Positions 1-64,000 of a stretch of DNA of 64,000 nt are shown piece by piece. A program made the translations under genes and the position numbers. The stretch comes from Arabidopsis thaliana (Eukaryota; Streptophyta; Magnoliopsida; Brassicales; Brassicaceae): assembly GCF_000001735.4 (NCBI RefSeq), contig NC_003076.8, positions 21,889,835 through 21,953,834 on the forward strand, given 5' to 3'. Numbering within the stretch: the first letter of the stretch is position 1; every line of letters begins with the position of its first letter. Under the pieces are notes generated by a model that was not told the origin of the DNA, did no database searches, and saw nothing but the letters and a program-made list of their open reading frames with translations.

Positions 1-808
1 ATTCAAAGGAACCGAAATAATTAAAAAAATCCAACAACTGTAATGATTTATTTAGCGGCTATGGCCTAAGAAGTATGAATACATATGATATTTTTATATT
101 TAATGTTTAGGGTAAGCCGTCATAATTATCTTCCAAAATTTTGACTTTTTAAATTAGAAAAGTTTCAAATAAAAATATTCACCAAATAATTTAAGTTTTA
201 TCTCTAAATTTTAAAAATAGAGGAAACGCAAAATTCCATATTCTATATCAAATACTTATGATTTTATCATTATCTCATTACAAAATCGAAACCGAAATTC
301 ATACACTTTTCATTAAGGATAGCTTCGAGTTTTGACGTCAAATTTCAACAAAAGAGTTTCATTGCCCCTTCTTTTAACGTGGTACAAACTTACTTCTCAT
401 ATAATGTTCATAAATATATGTACATACTTTGTTAAAATACTATAAAAATTGTAGTATTTTATTTTTTAAAATGTTAATTAGTATTAATACTTTAGTATAT
501 ATTCCATAATTTATCATATTTTGGTAAGATTCTTCTTAGAAAGAAAAAGGCCAATGAGGAAACAAAAAAGTCAACAACAAAAAAGAATGTAAGGTAAGTT
601 TTGGTCATGGAAAGAATTCACTACTGTAAATCAAATATTTAATTGGAAACCAATTATAAAAAGGAAATATTGGACCGAAAAATAAATAAAAGGTAATATA
701 AATTTTCCAAATAATAATCCTACGTGGACTATTCCACCGCCTCAATAGAGTATAAATATAAGAATCTCTGAATTTACACATTACAAATCTCTTTGGTCTA
801 CCCACATC
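1..808. other. intergenic, promoter side of RING gene
   Basis: Very AT-rich sequence with no convincing coding frame. A TATA box (TATAAATA, 751-758) lies about 50 bp before the RING gene start at 809 and fits its core promoter. Nothing else is recognisable. Confidence 0.6.
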
Positions 809-1501
809 ATGGAAGCTACTCCTGTATTCAACTACCATATTGATGTCAATCCTGAACGCAAAAAGATTGGCACAATCCAAGTCTATGTAAGTTTCGTCGG
901 ATCAGCCAACATGTCGCCGATACTAACCCGGTCTAACTTCTCATGTTCATTACCTGCCAATGAATTAACTGACGACGAAGATTCTCCCCACAAACAAAGA
1001 CTCTATTACTTCTTAACAGATTCAGCAGTTGATTCACAAGATGCTTACACGTTAATACTAAAACTCACTCAACTTGCACGTGATTTAACTTCTAATTCGT
1101 TTGAATACTGTCCACGTTATGCTTTGTCAGTGTGGTTGACTCTTGATGTGGCTCCTTTGAATGAATATGAGAGGAATAGCGAGTATAGACCCGCGAGCAA
1201 TTTAAGGGTCGGAGCCTTGAGCAGGAGAATATACAAGAGGAAACAAAAGACCAGCTCTATTGCTAACAAGAGCACAAGATACATGAGAAAACGAGAGACC
1301 TATTCTAGTGGTGAGTACAAATGCGCAATTTGTTTTCAGGAGTTTAAAACCGGACGAGAAGTTGCTACTTTACTTTGTGGTCATGAATTTGACAATAAGT
1401 GTATTATGGAATGGTTTAAGGTTCGCTACAATTGTCCATTGTGTCGCTTCGAATTACCACGTGAAGATGATCATATTCCTCAAAGAACTACAGATTTATA
1501 A
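809..1501 (+). CDS. RING-type zinc finger protein (putative E3 ubiquitin ligase)
   Basis: Single-exon frame of 230 aa, probably AT5G53910. The first ~170 residues match no domain I know. A RING finger fills residues 172 to about 214: a CAIC pair, then CGHEFDNKC, then CPLC. Proteins with this finger usually recruit ubiquitin-loaded E2 enzymes. At the fifth metal-ligand position, where RING-H2 has His (C-x-H-x2-H-x2-C), this protein has Asp, which recalls the RING-D variant described in Arabidopsis. A basic stretch (RRIYKRKQK) precedes the finger and may be a nuclear signal. The start is supported by a TATA box at 751. Substrate and activity cannot be told from the sequence. Confidence 0.85.
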   Translation: MEATPVFNYHIDVNPERKKIGTIQVYVSFVGSANMSPILTRSNFSCSLPANELTDDEDSPHKQRLYYFLTDSAVDSQDAYTLILKLTQLARDLTSNSFEYCPRYALSVWLTLDVAPLNEYERNSEYRPASNLRVGALSRRIYKRKQKTSSIANKSTRYMRKRETYSSGEYKCAICFQEFKTGREVATLLCGHEFDNKCIMEWFKVRYNCPLCRFELPREDDHIPQRTTDL

Positions 1502-2289
1502 CTAACATACATTAACACTTAAGCGCTTTATTTGGTTTTATTTAATTTTAGGTATAGAGATCAATATTATACGGTTTTTGAAATGAGTAAGACACTTATA
1601 TCTTTCGTCATAACTGATAACTTAGTGGTTTAATTTGTGCTAGTGTTGTCGTTGTGTCACCATCCATATTCAATCATGCATAATGCACGCATGTTGACAA
1701 ATAAAATATTTATATCTATTATTACTTTTCCAATGATTTCGAGAGCTTCATCTCTTGATTTTAGTATATTTTCTTATGTTTTCCGTGTATCGACTTTAGC
1801 TTTTCAATTTGTTTTCTACGGACATTGTATTATACAATGAAAATAATAGATAAGTTCACAAACGTTATGTTGGTTACGTCTACAACCAAAAGAAAACAAT
1901 GTTATTTGTAAAGGTTGGAAATTTGAGTGTTCTACGAGAAAACAAAAGTATATATATGACGCAACCTAGATTTAGGATAACCACTCAATATTTGTATTTA
2001 ATTTTATTCATAGTAATAATATATTTAAAGCGTATCCTATTTTGATAAAACTTATCTTTCAGGATTTTCATGGTTTTCAGATTAAATATTAAATATATAC
2101 TTTATATTTAAGGTTTCTTTTTTTTATTATGTATATCTTTGTATAATTAATTAAACCCTAAGCTTTTGTGTGTCTATTTAGACGAAAATATCTTTCTATC
2201 TACATTTTTGGAAATTTCCTCTTAATTTTTCTCTATTTGTGACTTGACAGCGTTTAAATTCGATAATTAGGTGAAAAAAAAAGAAGAAA
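1502..2289. other. intergenic between RING gene and PrmA-like gene
   Basis: AT-rich spacer holding the 3' end of the RING gene and the promoter of the methyltransferase gene. Short frames here have no recognisable content. Nothing else seen. Confidence 0.5.
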
Positions 2290-4253
2290 ATGTTAGCTTG
2301 GAATTTCATCAAACACTTTCCGTGCAAGAATCTCTCCCGCCATATCCTCAGAGACAGCAGAGTCAGACCTCTCTGCTTCTTCACTTCTTCTACTCCTCCA
2401 TCCTCCTTTTCAATCTTTGCGTCTCTCTCTACTTCTTCTTCTTCCTCCTCCTCATCTTCGTGCTTCACTGATGAGTCTTTCGCTGCACCTTACCTCTCAG
2501 TTCGTATCCACTGTCCAAAACATGCCCTCGTATGTGTATCTCTCCCATTGATCTCTTTTAAGGATATGAGACTGCGATTTGACTCTTTGCTTGTTGGGTT
2601 TTTGTTAGGATCCATTCTCGGAGGCACTTTTGTGTTTTGGAGCAAGCTCTGTAGCTGTAGATGAAGCCATCGAAGAAGCCGACCAAGATGAGACTTCTCT
2701 TGCTTCAAAAGAGGTGAAAAATCTATGCTTTGATCGTTTTTTGTTCAGCTCCATTTCCAGAAAGCACCAATCTTTTGTATGATTGAACAATGTTAGAGCA
2801 AATTGATGCATAAAAGGAACGATTTTGCTCTTAGGAAGCATCTTAAGGGTTGATCTGTCTATATTCTTGTAGTCTCATCAATCATGCTTGTGCTCTTTGG
2901 TATTACTCTCTGCAGATATGTATAGAATCAATATTTCCAGTGCATGAAGAGGTGAAAATGTGCATTTCACAAGCTGCAAATTCCATAGGCTTGAAAGAGA
3001 TACCCAAATTCAAAGTTGAAATGGGAGATGAACTTGACTGGATTACCAAAAACCAGGTGAGTTCTGAGTTTAACAAAGAAAGGATCATCATTTCAGTAAT
3101 TGCTTTCATTTAAGAAAACTTGCATAGTTATGCTCAAAACTCAGCGCAAATACTATATTTGTTTTGCGGCAATGTCACTTGAAGCTAATATCTTTTGAAT
3201 CATATTTTGCAGGATTTGTTTCAGCCTGTTGAAATCGCCGAGAGACTTTGGATTGTACCTGAGTGGACATCTCCTCCTGTATGTGTATAAATCAATATTC
3301 TTTAACAAAACCATTGCACTCATTTGGATTCTTGTTACTCTTTTGCCTTAGTTGACATAACGAAGAGCGGTCTTAGGGTACTGAATTTGCAGAATATGAA
3401 TCACCCTCTTTCTGTGTCAGCTTATATAGAGGGATATAGAAAGTTATTATGTGTGGTTTTAAAGTACTCTTTCACTATCCTTTGCAAGGTCGCTGAAGCG
3501 GTAAACATAATTCTGAACCCTGGATTTGCGTTTGGGACTGGAGAACATCCTACTACTAAGCTGTGTCTATTGCTTCTACAAAGTTTGATAAAAGGCGGAG
3601 AAGCTTTCCTCGACTATGGTACCGGTTCAGGAATACTTGCAATTGCAGCCCTCAAGGTAAAAATCTCACGCCTTTGATCTTTCAAAAACCAATCATTACA
3701 ACATAAATCATCTTATTTAAATCTTTGTGCATCGCTCATTTAAATTTGCAGTTTGGTGCTGCATCATCCGTTGGTGTTGATATTGATCCTCTAGCAATAA
3801 ACTCTGCAATTCATAATGCAGCTCTGAACAACATTCCGTTGGAGAAACTGGAGCTGCACCTTGCACCTATTGAGAATAGCTCTTCTGGAAGAGAAATACC
3901 ATTGCAAAAGGAACAGTTTGATGTAGTCATTGCAAACATACTCTTGAACCCGGTTATGAATCTGGCGGATCATATCCTTTCATTCGTGAAACCTGGGGCA
4001 ACCATTGGCATTTCTGGTATCTTATCTGAACAGGTAAATAAAGAGTACTGTATTGTTATAACAAGCAAGCAAGCTACCTGCAAGTCATAGGAATTGAAAA
4101 TTATACTGTAAACTGACTAATTCAATGCTCTTTTTGCAGCTTCCAAATGTAAGAGAACGGTACTCTCCCTTCTTGGAGGACATTTCTGTAGCCACAATAG
4201 GTGATTGGGTATGCATGAGTGGTACCAAGAAAGAGGAGTTTATTGATAACTAA
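2290..4253 (+). CDS. PrmA-like ribosomal protein L11 methyltransferase
   Basis: Seven coding exons: 2290-2529, 2609-2713, 2916-3056, 3213-3278, 3489-3656, 3752-4033, 4140-4253. They give 371 aa, the length I recall for AT5G53920. The SAM-dependent methyltransferase core is clear: [13 protein letters not shown], then [15 protein letters not shown] (SAM-binding motif I), GVDIDPLAI (acidic residue contacting SAM ribose) and VIANILLNP (post-motif). In bacteria PrmA trimethylates ribosomal protein L11. The first ~65 residues are rich in Ser, Arg and Phe with few acidic residues, like an organelle transit peptide, so the target is probably plastid or mitochondrial L11 (inference). All introns have GT-AG ends and keep the frame. 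Confidence 0.93.
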
Positions 4254-4552
4254 TCATTTCTTCAGTGTTATATCAGAAAACAGACAATAACATAAAAAGC
4301 ACTAGTAAAGCAAAGGTAAGAACAAAAGTGTCTAATCATCAGACATTAAGAACATATCAGCCTTAATGGAGTTGTGTAAGAGGTTACAACTACACATGAT
4401 ATGAAACTTAATGAACTCTTCATTGTTGTATTCAAAGTTTCAAGTCTATGATAATAAAATTTGTGTTGTCACCAACTCTGGTTATAACCATTGTATTTAA
4501 ATTCTACAGAAACAAAAAATCTGTCAACATAGACTATCTTCATGTCGTCGCT

Positions 4553-6449
4553 TCACCTGTTGAGTTTTCTTCTACCCAAAGAAGAGGCCTTCTTAGGAAT
4601 GTAGACCTTGTAACTCACCTGAACACAAATTTCAAAAGAAAAATGTTAGGACTCAAATAGACATACCTGGAAACTACAAGGAAATCAATATTTCAAGAAT
4701 TGCAGAAACTTTACCTGAACCATTTCTCCACCCCTCATCACAGTCATCGTTTTCTGTTCGTACTGTGACTCATCTTTTGTTTCATCAATTGTTTTCTGTT
4801 CAGACTGAGACCCTCCTTTGACTTCATCTACCTCCTCAGTGTCAGCATGAGAAGAAGACTCTGCGTTGAGCGTAGAACTAACTTTTGTTGGTTCTATGTG
4901 TTCACCTTCATTCTTTGTTACCAAAGCTAGAGTACTTTCTAAACAATTCTTGTCAACGGTACTGCCATCAATGCTCTCTGCTTCAGCATCTTGGCTACCA
5001 CTAGCTTCTTTCTTGCTAGCTAGATTTAAACTATCTTTACTCAATACCGGTCTAACCAACTTTCGTTTGGTTGTACAAGAGCTAAGACCAGAACTAACTT
5101 TAACCTTGGCAGTATCACCAGACTGCTGATCTTGTTGAGAGGCAGAATTAGCCAATGCTGTTCCAGATTCCTTAACATTAATAACATGTAAAATCTTTTC
5201 TGAATTCTCAAGATCTTTGCTTACAGCAGAATCACAAAGTTTCTGCTCCATGAGATCATGGTCTTGTGACTCAACTTTTTCAGATTCAATTTGCATAGGT
5301 TCTCCTTCTGAAACAGAAGACACCTCTTTTTTAGCTATTCCACTCTTTTGGGTCACTCCACGAAATCTTTTAAGATTCTCCAGAGCTCTTTTCTTTAGAA
5401 TGGCTTCCAAATCATCATCTTTCAAGCTATTGTCTGTATGAGAAACTTTGCTAGTTTCAGATTTATTATATTCCCCAAATCCGTTGTCATCAGCACGAAT
5501 TCTAGAATAAGAGTCAATAGATTCACCATCCATCTCATCAGAGTCCTCACTATATCCTAACTCTCTATTGCCACCACCGCGTGTCATATAGACATCACGG
5601 TCATCTTCTTCCTTTCTCTCACCATTCCCATAATTATACGATACAACAACAATCGATTTAAGCCTTCTAGGATTCTTCTCAGGTATAACTTCATCTTCCC
5701 CTTGCCAGCATTCATCAGGTTCTTCACTCTCTCCTTCCAACTCATCTCTACTTCTACTCCGGGAATCCTTAACCTTACCAAGTCTTCTTCCTCTATCCCT
5801 AGACCATCTCTTCCCATCATCACTCTCACTACCGTCATTATCACTCTGCTCACTACTTGTAGAGCTTGAACTCAAATCTCTCTTACGTCTCTTTCTTGAC
5901 ACAACTTTCTTCTTCTTCTTCCCTACGTTTTCATCCTTCCTCTTAGATCTTTTCTTTTTCTTTAAAAGACGATCATCATCACTATCATCATCACTCTCAC
6001 TACTAGAGTACCTCTTCCGTGACCTCTTCTTACTCAATTTAGATCTACGCTTCTTCTTTCTCCTGTAATCATCTTCTGAACTAGAATACAAAGAGGAATC
6101 TGAACCACTTGATTCACTCTCATCTTTAATCCGACGAATCTTCTTTGATTTGTTTCTCTTACTCTTCTTCTTCTTCACCGATCGCAACTGCAACATTGTA
6201 ACATGATTCATCAAACCAACAATCCCTAATTAAAGATCAATACTTTAACACAAATCAAATCAAAAGTTTCGATTTTTAATCTCATGGATCTAATTTCAAT
6301 ACATGAGAGGATAACGGGTCAGTCATAAATCCATTCAATCGCTAGAAAAATCTCATCTTTACGAAGCCATAAGAAACAGAGAGAAAGAGAGAGAGTACCT
6401 TATTAGACGAATCTTTGATTATCTTTGAGGACGATGAAGATTTGCCCAT
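4553..6449 (-). CDS. Lys/Ser-rich nuclear protein of unknown function
   Basis: Three coding exons on the minus strand: 6399-6449 (17 aa, starting MGKSSSSSK), 4715-6187 (491 aa) and 4553-4618 (21 aa, ending KLNR). They total 529 aa, matching my memory of AT5G53930. The N-terminal 150 residues are runs of Lys/Arg mixed with Ser and Asp/Glu, resembling nuclear speckle or chromatin proteins. The middle is acidic and low in complexity. The short C terminus (GEMVQ joined to VSYKVYIPKK) appears conserved across plants as I remember it, so the last tiny exon is probably real. A telo-box (AAACCCTAA, 6702-6710) lies about 250 bp upstream, as in many growth genes. No catalytic domain is visible; any role is a guess. 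Confidence 0.85.
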
Positions 6450-7329
6450 TGTACTCTCGAGTCTCGATGGTAACGCTTTGGCTTTCTCCTAATCTCTATT
6501 ACTCTGCAAAACAAAAAAGAATTGAGGAATCGTTAAGGTTTGAGAGAGAACACGAACAGTTTTGTCTTCTTTAACTAATGATGGCTTTGTCCCTCTTTAC
6601 ACATGTTAATGGCTATTGAACTTATAAATAAATAAATTTTATCAATATGGGAATGGAAAAAAAAAAAAAGGAAATGTTTGATTTGGTTGGAATTGGATGA
6701 CAAACCCTAACTTTTTTAAGAAAGTTTCCTAATTAGTACCTAACAGAAGAGGACTTTTCCTTTTTTTCTTAAGGATGTTGTTAGTAAATACTTTAAGAAA
6801 TTTGGTAAAAAATCTCAAAGACTTTTATGAGGTTTTATGTTTTCTCTTAAGAATAGTTTCCTACAATTTACTGGGGAAAAAAAAAAAAACTATACAATCG
6901 ACCTATCTTGAGATCGCCGTTTCAATAGTCTTTTCTAAGAAAATCGAATAAATAAATTCTGATCTAAATTCAAACCTAATGGTAATAAAAACACATAGTC
7001 TGCTAATTCATCTGCTAGAAAATTAGTTTCTGTTTTTGTATACACGTAAAAAATATGGAGTATCATCCAATCAGTTTATGAGATTTATTATGAGATTTAT
7101 TGGTTAGTAAAACTTTTCATTTAGTGAGAACCCAAATACGAATCATGTGTTATGAGTTATTCGTTTAATGAGTTTTTATTGGATTTAAAATAAAGATTCG
7201 AATTCACATAAAATTTCTACGAGATATAAAAACAACACAACAAGTTTGATACACATCTCTATAAACATGCTACAGATTTCTACACTAACAAGCTCTGCTC
7301 TTGACAAACACACAGAAAAAAGGTAACAT
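6450..7329. other. intergenic, promoter of the Lys/Ser-rich gene
   Basis: Contains the 5' leader of the minus-strand Lys/Ser-rich gene, the telo-box at 6702-6710 and A-rich tracts (6657-6670, 6879-6889). The rest is AT-rich spacer leading to the 3' end of the Yippee gene. Confidence 0.5.
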
Positions 7330-8755
7330 TTAAGAATCTTCTGTGTCGCTTGTGCTACCATGAGTATCGATATAAACCTCAGTTGATAAATCGATTTCAT
7401 CCACGATCCTTCCTCTGTAAAAAAAAGGATTGCAATAAACCAGAGTTTATGGCTGAAACCGGACCAGTGAACTTTAGAAGAGAAGATGTTATTACCTTTC
7501 CAGAACAAATTTGCCTTCTTTATACTTCTGAGCTTTCTCGTGCGCTGATTCCTACAAACAAGAAAGCAACAAAGGTGACATCAGAAACTGCTCTAATGAA
7601 TCGTGCAAGTGAGACCATAGAGAGAGGTGAGATTTACGTATTTCCAGCCAACATTCTGTCCACAACAGCAGCAGAAAATGTCAGCTACGGTGTGCATACC
7701 GGAAAGCATCAGTCTTTCCTCTAGAGGACCCATACTTATGTTCACCCTAAAATTCAAATTTAACATTGGAATCAGCTATACTACATATCCAACCTGATTG
7801 CAAAAACCTCGCATTAGAGAAACAAGAACACTGTATCGATGCAGAGAAACTGAAGCAAAGGCAGAGAAAACACTAGTTTGGAGTAATCAGCAAGATTCAG
7901 AAGATGATAAAAGCTAAAAGACAGTTTCCATCTACAAGTTATATATACAGAAACTGATAGCAACAGAATACTAGAATCTAGCATTGTATACTGCTTGACA
8001 TTGAAGAAACAGAACAAGTCCATAACAAGTACATCGAGTAAGTTTATACTTACGAACGGTTGAAGAGGTAAGCCTTTCCTCTACGGCAATGAAACGACTG
8101 AGGAAAAAAGATAAGTCAGTAAGGTTTACACTCTATATATAAAGAAAAACTACTGTCAACATTAAGCAAAGCTTAAAAAACATTATACTATAATCTTAAT
8201 TTGCCTCAATTTCTCATATCTCAATTATAAAACTTTCATCTACTAACACAAGAGTTTTAAGTAGAAGTAACTCTTAAGTACAAGTTCAGCTTAAATATAA
8301 GATTCTTCTCTCAAGTCAGACCCTTTATTCAGGTACATTAATTCCCCAATCTCTATCCGTTAAACCCATATGAAAAACACTAAACTTGAGAATTTCTATG
8401 TAATATACATCAATTCCCAAAAATTCAACAAGCAGTTTCAACATCAGCAGCATTATCTTCACAATCACAAGTTTTCTCAATGGTTTTTATATAATTGGGA
8501 AGAAATGAGAACCAACACTAGCTAAACCAAGCAACCTTGTAAAGGGTCCTACATAAAATTCTACAATTATGAATCGAACTAACATCCTCAGAGAGAGATG
8601 TGAAAAAATATGAGAACTTGGGAATAGCTATTAAGTTAAAGGAGGAAACTTTAAGATACCCGAGAGACAAGATCATCGGGAAGAGCGAGATGGGTTCTGC
8701 AGAACCTGCATCTGTAAGATCTTCCTTCAAGCTCCACCGTGAATATCCTTCCCAT
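7330..8755 (-). CDS. Yippee-family zinc-binding protein
   Basis: Five coding exons on the minus strand: 8660-8755, 8054-8097, 7638-7746, 7496-7551, 7330-7414. They give 129 aa, the length I recall for AT5G53940. The Yippee fold is plain: the first CxxC is C16-R-F-C19, followed by the THLAL segment, then [20 protein letters not shown], and ADIFCCCC with the second CxxC at C72/C75, then the GWKYE signature. These two pairs bind one zinc ion. A conserved VN-S element after FNR is recovered only with the acceptor at 7747, which decides that splice site. Yippee proteins are small, conserved eukaryotic proteins of poorly defined nuclear or adaptor function. None of the exons is long enough to be obvious as an open frame. 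Confidence 0.92.
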
Positions 8756-11700
8756 TTCTTCTTCACTGTTCTATCTCTCTATTCTCTCTGTTTCTTTCTT
8801 TACGAACTAATAAGAGGCCGTATAAGTGATATGTTGGGCCTTAACTGGGCCCATTTCAAAACTGGTCACCAAGAAAAGTCAACAAAAGCAACTAATGATT
8901 GTTTTTTGATATCCCTTTCACAAGTATATATTATCTGATGATGTTCCCAATAGAAACGTTTGCTTAAATTTGCATCTGAAAAATATACTACAAATTTTGA
9001 AGAAGTTTTATTATTTCATTCATCTCAAAGAATGAAAAGTGAATTGACTAAGATTTTTTATATTTTTCAAACTATTGATAAGAATGATGTAAATTATTGA
9101 TTTGGAAACTCTAGTTTAAATAATAAAATATATGATTAGTGCTGATAATTTAAATATATATATTTTTATAGATGGTTCAGATATAGTGAAGATGATTTTT
9201 TCTTCATTAGAATGGTCGGATTTTTTGCATATTAAAAAGATTTTTAGATTGATAGCGCAAATACCAAAGCAGATAATTTAATACTAAATTTTTTTTACCA
9301 TATTGTATCATATCATTTATATAAATAATATTCATCAGAAGAAGAAAAAAGAAAGAAATTTAATCATGTTGAGTTGTGGTATAACCTTATCGTTTTCCTT
9401 TTGACGTCGTCTATAAATTTTTATCTACTATGGTAAGCTAAAATATAATATGCCATCAAACCCATCAATCTTTTTGCTTACTTTATACATTCATGTATCA
9501 CCTAAAACTAAAATTAGAGGAAAATTTGTTCATCTAATACATCTAAATTACTCAAAATTTTATGAGACAAATCATTTAAGTATTACTATATAAAACCAAG
9601 TACATGAATGTATCGTAGATTCAGACCATTCATCACGACCCATATCCCTATGCTCACCAGCAGCTGTCTTTCTTCCTGAAAACGTCCAAGCCCTAACTTT
9701 TTTCCATTTTCCTTCCAATCTCAATTCACTTTCTCTTTTCCAAATTAAATTTTTCTTGTTTCTTCTTAGTTTTCTTTTTTATGTTTTACCCTGAAACTTT
9801 AAATACATGAATTATCGAATGATATATCGTCCAAGACCAAGTTCCGATCCCGTACGACGCGTGGATTGCTATTTCCATGCACCAAGCCTACTCTCTCCAC
9901 TCATTAGTACGTATAACCACATTGCATGCATGCTCGTATCACGTGCCGTTACCTCGCCGGCCATGTCCATCAACGGTTATGAATCTGCCATTTGGCACAA
10001 CCTGGAGGGTTCAATACTGTTGGGACCACGACCATCATCATCGTCGGAGTTTGATGATGTTTTTTAATATTTTTTCACTCTCAGGTTTTGTCATTTGCTG
10101 CGAAACATGCATATTGCCATGTACTTGTATTTGAATACTTAGGGTTCTTGTAATAATTGCTCGATATAAATAGAAATTTAGAGAATATTCTTGCTGGGAA
10201 GATTACAAATACTTGAAATTAGTTTCAGTCCGACAAAGAAAACAACCCTTATTTTTACCTCTTTATGTAGCTAAAGCAGTATTTCTGCAATTTTGAAAAT
10301 AGTATAGGACACTCAAATGCTTAATTTTATATATTCATTTGAAAGTGTACATGTATGTGTGTTTAAAAAAAAATCGTTGGCACATCATTTGAATGCAATT
10401 GATTTATATGCGAAATTTTGATTTAGATTTAGTTGGCATAATTTTTCTTTTCCTCTTCACAAACTTTCCAGCTGTTTTAATCACATGATAATTGTTGGGC
10501 GTAATCGGTGTGGGCGTAATGACGTACAAAATCAGACATTTGTTTTTGGGGCAAAAAATCAGACATCTTTTAGAAAAGCAAGTAAAATTTAAATGTTGTA
10601 GTTATTGAAGCTGATAATAATAATAAAATATAGTAACTTTTGGTTTAAGATTTTTATTTTTTAAGTCAGGCCAGCTGAATTTTCTGCTTTTTTATATATA
10701 CATAGTGTGATAAAATTAGTCAGTTCTTATCATCACTTAGCTGTTCTTTTGTGTAAATAGCTGGGTTTTTTCTTATATATATATATATATATATGTTGGT
10801 CAATGTTTTTTGAACCAATACCATTTGCCTTAGTTTGTTTTGTGATTGCAAATGTAACCAATGAAACCCAAAATAATAAGCATACAAATGTGTACATATA
10901 TTCCTTTAGCTAAAACATCATGAAATTTTGCCATTTAGCAAGACGTATATGTGAGTCTGTGAATTTGTCTTATGACTAGGTAGTATAGGTTGGTGATGCA
11001 ACAAGAGCAATAATTGATGATGGTAATGATGATGATGATGATGATGGTTGTGTTACACACATACATATATCATACTCCTACTAGTATACACACGTGAAAT
11101 GAAAACACATATATAATGGTAATAAACAGAGGTATTATTAATTATGTCTCTTTCTAAAAATAGAAATGTGAAAGCCATCCTTCTGAAAGTGAGGTGGACT
11201 GTTGTACAAGATCTGAATTTGGGAGTGGTCCGTTCGTCAGCATGCGCATCATATTCATCATCCCCGTTTCAAAATCCTTAATTTCAAAACTACTTCTTTT
11301 CTTTGGTGGGTTTACAATGCATTAAGTTAATCAAAATTAGTATGTAAATTATTTTCAGTAACTACCATGTACATGCATGTTATCTTAATCAATTAAGCCA
11401 AACGCAAATTGTTGTGTTTAGTCTCATATGTGTACGATTGTAGCAAGAAGATACACCTAACTGAAAATGGTGTTCATAGACTGATTAATCCACTGAATTA
11501 TGAGTACTTACTTTAAAAGCATGAAACTTTCTTGAAATATTTTGGCAGTTACACATGTCAACCTTAATTAGCTAGAATTAATAAACAAAAACTACATGCA
11601 TGTTTTACATTTGAGCATCTTCAATTGATGAAGAAATTAAATAATTAGCCATGTTATGTAATTACGGAAATCATCTAACCGAAGATTCGGAACGGTTGAA

Positions 11701-12131
11701 TTCCGGAAACATATATATAACCGCCATATCAAATTGTATTAACAAGAAGAAAACTAAGGTATCTAGAAGCGACCGAAGAAATTCATTTTGTCGGTAATAT
11801 ACTGTATGATTGTATTGATAACCAAGGACACATGTCAAATATCATGAGAAATATAAAACATGAAAAAGCCATGAAATTAACATAATGTCAAACATTACAA
11901 AAACGAGCATAGCTTATACATATGCACGTTCATAGTCTAGAAAACATTTTCCTTGCATATTACCTCCTAATTAACACAACCGGATAAACTTAAAACTAGA
12001 GAATTAAGCGGAACATCAAGCTAAGTGCAATATTAAGCTCCTCGGTACACACATTTCATAATACCATAATCATCCTAGAAATACATAAATAAAACCCTAA
12101 CGGGAACAATTATAAGTCACCTCTTTTGTGA
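8756..12131. other. 3.4-kb intergenic region downstream of CUC2
   Basis: Mostly AT-rich. It holds an (AT)n tract at 10774-10794 and an (ATG)n tract at 11027-11046. A less AT-rich island at about 9800-10065 contains an 86-codon plus-strand frame (9807-10067) with no recognisable domain; it may be a short peptide gene, a noncoding transcript or chance. No TE ends were seen. Confidence 0.4.
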
Positions 12132-13961
12132 TCAGTAGTTCCAAATACAGTCAAGTCCAGCATGAAGCACACCGACCTTTGACTCATTCTCTTCGGCAGT
12201 CGCCGGTAGCCAGTAATTCATCCCGGAGACGCCTCCGCCGCCTTGGAAAGAAGGCAGATTAACGGCGGAGGTCATAGTCGATGCAGAAGACGATCCAAAG
12301 TAAGGAAATTGATTGAAGTTTTCTTGGAACGATCTGAAGTTAGATTGAGTCGAGACGTTTCTAGAAACGAAACGAGGAAAAGGGTCAAAGTCAAACCCTA
12401 GCGGCGGTGGAAGACGGCTGAATGAGTTAACGTCTAAGCCCAAGGCCGTAGTAGTAGTAGGGACAGTGGAGAAACAGGACACGTGCTCGGTTATTGCGCT
12501 GGCTGTGACGGTTGTGTTGGTGCTACGGCTGTCGTAGGAGCAACTGCTGTCGGTGTAGCCGAGGGTAGTGGTCGGATCCAGGAGAGGTGGGAGTGAGACG
12601 GAGGAAGGAGAGCTTGGTTGTTCTTGATAGTTTCTTGAGATTGTTGAGGGTACTTTCGTCTTTTTAGATGGACCAGTACCGCTGCTTACGCTCACAGTTG
12701 CTCCTCCTCCTCCTCCTCCTTCGGAGACGGCTCCGGTGCTAGCTAAAGTGGTTTTCTGGAAAACCCTAGAGATCACCCATTCATCCTGAAGGAATAAATT
12801 AGAGTTTTGAAAAGTCAAATATTTTATATAATATATGTTTGATGAGAAAGTCAATGTTAGATCTTGGAAATAAAAGAGAGTGAAGATTAAGAAAAACCAT
12901 AGAGTAAAAGCGTGCACAGAGGGAATGTACATTGGACACTACAAGTCTACAATGGATATGGAACACTAATTAAGTAAAATTAATTTAATTAAATTTCTTT
13001 TTAATATATCTAGGTCAGAAAAAAATCCTGAAGATTTGCATTGGTTCTGGTTTTTTGCATTAAGCTTTCCAAAAGTAGGATGTATTAATATTTTATTTTA
13101 TCAGAGCTATTGAATGTTTTCTTACTTTAGGAAAACACCATTATGATTGAAATCCCAATACATAAAAACAGCAGATCTTTTCTATTTCATGTTCCATAAT
13201 GCTCTCAGATAACCACAGTAAAGAACCATGCCTTTTCAGCCATCAAAATTAAATGCAATAAAGCAAAAGAGAAAAAAATCAACGTCACCGACTATGTCAC
13301 ACTCTCGAATTTTTTTTCCAAATAATAGATTGTAAATTTATTAATCAAAGAAAATTAAGGCTTTACTTTATCAACAAAATAACTAATGAAAGGTTAAATC
13401 GAAGTACCTTGGAGCTTCTTGAGATGAAATGGTAAGAGAATTTGCCTTCAAGACGATATTCATGCATAACCCAATTACTCTTCTCTCCTTTCGGAGCTCT
13501 TCCTTTGTAAAAGACAAGAGTCTTCTTCATCCCAACAAGTGCACAAGTCTTTGAACTAAAGATCTCTCTGTCTTTTCCGGTAGCTTTCCAGTAACCAGCC
13601 TCAGTTGCTCTGTTAGTTCTCAGTCCCGTCGGATACTTCCGGTCACGGAGGCTAAAGAAGTACCATTCTTTCTCTCCCATCTTAGCTCTCCCTAAGTAAC
13701 ATTGAGAGTAAAGATTTCAGAAACCTTAATTACAAAAGAACTACAAGTAAGTTAGTTTTGTATTTTCTTACCGGGAAGTTGCCAAGGCTCACACTTGTTG
13801 AGATCAACTTCTGCGATGGCACGGCTTGAGAAGCAACCGTCGAGGACTTTGCGGAGAAGGTAATGAGTGATGAGCTCTTCGTCCGTGGGATGAAACCTGA
13901 AACCCGGTGGAAGATATTGGCTGTCTCCGCCATGGTCGTAGTGGTAATACGGAATGTCCAT
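12132..13961 (-). CDS. CUC2: NAC transcription factor CUP-SHAPED COTYLEDON 2
   Basis: Three exons on the minus strand: 13772-13961, 13408-13691, 12132-12785, giving 375 aa as known for CUC2 (AT5G53950). The NAC domain fills about residues 15-170: [15 protein letters not shown] (A), the B-C region with [15 protein letters not shown] with [13 protein letters not shown], and E ending in [11 protein letters not shown]. The two introns sit at the usual NAC positions. The C-terminal half is rich in Ser, Thr and Gly and serves activation. CUC2 specifies organ boundaries and starts the shoot meristem together with CUC1 and CUC3. Exon 3 carries a miR164 target site. Regions of several kb on both sides lack genes, which suits a gene with complex spatial control. 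Confidence 0.98.
12467..12487 (-). promoter_or_regulatory. CUC2: miR164 target site in CUC2 mRNA
   Basis: The 21-nt site lies in exon 3, after the NAC domain. Compared with the miR164a sequence as I remember it, pairing is complete except for G:U wobbles at miRNA positions 8 and 13 and a mismatch at position 21. Cleavage of CUC2 mRNA by miR164 at this place is established knowledge and limits boundary size and leaf serration. Confidence 0.95.
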
Positions 13962-16900
13962 TAAGAAGAAAGATCTAAAGCTTTTGTTTGAGAGAGAAAA
14001 AACCCTAAGGAGACTCAAATGTTTTGAAGAAGAAGATAAATAGGTTAATATAATGGATGGTTCTTGAGTAAGGGGCGTGGTAATAATGTGGATGGATATT
14101 ATTTTTTGGTTTTATTAGTTTATTTTTTTTATACATTGGGATTTGGTAAATCTAAAACGGCGAAATAGAGGGAAGCTTTTTTTTTGGGGTAGTGAAAGTA
14201 AAATAATTATTAAAAGATTAAAAACCAGAAAGTCGTAGAGAAGATAATTATAAATTTAGTAATAATAAAAAGACAGGTACGTCTACTCTTTCATAGGAAT
14301 CTGTGGTTTTCTCTGCCTTGTCTTGTAGTAAAGAGAGCAAAGCCAAAGCAGATTATTACATCACATTTTTGAGTTTATCGATATATTTTTTACATAACTC
14401 GAGATTGTTTTAAAATTACAAAATTAAAATTAATCATGAAGTGTCCGTATTTCTTTGAATTAAATTATTAAAGAAACGAGGAATGGGCTCTTGTTTCTAT
14501 CTGAGTATGCGTGCGTGCATGAGAAAAAGTGCAGTGGTATTCTCTGTCAGTGATGAAAATAAAAGAGAGGATTCAGATTGTATCTTTTTTTTTATCTACG
14601 AACTTGAAATTTCTTTTTATTATTGTGTTTGGAAATTGGGATACATAATAATTTATTATACGTACAATGACTAATCGAAACAATAGTAGTATAGTGAGGG
14701 ATACATTATTAGACATATACACTAGTTATTTGGAAAGTGAAGAGTTTCAATTTTTATTTTTAATAGAAAAATGGATATTATATCGATAAGGCTGTTTCAA
14801 ATCTTGGAGTGTCAGCACAGTACATGATTAATTTATCAAAAACTTTGACAGAGACTTCGTTACTACACGCCACCACCTTCTACACCTTTCACCTCTCTTT
14901 TTTTTTTCCTTGATTTTCTTTTCGTTTTTGTTTCATCTTTTCCATTTTCCAATTTTTTACTCCTGTGATGGATTTTTAGTTACTTTTCATTGCTTCATAT
15001 TCATTTGTAAGACTCAGCAAAAGAAAATTAAATTTCATTATTTTCAAGCAACGAGATTTATGATGTAAGATTGAAAAATAATTTAATCAAGAAGTTACAG
15101 GTTGCAAATCAGAGAAGATATTTATGCTGCCTGGTTTTGTAGTTTTCTTAATTACTATCTCAAGTCTGTTTTTTCTCCTTTTTTATATAAATTAATTATG
15201 GCTCATCAAATAACTAATTATCAATTATGTTGATTGTTACAGGTCCACCAAAATGACATGACTAAACGTAAATTTCACAATTGTTAATTTATTTCTGTTA
15301 CTTCCAATATTTTGATTATTATCTCATACAAATTATTTATTTTAGTGGAACTTCAATTTTAGCCCTATTTGACATGACTTGTTTTTTAAAATTTCCCACC
15401 CAAAAATGTACTAAAGAATAAACTAAAGAATAAAAGACACACCCAAAAATGTAAAGACCTTAAGATCAAACTAAAAAGATAGTGAGTTGATCAATTTCTA
15501 CTAATAAATTAACTACAGACTTATTGACTATTTTAACCGTATGAAAAAATTGTATAAACTTAAATCAAAATAACTCTCCCCTTCGAGTATTCATATCTAC
15601 GGACTTATCATGTGTGTAACTATTAGTTAAAAAAAAGAAGATGTTATAAAGTATGCAAAGTAATAATTATACATTAAAAATCATTATCAGAGACATGCTA
15701 AGACTATTACACCTGCTACTACTGTTTAATAGTAGTATTTATTACTATCTAGAAATTGTAGGTCTATCTATACGTCTTTTTAGACATATCTGCATATGAC
15801 AGTAACTAAATCTAATTAATAAGATCCTTTCCTGTCTTAATTACAGATAGTTGAAGTAAAAGATTATCACCAAGCTATGAACCGAAGCAATAACATTATA
15901 TAATTGTAATTACTTGAATTTATGAAGTTTTGAATACATTCTAGTGTGCCAAAGTGTTAATTGTCTTAAACTGAAAACAATGGCCAAACAGATTACAATG
16001 TTGATATTGACCTTGCCAAATTTTAGAAATTTGCTTTACTTTATCTTAATTTAAACATATATTTTTCACGGTTAATTTGTTTGTTTGCTTAGCATTTTTT
16101 TCATAACGAGAAAAATATTCTTATGACTTTAAATATCTAATATCCGTACTTTTTCAAGGTTAAAATGCACACTCCCTACTTTCTATCACCTTCATTCCAT
16201 TTATGCTATATTTTTGACACTTTAAATACCACATTTATCCCCTTTTGATTAATTAACACAATAGTAGAGTGTTTGATATTCTATATACATATCATCCTCT
16301 TTATTTTATTTTTCAATTTCTTTTCCAAATTGTTTATATTTTTCTATTGATCTGAAATTTATGGCTGCTTTCGAACACCAAAATGGATTTGTTTTTCTCT
16401 ACAGAAAAACATATGTCCTACCATAAAATTCGTTGTTGTTTTATCAATCATTTATTACAAAACTTTTATTTATTTTCTAAAATGTTTGGTAATACCGCAT
16501 ATCATCTTTTTTTAATAACTGCAAAAAGCAAATGAACAAATGCCAATAATAAACTATTTGACGTAAGAGAACCCAATAAAATAAATAATGATAGCATTAT
16601 AAATGCAGGAGGTTAACACAGTATTAAGAAACAGTAGATATTCCCTTGTGACCTACTCACTTGAGTAAACTAATAGCCCAATCTATGTTTAATTTCTTTT
16701 TGTGGTCAACATTTTTTTGATAATACATATTTGTAATTTTTATGGTTCGAAAGAGGATCTTACTTCAGATAGACTTTCCCAAAACAAAAACCAAATTATT
16801 TGTTATCTCGATGGTCAAGCTCAAGCAGTCGAAGAGTAGGTAAGGAGAAGAGCAGTTAATATAGCATTATATGGCTACATGGACTCTGTTTTCTGTAATG

Positions 16901-17814
16901 TATAAATAATTGTATACTGTAAATATCTTAATTTATGATATATATTTAGATTAAAGGCAATTGTGTAAGAAACGTCGAATTTGAACTTCTTTATCAAATA
17001 ATCAGAATATCAGATAATAAGTAAAGATCGTCTAAGTTAAACTAATTTAGTGTATAGGCATTGATTATTCTTTCTTCTTCTTCATCTCTTAACTCTTCCT
17101 CTAGTCGACCACAATGCTAATGATTTCCTGAGGAGAAAACAAAGGAAATGCTGATCCATCTGAGTGAATCACCGTCGTATTTGATGAAGGAGGTGCTTCT
17201 CCTTCTCGGTCTTGAATGTTGGACACTTCTTTTATATATTGTTTCAAAAAATGTGAACAGATTTGTGATTTTCACTTTTTTTTACCCTTTAGTTTCTTAC
17301 GAGACACTTCTTTGGTGTGTTTTTTTTCTTGGTCCCCTTTGATAGCCTTACACCTAAAACCTAGCTGTTGATGCAACGTCTCTCTATTTTTTTCCTTTTT
17401 TTTTGCAACTTGTTCGCGTCTTCACTCTTCAAGACTATAGTACAGCCCCATATATAAATTTTACCTGTATACTATATATTTGTTTTACATACGTAGAATT
17501 ATTTTCTCTCTTAACTTGTATTTTCTTGAATTGCACGCTATATCTGAAGAAAATGTAGTAGGATCGAAGTTACTTTGATTAAGTTTATCAATGATTATAT
17601 CTTTATCTCAACTTTACCCAAACATATTATTTTAAATATGCCTTGATGATATCAGATTATCAGATGAATAAATAAATTATAGTATTCCCAGGCCTGGTCC
17701 TGAGGCCCATTATAGTTTTTCTTCTAAGATAAAAATAAGGGGCCGAAAAAGAAACCAACAAATTTATCTTATATACTAAAAAGCCCAAACAAAATGTAGA
17801 ATTAAGCATCCCAC
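13962..17814. other. 3.9-kb CUC2 upstream region
   Basis: AT-rich noncoding sequence upstream of CUC2 and of the divergent small gene at 17.9 kb. Open frames are short and have no recognisable content. No TE structure was found. Its size suggests it carries CUC2 control elements, but I cannot point to specific sites. Confidence 0.4.
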
Positions 17815-17823
17815 AAACCCTAA
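17815..17823 (+). promoter_or_regulatory. telo-box upstream of the 189-aa gene
   Basis: AAACCCTAA, 68 bp before the start codon at 17891, with GGCCCA-type motifs near 17705. Telo-box plus GCCCA-type motifs are typical of plant genes expressed in dividing cells. Confidence 0.5.
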
Positions 17824-17890
17824 TTTTCCCTCTTATTCTCCCTGCTCTTCCTTGCGTGAGATCTACACTTTCTCAGACTCGATCCCTACC

Positions 17891-18618
17891 ATGGCTGCCT
17901 CTACATCGCAACTGGAAGATACTACCCGTGAGATTATAGAAGGTACTTCCATACTCAACATCGACGATACTTCCATACTCAACATCGACGATGTGATGAC
18001 ATCGCAACTGGAAGATACGATCGAGAAGTTAAAGAAAGGTACGCGAATATTTGTTTATTCTGTTATTCCTAGTTTCTAAAAATATTAAAACTCTGATTCT
18101 GTTCAATTTTCCGTTTTAGTGGTGAGGAGTTTGGAAGAGATAAATAGAAATTCAACCATGGCCTCACTCACATATAAGCTTTACCGTTTTATACTGGAGA
18201 AAGAAGATGAGGCTGCCGCCGAACTCAACGCTGTGGACACAGACTCTATCGAGACAAAGGTTGTGAAAAGTCTAAAATTTATTGTCGACATATTATTGAT
18301 TGAGACAACAGTTTAACTTTAAACTGTCTGGTGCAGCTGGTGAAACTAGAAAACAAACAGAGATATATCCGTGAAGTTGAAGACAACCCGATCGACATCC
18401 GTAGTTTGTACAGGCCTAAACTTGTTAAGCTTTTAAAGGAGAGAGGGTTTACACCATTCCCATCTGAAGATAAGCCTTTCTCACACTATGACTACCTAGA
18501 TGTTGCTTTACATATGGAATTACCTATTCAAAAATACGAGGAGCTATGCGATCAAAAAAATGTGTTGCAAGACATAGTTTCTATTTTGAAGAGGATTATT
18601 GATGCCTATCAACATTAA
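17891..18618 (+). CDS. unrecognised 189-aa protein with internal repeats
   Basis: Three coding exons: 17891-18038, 18120-18259, 18337-18618, all with GT-AG borders and a continuous frame. The start ATG at 17891 has a good context (accATGg). I do not recognise the family. The N-terminal 50 residues hold two adjacent copies of TSILNIDD (24-bp units at 17945-17968 and 17969-17992), flanked by two copies of TSQLEDT. The C-terminal exon reads like a folded helical domain (SLYRPKLVKLLKERGF, then KPFSHYDYLDVALHM, ending in a helical segment). No signal peptide or membrane segment is seen. The gene is divergent from CUC2 and has a telo-box upstream. Confidence 0.75.
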
Positions 18619-19285
18619 CTAATCTGCGGATTTGGTTCAAGATTGGTCAACTAGTTTTTTTTTTCTTTTATGAAAGCTGCAGTCTCTCAATTGCTATGGA
18701 AAGATCAAAATAGTAGTTACAATTCTGCATTGTAACACGAATGTTTTCTTCTTTTAGCTTTCAGTTTTTGTGTGTTGCAAACTCTTTTGTTAAATTTTTA
18801 TGGTTTCTTAACTCGTTTGTCATCATTTTCTTCAGCCTTGAGCCGTAGAAACTAAAATATACATAGAGTTTATGTATAAATCAAGGCTTCCGCCTATCGT
18901 CAATGAGCTCATGCTTAATGGGCTAATGCCGTATTTTCCCTTTCATTAGGTCCAGTGGCCCATTGACCGGTTTGATTGTCCGTCCATATGTTTACAGAGA
19001 AACTATATACTTTTATGAATTTATCTAATATATAAGATCTACTTGTAAAATACACCTATAATGATTAGTTGCCAGAGAACTCCTGGATCTGTACAAGCAG
19101 ATTCACATTCTTCGTATAGACACAATGGTTATAGGACTTCTTTAACATGGAGAAACAATAACCTGCTGGAAGTACACTTAGATTCTCCTAGGTCTTGCCA
19201 TTTTCATATTTACACGCATTTAGTTTCTTTCTAGGTGTAATCATACAGATAGTGTTTAGTTAAAATCGTGAAGTCAGCCCTTACC

Positions 19286-19321
<36 letters not shown>

Positions 19322-20841
19322 CTATCAAAATGTTTGAGTATAACTTTCTTTATAATTTTCACAAAAATCATTCTTCAATTACCACTTTTAGTTTTTTAAA
19401 AATTTGAATCTTGAATTGAAAACTTTCGAAATACACAGATGTCCTCTAGTAGAAAGGAATGCGTTAAAAACTATGAAACAAATAAAAAATCATTATGAGA
19501 AAACAGTGATTCAATGAGTTGTGGTCTCTTCTCCATTTGGACAGCGATAGTGAGACGACGAATACGATGAAAAATAATTTTCTTTTTTCCGTTGTGTTAG
19601 TTTAGGAGAGGGAGAGGGAGAAGAGAGGACAAATGGAAGCAGCTTGCGTACCAAAAGTGCGACACGTATGTAAAGAGTCGGAAGGAGACGTACGGTGTAA
19701 GTCATCTCGTCTTCACAAATATGTTTTGGTTTTATCTTATGCTTTGTCTTATCCTACGTGGCCATTAAATCGTTCCATTCGTCTAAACCATAATATCAAA
19801 TCAAACAATCGTATAATATCTTATCAACCGTAAAGATGGTGTGGTCCGTTTCTCTTTAAAGGTTTTTGGTTTGGATGATTCTAAAACGTCACATGAATTC
19901 TTTTTTAGATTACCAAAAAGTTATGGGCTGAAGTCCATAATGTTTTCGGATTAGGGATTAGAACATTCAAACATGGGATATATATTGTGTCCTTTGTGTG
20001 TTGTATCAAATTTGCTATTGTTTGCTGCATATATTTATCTGAAATTCGTAAGTAAACCTCACATAAATTTCAAACTCATGCGTGTGTGCTTCTCATTTCT
20101 CATTTGGTTTAAAAACAAATTCACCCTCATTACCAAAATTGTTTTGACTTTATTAATATCATTAACAAACCATCATCAGTCAAATATGATTATTTAGACA
20201 TATACATTGCCTCGGATTTTGAACTATGGCCACGCATTTTTTCATGGCTATGCAAATTTCTTTTGATAGCTAATTATTAATTATTAGTTATTATAATATA
20301 TAATTGTTTTTTAATTTAGTTTTAAACGATGATATCGGTAATGAAACAAATATTTATGGGCTAAAATCGTAATTTCAACCATTTCCTAGTTTGGTATATT
20401 TGTTTGGGTAGAATATATAAAATCTTAACCCATCTCCTAGTTGGGTTAAAATGTATAAAATTATAAGAAATTTAGTGCAATTCGTACTTAAACCAAAATT
20501 TTTTGGGTTAAATCCAAATTTCACTCCTAATAAAACAAATCCATATATAAACAAGGTTATTTTCTGGTCAATAATAATGTTATTTTTTTGGGTCAAAATA
20601 AAATAATGTTATATGAAGGAGAAAAAACGAGTGGCTGGAAAGTAAACAATATTTTCTTAGTTTTCTTCTCCAATCTGGCAAATAAATCTCACTCTCTCAA
20701 TCAAAAACACACATCAAAATCAAAACCTTCTCTTCTTCTTCTTCTTGCGAGTTGCACCGAAACACTCAACAAAACCAAATCATCCAAATTGGGTAAAACA
20801 AAAGAAACTAACAAGAAGAAGATCGAATTCAAGAAGAAGAG
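18619..20841. other. intergenic upstream of TAT7
   Basis: AT-rich, with an (AT)n microsatellite at 19291-19318. A less AT-rich stretch at 19540-19850 has short frames on both strands but no homology I recognise. Around 20380-20470 a short motif (CTAGTT with flanking ACCCA/TGGGT) recurs and can fold back on itself; it may be an old TE end but is not identifiable. Confidence 0.4.
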
Positions 20842-22760
20842 ATGGAGAATGGAGCAACGACGACGAGCACAATTACCATCAAAGGGATTCTGAGTTTGCT
20901 AATGGAAAGCATCACAACAGAGGAAGATGAAGGAGGAAAGAGAGTAATATCTCTGGGAATGGGAGACCCAACACTCTACTCGTGTTTTCGTACAACACAA
21001 GTCTCTCTTCAAGCTGTTTCTGATTCTCTTCTCTCCAACAAGTTCCATGGTTACTCTCCTACCGTCGGTCTTCCCCAAGCTCGAAGGTCACTTTCGTCTT
21101 TTCCCCATTTCTCTGTTAGAGTTGGTTTAATTCAACCGGAATCAGAAATAACCGATTAGATGACTAAACCGAATTTTTAGTTAGGATGATTGTATAATTA
21201 GGTTGTTTTGAACCTTCTGATTGCAACGGAATATTTCATTTTTTTATTCTATGAGAGACTAACTTGCAAATCAAGTCTCACACTTTTTGTGTAATGATAA
21301 AAACAGGGCAATAGCAGAGTATCTATCGCGTGATCTTCCATACAAACTTTCACAGGATGATGTGTTTATCACATCGGGTTGCACGCAAGCGATCGATGTA
21401 GCATTGTCGATGTTAGCTCGTCCCAGGGCTAATATACTTCTTCCAAGGCCTGGTTTCCCAATCTATGAACTCTGTGCTAAGTTTAGACACCTTGAAGTTC
21501 GCTACGTCGATCTTCTTCCGGAAAATGGATGGGAGATCGATCTTGATGCTGTCGAGGCTCTTGCAGACGAAAACACGGTTGCTTTGGTTGTTATAAACCC
21601 TGGTAATCCTTGCGGGAATGTCTATAGCTACCAGCATTTGATGAAGGTTAGCTTTAAACTTTGACAATGAGGAAACAGAACCAAATTTGTTGTTTGGAAT
21701 TTGATGTATACAAATTTGTGTGTTTAGATTGCGGAATCGGCGAAAAAACTAGGGTTTCTTGTGATTGCTGATGAGGTTTACGGTCATCTTGCTTTTGGTA
21801 GCAAACCGTTTGTGCCAATGGGTGTGTTTGGATCTATTGTTCCTGTGCTTACTCTTGGCTCTTTATCAAAGAGATGGATAGTTCCAGGTTGGCGACTCGG
21901 GTGGTTTGTCACCACTGATCCTTCTGGTTCCTTTAAGGACCCTAAGGTTAGTAATAGCTTCAATCTTATACAAAAAGTCGATGATGCAAAGAGCGTAAAC
22001 AAGCCGCTTACTTACTGAAATCTTGTTTTGTTCTTTTGGATCAGATCATTGAGAGGTTTAAGAAATACTTTGATATTCTTGGTGGACCAGCTACATTTAT
22101 TCAGGTATATATATGTCACATTCGAAATCAACTTCAATTGTTTCTGATTATCTTAAGACATTAATTTTGTTCTTGATTGTGTTGTATTAGGCTGCAGTTC
22201 CCACTATTTTGGAACAGACGGATGAGTCTTTCTTCAAGAAAACCTTGAACTCGTTGAAGAACTCTTCGGATATTTGTTGTGACTGGATCAAGGAGATTCC
22301 TTGCATTGATTCCTCGCATCGACCAGAAGGATCCATGGCAATGATGGTCAGCCTATGTATAAATTGTGAAAAAATGTTCACAAATTACTTACATGGTCTT
22401 ACATATTTTATTTCTGTATTTCTTATAGGTTAAGCTGAATCTCTCATTACTTGAAGATGTAAGTGACGATATCGACTTCTGTTTCAAGTTAGCTAGGGAA
22501 GAATCAGTCATCCTTCTTCCTGGTAAGGATATTATTTCAATCTTTCATAATGATTCATTCATCTTAAGAGTAATCTTTTTTTTCTTTTTTTGATATATAC
22601 CTTGTGTGTGGATGGATGTGGCTGAGCAGGGACCGCGGTGGGGCTGAAGAACTGGCTGAGGATAACGTTTGCAGCAGATGCAACTTCGATTGAAGAAGCT
22701 TTTAAAAGGATCAAATGTTTCTATCTTAGACATGCCAAGACTCAATATCCAACCATATAG
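20842..22760 (+). CDS. TAT7: tyrosine aminotransferase TAT7
   Basis: Seven coding exons: 20842-21086, 21307-21646, 21728-21946, 22045-22104, 22191-22346, 22429-22522, 22630-22760. They give 414 aa, as known for AT5G53970. It is a class I/II PLP-dependent aminotransferase. Visible signature residues: [12 protein letters not shown] near the N terminus, [11 protein letters not shown], the PLP-pyridine Asp in ADEVY (D210), the PLP Schiff-base Lys in SLSKRW (K243) and the Arg of GWRLGW. It converts tyrosine and 2-oxoglutarate to 4-hydroxyphenylpyruvate and glutamate, feeding homogentisate, tocopherol and plastoquinone synthesis and tyrosine breakdown. No transit peptide is evident, in line with a cytosolic enzyme. 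Confidence 0.97.
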
Positions 22761-24252
22761 TTGATTTCTGATTTTGGTATGGTCATAAATTGTTCTTAAA
22801 TTACATGTTTAAAAACACAGATACAGTACAGTGTCTTTTTGTTCTCCCTATATAAGTGTTGATATAAAATTTCTTTATTGTAATAAGATTAACTCTTAAT
22901 TAAAAACATCAACTAAACGAATAAACAGAAAAATGTTAACTTTAATTGTATGTTTTTAACTGTGGTTCTTAAAAGGGATTTAAAACTTTTATGTAATTTG
23001 AGTTTTGATCTTGAAACTTCGTGTAGCTATAGTCTAAGATCATAGACTTCAATTCATAATGGTAGCTTGATGATATGCAAATATGAGCCCATTCTTTTCG
23101 ACACAGCAGAAATGAGTATAGGGCCTCTAGGCCCAATATATTTGGTCGTAACTGGTAAAAGATATGTCGTCTACAATACAACAGAGCGTATCTAAAATGG
23201 GATATAAAGTGCTTAAAGATTCTGATATGCAAATTCCAAAATTGAAAATTAAAGAACTCGTAAAACAAGATGCATTGTCCCAAAGAGAACAAAAAAGAGT
23301 TCATACTTTATTTTTTTATTTTTTGCTTAAATGATAATGTTATTAAATTTAAGTAGGTACGATACGACCAGCCCACGTGAAGACATGCATGTATTTGAGA
23401 GAAATACTTGTTAATCAACTACTTATTTTAATTAATCAATCAGAATAGTTTATGTTCTCTTAGTCCCAATTCAATCTTCTGAATAGTACAATGGGTCCAT
23501 AAAGAACAGTTAAGTGAGTCTTTAGGCCCCATAGCTTTGATTCCCAAATGACCCCTTCTAAACAAACCGACTCTTGTGTTCTTGACTTCTTTTTATCCAT
23601 TTTGGAAAATATTTCTTACTAGAATAAGCTATATATAACACTATTATATAAGGGATCATAATGGATATAATTGTTCTAAGGTAGGTTTAGAGATTTTCGA
23701 ACCATCACTACTTGGTGAATTACATTTTGCAACTTTTGAAAAATATTTTTTGTGAAAGTAATACATGAATGTTTTGGAAAAAAAATGAATGATACATTTT
23801 CCACTATAATGAATATGTTCAGAACGTTAAATTGTGTGTTTTAATAGTTTTAGTGTCAGATAAACCACCGTTTTCAGATAATACTTCAAATCCATTTCGT
23901 TATACATGCATCGAAAGTCTTTTAATTCACATTAAAGTTTTTGCTCTAAAAATTTTAAATGTGATTTCTCGTTTTACTATCAATGCATTAGTAACTTTGA
24001 CAATATAAGTTAGGTAGATGATATGAATTTTTTGATGTCATTGTATGTCTTCTATAGTATATGTTAAACTTATATCACTAGAAACTTATCTTAGTTATGA
24101 ATACAAAGTTTGTGTTAATTTTGTTTGCTTATCTTTTACATAGAACACCATCAATGTTTTAAGTATGAGTGCGTGTGTGTATATATACACATCCTTAGCC
24201 ACAACGTTGTACATAGCTCACAACAAAAGAAAAAACAAAAAAGAAGAGAAAA
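22761..24252. other. intergenic between TAT7 and HB52
   Basis: 1.5 kb of AT-rich spacer. A TATA-like run (TATATATA, about 24180-24188) lies about 65 bp before the HB52 start and probably serves it. No other gene, repeat or TE was recognised. Confidence 0.5.
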
Positions 24253-24723
24253 ATGGAGAATTCTCAGAGTCAGGGTAAAAACAAGAAGAAGAGGCTAACA
24301 CAAGATCAAGTTAGACAACTGGAGAAGTGCTTCACTATGAACAAGAAGCTTGAGCCAGATCTGAAACTTCAACTGTCGAACCAGCTTGGTCTACCTCAAA
24401 GACAAGTCGCTGTCTGGTTCCAAAACAAGCGAGCCAGGTTCAAGACTCAGTCTCTTGAGGTCCAACACTGCACTCTTCAGTCCAAGCACGAAGCAGCTCT
24501 CTCCGACAAGGCAAAGTTAGAGCATCAAGTGCAGTTTCTCCAAGATGAGCTGAAGAGAGCAAGGAATCAGCTTGCTCTGTTCACAAATCAAGATTCTCCT
24601 GTTGATAATTCTAATCTTGGTTCTTGTGATGAAGATCATGATGATCAAGTGGTGGTATTCGACGAGCTTTACGCTTGCTTTGTTAGCAATGGACATGGAT
24701 CTTCATCAACCTCATGGGTCTGA
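24253..24723 (+). CDS. HB52: HD-Zip class I transcription factor HB52
   Basis: Single exon of 156 aa, the length known for ATHB52 (AT5G53980). The homeodomain spans about residues 10-66, with recognition helix VAVWFQNKRARFK around 53-64. The leucine zipper follows at once, with L68, L75, L89 and L96 in heptad register (Ala at 82), which is the HD-Zip arrangement. There is no START domain, so class I. The short C terminus is acidic (DEDHDDQ). HD-Zip I proteins bind the pseudopalindrome CAATNATTG as dimers. HB52 is reported in light and hormone responses (from memory). The frame ends before a normal 3' region. Confidence 0.96.
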   Translation: MENSQSQGKNKKKRLTQDQVRQLEKCFTMNKKLEPDLKLQLSNQLGLPQRQVAVWFQNKRARFKTQSLEVQHCTLQSKHEAALSDKAKLEHQVQFLQDELKRARNQLALFTNQDSPVDNSNLGSCDEDHDDQVVVFDELYACFVSNGHGSSSTSWV

Positions 24724-24889
24724 TTCTGTTTCGACGCAGACAAGATTCCAATATATATAGTCTTGTCTCTGTTTTGTTTCGTTTGATCTGTTTCTCTTTG
24801 TCTGAATAGATTTAAAATTTGTAATTAAAGTCATTCAGACATTCACTAATACAAAGAGATGATTTTCTTCATTTCTTGTTATGGTTATA

Positions 24890-25420
24890 AGAATTGCAAT
24901 GTTGTAACAACACAAGAAACCAACAACTACTCCATGGTCTAGTTTCATCTTACCTTATTGATCACATCAAGTCTTTTCATTCAATATTTAGTATCATGCA
25001 CTAGATTATGCAATAATTCATAAATCTAGTGTTTAAATAACTTGATCAAACAAATATAAGCTACAGTATTTGGCAATCACTTGCCAGAGACCGCCACATT
25101 TATTCGAACCCGCAATGATTCATAAACCAGCCTAGTGATGGATGAGCAAATATGAAATATCAATGGTTCACAAAGCCCACCACCCTGCACCCGCTACTTG
25201 AGCCATTTAGTAACGCTTATCGAATCTTAGATTATCCTCTCGGTGGCTTTACCGATATAACAAACGTAAACCTGTAAGCTCCATTCCTAAGCAGAGTTCT
25301 TGAAGTTGATCCTTCTCGAGAGTGACTTGGTTCCCTAGTGAACTATATATATCACTGAGCCCGGTTCAAATTGGCTCATCCAGGGATAACATTGATCATC
25401 TAGTGTATAAATGTATAATC
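24890..25420 (-). pseudogene. degenerate UGT79B relic
   Basis: Aligns by eye to the 3' half of UGT79B9 and its 3' flank. The stretch at 25070-25400 matches 26155-26490 (PSPG region and upstream), and 24895-25000 matches the sequence just after the UGT79B9 stop (shared CATGGTCTAGTT...TTACCTTATT block). Matching is patchy, with several small indels and no usable frame, so it is an older dead copy at the HB52 end of the UGT cluster. Confidence 0.8.
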
Positions 25421-25872
25421 TTAATTTCTTCTTAAATTGACGACATTTTTTACGAATTTGTATAATAATGTAATATAGAGGGAAAGAAAAAAAAACAAAT
25501 TGTGTGAAAATAATTTTCTTATGTAACTTTATAAAGATCACAACTCTTTTTTGTTTGGATCCAAAATTTAGAAGGAGCATTAAGGATTCTAGAAAACTTT
25601 TTGTTATCAATGCTAACATATCTTGGTCAATCCCATGTCTTTTATATATGAAAGAAAAATCGCATTCTTGCTTTGTGGATTTGGATCACTAGAGTCAACA
25701 AGCAGTTTTTTTTTTCATAAACGAGTTGATGAATTTATAGAAATAAAATAAAATTGAACAAAGACAAATCTATTACAACTTTGAGGAAGAGACAAGACAC
25801 TAATAACGACTTCATGGTCTAGTTCCTTATTTTACCTTATTTGTGACATATTTTCTTTATAATGAAATTGTT

Positions 25873-27216
25873 TCATTCAAGATTTGTATCGTTGACTATA
25901 TTCTGCAAAGTTTCAACAAATTCATCGGTGTAACCGGTTAATAATCCAGGACTAACCAAAACCTCCTTTAATTTAGCGTGGTTCCTCCTCACCAGATTCC
26001 CTAACTCACTATCTTTGTCCATCACCGAGGTGATCGCAACACTTAAGCTCTCTTTCGAGAACCATCCTGTTTCTTCTCTTTTCACTTCCACCGAAACCTC
26101 GAGTTCCTCACTCATCAATCTAGTGTTGAGAATTTGATCACACAAATATGGAAGCAAGACTATTTGACAATCACTCACTAGAGACTCCCACATTGATCCA
26201 AACCCACAATGGGTCACAAAGCAGCCTACTGATGGATGAGCCAATATCAATGGTTGCTGCACCCATTCTCCCCAAACTACTCCATGATTCTTCACCCTCT
26301 CCTCAAACCCTTCTGGCAACGCTTCTTGGATCGTCTTTGCGCCTTTTGGTGGTTTTACCGCTACGAGAAACGGTAAACCAGTGAGCTCCATTCCTAAACA
26401 GAGTTCTTGGAATTGATCCTTCTCTAGAGTGATTTGACTTCCCAATGCACAATATATTACCGAGCCGGGTTTGAACTGATTCAGCCAGTGATTCCATCGA
26501 TCTTCGAGTGGTCTACTGTTATCTGGCTCTGGAAGCATTGGACCTGTCAAAAGAACCTTCCTCTGGTATTGACGCTCTATATAGTCGCAGAATTTACCTT
26601 CGATTTCTTTACAAGTCCTAATTGAGATAAAATCACAATTCTTTAGACCTGTTGTTATCCGGTAATGAAGCCTCTCGTAGAAGATGGAAAAAGTCAACAA
26701 AGCGTGAGCATCGTGTCCACGGTACAACACTTTTGACGAAGGATAGCCAGGTGGAGGAACTCCTAATTCACCACCTGGTACAAGTTCATGAGCTATGGAG
26801 TTAGCTGATATCACAAAGTATATCACACTCTTGACTCTGTGTTCTTTCGCCATTTCCGGAACCCAATAAGCAGTATCGAAAAAGATCAGGTCTGGTCTCA
26901 AAGCACGAACCGCGGCTTCGACCTGATCGCGAGTGAGATCCATGGCTGCGGTAAGAAACTTCCCCAACGAGATGGGGATGTCCGAGGCGGTCTCCGCGCC
27001 AGCAGGTAGGCCATCAACATGGGGAATAGTAAGAGAATGAAAGATGATCCTGTCTGGAAACAGATTGTGATGTTCCAACTGTTTTTGAGCTTTCTTAGGC
27101 AGCAAGAAAGTAACCCTATGACCTTTAGCAGCTAGCTTGTTGGCTAGATGCAAGTATGGAGTCATATGACCAAAAGCGAACCATGGGAACATAAAAGCGT
27201 GAAAATTTTGGCCCAT
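25873..27216 (-). CDS. UGT79B9: UDP-glycosyltransferase, UGT79B family
   Basis: Single-exon minus-strand frame of 447 aa. I recognise it as AT5G53990, which I remember as UGT79B9. GT-B fold, family GT1. The N-terminal acceptor half begins [20 protein letters not shown], with catalytic His17 and partner Asp114 (FFDTAYW). The 44-residue PSPG box runs from W318 to Q361, with [14 protein letters not shown] and the final D-Q. The HCGFGSMWE form is typical of glycosyltransferases that add sugar to a sugar already on a flavonoid or other glycoside. Donor and acceptor cannot be read from the sequence. It is 60-70% alike by eye to UGT79B6 nearby and lies in the same orientation. Confidence 0.93.
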
Positions 27217-27941
27217 TTTTATTTCCTAAATTCTCGAAACAAGTTGAACACAAAAAAAGCAAAGGTGTCAAAGAGAGCTTAAAGAAGAAATTTTTGCTGT
27301 GTTTCAATTTTCAAATCATAAGCATCTTTGTTTTTCTTGCTTAAAAACTTCTGCGATTAAGAAAGCCCCTATATTTAGCTTTGAGAATGTGCTCGTGGAA
27401 GTCTTTGAAGGGTGTTTTAGGTTTATTTATTAGTGAGGGTTGGTGGTTTAGTTGGTGAAAGTAGTGGTTAACATGTGTTAAAATGACCTTTGTTTTTATT
27501 AGAAAAGTTGTCTGATCTAAACATTAATGTAATGTAATGCCTCGAAGAAATACAATGCTGCGTGTCAAAAAGTCAAAAGTAATCGATCTTATGATAATAT
27601 GGCATACCAGGTTTGATGACGCGTGTTAATCTGAACCAGATCAGCCTGGCCAAAACATTAGTCAAACGTGAGATGAAGAAAAACAAAGACAAAAACAAAC
27701 ACTCAAGGCAGGTTGTTCGTTTAACCTTCTAACGTCACTATTAGGTTCAAAATCTTTTAGAAAGATCGTCTAACAACACTTACACATACCCAAATGAGGG
27801 TTTGATATTATTGGCAACACAACACAAATGATATATCACGTTCCAACAAAGAAGCAAACGGGATCTTATTTCAAGGATCAAGTAACTAAAGAGACATGTG
27901 TATTTTGAATATCAAAAGCAGACTGATCAATGTTTTTAACT
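27217..27941. other. intergenic, UGT79B9 promoter
   Basis: Contains the leader and promoter of the minus-strand UGT79B9 gene and the 3' end of the oxygenase gene. No other feature seen. Confidence 0.5.
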
Positions 27942-29230
27942 TCAGATCATTGCAGCTTCGATCGGTCTTCGACCTTGTTGATAGTAATCGAAGAAGTTTT
28001 TCTCAGACTTCTTAACTGCTTTGTACAACCTTGGTCTAGCCTCAGACACAAGCCCATTTAAAGGTTGAATCTCTTTGTCTTCATCAGCATTACAAAATGT
28101 TGCCACATATATCCTTTCCTTTTTTCCGTTAAGCACCACTCTATGAACCGGACTCTTGTATATTCCATTGCTCATTACCTGAACATGCATAAGAGATTTC
28201 TATCAAATCTTCACCAATTAACTTCAACTATCATAGAAACATATATATACATGATTGATTACCTCCATAGTATCTCCTACATTGATCAGAATTGTATGAG
28301 GGAGAATTGAAGCTTTATACCACTTCCCATCTTTGAGGAACTGAAGTCCTTCTACATTTTTGTCGGGTAGGATAAGAGTAAAGGCTGAGCCATCAGAATG
28401 CGGTTTTAGCCCAAGAACCTTGTCCGGCCTCGGACATGGAGGGTAGATGTTGAATCTTGTCTCCAACGTAGCATTTTCACCATGCATCTCTAGAAAGCAA
28501 TTATCTTCCAACTCCAACGATCTAGCTAATGCCTTGAAGAATTTCTCAACCACTAACTGTTGCTTCATTGTGTATTCATGTAAAGTTTCCCTAAAGAAAC
28601 GATTTTAAAATCACAGATTTACAGTCTAAAGGAAACTGAAATCTATGCATGGATGATCCTATGGATTTTACCTAAATCCGCTTGGATTTTCAGGCCAGAA
28701 TTTAAGCTGTCGTTGATCTTCAGGGTACGTAATGAGGTACAAGCGGTCGACCCAATCGAGAACTTGATCATCAGACAGAATCATGTCGTTTCCAAATCCT
28801 TGAAAACTACTTATCTCTCTTGCGTACTTCTGTTTCTCTTTGGTCGGAAGTACAAAGAACTGCTTCGTTAGCTCGTGAATCTTGTCGAGCAAGGCTTCTG
28901 AAATTCCATGATTCATCACCTACGAGATATAAAATTTCTTCGATGATTTTTTAAGACTATATGATCATCACTAAGAGGGTCAAAAACTTAAACCTGAACA
29001 ACGCCCCATGTAGAGATCGCCGAGTGAAGTTTACTCAACTCTTCTCGACCGTCGTCAGAAGAAGAGAAAAGGAGATTAAGATCGATGATCGAAATTTTCA
29101 TCTCTGGCAACAAACCATTGAAAGGTTGATCACCTTCGCCGTCGCCGGTGGGTGTGTAGAGGTATCTTTCCGGTAGTTTTTCGCCAGCTGCGACCACCTC
29201 TTGGACTGTCTTCAACTTTGGTTTCTCCAT
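27942..29230 (-). CDS. 2-oxoglutarate/Fe(II)-dependent oxygenase (DOXC class)
   Basis: Four coding exons on the minus strand: 28994-29230, 28672-28919, 28263-28590, 27942-28178. They give 349 aa, probably AT5G54000. An N-terminal DIOX_N region holds the GVVQV-MNHGIS segment, and the C-terminal jelly roll holds NIYPPCPRPD and GLKPHSDGSAFTLIL. The iron ligands are H226, D228 and H283 (SPVHRV). The basic residue for 2-oxoglutarate is R293, but the usual R-x-S motif reads R-I-Y here, so the Ser that normally helps bind the cosubstrate is replaced by Tyr295. The family oxidises specialised metabolites (relatives of SRG1, flavonol synthase and similar). It sits between two flavonoid-type UGT genes on the same strand, which suggests but does not prove a related substrate. 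Confidence 0.93.
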
Positions 29231-29984
29231 TGTTTCGGAGGATCTTTGTTTGATGATCCTTTTGGTCAGAAGAACTTTTGTATTACACGTAGCTAGACAC
29301 GATCTTGAATTTATGGTCTTGCTTGGTATATCCAAACCCGGCCCAAAGATAAACACTATGATACGTAACATGACAAAAAATGCCGTTTCGTAACATTTAT
29401 CTCAAGAGAGAATTTAGTTTACAAACTAACAGTTATCCTCTCTTTTTTTTTTGTAGCTTTTGATTGTGGCCAAAATTTAAAGGACAATTAACAAATAGCA
29501 AAAAAAAACTAAAAATATATATTTTTCTTGGTAAGAAACTAAAAGATATCTTTGATATTAAGAAAATACACTATGCTTAGTATATAATGTTACTTAATAT
29601 ATATTTAGAGTTTAGGGTTGATGTCAACAAACCTAAATTTAAGTATGTCTCGGCTATAAATATTTTTTTGCATTACTCCCAAAGTTTTATTATATATTTC
29701 TTTTTTAACACCAAAAGAATTAGAAGCAAATCTTTTTTGTAAGGCAATCTACCTAATTTCCATCTCAAATTGAGTCATCTACCTATTTCACCCAAAACAT
29801 TTATTCAAAAATAGTAATATATCAAGATGAGTTCAATCAGGTTATATTTGATGATATAAAATTATTTCCTAGCTAGTAAGTGAAGCTTGAACAGAACATA
29901 GACGAGAAACGAACAACTACTTGGTGGTCTACTTTTTTTACCGTTATGACTCTTATCGATCAAAGCTGCTCTTTACAAAGTTTT
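29231..29984. other. intergenic between oxygenase and UGT79B6
   Basis: AT-rich spacer with the leader of the oxygenase gene. The last ~80 bp before the UGT79B6 stop contain a CTACTTGGTGGTCTA block that matches the 3' flanks of UGT79B9 and the 24.9-kb relic, showing that the 3' flank was copied with the gene. Confidence 0.5.
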
Positions 29985-31346
29985 TCATTCAAGATTTATA
30001 TTTTGGACTAGTTTCTCCAATGCTTCTACGAACTTATTAAGATAACCACTCATTAGTCCATGACGAAGCAGAGACTCCTTCCACTTTACGTGGTTCCTCC
30101 TCGCCCAATTCCCGAGCTCGCTATCTCTGTCCATCACAGACCTGACCGCACCGCTCAAGCTCTCCTTCGAAAACCATCCCGTTTCCTCTCTTTTCACCTC
30201 TACCGAGACCTTGAGTTCCTCGCTCATCAGTCTTGTGTTCAATATTTGCTCACCCAAATGTGGAATAAACACTATTTGGCAGTCATTCACTAGAGCCTCC
30301 CACATTGACCCGAAACCACAATGGCTCACAAAGCAGCCTATTGATGGATGAGCTAATATCAATGGTTGCTGCACCCATCCTCCCCAAACCACTCCACGTG
30401 CTTTAACCCTCTCTTCAAACCCTTTTGGTAAGGCTTCTTGGATTGTCGATGAACCTTTTGGTGGCTTTACCGCTACAAGAAATGGTAAACCTGTCAGCTC
30501 CATTCCTAAACAGAGTTCTTGGAATTGATCCTTTTCAAGAATGATTTGGCTGCCCAATGCACAATATATTACTGATCCCGGATCGAACTTGCTAAGCCAC
30601 TGACGCCATTGATCTTCTAGCGGTTTGCTATTGTCCGGCTCAGGAAGCATTGGACCTGTCAAGAGAACTTTTCTTTGAAATTGGTTTTCGATGAAATCGC
30701 AGAACTTTCCTTCCATTTCTTGGCATGTCCTTATCGAAATGACATCGCAGTTCTTAAGTCCTATCATGATCCGTTCGTAAAAACTAGTTCCATCTCCAAA
30801 CGGATAGGAGAGGAACGACAAACTGTTGGTTTCGTGTCCCCGAAGCAACACCTTGGAGGAAGGGTATCCCGGTGGAGTACTACCCAAGTCATCTTGACTA
30901 CGACCAGGGACGAACGAAATAGCTACACATGCTGCAGAAATCGTTATGAAATTGACACTCTTGACTCCATACTCTCTAGCTATTTCCGGAATCCAGTGAG
31001 CAAAATCGAAGAAAATCAGATCCGGTTTACCAACAGAAACTGCTTCTTTGACCTGAATGCGTGTCCGATCCATAGCCGAGGCGAGAAAACTGCCTAACGA
31101 GATCGGGATATCCGAGGTTGTCTCAGCACCATCAGGGAGGCCATCTACAGATGGGATGGTAAGAGTCTGAAAGACAATGCAGTCTGGGAAGAGATTGAGA
31201 GATTCAAGTTGCTTTCGAGCTTTCTTGGGGAGCAAGAAAGTTATTTTGTGGTCTTTCTCCGCTAGTTTGTTAGCCAGATGCAAAAATGCAGTCATGTGAC
31301 CAAAACCAAACCATGGGAACATAAAAGCATGAAACTTTGACCCCAT
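29985..31346 (-). CDS. UGT79B6: UGT79B6 flavonol 3-O-glucoside 2''-O-glucosyltransferase
   Basis: Single-exon frame of 453 aa, recognised as AT5G54010 (UGT79B6). GT1 family, GT-B fold, with catalytic His17 in FGFGHMTA and its Asp partner in FFDFAHW. The PSPG box has [14 protein letters not shown] and ends E-Q. From published work as I recall, the enzyme adds the 2'' glucose in pollen-specific flavonol sophorosides. It is the nearest relative of UGT79B9 in the window. Its first exon and 5' flank were copied into the relic at 43.2-43.5 kb. Confidence 0.95.
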
Positions 31347-32029
31347 ATATGTTCTTCGGGGAAAATAAAATAAAATATGTTCTTATGTTCCTCTGTTTTT
31401 ATCCTTATAGTCTTGTTCTTAAGGTTCTTGTGTTTCTGTTTGTGAGAATTCTGTTTCAGATTACCTGAAGTTTAGGAGAGTACTGGTTTAAATTGAATGA
31501 GTCAAGTCTGTTACGAAAATATCCCAAATTGTTTTTTTGATTACTAATTTACTATCTATTTAAGTTATGTTAATAATCCTTTCTTTTTTTCGCCAGTTGT
31601 TTATATTCTGTAGTTTCCTTTTGTTATGTAAGTTCCGGAAATTATTCCCTAATCTATGGTAGATCATCTAGCTTCCGAAAGCTAACCCCCAACTTATGGA
31701 AATTGCAAAGATCATGACATTCAAGGTTTGTTACGAATAAAACTGCAACTAAAGAGATTATGTTATGTGATTCTTTGTTTTTTTAGGTCCACAACGGTTA
31801 TGAATAAATATTCTCATTATTCATAATCCGACGTAAAAGAACAATAAGTATGGCATCAAATATTCTTAAAACCCAATTATATTCTCAATAAAAATTACCA
31901 TGCGAGACAAATAAAAATAATAATTGGAAATGGTTCTTAACAGAAAATGTTGAAAGACTTTTAAAGCACACTGTTTTACAATTTAGACAGAGAATGTAAA
32001 ACATGAATTCGAATAGTAACAACTAGACC
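31347..32029. other. UGT-DC1 spacer (UGT79B6 promoter)
   Basis: The spacer between the UGT79B6 start and the stop of the next DC1 gene. It aligns with 43290-43828 at many blocks (GAGAGTACTGGT, TGTAGTTTCCTTTTGTTAT, AATGTTGAAAGACTTTTAA). It is therefore part of a duplicated two-gene block. Confidence 0.7.
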
Positions 32030-33700
32030 TTATGAGCAGTCTATTGAACAAGCGTGTGATGCAGGTTCTTCTTCTGTACTCCTTATGAAGAAAGGGTTCT
32101 TGCAACGAACTTTACAACCACTGCAGAGAGGTCGAGTAGCCTCATTGTTTGGACATATTTCAACATCAGGTTCTGGGATTCCTAGCTTCAAATAATATAA
32201 ATCTCCAAGTACACAATCAATATGAAGACTAAGCCCACACTCATCACAAGTATAATAACATACACTCGGATCTGTCTTCGTCTCACAAATATCGCACCAC
32301 AAGTCGCCGGAATCGTTTACGGAAGAACCTTGACATAGTGACAAAAAATGATCATCACACCTGTGTTTTACCTTTCTTGGTAAAGTAGTGCACCTCATGC
32401 ATAAAGAGTAATCATCACAAACCGTACAACTTAAGGGATCATGATCTATTTTTGTGCCACAAGCCTGACATTGTCTGGAACTTTGCAACGTAAAGTATAA
32501 GGGATGTTGATGGAGATCATGGTGAAACGGTTCTGATACAGAGCTACACCGAACATCATACTTAATACTTTTAACGAGGTATCTACAAAGCCCATCATGA
32601 CACGCGTATATGAAGCCATCAGTGTGGGTTTGACAAGCAATACACGTATAAAAGAAATTGTCTGATCGACGAAAACGTGTGAATGAAACCTCTAGAGAGA
32701 GTTTATGGTTGTGCAATAAATGTCGCATCTTCCGAGGAAGATTAGCACACTTTTCATGAAGTATGAAATCACATTCCAGGCATCTGTAGCATGGATCCCC
32801 GTCGATGGCAAGAACACAACACCGACAACGCATGTTAACATTATCTGTAACATAATTCTCATCCAATCTGAGAACATGCTCTTCATGACAAAAATGAACG
32901 ATATCTCCCTTTTCATTAACTACCTTGAATGGATCTTCTATTTCTTCTTCTTCTTCGGGCACATCTTCGAGCTCTAACCCATCCCACACTTCTCTTCTTG
33001 TTGCACACCTTGAATGAACGGCATAACTAGGACAACGAGAGCATTCATAACCTCCGTAGGCCCAATTAATCTTCTTCCGACAAACTCCACACTCTTTATC
33101 TCCTTCTCCTTGACCAAGATGAAAGGTATGATTTATGCGATGGTCATGACGGTTTATGCTTATGACGCGTGGTAGTTTCTCAATACAATATTTATGGACC
33201 ATCAAATTGCATTCAAGACAAACATAAGGATTGCGGTCGTCTTCCACACCACATGCATTACAAGTAAAGGTGACTAACCTTAACAAGAGGGTGAGGCTAT
33301 GCTTGTGGTGCTTTGGTTGATAAATTGTGAGTGGTGGTGGATCTTTCACACATTCTCTACCCACGCTTATGTTGCATATCGTGCACCGGAAATGCTTTAA
33401 CTTAAGCTTGCTTCGACAAAAATGACAAAAGTGGTCATCTGTACTGTCAACTAATGGTGTCTTAGCCCGGCGGAAGATCTTGAGAACGTGATTGCAGATA
33501 AATTGCTGGCTGAAGAAGCTGTCAGCCCATTCTTTGTGAAACGTCAAGCTGCACTCCTTGCAGTGATAGCAGTTGTATATGCCATTTCTTAGCTTCGGGA
33601 TAGATAATATGGAGCGGAAAGTGTAAGACTCAAAAGTACCACATGATAAAGGATGATGATGAAACGGAAGGGTAACTTCTTCGTGGTCAGTAGAAGACAT
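32030..33700 (-). CDS. DC1 (Cys/His-rich C1) domain protein 1
   Basis: Single-exon minus-strand gene. The start is taken at MSSTD (33700) because all four paralogues here begin near that point; the frame is open to 33796. Product 556 aa, probably AT5G54020. Several DC1 modules follow one another, each with paired CxxC and HxxC motifs spaced like zinc-binding C1 domains; examples are CNACGVEDDRNPYVCLECNLMVH and CRCCVLAI-CYRC-CDFILHEKC. An acidic linker (EDVPEEEEEIEDPFKV) separates the N- and C-terminal module groups. There is no kinase or TIR domain. The DC1 family is greatly expanded in Arabidopsis and mostly uncharacterised, with roles suggested in stress and pollen or root growth. It is the first of four tandem copies. 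Confidence 0.9.
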   Translation of the reverse strand: MSSTDHEEVTLPFHHHPLSCGTFESYTFRSILSIPKLRNGIYNCYHCKECSLTFHKEWADSFFSQQFICNHVLKIFRRAKTPLVDSTDDHFCHFCRSKLKLKHFRCTICNISVGRECVKDPPPLTIYQPKHHKHSLTLLLRLVTFTCNACGVEDDRNPYVCLECNLMVHKYCIEKLPRVISINRHDHRINHTFHLGQGEGDKECGVCRKKINWAYGGYECSRCPSYAVHSRCATRREVWDGLELEDVPEEEEEIEDPFKVVNEKGDIVHFCHEEHVLRLDENYVTDNVNMRCRCCVLAIDGDPCYRCLECDFILHEKCANLPRKMRHLLHNHKLSLEVSFTRFRRSDNFFYTCIACQTHTDGFIYACHDGLCRYLVKSIKYDVRCSSVSEPFHHDLHQHPLYFTLQSSRQCQACGTKIDHDPLSCTVCDDYSLCMRCTTLPRKVKHRCDDHFLSLCQGSSVNDSGDLWCDICETKTDPSVCYYTCDECGLSLHIDCVLGDLYYLKLGIPEPDVEICPNNEATRPLCSGCKVRCKNPFFIRSTEEEPASHACSIDCS

Positions 33701-33882
33701 TGCTTTCAAATTAAAAAAGAAACAAAGCATAAGTTGAGTTTCAGTTTTTTCTCTTTCTAAAGAGAGCTGTTCTTTATGTATACTTAAGGAACTCATAAAT
33801 TCATTCTAATGGTAATTGAACGGCCGACCAGCTAATTTTGTTTTTTTTGAAAAAATCAAACATAAGCCAACTAATAATAATG

Positions 33883-33973
33883 TATGACCTTCCAGTCACT
33901 TGCTACGATTAGCCAACGTGGTAACGTGCCCACAACTTTAGATTCCCAAAGTCGTCGCCTTCTACAGAATTTG
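33883..33973 (-). repeat. DC1-upstream repeat copy 1
   Basis: About 90-bp element starting TATGACCTTCCA and ending ..GTCGTCGCCTT..CAGAATTTG, with an AGCCAACGT core. Located about 180 bp before the first DC1 start. Confidence 0.7.
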
Positions 33974-34214
33974 TTAATAAAAATATATATTTGTTTGGTT
34001 TATTTTTGGCTACTCCCATTAGCCTATTGGACTCTTTCGGCATAAATTATTCACAGATCGTTGCGATCTGTCATCGACTTATGTAAGATTCTTGACATTT
34101 TGGTAGATGACAAATGGGTGGGTTTAAATATTCATACAAATTATTGAAACCACAATATGTACGTGGAAACAAAACAGCAGTAAAATAGTGATACACTGAC
34201 TAAAAATAATAGGA

Positions 34215-34330
34215 TATGACCTTCCAACCACTTGTTACGATTTAGCCAACGTAGTAACATGTAAGTCATCGTGCCTACAACTTCAGATTACCAAAGTCGT
34301 CGAACGTTGATCGCCTTGTTCAGAATTTGT
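34215..34330 (-). repeat. DC1-upstream repeat copy 2
   Basis: Same element as copy 1, with additional ACATGTAAGTCATCGTGCCTA in the middle; this longer form recurs in copies 3 to 6. Confidence 0.7.
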
Positions 34331-35139
34331 AATTAAATTAAATTATAACAATTTGATATAATATACAAGTTTGGTTTTCTTGACTTTCGGCACTAATAAT
34401 TAACAGATGATGGCGATTTGTCTCATGTAAGATTATTGACATTTTGGTAGATCTATTATATCACCTACCATACCAATGAATCTCCCTCGCTAACTCTATT
34501 TTGCCTTTTGTTTTTGTAAACATTTCGTGTACGGAAAATTCGACTTTCAAATATCACTAAAACCCCAATTTTATATCAATTTTGCAAAATTTTATGGGTG
34601 GCCTTTGCAACTGTCTACAAACACAACGTTAACGACATGATGCGGTTCAATAAGATTGACACGAGTCATCATAACGTTTTATAAGTTATAATAACACATG
34701 CATTATTGAAATGAATTCATGACTTCACAAGTTTCAACTTTCTATGTAATATATAAATGTATTTAATACTTTTTTGACCAATATTTTTTTTCAATATATT
34801 TTTCTATTGGTTAAACTAGTCATATTTAATGATTTTTTTTTATGTAAAAGAGATAAATTAAATGTGATTTTTTTTTATTTTCTAATTTTTGTGTAAAAAC
34901 CTTAAACTACAACTATATTGAAACGGAAGGAATAGTAAAGTTAAAGACATCCCAAAAATAGGGGTCTTAAATGTCTATTGGGGACACAATTCTCATTTTC
35001 AAGACACTTATATTTCTTTTTTTCCTTTCTTTATTCTTTTATATTAAAAAGTATGTATTTAAATATCCATACAAGTAACCAATGTGGATGCTCTTATATT
35101 CTCAATAAAAAAATAATTGCAAGACAAACAAAAAACAAA

Positions 35140-35626
35140 AAACATCTTTTCTTTTCTTTGCTTGTGTTTACAGTTCAACAATCTGGGCAGCTCTTGCGCA
35201 TGGTTTACTCAAGACGAGGTACACAACAGATTGGCCTACTATTCTAGATTATCTTTCGACTCATCGTTTCAGCCGGGTGGAAGAATTTCTCACAAAATAC
35301 ATAGTCCAAGCTACAGTCTATGCGATTTGGAGAGAAAGAAATAATCGAAGACATGGAGAGAATCCCCAAACCGCGCAACGCATTATTGGATGGGTGGATA
35401 AACAAATACGGAACAGAATTTCAGCGATTCGACTTGCAGGAGATAGGCGGTACGATGACGCCTTCCAATTTTGGCTCCAAGCCAAGATTTAGCTTATGCC
35501 ATTGTTTTGAAACTTATTTTTTTTCAGCTTTTTCTCAAATATTCGATGCACTAGTTGTAAAAATGTATATTTTTTCTTTTGAATATAATTTAACATTAGA
35601 TTCAAAAAAAAAAAAAAAAAAAAAAT
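35140..35626 (+). mobile_element. 5'-truncated LINE (3' end of ORF2 plus poly(A))
   Basis: One frame runs through about 35140-35492 and matches the C-terminal end of plant LINE ORF2 (WAALAHG..., then YIVQATVYAIWRERNNRRHG and IIGWVDKQIRNRISAI). It ends in a short 3' part and an A21-type poly(A) tract at about 35606-35626. The flanking sequence resumes the DC1 3' flank (TTGGAAAT..TTCTTAACAGAAAATG) seen at 31930, so the element landed inside that flank. Heavy 5' truncation is usual for LINE copies. Coding frame still open over ~117 codons suggests a fairly young insertion. Confidence 0.8.
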
Positions 35627-35724
35627 TGGAAATATTGTTCTTAACAGAAAATGTTGAAAGACTTATAAAGCACAATGTTTTACAATTTAGACAGAATGTA
35701 AAACATGAATTTGAGTAATTATAA

Positions 35725-36192
35725 CTAGTCCTCACTTGCGCAGGAGTATATTGAACAACTGTAGACAGCAGGTTCTTCATCAATAAACCTAAAGAAGAAG
35801 GGAAACTTGCAACGAAATCCACAATTGATGCAGAGAGGTCGAGTAGCACCATTGTTGGGATGTATTTCAACATCAGGTTCTGTGATTCCAAGCTTCATAT
35901 AATATAAATCTCCAAGTACACAATCAATATGGAGACTTAGCCCACACTCATCACAAGTGTAGTAACATACACTCGGGTCTGTCTTCGTCTCACAAATATC
36001 GCACCACAAGTAACCACTTTCGTTTCCATCACCTTGACTTAGTGATAGAAAATGATCATCACACTTATGTTTTACTTTTCTTGGTAAAGTAGCGCACCTC
36101 ATGCATAAAGAGTACCCCTCACAAATGGTACAATTTAAGGGATCATCCTTTATTTCTTTGTTACAAGCCTGACATCGTCTCGAACTTTGCAA
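35725..36192 (-). pseudogene. detached C-terminal part of DC1 gene 2
   Basis: 155-codon open frame matching the last ~150 residues of the other three DC1 proteins (RCQACNKEIKDDPLNC, then CDICETKTDPSVCYYTC and DECGLSLHIDCVLGD). It is separated from the upstream 419-aa frame only by a one-base deletion near 36201. It still has all its Cys and His residues, so the break is recent. It has no start of its own and is unlikely to be translated. Confidence 0.8.
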
Positions 36193-37409
36193 GGTAAAGT
36201 ATAGGGATGTTGATGCAAATCATGGTGAAACGGTTCTGATACAGAACTACACCGAACATCATACTTAATAATTTTCTTTTTGCAATCTTCATGACGACAC
36301 TCGTATATGAAACCATCTGTATAGATCCCACAAGCTCCACACTCATGAAAAATATCTTTATTGATAAGTGTCGATGAAAGAGTGAGTTTATGGTTGTGCA
36401 ATAAATGTCGTTTCTTCCTAGGAAGGTTAGCACACGCTTCGTGAAGGATGAAATTACATTCCACACATCTGTAGCATGGATCACCGTTGATAGCAAGAAT
36501 GCAACACCGACATCGCATGTTAGCATCATCTATAACATAATTCTCATCCAATCTGAGAACATGCTCTTCATGACTAAAATGAATGATATCTCCCTTATCA
36601 TTAATTACCTTGAAAGGATCTTCGATTTCTTCTTCTTCCTCGGGCACATCTTCGAGCTCTAACCCATCCCACACTTCTTTTCTTGTTGCACATCTTGAAT
36701 GAACGGCATAACTAGGACAACGAGAGCATTTATAACCTCCATAGACGCAATTAATCATCTTCCGACAAACTCCACACTCCCAATCTCCTTCTTTTTTACC
36801 AAGATGAAAAGTATGAGATATGCGATGGTCATGCCGATTTATGCTTATGACTCGCGGTAGATTCTCAACACAATCTTTGTGGACCATCAGATTGCATTCA
36901 AGACATACGTAAGGATTGCGGTCGCCTTCCACACCACAAGCATTACAAGTAAAGGTGACTAGCCTTAGCAGGAGACTGAGGCTATGCTTGTGGTGTTTTG
37001 GTTCAGAAATTGTGAGTGGTGGCAGTGCAAACAAACATTCTATATCCACGTTTAAGTTGCATATAGTGCAACGAGCAAATAAAAATTCTAACTTACTTTG
37101 ACAAAAATGACAAGTGTTTTCATATATACGGCCAGATGATGTGAAAATATGAGTATACACCTTGAGAATGTGATTGCACAGAAAGGGTCGGTTGAGGGAA
37201 AGGCTGTTGATGCATTCGTCGTGTAACTTCAAGCCGCAATCCATACACTGATATCTGATGCGAGTGACTATTTCTCCTAGAAACGTAGAGAAAAGGCACA
37301 AAGAGCAAGAAGTCAAAAATTCAGAAGCATAACTTGATAAAGGATGATGATGAAACGGAACCATGATTTCAGATATGGTTTCCACTTCGAAATCATCAGT
37401 AGAAGACAT
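36150..37409 (-). CDS. DC1 domain protein 2, truncated by a frameshift
   Basis: Single exon starting MSSTDDFEV at 37409. The 419-aa product is the length I recall for AT5G54030. DC1 modules match the paralogues up to SVSEPFHHDLHQHP, then the frame changes to an unrelated tail (YTLPCKVRDDV...) and stops. The three paralogues keep one extra base at this place (around 36201) and continue for another ~150 residues. The N-terminal 120 residues differ strongly from the other copies, whereas the core (HSLSLLLRLVTFTCNACG onward) is almost identical to DC1 gene 4. The shortened protein may still bind zinc through its remaining modules. Confidence 0.85.
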   Translation of the reverse strand: MSSTDDFEVETISEIMVPFHHHPLSSYASEFLTSCSLCLFSTFLGEIVTRIRYQCMDCGLKLHDECINSLSLNRPFLCNHILKVYTHIFTSSGRIYENTCHFCQSKLEFLFARCTICNLNVDIECLFALPPLTISEPKHHKHSLSLLLRLVTFTCNACGVEGDRNPYVCLECNLMVHKDCVENLPRVISINRHDHRISHTFHLGKKEGDWECGVCRKMINCVYGGYKCSRCPSYAVHSRCATRKEVWDGLELEDVPEEEEEIEDPFKVINDKGDIIHFSHEEHVLRLDENYVIDDANMRCRCCILAINGDPCYRCVECNFILHEACANLPRKKRHLLHNHKLTLSSTLINKDIFHECGACGIYTDGFIYECRHEDCKKKIIKYDVRCSSVSEPFHHDLHQHPYTLPCKVRDDVRLVTKK

Positions 37410-37638
37410 TTTTACAATCAAAAAAGAAAAAAGAAAGAAGAAGTTTGAGTTTCAATTTTTGTCTTGCGAGCTTGTACTTAACTTCCTTTGAACTCCAGCT
37501 AATTGATCGGCCGCCAGCTCACTAAACAAACATATGCAAGTTTACATATTTTAGATTTTTTGTCTTCTTTTTTAAGTTGTTCCACCCAACAGCTGTGCAA
37601 TAATGATACAATGACTAATAATAATAATAAGAATAATA

Positions 37639-37736
37639 TATGACCTTCCAGTCACTTCCTACCCCTAAGCCAACGTCGTAACATGTAATTCATCGTGCTC
37701 CGCAGTTTGATTACCAAGGTCATCGCTATACGAAAT
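37639..37736 (-). repeat. DC1-upstream repeat copy 3
   Basis: Begins TATGACCTTCCAGTCACTT and ends near GGTCATCGC; diverged from copies 1 and 2 in its second half. Confidence 0.6.
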
Positions 37737-37885
37737 TATAAAACATACATGTCTCTGTTTTCTCTTTTTCCTTTTGAAGTCTGTGTTTCTTGGCTACTCC
37801 CATTAGCTTATTGGACTTTCATAATAAATTAACCAGTGATATATCTATCAACTACTCATGTAAGATTCTTGACATGTTAGTAGAT

Positions 37886-37890
<5 letters not shown>

Positions 37891-37941
<51 letters not shown>
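37891..37941. repeat. (AT)n microsatellite
   Basis: About 25 uninterrupted AT units between a TAGTAGATCTATA module and AGGTGGGTTG. Likely length-variable between accessions. Confidence 0.95.
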
Positions 37942-37943
<2 letters not shown>

Positions 37944-38045
37944 TGGGTTGACTTTGAAAATGAAGACAAATTATAGAAACCACACTAATTAGTAACAAAA
38001 TAGCTGGATAATAATAATAATACTGACTTATAAACTTATAATAAT

Positions 38046-38111
38046 ATATGACCTTCCAACCATTCTGCTACGACTAAGCCAACACAAAGTAACATGTAAG
38101 CCATCGTGCCT
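38046..38111 (-). repeat. DC1-upstream repeat copy 4, joined to UGT relic
   Basis: Runs from TATGACCTTCCAACC to CATCGTGCCTA and then passes without a gap into UGT79B1-like coding sequence (AAACAGAGTTCATG). The junction marks a deletion or recombination breakpoint. Confidence 0.65.
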
Positions 38112-38670
38112 AAACAGAGTTCATGAAACTGATCTATTGTCTACAACCGGTTGGCTACCGAAGCACAGAACAGAACGAACCGGGGTCGAGTTTGGCTTAG
38201 CCACTCCGACCACTGAGGCTCTAAGGAGGGCTGATTAGGTTGGTCTCCTGCAGGCAGAATTTGATTTTATGACATACACGGATCAGCCTGGCCCTTATTT
38301 TTAAAAAAATCAGCACAGAACAAAAGAAAGTTTCTACATACCTAAAAGGATATCATCATTTACCCATATAAAAAGTTGATTGATTCATCTAGAGGATGGT
38401 TAGATGAATTAAGATATTGATCATATTTGGTGAGTAATTAGTGGATTAGTTGAATAAATCAAGTTTTTATCTTGTCCTGATTTTTCTCTCCGCAGCAGGG
38501 ACAAGAGACAGTGCGATTGACGCAGCGCTAACGATGTTGAAGCAAACGGTTTTAGCACCGATCGGTTTAGCAATTTCCGGTATCCAATGGGCAGAGTCAT
38601 AGAAAACCAAGTCCGGTTTGATTGTACGGAAAATGGTCTCGACCTCTGGCCGGGTTTGGTCCAAAACACA
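38110..38670 (-). pseudogene. two UGT79B1-like fragments
   Basis: Fragment 1 (38110-38265) matches 47575-47725 of UGT79B1 with many changes. Fragment 2 (38480-38670) matches 48000-48180 with only about two differences in 180 bp. Between them lie ~215 bp of unrelated AT-rich DNA, where the gene has over 250 bp of coding sequence. The two pieces differ greatly in age or one was overwritten by gene conversion from UGT79B1. Confidence 0.85.
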
Positions 38671-39012
38671 AAAGGAAAACTTACATATTTAGATAACTTC
38701 TAAATATAACATTGTTCATAATCTCTTTAAGATATTGCAAAAGTTTTTTTTTATTTTTTATTTTTATTGCTAAAGTTATCTTTCAAGCTTATGTCGACAT
38801 TCAGTTCCATCATTCACAAATGCATAATGTGAGATTGGCTCCAATCGTCTATATATATAGATAAGATTTATGCCTAATCGTTGTGTTTAGCTCTTACATG
38901 AAAAATCAAGAAGTATGGAATCCATTAATATCCAAAAGAAAACAAATAATATTCTCAATACATACAATGCACAATACAATAAAAATTTGAAAATAGTTCG
39001 TAATAGAATATG

Positions 39013-40803
39013 TTAAAAGACTCTCAAGTCCCAGTCCCGAAGTCCGATGTCGAGAGCGAATCTATAAGGTGAAACTGCAAAATTAAACTCCTTTGGGCAG
39101 AGATCTTTTGAACAATACCAAATACCAAGATCTTCTTCTGTACCCTTTATGAAGAAGGGGAACTTGCAACGTAATTCACACTTGGTGCAGATAGGTCGAG
39201 TAGCACCATTGTTAGGATGTACTTCCATCCTAGGACCTGGGCATCCGACTTTGGTATAATAGCAATCCCCAAGTACACAATCAATATGGAGACTTAGCCC
39301 ACAATCATCACAAGTATAGTAAAATACACTCGGGTCTGTCTTTGTCTCACAAATATCACACCACAAGTCACCACTTGCACTTCCCACACCTTGACATAGT
39401 GACAGATAATGATCATCACATCTGTGTTTTACCTTTCTTGGTAAAGCAGCGCACCTCGTGCATAAAGAGTAATCATCACAAACCGTACAATTCAAGGGAT
39501 TCCAATCTATTTTTCTTTTACAAGCGTGACATTTATTGGTTTTCTCCAACGTAAAATATAAGGGATGTTGATGCAGATCATGGTGAAACGGTTCCGATAC
39601 AGAACTACACCGAACATCGTACGTAAAACTAATACTTTTGCAACCTTCATGAAGACACTCGTAAATGAAACCATTAGTTTTTATGTCACAAGCTTTACAT
39701 CTCAAAAAACGGTTACCTGTCGATGAAAGAGTGAGTTTATGCTTATGCAATAAATGTCGCATTTTTCGAGGAAGATTCGCACACGCTTTGTGAAGGATGA
39801 AATCACATTCAACGCATCTGTAGCATGGGTCACCGTTGATAGCAAGAACGCAACACCGACAACGCATGTTAGCATCATCCGTTACATAAATCTCGTCCAA
39901 TCTGAGAACATGCTCTTCATGACTAAAATGAATGATATCTCCCTTTTCATTAATTACCTTGAATGGATCTTCGATTTCTTCTTCTTCTTCGGGCACATCT
40001 TCGAGCTCTAAACCATCCCACACTTCGTATCTTGTTGCACATCTTGAATGAACGGCATAACTAGGACAACGAGAGCATTTATAACCTCCATAGACCCAAT
40101 TGATCGTCTTCCGACAAACTCCACACTCCCAATCTCCTTCTCCTTGACCAAGGTGAAAAGTATGAGATATGCGATGGTCATGACGATTTATGCTTATGAC
40201 TCGCGGTAGATTCTGAACACACTCTTTGTGGACCATCAAATTGCATTCAAGACATACGTAAGGATTGCGGTCATCTACCACACCACAAGCATTACAAGTA
40301 AAGGTGACTAACCTTAACAAGAGGGTGAGACTATGCTCGTGGTGTTTTGGTTCGAAAATTGCGAGTGGTGGTCCCAATGCCATTAAACATTTTTTATCCA
40401 CGTTTATGTTGCATATCGTGCAACGAGCAAAGAAAGACGGAAGATTACGTAGCCGAGCAAAGAAAGACGTAAGCTTACGTCGACAAAAATGACAAGAAAG
40501 GTCGTCTTTACGGTCAGGGTCAGGCCACGCGAAGGTATTACGGTAGATCTTGAGAACGTGATTGCATAGAAATGGCCGGTTGAGGAAGAGGTGGTCAACG
40601 CATTCTTTGTGCAACGTCAAGCCACAATCCGTACACTCGTAACTGATACAAGTAACACTTCTTCTTAGCCATGAAGAGTTCTTAGAGAAAGAGCACAAAG
40701 AGCAAGATTCCAAAAAAATACAATAAGAACTTGACATAGGATGATCATGAAAAGGAACCGTGAGTTTAGGCATGGTGGCTAGTTGGAAATCATCAGGAGT
40801 CAT
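39013..40803 (-). CDS. DC1 domain protein 3
   Basis: Single exon. The start at 40803 (MTPDDFQLATMPKLTVPFH) is chosen by alignment of PFHDHP with the paralogues, although the frame is open to 40905. Product 596 aa, probably AT5G54040. It is the longest of the four copies. It contains a short tandem duplication near residues 130-150 (SFFARLRNLPSFFARC) and a longer C terminus ending in RDWDLRVF. The DC1 module order and the acidic linker (EDVPEEEEEIEDPFKVINEKGD) match the other copies. Cys/His zinc positions are intact throughout, so the gene looks functional. Role unknown. Confidence 0.9.
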   Translation of the reverse strand: MTPDDFQLATMPKLTVPFHDHPMSSSYCIFLESCSLCSFSKNSSWLRRSVTCISYECTDCGLTLHKECVDHLFLNRPFLCNHVLKIYRNTFAWPDPDRKDDLSCHFCRRKLTSFFARLRNLPSFFARCTICNINVDKKCLMALGPPLAIFEPKHHEHSLTLLLRLVTFTCNACGVVDDRNPYVCLECNLMVHKECVQNLPRVISINRHDHRISHTFHLGQGEGDWECGVCRKTINWVYGGYKCSRCPSYAVHSRCATRYEVWDGLELEDVPEEEEEIEDPFKVINEKGDIIHFSHEEHVLRLDEIYVTDDANMRCRCCVLAINGDPCYRCVECDFILHKACANLPRKMRHLLHKHKLTLSSTGNRFLRCKACDIKTNGFIYECLHEGCKSISFTYDVRCSSVSEPFHHDLHQHPLYFTLEKTNKCHACKRKIDWNPLNCTVCDDYSLCTRCAALPRKVKHRCDDHYLSLCQGVGSASGDLWCDICETKTDPSVFYYTCDDCGLSLHIDCVLGDCYYTKVGCPGPRMEVHPNNGATRPICTKCELRCKFPFFIKGTEEDLGIWYCSKDLCPKEFNFAVSPYRFALDIGLRDWDLRVF

Positions 40804-41116
40804 TTTTGTATATTCAAAGAAGAAAATAAAAAGCAGAAGTTGAGTTATAATTTTGTCCTGTGAGCTCCTCATTATGTAGTACTTAACTTCCTTGGAACTC
40901 ATCAATTAATTTTTAGTTTATTTTCTTTGTACCAATGGTAATTGATGGCCGACACTGCCGGCTAATTAATATAAATTATATATATACATATATATACGCA
41001 ACTTTACAAGTTGTACGAAATATTTACTTGTTTGGGTTTCTTGGCAACTTCAACTAAACTACACGTAAGATTCTTGAAAATTTTGATAGGTATATATCAT
41101 AAAAGAAAATTACAAT

Positions 41117-41203
41117 ATATAACCTTTTCTAGCCACTCTACTATGATTAGGCCATCGTGCCTACAACTTCAAATTACCAAAGTCGTCGCCTTGTTCAGAA
41201 TTT
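41117..41203 (-). repeat. DC1-upstream repeat copy 5
   Basis: Diverged at its start, but CATCGTGCCTACAACTTC and TTACCAAAGTCGTCGCC are the same as in copies 2 and 6. It lies ~310 bp before DC1 gene 3. Confidence 0.65.
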
Positions 41204-41489
41204 ATAAGTAAATAAACATATACTCCCAAATTGATATAATATACTACTTTTTATTTATTTTATCTTTGCTAAATAATATAATCATCTACTACTTGTTTGG
41301 TTTTCTTGACTTTCGCACAAATAATAAATAACTGATGAATTGATGATGACGATTTGCCTCATGTAAGATTCTTGACATTTTCGTAGATCAGTTATATATC
41401 ATAGCTGAATTTTTCTCCGACCAATGATTTTCCCTTGCTAACTCTATTTTGCCTTCTTCTTTTCGTATACGTAAACACTTTGATTAGAG

Positions 41490-42110
41490 TTTTTTTTTTT
41501 TTTTTTTTTTGAAATTAAAGTTTAAATTGTATTCAACAGAAAAAAAAACATTTCTACAAATAATTCATTGGTTTATTAACAACTGAATAATTACGATAGA
41601 AACGTTTTTTGCAAACCACATCTGTAGCCTTATTAAAAAAAAAATACATCTTTTTTTTTTGCTAAAAATGTAAATATTTCATATAATGAAAAAGTTTTTA
41701 GAATTACATGAAGTAGATCCTATGGTTTGGTCCCATGGCAAAAAAAGATAAAAAAACATGGAAGAAAAACAATCGGTCCATTGAAAAAAAAACATATTTA
41801 GCCCTTCCTCGTCTCTTTGGTCCCCCTTTCAAAGATTGAGCTGAGGCTGTTTCTAACGTACTTGTCGATGAGCTTGATCAAACGAGTATGAGATGAGTGA
41901 TTTTCTCCATGTCTTTAAGCATTTCTCTCAAGCCAAATGTGGTATAAGGTTGCTTGGAAAACATACCGTAGAGAGACGTGATTATATTAGACGATCCCAA
42001 TCAGTCGAACAGTCATTTACTTGGGTTAGAACTCGCCAAATTTCAGCTGACTACTCGTCTACTCATTACTGGCAAGAGAAGAAGAGATGACACCTTGTCT
42101 CTTCAGAATA
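41490..42110 (-). mobile_element. degenerate 5'-truncated LINE, minus strand
   Basis: Begins (plus-strand view) with a T22-type run at 41491-41513, the poly(A) tail of a minus-strand element; a second T-run lies at 41651-41662. The minus strand of about 41840-42060 encodes the same ORF2 C-terminal motif as the 35.2-kb LINE (YVFQATLYHIWLERNA, LIKLIDKYVRNSLSSI) with an in-frame stop and shifts. The paralogous spacer at 34480-34545 lacks the whole segment, so it is an insertion between AACTCTATTTTGCC... and AAAATTCGACTTTC. It may be two nested insertions. Confidence 0.7.
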
Positions 42111-42299
42111 GGGAAAATTCGACTTTCAAATATCACTAAAGCCCCAACTTTGTATCGTTTTTCTCAAACATTTTTGGGTATTATTTTTGCATCTGTCCAC
42201 AAACACAACGTTTACCAACGGTTGCCTTTAAATAGGATTGACATGTCACATGTGTCTTTTCATAAAGTTTTATAAGTTTATAACATATAGATATTATTG

Positions 42300-43290
42300 A
42301 AATGAACTCATGAATTCACAAGTTCAACTAAATTCTGTCCAAACATATTAATATAACCATCTGCAAAACTAGAGCCAGTCAAAACACATCTCCACTAGTC
42401 ATGATTCTTTCTCACTTTCTAACCGACCTCACTACCTTCCTCCATCACACTCTTTACTGCGATCTCCAAGCTCCACCGCGAGAACCACCCATTCTCTTGC
42501 CTCTCCACTTCAATCGCCACCTCCATCTCCTCCGTCATCAGCCTCGCGTTCAATATTTGCAAACCGTACTGTGAAACCAAAACAATCTAACAATCACTCA
42601 TCAAAGACTCCCACATTGACCTAAACCCGCATTGGCTAACAAAATATCTCACTGAAGGATGCTTTAACACCAACGGTTTGCTGAATCCTATCTCCATATA
42701 CAACGCTTCCTCGACGGTTGATACACTCGAAGGAGACGTAATTGCAACCAGAAACGGAAAACCGGTTGATTCTAGCCCTAAACAGAGTTCTTGAACTATC
42801 TTGTCTACAACGGGTTGGCTACCGAAAGCGCAGAACACAACCTAACCGTGGTTGAATTTGGCTAGCCACTCCACCCATTGAGGCTCTAAGGAGGGCTGAT
42901 TAGGTTGGGATCCAGGGAGAACCGGTCCGGGTCCGGTTAGGTAACCCGGTTTGCTGTATTGGCTACTGATGTCACAGAATTTTCATTCTCATTGCGGTAA
43001 CTTTCCCGTCAAGGAAAGAACCAATCCCCTCCGCGCACGCAAGACGACTTTCGAGACGTCTTAGCTAACTCCTCCCCTCTCTCTCTCGGCGCTTTAGCAA
43101 TTTCCGTTATCCAATGGGCAGAGTCGTAGAAAACCAAGTCCGGTGTTGATTGTACGGAAAATTGTCTCAACCTCTGCCCGGGTTTGTGGCCTTTTTCAGC
43201 TAGTTTGTTAGTCAGATGCAAAAATGCAGTCATGTGACCAAAACCAAACCATGGAACATAAAAGCATGAAACTTTGACACCATATCTGTT
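42300..43290 (-). pseudogene. chimeric UGT79B pseudogene
   Basis: From 42325 to about 43187 it matches UGT79B1 (C terminus to mid N-terminal half) with several deletions and in-frame stops. From about 43188 to 43290 it instead matches the first ~30 codons and leader of UGT79B6 (TTAGTCAGATGCAAAAATGC...). The 5' flank 43290-43828 also matches that of UGT79B6. It is therefore a dead hybrid of the two gene types. The PSPG region has lost key residues. Confidence 0.85.
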
Positions 43291-43828
43291 CTTTTGTTCT
43301 TCTGCTTTGTCTTCTGAACTTCTTCTTAGAGTTTATATGTTTCTGTTTATGAGAGTACTGGTATGAATTGAATGATTCAATTGTATTACGAATATGTCAA
43401 ATCTTTAGTTTTGATTACTTTACTATCTATATTTAAGTTGTTTATAATCTGTAGTTTCCTTTTGTTATTTAATTTCCAGAAATTACTCCCTAAAATCTAT
43501 GGTATATGTCTACAAAATTAACTGCAATAATTATTAGCTTCTGGAAGCTTTATTTACATTCAACGTTGTTTCTAATATGCCAACGACTGCCAAGTATACA
43601 ATTGCAAAGAATTAATTAATTTATTTTTGGTAGGAAAGAATTGATTAACTTATGTAATTTCCCCTTTTTATTCTCATTTTTTTCTTCATAAAATATACTA
43701 TCATGCGAAAGAAAATAAAAATTGGAATATAATTCTTAACATCAAATGTTGAAAAACTTTTAAAAGCACACTGTTTTACAATATAGACAAAGAATGTCAA
43801 ACATAAATGTGAATAGTTATAACTAGTC

Positions 43829-46136
43829 CTACCTTGGGCATAAGTCTATTGAACAAACATAAAGAGCAGATTGTTCTTTTGTACCCCTAACGAAGAAGGG
43901 GAACTTGCAACGAAATCCACAACGGGCGCAAGAAGGTCGAGTAGCACCATTGTTAGGATGTATCTCCATCTCAGGGTTTTGGTGTCCTAGCTTCATATAA
44001 TATAAATCTCCAAGTACACAATCAATATGGAGACTTAGCCCACACTCATCACAAGTATAGTAACGTACGCTCGGATCTGTCTTCGTCTCACAAATATCAC
44101 ACCACAAGTCACCACTTGCGTTTCCCACACCTTGACATAGTGACAGAAAATGATCATCACACCTGTGTTTTACCTTTCTTGGTAAAGTAGCGCACCTCAT
44201 GCATAAAGAGTATTCATCACAGACCGTACAATTTAAGGGATCATCTTTTATTTCTTTGTTACAAGCTTGACATCGTCTAGAACTTTGCAAGGTAAAATAT
44301 AAGGGATGTTGATGTAAATCATGGTGAAACGGTTCCGATACCGAACTACATCGAACATCATAGGCGTTCTTATTTTCGCAATCTTCATGAAGACACTCGT
44401 ATATGAAACCATCTGTATAGATTCGACAAGCACTACACTCAAGAAAATTATCTTCATCAATACGCCTAGATGAAAGAGTGAGTTTATGGTTGTGCAATAA
44501 ATGTCGCCTCTTCCGAGGAAGATTAGCACACGCTTTATGAAGGATGAAATCACATTCCATGCATTTGTAGCATGGATCACCATTGATAGCAAGAATGCAA
44601 CACCGACAGCGCATGTTAGCATCATCCGTAACATAATTCTCATCCAATCTGAGAATATGCTTTTCATGACTAAAATGAACAATATCTCCCTTTTCATTAA
44701 TTACCTTGAATGGATCTTTGATTTCTTCTTCTTCTTCGGGCACATCTTCGAGCTCTAACCCATCCCACACTTCTTTTTTTGTTGCACATTTTGAATGAAC
44801 GGCATAACTAGGACAACGAGAGCATTTATAGCCTCCATAGACCCAATTAATCATCTTTCGACAAACTCCACACTCCCAATCTCCTTCTTTTTCACCAAGA
44901 TGAAAAGTATGAGATATGCGATGGTCATGCCGATTTATGCTTATGACTCGCGGTAGATTCTCAACACAATCTTTGTGGACCATCAGATTGCATTCAAGAC
45001 ATACGTAAGGATTGCGGTCGCCTTCCACACCACAAGCATTACAAGTAAAGGTGACTAGCCTTAGCAGGAGACTGAGGCTATGCTTGTGGTGTTTTGGTTC
45101 AGAAATTGTGAGTGGTGGTGGCTCCGCCACACATCCTATATGCAGGCTTATGTTGCATATCGTGCAACGAAGAAACATATGATGAACCTCAAATCGACAA
45201 AAATGACAAAGGTCGTCAACTATACTGTCAAGTGGTGAGATAGTGCTAACAAAGATCTTGAGAATGTGATTGCATATAAATGGCTGATTGAATAAGCGGT
45301 CAACGCAGTCTTTGTGCATCATAATGTCGCACTCCTTGCAATGATAGTTGATGTTATTGGATATTCGCAGGGCCGGTCCGTGGTATTCAGATGTCCTATA
45401 CCACCAAAAAAAGCCATGCTCTTTAAAAAATTTTCTTTTTTGTAATATCATAAATAATATTAATACAAAATTGTCATACTGAAACTTAAAAAACAGTGAT
45501 TAATTCAATAAGCAGTTTATAAAGAAAGAAAAAAATGGTAAAATCACAAATAATATTAATATACCTTAGTAAGCTTGAATCAATGGAAAAATAAAATTTT
45601 GTAAGCGTTTAGGATATTATTTTATTTTAAAACCAAAATTTTACTAATAAAATTTGTTAACAACACATTTTACTATAATTTTATTAACTGAAATGCTAAA
45701 CCCCAATGTATGGTAAAATAAACCCCAACAAATTAAAAAAAACACTTAAAATTTTGTATATGAATATGAAATTATATTTAAAAATTCTAAAACTTAACAA
45801 TTATTTTTGAAAAGTTATATTTTAAAATTCAACAAATTCAAATTAAAAAAAAAAACCTCGCCAATAAATTCAAAAAATTTAAAAAAACTTAGAAAATTTT
45901 GTTTTAACATATAAGACCTAAATTTTCTTAAAACAAATATGCCTTTTATAATTTTATTACCTAAACCATGGCTCCACTTCATTCTGCCATACGCCGGACC
46001 TGAATACTTGCCAACTGAGGGAATGATAATGAGAGCACAATGAGCAGTAAAATTCAGCAGCAACAGGATCATCACAACATGATAAAGGATGATCATGAAA
46101 CGGAAAGGTGACTACTTCGACATCAGTAGAAGACAT
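43829..46136 (-). CDS. DC1 domain protein 4 with TE-derived intron
   Basis: Two exons: 45961-46136 and 43829-45395, giving 580 aa, the length I remember for AT5G54050. The donor (TTTAG|GTAATA) and acceptor (GGTATAG|GACATC) both lie inside a 635-bp hAT-like insertion at 45368-46002, and the frame is kept. The paralogues have no intron. Removing the element and one target-site copy would leave an uninterrupted frame (..SLSWQVF-NNINYHCKEC..), which supports this reading. The spliced protein thus carries about 26 extra residues (RSGVWQNEVEPWFR, then TSEYHGPALRIS) between the first DC1 Cys pair and its partner. The remaining DC1 modules and acidic linker are intact and closest to DC1 gene 2. Confidence 0.88.
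45368..46002. mobile_element. non-autonomous hAT-like DNA transposon
   Basis: 635-bp AT-rich insertion with short inverted ends: CAGGGCCGG at the left and CCGGACCTG at the right (8 of 9 complementary). It is flanked by diverged 8-bp direct repeats GATATTCG (45360-45367) and AATACTTG (46003-46010). An 8-bp target-site duplication and CAGG..CCGG ends fit the hAT superfamily. There is no transposase frame. It sits in the first module of DC1 gene 4 and supplies that gene's only intron. TSD mismatches (3 of 8) suggest some age. Confidence 0.75.
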
Positions 46137-46282
46137 TTTTTTCTAATAAAAATTATAAGAACAAAAAGAGAGAAAGCAGTTGAGTTTCAGTTTCATTGGA
46201 ACTCATTTAATGGTAATTGGCGCATACTGCCAGCTAATCGAAAATAAAAAATAAACAAACCAACTAATAGTAATAACAATAA

Positions 46283-46445
46283 GATATGACCTCAGTCCCC
46301 AGTCATTTAAATACGATCTAGACAGAGTTGTAATGTGCCAAAGTCGTCGCATTCTTAAGAATTCTTCTTCTTTATTTTTATTTATTGTCGACATCGTGCC
46401 TACAACTTCAGATTACCAAAGTCGTCGCCTCTTGTTCAGAATTTT
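46283..46445 (-). repeat. DC1-upstream repeat copy 6
   Basis: Partly duplicated copy: the CAAAGTCGTCGC motif occurs twice (46338-46350 and 46418-46430) around a TTATTTTTATTTATT insertion. It lies ~150 bp before DC1 gene 4. Confidence 0.65.
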
Positions 46446-46479
46446 AAAAAAAAAAATAAAAAAATACCAAACTGAAATA

Positions 46480-46747
46480 TTTTTTTTTTCTTTTTTTTTA
46501 AATTTTAAATTTCCATTAAAAGAGAAATATACAATGCCAAATGGCTAAAAAGGCTCGCAGGCCTGAACATTACACGGCAAAAGCCCAACACAGGTTCGTA
46601 GGCCCCAAAAGAAACAGAGGAAGAGAAGAAGGAGAAAAGGAAACAGAGACTTACCCGAACAACCTAAACCAGGTTGAGAGAACTGAAGATCCCGGTCTGG
46701 CTAACCGCTGGGCTCTAGCGATCGGATCTAGGCGAGCTTTCAAGATA
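46480..46747 (-). mobile_element. short non-LTR retroposon with target-site duplication
   Basis: 268-bp GC-richer insert that starts (plus view) with a T-run (poly(A) tail of a minus-strand insertion). It is flanked by 14-bp direct repeats ACCAAACTGAAATA (46466-46479) and ACCAAATTGAAATA (46748-46761), with one mismatch. The paralogous spacers lack it. Size suits a SINE or a strongly truncated LINE; an A-box-like AGCCCAGCGG is seen near its 5' end but no clear B box. Confidence 0.7.
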
Positions 46748-47067
46748 ACCAAATTGAAATAATTTAATTATCTGGTTTAATTTATAGCTGATGATGGCGA
46801 TCTGTCGACATTTTGGTAGATCTATCTACGAATCTCCCTTGCAAACATTCTGATTTTTGAGTAGGGAAGATTTGACTTTCAAATATTTTTGAGTAGGGAA
46901 GATTTAACTCTTATCGATTTTCAAAAAAATTATACGTGTTTTTGCCACTGTCCACAAACACACCGTTAACGAACGGTTGTGGTTAGATACGATATGCACC
47001 AATCATAAATAATCGTTACATCTCATTTCATAAATGTTTATAACACATTGAAATTATTAAAATGAAC

Positions 47068-48474
47068 TCATGACTTCACAAGTTCAATTAAATTTTGTTC
47101 AAACTTATCAATATAACCATCTGAAAAACCAGAGTCAGTCAAAACACATCTCCACTTGTCATGATTCTTCCTCACTTTCTCACCGATCTCACTACCTTCC
47201 TCCATCACACTCTTCACAGCATTCTCCAAGCTTTGCCGCGAGAACCACCCTTTCTTTTCCCTCTCCACTTCAACCGCCACCTCCATCTCCTCCGTCATCA
47301 GCCTTGCGTTCAAAATCTGTTCTCCGTGCTGCGGAACCAAAACGATCTGACAATCACTCATCAACGACTCCCACATCGACCCAAACCCGCAATGGCTAAC
47401 AAAACAACCCACTGAAGGATGGTTCAACACCAACGGTTGCTGAATCCAACCTCCAAACACAACGCCACGTCCTTGAACCCTCTCTTTGAATCCTTCCGGT
47501 AAGGCTTCCTCGACGGTTGATACACCCGAAGGAGGCTTAATGGCAACCAGAAACGGAAAACCAGTTGATTCTAGACCTAAACAGAGTTCTTGAAACTGAT
47601 CTATCTTGTTTACAACGGGTTGGCTACCGAAAGCGCAGAACACAACCGAACCGTGGTTGAATTTGGCTAGCCACTCCGCCCATTGAGGATCTAAGGAGGG
47701 CTGATTAGGTTGGGATCCAGGGAGAACCGGTCCTGTTAGGTAAACCGGTTTACTGTACTGCCTACTTATGTAATCGCAGAATTTGCCTTCTGTCTCACGG
47801 CAAGTCCTTATAGCGATTGCGTCGCAGTTTCTCATCGCGGTAACTTTCCCATCAAAGAAAGAGCCAATCGCCTCGTGCTTCCTCCACACGAAACTCAGGG
47901 ATTTTGCTTCGTGCGGACGTAAGACTACTTTCGAAGATGGGTAACCTAGAGGCGTCTTAGCTAACTCCTCCCCTGACATTTCCTTGCCATCAATGACCTC
48001 TCTCTCCGCAGAAGGGACAAGAGACAGTGCGATTGACGCAGCGCTAACGATGTTGAAGCAAACGGTTTTAGCACCGATCGGTTTAGCAATTTCCGGTATC
48101 CAATGGGCAGAATCATAGAAAACCAAGTCCGGTTTGATTGTACGGAAAATGGTCTCGACCTCTGGCCGGGTTTGGTCCATTGCAACTGCAAGCAAATGTG
48201 TCAAGAAGAAAGGGACGTCGGAGTTTGTCTCCGCACCCGGAGGGAGCCCTTTGACCTGAGGGATAGAGATGGTGTGGAAAGTGATGAGATTTGGGTAGAG
48301 ATTAAGAGGTTCAAGCTGGTTTAGTGCTTTCTTGGGAAGCAAGAAAACAATCTTGTGACCTTTCTCTGCGAGCTTGTTGGATAGGTGAAGAAAAGGAGTC
48401 ATGTGACCAAAGGCTAACCACGGATACATCACAATACTCATGCTTGACGATTCATTCGATCCAAAAACACCCAT
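47068..48474 (-). CDS. UGT79B1: UGT79B1 anthocyanin 3-O-glucoside 2''-O-xylosyltransferase
   Basis: Single-exon frame of 468 aa, recognised as AT5G54060 (UF3GT). It adds xylose from UDP-xylose to the 2'' position of the anthocyanin 3-O-glucoside, an early step in building Arabidopsis anthocyanins. Catalytic His24 (AFGHMTP) and its Asp partner (FYDSAHW) are present. The PSPG box has [15 protein letters not shown] and ends E-Q. Compared with UGT79B6 it has an N-terminal extension (MGVFGSNESSSM). It is the likely source of the fragments at 38.5 and 42.3 kb. Two CACGTG boxes ~210-260 bp upstream fit control by light and the MYB-bHLH anthocyanin regulators. Confidence 0.97.
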   Translation of the reverse strand: MGVFGSNESSSMSIVMYPWLAFGHMTPFLHLSNKLAEKGHKIVFLLPKKALNQLEPLNLYPNLITFHTISIPQVKGLPPGAETNSDVPFFLTHLLAVAMDQTRPEVETIFRTIKPDLVFYDSAHWIPEIAKPIGAKTVCFNIVSAASIALSLVPSAEREVIDGKEMSGEELAKTPLGYPSSKVVLRPHEAKSLSFVWRKHEAIGSFFDGKVTAMRNCDAIAIRTCRETEGKFCDYISRQYSKPVYLTGPVLPGSQPNQPSLDPQWAEWLAKFNHGSVVFCAFGSQPVVNKIDQFQELCLGLESTGFPFLVAIKPPSGVSTVEEALPEGFKERVQGRGVVFGGWIQQPLVLNHPSVGCFVSHCGFGSMWESLMSDCQIVLVPQHGEQILNARLMTEEMEVAVEVEREKKGWFSRQSLENAVKSVMEEGSEIGEKVRKNHDKWRCVLTDSGFSDGYIDKFEQNLIELVKS

Positions 48475-49022
48475 TTTCTTGGACTCTCTTGTATTTCACT
48501 TTAACTACCGGAAGATCCTTATTAGACTTTTTTTGTTCTCTTTTGTTAATTTCTAAGTTGTGTGTTGGATGTGTATAAATACATAAACCTTTAACGGATC
48601 AGATTGGTGAGTGTCCTGATGAATGGTGTGTGGTTATTGGGTAACCAAATGACCGGGCAAGTGTAACCTCCTGGTAAGTGCAAACACGTGATGGTATCGT
48701 AACATCAACAAAAGCAAAACCAGACTTCACGTGGTAATTGATGGGCCTGAAATATTCGGCCCCCTTTTTAAGCAAATTAATAGACTCTATTTAAAAGTCG
48801 TTATTTGTTCGTTACGCTTAATAATCCCACAGTCAACGTTTTATGTCTTAATTCAAAGGTTGTTTACGAACGATTGTCAAAGTGGTAACTCTCGTAATTA
48901 ATATAACGTTTCTTTACATATTACCCCTATAAATTGTTTGTTTATTTTGATACCAAAAGCATCACAATTAAACAGTCGACTAATCTTCATAGAAAACAAA
49001 AGAAAAGATCACTAGAGTCACT
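48475..49022. other. divergent promoter of UGT79B1 and prolamin-like gene
   Basis: 548-bp bidirectional intergenic region. It includes the G-boxes listed separately. The right part (48830-49020) was copied to 53160-53340 together with the start of the prolamin-like gene. Confidence 0.6.
48685..48733. promoter_or_regulatory. two G-boxes upstream of UGT79B1
   Basis: CACGTG occurs at 48685-48690 and 48728-48733, 211 and 254 bp before the UGT79B1 ATG. G-boxes bind bHLH and bZIP factors such as those that drive anthocyanin genes; the assignment is inferred from context. Confidence 0.5.
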
Positions 49023-49646
49023 ATGGAAGGTAAGATCCAAGCTCTTCTCTCGACGATTCTAGTTGTGACTTTGTGTGCCACTACTTTAGTGAAGCCCGGG
49101 CTAGCTCAACTCCCTACCAGTGCTGGGTTTTCTCTACCCGGCTCCCAAGTTGATCTCGCAAAATGTTGGTCATCGCTCCTCAACATTCACGGTTGCAATA
49201 TCGAAATCTTTAAATCTGTTTTAACCGGTAAGTTTGAAAACGTTGGATCCACGTGCTGCAAGGCTTTTACAGAAGTGGATGCAAAGTGTTGGCCAAAAAT
49301 GTTTCCGTTGAATCCATTATTCCCTCCTCTTCTCAAGGATGGTTGCTCTCGCATCATCTCAGGTGCACCAGCACACAAGACACCGCAATTCCCTGTCATC
49401 CCTGGTTCTCCGATCGATCTCACAAAATGTTTGTCATCACTTGTCAACGTTCAAGGTTGTGTAACTGAAATCTACAAATCAGTTTTCACAGGAAAGTGTG
49501 ATAACGTAGGATTTATGTGCTGCAAGGCGTTTATGGCTGTGGATGCAAAATGTTGGCCAAAAATGTTTCCACTAAATCCGTTCTTCCCTCCTCTCCTCAA
49601 AAATGTATGTTCTCGCATCAACACATCTGCTCCTACACACAAGTGA
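49023..49646 (+). CDS. secreted prolamin-like (ECA1/DUF1278) protein, two domains
   Basis: Single exon, 207 aa, probably AT5G54062. A signal peptide (residues 1 to ~29, ending KPGLAQ) is followed by two copies of the prolamin-like Cys domain. Domain 1 has C48, C58, C78-C79, C89, C108. Domain 2 has C136, C146, C166-C167, C177, C196. The spacings (10, 20, 10, 19) are identical, so the 88-residue unit was duplicated within the gene. Domain 2 also has an extra C159. Most family members have one domain. The family includes egg-cell-secreted EC1 proteins and other gametophyte peptides; function of this member is unknown. A truncated copy of its 5' end lies at 53.2 kb. Confidence 0.9.
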   Translation: MEGKIQALLSTILVVTLCATTLVKPGLAQLPTSAGFSLPGSQVDLAKCWSSLLNIHGCNIEIFKSVLTGKFENVGSTCCKAFTEVDAKCWPKMFPLNPLFPPLLKDGCSRIISGAPAHKTPQFPVIPGSPIDLTKCLSSLVNVQGCVTEIYKSVFTGKCDNVGFMCCKAFMAVDAKCWPKMFPLNPFFPPLLKNVCSRINTSAPTHK

Positions 49647-49899
49647 AGTAGCTATGGGACCATCATTCACAATGTTTTAATTTAGGCTCATTAAATTCAT
49701 GAATTATCCCTATTCCAAATGTTGGCGGATGTTGTTTTGTTCTACCTATATTATTTTCTACAATGCTATAAAGAAATTCAAATTTCGACACACTTTTTAT
49801 TGTTTCTTCAAGACTCTTTCTTTCAACTTAGACTGGACTATCACTTAGCCTAGAGAAATAGTTAAGGTTAATAGCTTTTCAAACTTTCTAATTGATGGA

Positions 49900-50027
49900 G
49901 GTTTATAATTTTGGTAATAAACCTTTCCAAAAATAGGCGTATGCCGATTAAATGCAGAGAAGACACGGTATTCTTTAGTAAAAGGCGAAAGAATAGCTCG
50001 CTTTGTCTTCACTGCTCGGCTCCGTGA
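49900..50027 (-). ncRNA. U5: U5 spliceosomal snRNA gene
   Basis: On the minus strand the invariant U5 loop CGCCUUUUACUAAAG is closed by a perfect stem (UAUUCUUU/AAAGAAUA), with a second stem (GAAGACA/UGUCUUC) and a third (GCAG/CUGC). The Sm site AUUUUUGG follows at 49927-49934, then a 7-bp terminal stem-loop (GGUUUAU/AUAAACC, 49900-49923). Upstream are a TATA box and a USE with the 34-bp gap typical of Pol II snRNA genes. The 5' end (about 50027) is estimated from the TATA distance. U5 aligns exons in the spliceosome. Its stem sequences differ from the commoner plant U5 as I remember it, but pairing is kept. Confidence 0.85.
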
Positions 50028-50052
50028 ATATTAAAGAAATGCTCTCGATCTT

Positions 50053-50105
50053 TATTTATAGTAGACTTTAGTCACTGTTCCTGAATATTGTAACCGATGT
50101 GGGAC
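50053..50105 (-). promoter_or_regulatory. U5 snRNA promoter (USE and TATA)
   Basis: USE GTCCCACATCG (50095-50105, minus) and TATA box TATAAATA (50053-50060), separated by 34 bp. In plants this spacing specifies RNA polymerase II. Confidence 0.9.
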
Positions 50106-50424
50106 ATTACAAGAAAACAAACTAATCCATGGGTCATTAATTTAGCGGGATATGGGCCATTCGCCAAAGCTTGTTTATTTGTAAGCCCATGCCAAATGGG
50201 CGATTTCCTTAAACCGAAGATTTCTTCTAAATCTAAACCGAATGGTTATCTGGTTAAACCGGCGGTATCTCACTGAGTTCGTACGATCAAACCGGGGAAT
50301 TAGGAATCTTCGTTTCAAATCAATTGTGCGATTTTCTGTTCTGCAGATTCTGTGTTTGGGGTTTTCAAATTCGAGCGAGAACTCCTGAATCGTTTGATTC
50401 AAGTTTCGAATGAAATTTTTTGTC

Positions 50425-51760
50425 ATCTTCCTCGGTAGATCAAGCTAATTGATCACTATGAGAATGAAGTTTCAACAGATTGCGTCATGGAGTAATGGGA
50501 GCTTCAAGCTCGAAAAGGCCCTTCCTTTCGATAATCCCAGGTGGTCCTGAGGATGTGGTTTACCATGGGGATGCAATACCCGATGGGACGGTAAACTTCA
50601 ACAACGTAGAGTATATAGCTCGTGTTGGTTGGGTGTTTGGGTTACTTATGCTGAGAAAGTGCCTCTCTGGAATCCTAAAACTGGTAAGCCTACAGATTTT
50701 AGTACCAGTTTCTCCTTTAAGATTGATACCCGTAACCTTTAGAATTACGGTCATGGGATCTGCTTCTTTCTTGCTCCTTTGCGGATTCAACTTCCTGTGA
50801 ACTCAGCTGGTGATTTCTTGGGTCTTTTTTTCTCGAATCGAGAGCTACGCATCTTCGTTTCCGCTGGTTCATATCGAGTTTGACTCATTCAATAACCAAG
50901 AATGGGATCCTACCACTGTTGGATCTCATGTGGGAATCAATAATAACTCTCTTGTTTCGTCTAACTACACTTCTTGGAATGCAAGCTCACATATCCAAGA
51001 TGTTGGTCATGCACATATCTCCTATGACTCTGTTACTAAGAATTTGAGTGCGTCTTGGGCTTATGAATTAACCTCTGATCCTCAGGAGAGTTTAGGCATT
51101 TCCTATATCATTGATCTTGCAAAGGTTTTGCCACCACATGTTACGGTCGGGTTTTCAGCCGCTACTGGATCGGTCACAGAGGGACATAAGCTTTTATCAT
51201 GGGAGTTCATCTCAAGTTTGGATATTGAGGTTTGTTTATAAGGATCTTGTTTTAGCTACCAACAGATTCTCAGCCCAGAGGAAGCTTGGTGAAGGAGGGT
51301 TTGGGGCAGTTTATAGATGGTACTTGAACGAAATAGATATGATGGTTGCTGTGAAGAAATTGTCTGGTGGTTCCAAGCAGTGAAAGAAAGAGTTTGTAAC
51401 CGAAGTTAAGATCATTAGCAAACTGCGTCATCGAAACCTGGTGCAGCCCATTGTGTTGGTGTAATGAAAAAGATGAGTATTTGCTTATATAGGAGTTCAT
51501 GCCGAATGGTAGCTTGGACACTCACCTCTTTGAGAAAAGACCCCTTATCTCACCTAGGACACACAGATCTTCACGGAGAGGGAGATCGGTGTGTGTTGCA
51601 TAGGGACATCAAGGCAAGCAATATCATGTTGGACATCAATTTCAATGTAAAAGTAGGTGACTTTGGGCTGGCTCGATTGATGGACCATGAACTAGGCTCA
51701 CATACAATAGCGCTAGCAGGAAATTACATAATTGTCAAAGACTTTTGTCTGTGTGTGGAC
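50425..51760 (+). pseudogene. L-type lectin receptor kinase pseudogene
   Basis: Pieces in several frames match a LecRK of the clade-IX type. Lectin parts: DVVYHGDAIPDGTVNFNNV, then WNPKTGKPTDFSTSFSFKID, GLFF..., and HVGINNNSLVSSNYTSWNAS. Kinase parts: [41 protein letters not shown], then [16 protein letters not shown]. There are several frameshifts and stops. The signal peptide is degenerate. The segment between SWEFISSLDIE and YKDLVLATNRF is missing, so the transmembrane region is lost, and the kinase stops just after the activation segment. It is clearly dead. Confidence 0.9.
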
Positions 51761-51931
51761 ATGTGTAGGGCAAGTGAACCACGTTTTATTGAAATTCAAA
51801 TTCAAGATAATCCAATCAAGTTTGACAAAAGAGAAACAAAAAGATAGGGCAAAAAAAGCCAGCACTTAACTAGGATATGAAATCCAAAACATAAATAGTC
51901 AAAAACAGAAAAGAAGATAGGTGCAAGCGAG

Positions 51932-52312
51932 CTACACTGGAATCATTAATGGAAGTACTGAATACTGAAAATTCAAAACAACGAACTTGTTGTCCAAGTG
52001 ACTCCAGTAGAGTTTCAGAACATCGCCTTCTGAGAGATCTAACGAATGCTTCATAGTACTCCAACCAGTACCGAAATAATATTTAGGTTTATCGATACCT
52101 GATACTTTGAGCGTAACTGTGTATAAGTCGTCTTCCATTATGTCGTCGACTTGCACTTCAACACCGTTTAGCAAATCTTGGTCGTTAACATTCATCCTCG
52201 TGAGGACAGACATCACTTCTGCTTTCGGTAATACCACATTACCAACGATATCACTCTTTGATAGCACTTTTGTTATGATCATAGCCGGTTCCAATGGATC
52301 GTTGTAATTCAT
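51932..52312 (-). CDS. small B3-type DNA-binding domain protein
   Basis: Single exon, 126 aa. The whole protein is close to one B3-like domain: KVLSKSDIVGNVVLPKAEV at the start, a central strand segment (DDLYTVTLKVSG), then a W-rich region (FGTGWSTMKHSLDLSEGDVLKLYW) and FVVLNF. This resembles the short plant B3 proteins, some of reproductive-meristem (REM) or DUF313 type. It lacks extra domains, and its basic DNA contacts are weak, so DNA binding is uncertain. The frame is intact. A fragment of its 5' coding end is repeated at 52.6 kb. It lies tail to tail with the LecRK pseudogene. Confidence 0.8.
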   Translation of the reverse strand: MNYNDPLEPAMIITKVLSKSDIVGNVVLPKAEVMSVLTRMNVNDQDLLNGVEVQVDDIMEDDLYTVTLKVSGIDKPKYYFGTGWSTMKHSLDLSEGDVLKLYWSHLDNKFVVLNFQYSVLPLMIPV

Positions 52313-53150
52313 CTTGCTTAATTTTTTTTATATTTCTTACGTTCTCTATTCAAACATATATATAGGAGATTTAGCCTAAGAAAAAAGGTAAAATACAAAA
52401 GAGAAAAAATCAGAACTCTTTTTGAAACAAATTAGAAAATTGTCTAAATATCTAGATTTCTCTTAATATGGAATTGGAAAGTAAACTTTTTGCAAAATAT
52501 TAGATTTAGATAACTTTCACTTGGTAAATTGAGAATAAAGTTTTGTGCAAATTATTGATTTAGATCATTTCCATTTCTATTCTCAATCTCTTTTTGAGCG
52601 TTCCAACCAATTACATTGCTGCCCCGAACCAATATAATATTTACAATAGTATCATAGCCGGCTCCAATGGATCGTTGTAATCCATTATGGACCGCCCAAC
52701 TTCAGCCCACAAAAGAAATTGTCCACACGAAAACGCTCAATAATCTATAAACGGACCATTTGACATATTTAAGTGTTTTGCAAGCCCAAAGTAATCATAT
52801 TCACTCAACAAAAAGTATAAAAAATCTGAAATTTAATTTAGGTCGTTGCTAAGCTTGTTGTAGGGTACGTACGTTTGGGAGCATTTTAATTAGAATAAGA
52901 TTAGAAATTTAGAATAGTTTTAATCCTCCGAAACTTTTTGTAGTACGGACTTTTGGGAGCATTTTTATGAGTCGTGCCAATCTTGCAAAAGGACCCATGC
53001 AGAGCAACAAATTTGGTTGTGGCATGTCGGTTAGGTAGCCCAAAAGCTTCATTTTATATTAGTTATAAACTTTGCTGTTATATAGTTAGTAAAGTTTAGT
53101 CAGTAAAGTAGACTGTTACTTCTTTTAGTACTTTGAATACATCTTATTTA
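52313..53150. other. intergenic upstream of the B3 gene, with B3 fragment
   Basis: AT-rich. At 52640-52685 the sequence CATAGCCGG-TCCAATGGATCGTTGTAAT-CAT repeats the first ~13 codons of the B3 gene (52278-52312). Just before it, 52600-52640 resembles the 52045-52085 part, so this looks like a deleted B3 copy. Nothing else seen. Confidence 0.55.
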
Positions 53151-53154
53151 CTAC

Positions 53155-53425
53155 AATGTTAACAGTCAACATGGTATAAATTCTATTCCATGTTTTGTTT
53201 CAAAGGTTGACATAACGGACGAATTTTAAAATGTAACTATTGTAATAAACAGTAATGAGTATTAACTTGAGTTACTCTATACAATTGTTTGTTTCTTGTG
53301 ATAACCAAAGCCATCACAATCAAACATTTCACTCTTAAAACAAGGAAACAGTAAGTGCAATGGAAGGTAGGATCCAAGTGCTTCTCTCGCAACGATTGTT
53401 TGGTTGATTCTCGTAAAAATGTGAG
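53155..53425 (+). pseudogene. truncated copy of the prolamin-like gene 5' end
   Basis: 53160-53357 matches the promoter and leader at 48835-49020, including AATTGTTTGTTT and the ATCACAAT-AAAC block. The coding start ATGGAAGGTAGGATCCAAG (53359) matches 49023. After about 14 codons the frame is broken and similarity ends near 53410. No Cys domain remains. Confidence 0.8.
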
Positions 53426-53958
53426 TATATGAAAGAGGAAGTTAGACCGATGCAATGGTTGCAATGTGAGCATAGTCGAATTTCACCTGCCATGGTGTTT
53501 CTTCCTTTTTCATCTTCCCACCGGATTCACTCAAGGCTCGTCGTTTAATCCATTATCGCCTATGTAACCGTCGCTTCTTCACCTGCGGCCACAACCAATG
53601 CAACCGCTATAACAAGTTTGTTTTTGATCTCTTTATCGACCATTAAGTCTCTTTATATATTCCTTAAAACTCTATATTGCATTTTGATTTTCTAGTGCGT
53701 ATAACATTGACGTTACAGTAAAAATTTCTAGTTTTAATATTCACAAGCATGGCTGCTATTTCAATTCAATATAAGTTTTATCATCGTCTACAATAATATA
53801 TGAATTTTATCATCATATAGAAGAATAACAGAGCTCTGATCACAGACTCACAGCCCTGTAACTCTAGCTAACAAAATTATCTTTTAACTCTCTTCTTTAT
53901 TAAAAAAAAAGCACTTGCATAGTAGCATTTTAACTGATGTATATGCTTTCCCTAAGCG
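53426..53958. other. intergenic, distal HSFA9 promoter
   Basis: Mostly unremarkable. 53440-53620 is a little richer in GC but has no recognisable coding content. Nothing else seen. Confidence 0.4.
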
Positions 53959-53977
53959 ACACTTGTCCTCATGCATG
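53959..53977 (+). promoter_or_regulatory. RY element and bZIP site in the HSFA9 promoter
   Basis: A full RY element CATGCATG (53970-53977) lies 207 bp before the HSFA9 ATG, with an ACACTTG (ACACNNG, ABI5-type bZIP site) 4 bp away at 53959-53965. This pair is typical of seed maturation genes and fits the reported control of HSFA9 by ABI3. Confidence 0.75.
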
Positions 53978-54183
53978 AAATCAAATTCAATGGACGACCG
54001 ATTCATCTTGACCGACCACAAAGATCCAACGGCTAGCTGGAGATATACAGGTGTTAATAAATTGTTATATTCCAAAAAAATGGGTTATAATGTGGCAGCT
54101 TTTTGATAGTAACACTGATGTATTTCTTACAATAAACGACCAAAAAGTTAATACAAGAAATAGAAACGGTGTAGGAAGCTACT

Positions 54184-55258
54184 ATGACGGCAATTCCAAA
54201 CGTCGTCGATATTGAATCTTCTTCCTCTTCGCTTTGTCAAGAGACGGCAACGGAGACCGTCACCGTTGAAAGAGGCTCGTCTGATTCATCTTCAAAGCCA
54301 GACGACGTCGTTTTACTAATCAAGGAAGAGGAGGATGACGCCGTTAACTTGTCACTTGGTTTTTGGAAATTGCACGAGATAGGTTTAATAACACCGTTCT
54401 TGAGAAAGACGTTTGAGATCGTCGATGACAAAGTAACAGACCCGGTTGTATCATGGAGCCCGACCCGTAAAAGCTTTATCATTTGGGATTCTTACGAGTT
54501 CTCAGAGAATCTACTTCCCAAATACTTCAAGCACAAGAACTTCTCCAGTTTTATTCGTCAGCTTAACTCTTACGTAAGCACAGAACAAGTTTTTACTCTT
54601 TAGCTATGTTTCTTGCTTTACAAGCTTTGTAAAAACTAGAGTTTTTTTGTAGGGTTTTAAAAAGGTCGATTCAGATAGGTGGGAATTTGCTAACGAAGGG
54701 TTTCAAGGAGGGAAGAAACATTTGCTTAAGAACATCAAGAGGAGAAGCAAAAACACTAAATGTTGTAACAAGGAAGCGAGTACCACCACGACAGAGACTG
54801 AGGTTGAGTCATTGAAGGAGGAACAGAGTCCAATGAGATTGGAGATGTTGAAGCTGAAACAACAACAAGAAGAATCTCAACATCAGATGGTCACTGTGCA
54901 GGAGAAGATCCACGGAGTTGATACCGAACAACAGCATATGCTTAGTTTCTTTGCAAAGTTGGCTAAAGATCAAAGATTTGTAGAGAGACTGGTGAAGAAG
55001 AGAAAGATGAAAATACAGAGAGAGCTAGAAGCAGCTGAATTCGTGAAGAAGCTCAAGTTGCTTCAGGATCAAGAAACTCAAAAGAACTTGTTAGATGTAG
55101 AAAGAGAATTTATGGCCATGGCTGCAACAGAACACAATCCCGAGCCTGACATTTTGGTGAACAATCAAAGCGGGAATACGAGATGTCAGCTTAACTCAGA
55201 GGACCTACTTGTTGACGGTGGCTCAATGGATGTAAATGGGAGGATAGAGATAGAGTAG
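54184..55258 (+). CDS. HSFA9: seed heat-shock transcription factor HSFA9
   Basis: Two exons: 54184-54573 and 54653-55258, giving 331 aa as for AT5G54070. The HSF DNA-binding domain starts at about residue 58 ([20 protein letters not shown]) and includes [18 protein letters not shown]. The intron splits it exactly at the canonical plant HSF position after NSY. An HR-A/B coiled coil follows ([20 protein letters not shown] and on), then a basic nuclear signal (KKRKMK). HSFA9 acts in seed maturation, giving desiccation and heat tolerance, downstream of ABI3. The RY and bZIP sites upstream agree. Tandem repeats lie in its 3' region. Confidence 0.97.
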
Positions 55259-55557
55259 AGCAAAACCGGTAACATAGCAATAGAGAAGGTACCAAATCCC
55301 AAGGCTTGAGATCCGAATCCGTAGCGCTTTGTTGTATGGTTTCATGTGTATATAAGCGAAAGGGACTTGTAAAAAGCGACTCAAGGACTTGTAAAAAAGT
55401 GTAGCTCTAGTGAAAAGGGACTTGTAAAAAAGTGTAGCTCTGGTTAACTGTTGCCATCGCCTTCCATTACTAATAATTTTTTAACTAGCGAGTAGTGACT
55501 TGTAGCATAAAATAGAAGAAATTCATTCAAAGTTTTGAGGGTGAAAAAATAAAAGAA
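55259..55557. other. HSFA9 3' region with tandem repeats
   Basis: Downstream of the HSFA9 stop. Contains a threefold short repeat (55361-55443) and, at 55544-55555 read on the minus strand, the T-rich terminator of the U3 gene. Confidence 0.5.
55361..55443 (+). repeat. imperfect tandem repeat, about 30-bp unit
   Basis: GGACTTGTAAAAA occurs three times; the last two copies share GTGTAGCTCT as well. Likely in the HSFA9 3' UTR. Confidence 0.85.
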
Positions 55558-55558
55558 C

Positions 55559-55773
55559 CTGTCAGACCGCCGTGCGACCACCCCGGCAAGGTAGAACCGA
55601 GCCGAGTAACGATCCTCTACAGCACCGGATGCGTCCGAGGACGATCGTAGCCGTCAATCACGCTCTAGCCGCACGGTCATGGTTCATCAACCAGGGTTAA
55701 GGGCCTGTCTCTTGAGAAATCAAGGAAACAGAGGTACGAGCCTATAGAACAGATCCTGTTCAAGTAAGGTCGT
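55559..55773 (-). ncRNA. U3: U3 small nucleolar RNA gene
   Basis: The minus strand begins ACGACCUUACUUGAACAGGA at 55773, the plant U3 5' end, and runs about 215 nt. Boxes seen in order: the A'/A region (AUCUGUUCUAUAGGCUCGUA, then CUCAAGAGACAG), C' (UGAUGA, 55684-55689), box B (GAGCGUGA) and box D (GUCUGA, 55562-55567). A T-rich stretch (TTTTATTTTTT) follows as a Pol III terminator. The upstream USE and TATA have Pol III spacing. U3 guides early 18S pre-rRNA cleavage in the nucleolus. The strong GC content against its surroundings confirms it. It lies head to head with HGO. Confidence 0.95.
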
Positions 55774-55792
55774 GACCAATGGTGCTTTGTAG

Positions 55793-55838
55793 CCATATAT
55801 AAAGCAGTTATTTCTTCACTCGCTTACCGATGTGGGAC
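55793..55838 (-). promoter_or_regulatory. U3 promoter (USE and TATA)
   Basis: USE GTCCCACATCG (55828-55838, minus) and TATA (TTTATATATGG, 55793-55803), 24 bp apart. This short gap is the plant Pol III snRNA/snoRNA arrangement. Confidence 0.92.
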
Positions 55839-56085
55839 GCAAAATTCGTAAGAAAAAAGAAATCATAAGCTTATGGGCCTAATTGTATACAAAACCCATA
55901 TATGTTCAAGCCCAATAGTTAGAGATTATGGTTTTGTTAGGAAAAAGAGTTTTAAATTCAGACGTCATTTCTTCTTCCTCTTTGATCAGTATGCCACGTC
56001 ATCATCATTCCTCCACGTTATTAAATATATGTATCGATCATCGTCTCTCTCTTTAACAAGCTCCTCTCTCTGATGTGAAGAAGCC

Positions 56086-58236
56086 ATGGAAGAGAAGAAG
56101 AAGGAGCTTGAAGAGTTGAAGTATCAATCAGGTTTTGGTAACCACTTCTCATCGGAAGCAATCGCCGGAGCTTTACCGTTAGATCAGAACAGTCCTCTTC
56201 TTTGTCCTTACGGTCTTTACGCCGAACAGATCTCCGGTACTTCTTTCACTTCTCCTCGCAAGCTCAATCAAAGAAGGTACATCATCATTTCAATTGTAAG
56301 TTTTGGATAATTTCGTTGAATTGATTGATCTTCATCTTGTTTTTTTTTTCAGTTGGTTGTACCGGGTTAAACCATCGGTTACACATGAACCGTTCAAGCC
56401 TCGTGTACCAGCTCATAAGAAGCTTGTGAGTGAGTTTGATGCATCAAATAGTCGTACGAATCCGACTCAGCTTCGGTGGAGACCTGAGGATATTCCTGAT
56501 TCGGAGATTGATTTCGTTGATGGGTTATTTACCATTTGTGGAGCTGGAAGCTCGTTTCTTCGCCATGGCTTCGCTATTCACATGTAAAAAACTCTTCTTT
56601 TTATTTTGGTATCTTTGGTGTAGATCAGTGATACATAAAGTAATGATCTTTTGTATTCATTTTGTTTTGAAGGTATGTGGCTAACACAGGAATGAAAGAC
56701 TCCGCATTTTGCAACGCTGATGGTGACTTCTTGTTAGTTCCTCAAACAGGAAGTAAGTTAGTAGTCCCAATGCCTTACCTTACCACATCTTTGGGAAATA
56801 AAGTCAGTCATGTATTGAGAATGGATTCAAGATAGTCTTGGATCAGTTCTGATAGTTTGAGTGGGTGTTTTAGGGCTATGGATTGAAACTGAGTGTGGAA
56901 GGCTTTTGGTAACTCCTGGTGAGATTGCTGTTATACCACAAGGTTTCCGTTTCTCCATAGATTTACCGGATGGGAAGTCTCGTGGTTATGTTGCTGAAAT
57001 CTATGGGGCTCATTTTCAGCTTCCTGATCTTGGACCAATAGGTACTCTTGAGTTCTTTTAGATTCAGCCGGAATAACATGGATTCTCCGCAAGAATCTTA
57101 TTGGTGGATGTGGACAGGTGCTAATGGTCTTGCTGCATCAAGAGATTTTCTTGCACCAACAGCATGGTTTGAGGATGGATTGCGGCCTGAATACACAATT
57201 GTTCAGAAGTTTGGCGGTGAACTCTTTACTGCTAAACAAGATTTCTCTCCATTCAATGTGGTTGCCTGGCATGGCAATTACGTGCCTTATAAGGTGAGTA
57301 CATTGTTTATTGAGCCTAATCTTGTAAAACGTTAATGCATTGTTTTTCTGAGAATTTCAATTTCTGTCTGCAGTATGACCTGAAGAAGTTCTGTCCATAC
57401 AACACTGTGCTTTTAGATCATGGAGATCCATCTATAAATACAGGTTGGTGGTCATCTGCGCTAAATCGATTCTTCTTTTTGTTTTGTTATGGGTTGGTTA
57501 CTTGTTCTTTATTGTAATCACACTCTTTGGGTGAATTATTGTACTCTCAGTCCTTACAGCACCAACTGATAAACCTGGTGTGGCCTTGCTTGATTTTGTC
57601 ATATTTCCTCCTCGATGGTTGGTTGCTGAGCATACTTTTCGACCTCCTTACTATCATCGTAACTGCATGAGTGAATTTATGGGCTTAATCTACGGTGCAT
57701 ACGAGGTAAGCTGCTTGAAGTTCCTGCTTCTGCAAATCATTAGCTGGCTTGTGTTATCCTCCTACTGAAATCTGTAAACTGACTCCACCATTCACAGGCG
57801 AAAGCTGATGGATTTCTCCCTGGCGGTGCAAGTCTTCATAGCTGTATGACACCTCATGGTCCAGATACTACCACGTACGAGGTATCAATCCATCTTATGC
57901 ACAGCAGCAACTACACGTTTGATTTCATTTTCCTCCGAGATCATGTCTAAATCTAACCCCTGAATGTAAAATTAAGTCTGAAGCATTTTTATAATTGTTT
58001 TGTAGGCGACAATTGCTCGAGTAAATGCAATGGCTCCTTCTAAACTCACAGGTACGATGGCTTTCATGTTCGAATCAGCATTGATCCCTAGAGTCTGTCA
58101 TTGGGCTCTGGAGTCTCCTTTCCTGGATCACGACTACTACCAGTGTTGGATTGGCCTCAAGTCTCATTTCTCGCGCATAAGCTTGGACAAGACAAATGTT
58201 GAATCAACAGAGAAAGAACCAGGAGCTTCGGAGTAA
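56086..58236 (+). CDS. HGO: homogentisate 1,2-dioxygenase
   Basis: Nine coding exons: 56086-56276, 56353-56583, 56673-56752, 56874-57041, 57118-57293, 57374-57443, 57551-57705, 57798-57881, 58006-58236. They give 461 aa, as known for AT5G54080. The enzyme opens the homogentisate ring to 4-maleylacetoacetate in tyrosine breakdown. The Fe(II) ligands H341 and E347 ([10 protein letters not shown]) and H377 (TPHGPD) have the same spacing (6 and 30) as the ligands in the human enzyme. No transit peptide is seen, so it is probably cytosolic. It competes with tocopherol and plastoquinone synthesis for homogentisate. The gene lies head to head with U3 and tail to tail with the MutS2 gene. Confidence 0.97.
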
Positions 58237-58448
58237 AGAACACATAATTCACCTGCACCACTTTCAATACCCAAGCTGTACAGACTTTTCACCATATACT
58301 TGTATAAGAAAGAAGCATATAACAAGTACATATGTAATAATAAGTAGGTAATGTTTCTTCATGTCACTTTAAATACACTATTTGTACTCTGAAGCTAATA
58401 TAACGGTGTTGGTTTAGATACTAATGAATATAACTGTGCCATTTAGAT

Positions 58449-61400
58449 TCAGGCCACAACATCAGTCAGTTTCACTTTCATCTTCATGATGCCTACTTGC
58501 ACTAAGATCTCTTTCTTCGAATGTTCTACCTTCAAAACGGTCGCTTTTTTACCAAGAGAAGAAACAAACACCGAGCTACCGACTTCAGGAACCTTTTGAG
58601 CCGCAGCTTCTGTTAATGCAGAAACATGGTTCAGTTTCAAAGATCATAACCAGATAGTAGCTATCTTTTAAAGGGCTTAAGCTTATTTCAATACCAGGAA
58701 GTGGTCGTCTCTCTACCACAGATGATGAACGAATTCCATTATCTTCATCCTTCGTCGTTTTGACTTTTGTTTGGAGTTGCGTAGCTACCTTTGACTGAGA
58801 AGATTTTCCAGCAGATGAGCGAAACTGTTGCAATGTTCTGCGAAGTGTAGAACGAGTCATCGAACCAGCCTGAGTTAGTTCTTGTCTCATTTTTCGTCTC
58901 TCTTTGGTGGAATGATCGTTAATGTTCTTTTGTGCTGTGAGTAGATTCTCATGAAGCTCTCTTGAGAGCCTAAAACCAAAAAATGAAAAACATGAATAGA
59001 ATGCTCATAAGAGAGGTCAAGATTTACTGCTGTTATATAGAATCTCACCTTATATAAACACGTGACTCATTCAAAAGTCTCTGATATTCTTGCTTGTACC
59101 GTTCCATGTCAAGTATGACCTCATTGATCTCAGCACTTGCAGAGCCATAGAGTTCACGAGCACTTTCGATGATATCACATGGAAGCCCCAACCTATCGGC
59201 TATGTTTATTGCATTCGACCGACCTGACAAGCAATTTCAAACGTGGGTTGGTGAATCATGTTAACTCTGATTCCGTTTTGGAGGTAAACAAATCGATCAT
59301 TAAAGAGCCTAGATGAGCTTGTAGCTAAACCTGGTACTCCCCATAGAATTTTGTAAGTGGGTTTTAGGTTCAGGTCATCAAACTCCATGCAAGCATTCTC
59401 AAAGGCGGAATTGCTACAATAGATACAGAAAGATAGAAACTGAATACTCATTAAAAACTTGGGTGATCCAAGCAAAATGTCAGGTACAGTTAAAAACCTG
59501 TATTTAAGCGTCTTAAGCTCTCCATGATGTGTGGTTGCCATCGTGAGTAAAGAACCGCTTTCTGCAAAAGATTCGAGAATTGCCATCCCTAATGCAGCTC
59601 CTTCAAGGGGATTTGTTCCAGCTCCAACCTGTTATTAGCAAGCAAGACTTTAACGCAGATTCTTCCAAACATATGCTGACCTTAAATCTCCTAAACTATA
59701 TAATTAACCAGTCTTTTAACTTACTTCATCTAACAACACAAGTGATCTGCTCGTTGAATGCGAGAGAATTTCCTGCAAGTTTACCAATCAGAGTAAAAGA
59801 AACATAAGTTGTATATATATCAAGAGAGTTACATCTTCCAAACTAATTTAAACAATCATTCCAAACCGATAAAAGTTAAATCAACGCTAATAATTTATCT
59901 AATCCCATCATGTTGGAAGATTTAGCGAGTCCAAACTTCAAAGGAATAAAGCGTTTTTGAGTCGTAGAAAAAGGGTACATAAGGAAAACTCTGTTGGAAG
60001 TAATATCACTTTATGATATAAAAGGTGTGACAACAACAGAGAACAGACTTACACTTATTTGTTTCAAATGACCAGAAAAGGTAGAAAGTGACTGCAGCAA
60101 AGATTGTTCATCACCAATATCAGCATAAATATTGTCAAACCAAGGTATGCGTGCAGATTCAGTTGCTAGAACATAAAGACCTACAAAAACCCTAACAATC
60201 ATTTATATTGATATAATATTAAGTGACTGAAATCTCTCTCTCCCCTAAGGGCTTTATATCTTTGGTGGAGTTTTTAACTAACCAAAGATACTGTAAGTTT
60301 CATGTCTTACCCGATTTTGCCATCATCGCAGCGAGCCCAACTGATTTCAAGCAAATGGTTTTACCTCCTGTGTTTGGACCGGTAATAACCAAAACTCTAG
60401 TGCCCTTAGAGATCTGGAAATCAGCCGGAATTGGTGGAGCTCCTGATAATACAGTGTCTGCCTATAAATATAACCATGTATATATTAACTTCAGCTAAAA
60501 TGCATCATCAATCGACTCTATGATCATAACATCTGACGAACTTACTGTTTTATGAAATTTTACCGTCTCCCGCGTCTTTCTTATGCCTTTCTTGTGTTGG
60601 TAAAGCAATAGAGGATGATAACATCTAGGTAGATACAGCAACCATTCTTTTTTAGAAAGCGGTTTCTCACTCGGTAAGTTAATATCCGGCGAGTTTTCTC
60701 CAGCAGACAAAGATTCAACCTCATCTTCAGGTGGCAAGTATATATCAGGATGTGCACCACCATATGCACGACTGTAAGTTGCTCGAGCGTTTATCTAGCC
60801 AGAAAAGAAAAAAAAAAACTGTAAACCACATGTTTGGAAGCTCATGTTGCTGAGATTTGTTTTACTGAGTTTTGCTTTAATAGAAAGAGAAATGATTGGT
60901 ATTAAAGTATAATTACCACATCCAGCTGAATCGAGTAGCTCAACACCACCTCGATTTGACAAAGACCATCTTGCATCTGTTTTGCTTGCATCAAAATGAA
61001 CAAAAATGTCAACAAGCAGAAAACAATAAGAAGGAAAGTTACAGAATTCTAACTTTAAAAATTAATACACTTTTCATCAAAATGAACAAAAATGTCAACA
61101 AGCAGAAAACAATAAGCAGAAAACAATTACCTTTTCAGTTAACATTGAAAGAATCTCTGCCTCAGCCTTTGCAACTGATGCTCTCGCACTTTGAAGGTCA
61201 TCATTCATAGACACCGCAGCTATTGGCTCCGCCGCAGTCCCTCCACCTGAACCACTGAAACACATATTATCTTCAAGAGATAGAACTTGAAAATAAACAC
61301 TAAAAGAGAAGCATAACTTCTCAATAACTTGGAAAATGGTAATGAACTCTTGTTAATAAATCATTGATAAATTGCAAACCAAAATTCTGAATCTTCTTTG

Positions 61401-62716
61401 GTAACTTAAATCTAAAAATTCAAGTTTACCTGGAAAGCAGAAGACCATTAACAGAAGTTAGCTGATTTGAGCTCATTTGTATACACCATCTTCCATCAAT
61501 TTCAGCCGCTAACTGGAATTTTATCTTCAATAATTAATAAAACCAACTTCAGAAAATGAAGATTTAAGAGAATCCTTACCATGACAGATTCGTCATCCTT
61601 TTGGCTCCTTATGATAGCATCCAGCAGTTGCTGCAGCTGAAAGGAGACAACAGGTAGTTTTCAGACAATACTACTTCAAAAGATATCTTCAATTCACAGT
61701 TACAAAGAAAAACTAACTTGACCTTTCTTTCAAGTGTCTGCACTCGTTCACGTGATTGTCTCAGGGCACTACTCTGAAACAATAAAGATGAGTTCAACAT
61801 AAGGATCATACATCTTGATGACAATGTAGTCAAAGTGAGAAAAAGAACAAACCGCGGAATCTTTGATTGTACCATCAGGATCTATAACTTGTTCAACCAA
61901 CTTGACAAATGATCTATTAATCACAGGGTGCACTATCTGCAAACACAAAGTGAATATGAGGCCACCACAATGTCCAAGTTAAAAAAAGCATCAAAAATTT
62001 GGAGAGAAAACTGCAAATACCAATTCAGATAAAGGCATAAACCGTTTGTACCAATCTCCATCTTGCTTAATGGCAGCTTTCAAATCAAGCTGCAAATTTT
62101 CGAAGAACCTAAGAAGAGAAGCAACTTCAAGTGCTTGGTCTGCTCGTAAAGAAAGCCTCCTCTTAGCATGACGAATTCCCGATTCAACCTTCACACAAAT
62201 CAGTATTACATCAAAAACTATACAATTTTCATGCAAAGATTATCACTTCAGAGATTGAAGATGATGAAACTTACGAGGGAGATATGAATACTGGAGAGGT
62301 CAAGACAGAAGGAACCATGTTCAAGCATTTTAATGGCGGCATCAGTTTCATCTAAAAGTTTCAAACTTTCACTGAAACTCTGGTCAAGAGACCAAAGCTT
62401 TTTCTGAAAACCAACAATCTCTGTGTCAATATAAAACAGAGAATCAACGGCTAAAGGAGAAAACCCAATAGAAAAATCAAACCTTTGTAGCTTCTCGGCC
62501 TAAAGAAGTACGAGCAAAAGAAGCGACAACATCGCAGAGCTTGTCCCATTCCAACACCCTCAAGCTATCGGTTTGAGATTTAGACTTTGAATGGCAAACA
62601 AGAGTCGGAGAAGAAGACGAGATTAAACTCAACTTTACTCTGTTTCTGTTTCCGATAGAGTTTCTTCTTCTTATCACTAGGGCACTGTTGCAGAAAGCTA
62701 TTGATAAAGTCTGCAT
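58449..62716 (-). CDS. MutS2-family ATPase, plastid type, lacking Smr domain
   Basis: Eighteen coding exons on the minus strand: 62483-62716, 62275-62403, 62021-62188, 61853-61936, 61723-61773, 61580-61636, 61430-61512, 61131-61254, 60917-60976, 60546-60794, 60311-60461, 60053-60180, 59725-59772, 59498-59628, 59331-59413, 59049-59223, 58695-58969, 58449-58609. They give 796 aa, probably AT5G54090. A Ser/Arg-rich N terminus resembles a chloroplast transit peptide. The MutS core has Walker A (ITGPNTGGKT), the D-loop GDEQSLLQSLSTFS, Walker B (LVLLDEVGAGTNP) and the MATTHH motif. The C terminus is a KOW-like segment (VGSSVFVSSLGKKATVLK) and the protein stops where bacterial MutS2 would continue into the Smr endonuclease domain. 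It may act in organelle recombination or ribosome rescue, as bacterial MutS2 does (inference). Confidence 0.93.
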
Positions 62717-63033
62717 TTTTGACCTCCCCCTTTTGGTTTCAGAGAAGAATTGTATCAAATCCAATTTCAATGAAACCAAAATTTCCCTATTTCATCATAG
62801 TTTATAACCTTATTATCTTCACAAAACGGGAAAGTTAAGAATTAATAACTTTACCATAACTTGGAACTGAGGAAAAGATGTTTTTAGGAGGTAACACAAA
62901 TCACAACAAGTCTATTGTTTCATTAACGTACGTATGGTAACAATAGCAATACAACAGTGGTGCGAAACATATACATATTACAGATTTGATGCACAACAAT
63001 TTTGGGGTTTTGAGAAATGAAAATGTGAAAGAA
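62717..63033. other. intergenic, MutS2 promoter
   Basis: Short spacer with the leader of the MutS2 gene and the 3' end of the small repeat protein gene, both on the minus strand. Nothing else seen. Confidence 0.5.
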
Positions 63034-63535
63034 TTAAAGGGTTACAAGAGGCTCTTCGTTGGTTTTGGTGTAATTGGCTGCTACAACAGCCTCCTCTTGT
63101 TTTGGTGGCTCAGTCTCCTTAACAGTTTCGACGACAGCTTCTTCGGTCTTCACCACCTCTGGAGCTGCCTCAGCCTCAGCAGGCTTGGCTACCTCAGCCT
63201 CGGCAGGCTTGGCTACCTCAGCCTCGGCAGGCTTAGCTGCCTCGGCCTCGGCCGGTTTGGCTGCCTCAGCTTCCTTCGGTGTCTCTGCTACATCTCCAGC
63301 AGACTCTTCCTTCTTTTCTGTGACAACTTCATCTGCCTTCTCCTGTAAATCAACAAAACAATCACACATCTTTCACCTAAAACATAGACAAAATGGATAA
63401 AAACCGATCATTCTCTAATGAACTTGTTCTACAAACCTGAGATACGGTTTCAGTTTCGACGTTCTTGGACTCGACAACAGTCTTTTCGGTTTCAGGGATA
63501 TCAGATTCCTTAGGTTTGCTCGCACAGCCTCCCAT
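63034..63535 (-). CDS. small acylated-type protein with Ala/Glu/Pro repeats
   Basis: Two exons on the minus strand: 63437-63535 (33 aa) and 63034-63342 (102 aa), in total 135 aa, probably AT5G54095. The N terminus MGGCASKPKE fits N-myristoylation at Gly2 with palmitoylation at Cys4, predicting anchoring to the plasma membrane. The centre holds four to five copies of the 8-residue unit KPAEAE(A/V)A, encoded by 24-bp tandem repeats (about 63172-63270). The whole protein is acidic, rich in Glu, Val and Ala, with no enzymatic domain. It resembles other small membrane-tethered plant proteins of unknown role. A TATA box (TATATATA, about 63698-63705) lies ~165 bp upstream. Confidence 0.85.
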
Positions 63536-64000
63536 GGTGTTTAATAGAAAGAAATCGGTTTGAAACGAAAACAAATTTACACAATGGGAAGAACTGTGGA
63601 GCTAAAAGATTCTGATTCCTTTCAAGAAGCCAAAACTGTTTGTTTCTTTTTTCTCCTTATTAGAGGCTGAGCAAATGTAGGTGAAGACACAAAAGAGATA
63701 TATATAGTGGTTCGTACCAACACAACACAACACAAAGCTATTTCAGGAAAAGGGCTAAAAATTTCATGTCACCTTAGGTTCTTTAAGGCTCTTCTCTGTC
63801 AACGACCTATTCATCAGGAGAACAACCAAACCTTATTCTCAACCGCTCTTGCGTTTTTGGTTTTAGCCAGATACTCTTTCTGTGCCAATTCGATTCAAGA
63901 CAATAGCAACAAAATAGCAAAAGCAAACATAACAAAATTTGGATATTGATATAAAGATAACAAGAGCCAACACTTAGAAGACCAAATCTGGTGCAAAAAC
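63536..64000. other. promoter of the acylated-type protein gene; window end
   Basis: Leader and TATA of the gene above, then about 290 bp with no coding frame I can support. The neighbouring gene, if any, starts outside the window. Confidence 0.5.

Follow-up and report, generated by a model that had tools for sequence, protein, structure and literature searches.

A hAT-type transposable element has probably inserted into a single-exon DC1 gene of Arabidopsis thaliana and now serves as a predicted intron of 565 bp which adds 26 residues to the protein; we put the probability of this reading at about 85%. The insertion was found in the window (the whole 64,000-nucleotide stretch of DNA that was analysed) and interrupts DC1 gene 4, on the minus strand (Table 1).

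The tandem cluster comprises four DC1 genes (genome matches at C5 21922833, 21926518, 21929867 and 21934614) and is adjoined by a UGT79-type glycosyltransferase gene. At5g54060 and UGT79B1 are named together in the literature, and we take them to be the same gene. Based on this co-mention, and on passages of PMC4879556 in which At5g54040 and At5g54050 both appear as C1-domain genes, gene 4 is most likely At5g54050, an assignment made on gene order and not on an annotation record. The same passages report that At5g54050 is upregulated under phosphate deficiency, with At5g54040 >20-fold higher, and make no mention of At5g54050 splicing. The main-text passages of an Arabidopsis long-read study of gene-transposon transcripts (PMC10241880) name none of the At5g54 genes. 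Elsewhere in the window, positions 50801-51847 probably hold what is left of a lectin receptor kinase, as short frames that are not joined carry a legume-lectin piece (Pfam Lectin_legB 7e-32) and a brief kinase match (Pkinase 1e-9), and positions 48993-49646 encode a protein with two Prolamin_like stretches, as if duplicated internally. One tandem DC1 paralogue (L005, C5:21926518-21927189) has a longest frame of 433 residues, its two neighbours having 591 and 630, and is possibly truncated.

Table 1. Coordinates of gene 4, its inserted element and two relatives of the element. Positions are those of the window unless a chromosome is given; a slash within a motif marks the exon-intron junction.
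Feature	Position	Strand	Details
Host contig of DC1 gene 4	NC_003076.8, stretch 21,889,835-21,953,834		A. thaliana chromosome 5
Coding exon 1	45961-46136	-	Gene start at 46136; 42 nt (45961-46002) from the donor end of the element, remainder host
Coding exon 2 and stop codon	43829-45395	-	Stop codon at 43829; first 28 nt (45368-45395) from the acceptor end of the element, remainder host DC1 modules
hAT-like non-autonomous element, 635 bp	45368-46002	- (gene's strand)	Inverted ends and end-to-end similarity to relatives
Flanking 8-mer GATATTCG, degraded target-site copy	45360-45367		Gene-downstream side
Flanking 8-mer AATACTTG, degraded target-site copy	46003-46010		Gene-upstream side
Predicted intron, 565 bp	45396-45960	-	GTAATA...TATAG, phase 2; top frame-keeping GT-AG pair
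Intron base +2, T (GT donor)	45959	-	None of 8 aligned relatives with GT
Alternative weak donor CAG/GTCCGG at element tip	45998-45999	-	Intron 45396-45999, frame kept, 567 aa, third-ranked open pair
Alternative donor candidates	45999; 45966; 46007		CAG/GT at 45999 (element tip); GCAA/GTATTC at 46007 (host exon 1)
Relative L003, 591 bp	C3:19420064-19420654	inverse orientation	Perfect 8-bp duplication AACATGAG
Relative L048, 640 bp	C5:15983789-15984428		Same ends, 6/8 duplication

The initial annotation had described a 635-bp element with inverted ends and an 8-bp target duplication. The element and its ends stand: the 9-bp inverted ends (CAGGGCCGG / CAGGTCCGG) are 8/9 identical and form short CAGGG-type terminal inverted repeats, which we take to be hAT-type ends, with the acceptor end at 45368 and the donor end at 46002; its relatives have ends of the same kind. 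The duplication stands only in part, as the element's own flanks are imperfect and match at 5/8 positions, but a perfect 8-bp copy is present at the relative L003. Random 8-mer pairs drawn from positions 38000-47000 match at 5/8 in 4% of draws, hence the flanks alone are weak evidence; this is offset by the perfect duplication at L003 and by the frame test described below.

When the two ends of the element (111 and 106 bp) were used as genome queries, they matched nothing beyond the element itself. Relatives were reached through two interior matches of the element, followed by searches with the relatives themselves, and the relative L002 as query returned 22 matches, including L002 itself and the window copy. 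Aligned end to end with L048, the window element scored 260 (z 9.2) against a mean of 127 and a maximum of 182 in 200 dinucleotide shuffles, the alignment with L003 gave z 6.5, and within the 42 nt of the donor end 31/42 positions were identical to L048. A multiple alignment of 13 copies gives the window copy only 52–58% identity to the 12 others, and ten L048-like copies are 83–91% alike. It is therefore chiefly the ends, and with them the collinear length, that mark the gene 4 element as a divergent member of a multicopy family newly recognised here. Besides L003 and L048, no scanned family row has an 8-bp flank pair with two or fewer mismatches. A tree of the 13 copies was considered as a clock and set aside, the window copy lying on a very long branch.

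Paralogues within the same genome were used to read the state of the gene before insertion, as the initial annotation had suggested was possible. From 158 matches to a DC1 query, 30 were taken as loci, including gene 4 itself, and the other 29 were aligned; none carried more than five residues at the 26 alignment positions that the insert occupies. The frame used in three of them (L011, L028 and L032) leaves the first module uncovered, leaving 26 informative paralogues, and the insert is absent from 26/26. Deleting the element together with one target copy had been expected to restore the frame, and does so with either flank copy; when both copies are kept the frame is not restored. Deletion also returns a full DC1 match, the first module scoring 22.9 bits against Pfam C1_2 with the insert and 32.7 bits without it (cut-off 26). 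As the informative paralogues lack the insert, and both frame and C1_2 match are restored on its deletion, the insertion is, on this comparison, the derived state. The same difference in score indicates that the extra residues weaken the first DC1 module, which now falls below the Pfam cut-off and may be non-functional even if the transcript is spliced. Variation in this module does not require a transposon: in one tandem paralogue (L006, C5:21922833-21923498), the paralogue alignment shows it without the first cysteine pair.

Splice sites were assessed over 555 GT-AG pairs around the element, with sites at least 60 nt apart and assumed splice-site weights. Thirty pairs keep the frame, and among these 45960/45396 ranks first; 39 GTs and 28 AGs were scored, and under these weights its donor and its acceptor each take second place in their class. 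By the same weights the predicted donor, TTTAG/GTAATA, is of middling strength with positions +5 and +6 off consensus, and the last 70 intron bases match yUnAy only at -68 and -59. The predicted intron is 81% A+T and the exons 59%. Left unspliced, the frame meets a stop just past the donor; spliced, it stays free of stops and frameshifts for 580 aa, and the protein matches Pfam C1_2 in nine stretches (E 8e-59), placing it in the DC1 (C1_2) family. Because this is the top-ranked open-frame pair, encloses an A+T-rich sequence and leads into an intact downstream frame, splicing at these two sites is the best reading and is predicted here. These results bear out several points of the initial annotation: removal of 45396-45960 keeps the frame across a predicted GT-AG intron, the gene apart from the insertion is one open frame and thus otherwise single-exon, and the gain of 26 residues is accounted for by 42 + 28 nt of element ends and an 8-bp flank copy, computed as 78 nt. 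That the element has become the only intron of gene 4, as was also claimed, is what we infer from these features.

A different choice of sites, in place of or alongside the named pair, is unlikely but has candidates to hand. These are the donors at 45999, 45966 or 46007 and a TTTCAG acceptor at 45479, and the open-frame pairs ranked two to four make use of them. Exonic Ds1 in maize is alternatively spliced with three donors and two acceptors, according to a passage of PMC5432752 citing Wessler 1991. In gene 4, however, all of these pairs have a lower summed score than the named pair.

Whether the gene is still in use also bears on this interpretation. Over residues 181–580, dN/dS between gene 4 and five paralogues is 0.32–0.43, close to the 0.29–0.40 seen within that set of paralogues. 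For residues 71–180 gene 4 gives 0.61–1.47 and the other paralogues 0.37–0.94 among themselves, and for residues 1–43 the values are 1.06–1.46 and 0.58–1.56, although the last segment says little, being high in most paralogue pairs. The N-terminal part of gene 4 thus tends to be under weaker constraint than that of its paralogues. Regarding age, if the two flanks started out identical and have changed at an assumed rate of 7e-9 per site per year, their three differences in eight sites have P 0.013 at 5 My, so that an age under about 5 My is unlikely. An unconstrained frame of the length of gene 4 would stay free of nonsense and frameshift mutations over 5 My with P ~0.002, a figure which uses an assumed indel rate (nonsense alone, 0.13).

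It is improbable that the insertion simply broke the gene, with inefficient splicing, a dead exon 1 and protein made from a methionine in the element or in exon 2. The damaged first module and the raised N-terminal dN/dS would suit such an outcome, as would the frame of exon 2, which stays open back into the element to 45499 (window 45368-45499) and includes an in-frame methionine (MILQKRKFF...), so that transcription initiated within the element could also yield a long DC1 protein. Exon 1, however, is still open and retains its histidine/cysteine motif, the open splice pair with the top score is in frame, and by the estimates above a frame free of constraint would rarely stay intact over the likely age. 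Constraint, age and the reported phosphate response together favour removal of the putative intron from the transcript. It is scarcely credible that the sequence is instead an old DC1 intron lost by all other paralogues, even with intron loss being much commoner than gain in plants in a passage of PMC4256211, since its ends are those of a transposon and related copies lie at other places in the genome, and since precise intron loss would have left the 26 residues in place in the informative paralogues.

The two splice sites of the predicted intron appear to differ in origin. In alignments read by eye, AG at the acceptor position is present in 7/16 relatives, absent from 7 and not alignable in 2, and GT at the donor position occurs in 0/8 relatives, of which five have GG and one each GA, AA and AT. 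From these counts, the element probably brought the acceptor with it and the donor GT probably evolved, in the simplest reading by one change at 45959, either in the gene 4 copy or in an unseen source. The CAG/GT donor at the element tip (45999), also in frame, could have served first.

Transposon insertion followed by this change would proceed as follows. A non-autonomous hAT-type element of ~640 bp would have entered the first DC1 module of the single-exon gene, duplicating 8 bp. In gene orientation, the acceptor end of the family often has a T-rich tract ahead of an AG, and the donor end reads TTAG/GG in several copies, a single substitution away from GT. Once GT stood at 45960-45959, 565 of the 635 bp could be spliced out, and the retained ends together with the 8 bp, at 78 nt, would keep the frame and add the 26 residues. 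We infer splicing of the transcript at the named sites, this order of events, and continued use of the gene.

Other family copies near coding sequence were surveyed by listing reading frames crudely around 21 other family rows, some of which are pieces of one copy. Five were looked at closely, and three (L050, L052 and L053) were taken further as they abut coding-looking frames at the acceptor end; peptides from these three gave no Pfam match above cut-off. At L053 (C4:15696127-15696511) the element is flanked by two pieces that look coding, MDDLERRLGDIRTS... and ...FVLYLIHFIVVFRITEE..., which are rejoined in frame by 4/107 GT-AG pairs. The best two of these use the family acceptor, itself the best of 12 AGs; the host donors are weak, the best pair having the donor GTTT/GTTAAG. 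A search for an empty site found no close paralogue, the only other match being 35% identical, and we regard L053 as a lead to a possible second intron from the same family. At L052 (C1:7026412-7027134) an element-derived intron was considered and rejected, since paralogues at C1:7051849 and C1:28558816 continue the exon upstream without an element, indicating a 5'-truncated gene copy abutting the element. At L050 (C1:7076651-7077161 and beyond), the end of the element (ACATGGCGAACCGGTCGTATG) leads directly into an exon that looks coding, whose start codon it may provide (MANRSYDLLLGGVDP...).

More tentatively, the element family as a whole could be a half-made intron, with gene 4, and possibly L053, as fixed Introner-like gains in a land plant; we hold this to be somewhat doubtful, the splice-pair result at L053 having made it slightly less so. 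If true, many family copies in one orientation would carry a usable acceptor and a donor one base short of GT. As the retained ends and duplication amount to 78 nt, a multiple of three, a sense insertion spliced in this way would keep the frame wherever the element lands. Read by hand, the family ends are open, and hence free of stops, in one of three phases.

Intron gains in plants have mostly been deduced from presence/absence. The transposon-to-intron route itself is already known from maize and other eukaryotes. Exonic insertions of the maize hAT elements Ds and Ds1 are spliced from the transcript, as cited in passages of PMC4256211, PMC3443670 and PMC5432752, which also point to the ‘De novo synthesis of an intron by ... 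Dissociation’ (Giroux 1994) and to work on Ds1 (Wessler 1991). Gene 4 resembles these alleles in having an exonic hAT-type element and putative splice sites in or near the element, and in that element ends and eight nucleotides of target sequence can stay in the mRNA, which for gene 4 is a prediction; the 8-bp duplication of the maize alleles would have its counterpart in the 5/8 flanks of gene 4. It differs in that the insertion belongs to the reference genome, looks old and leaves an intact frame, and in that its donor seems to have arisen by mutation after insertion or in this copy only.

Comparison can also be made with Introners, transposons creating many introns in one genome (PMC9860276). 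In passages of that study, Aureococcus Introners supply both donor and acceptor, with a gain of 12 bp (4 bp plus an 8-bp TSD), and among animals and land plants Introners are given for only two groups, both animals. The gene 4 element shares with those of Aureococcus its inverted ends, both putative splice sites and added codons, and its flanks would be a degraded 8-bp TSD; unlike Introners, its family presents, in the rows surveyed, one clear case and one lead (L053), not a genome-wide burst. Table 1 of PMC3443670 has a row of 35 transposon-to-intron events from Oryza, Drosophila, Oikopleura and Zea, which are likewise intron gains by transposon insertion; Arabidopsis is absent from that row. 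According to a passage of PMC4256211, the insertion or structure of a transposable element had, as of 2014, not been tied to any of the proposed intron gains that are fixed in a species. Against this background the gene 4 case looks old and is unusually easy to read: element, flanking sequence, related copies and paralogues without the intron all occur within one well-studied genome, and the states before and after insertion can both be made out.
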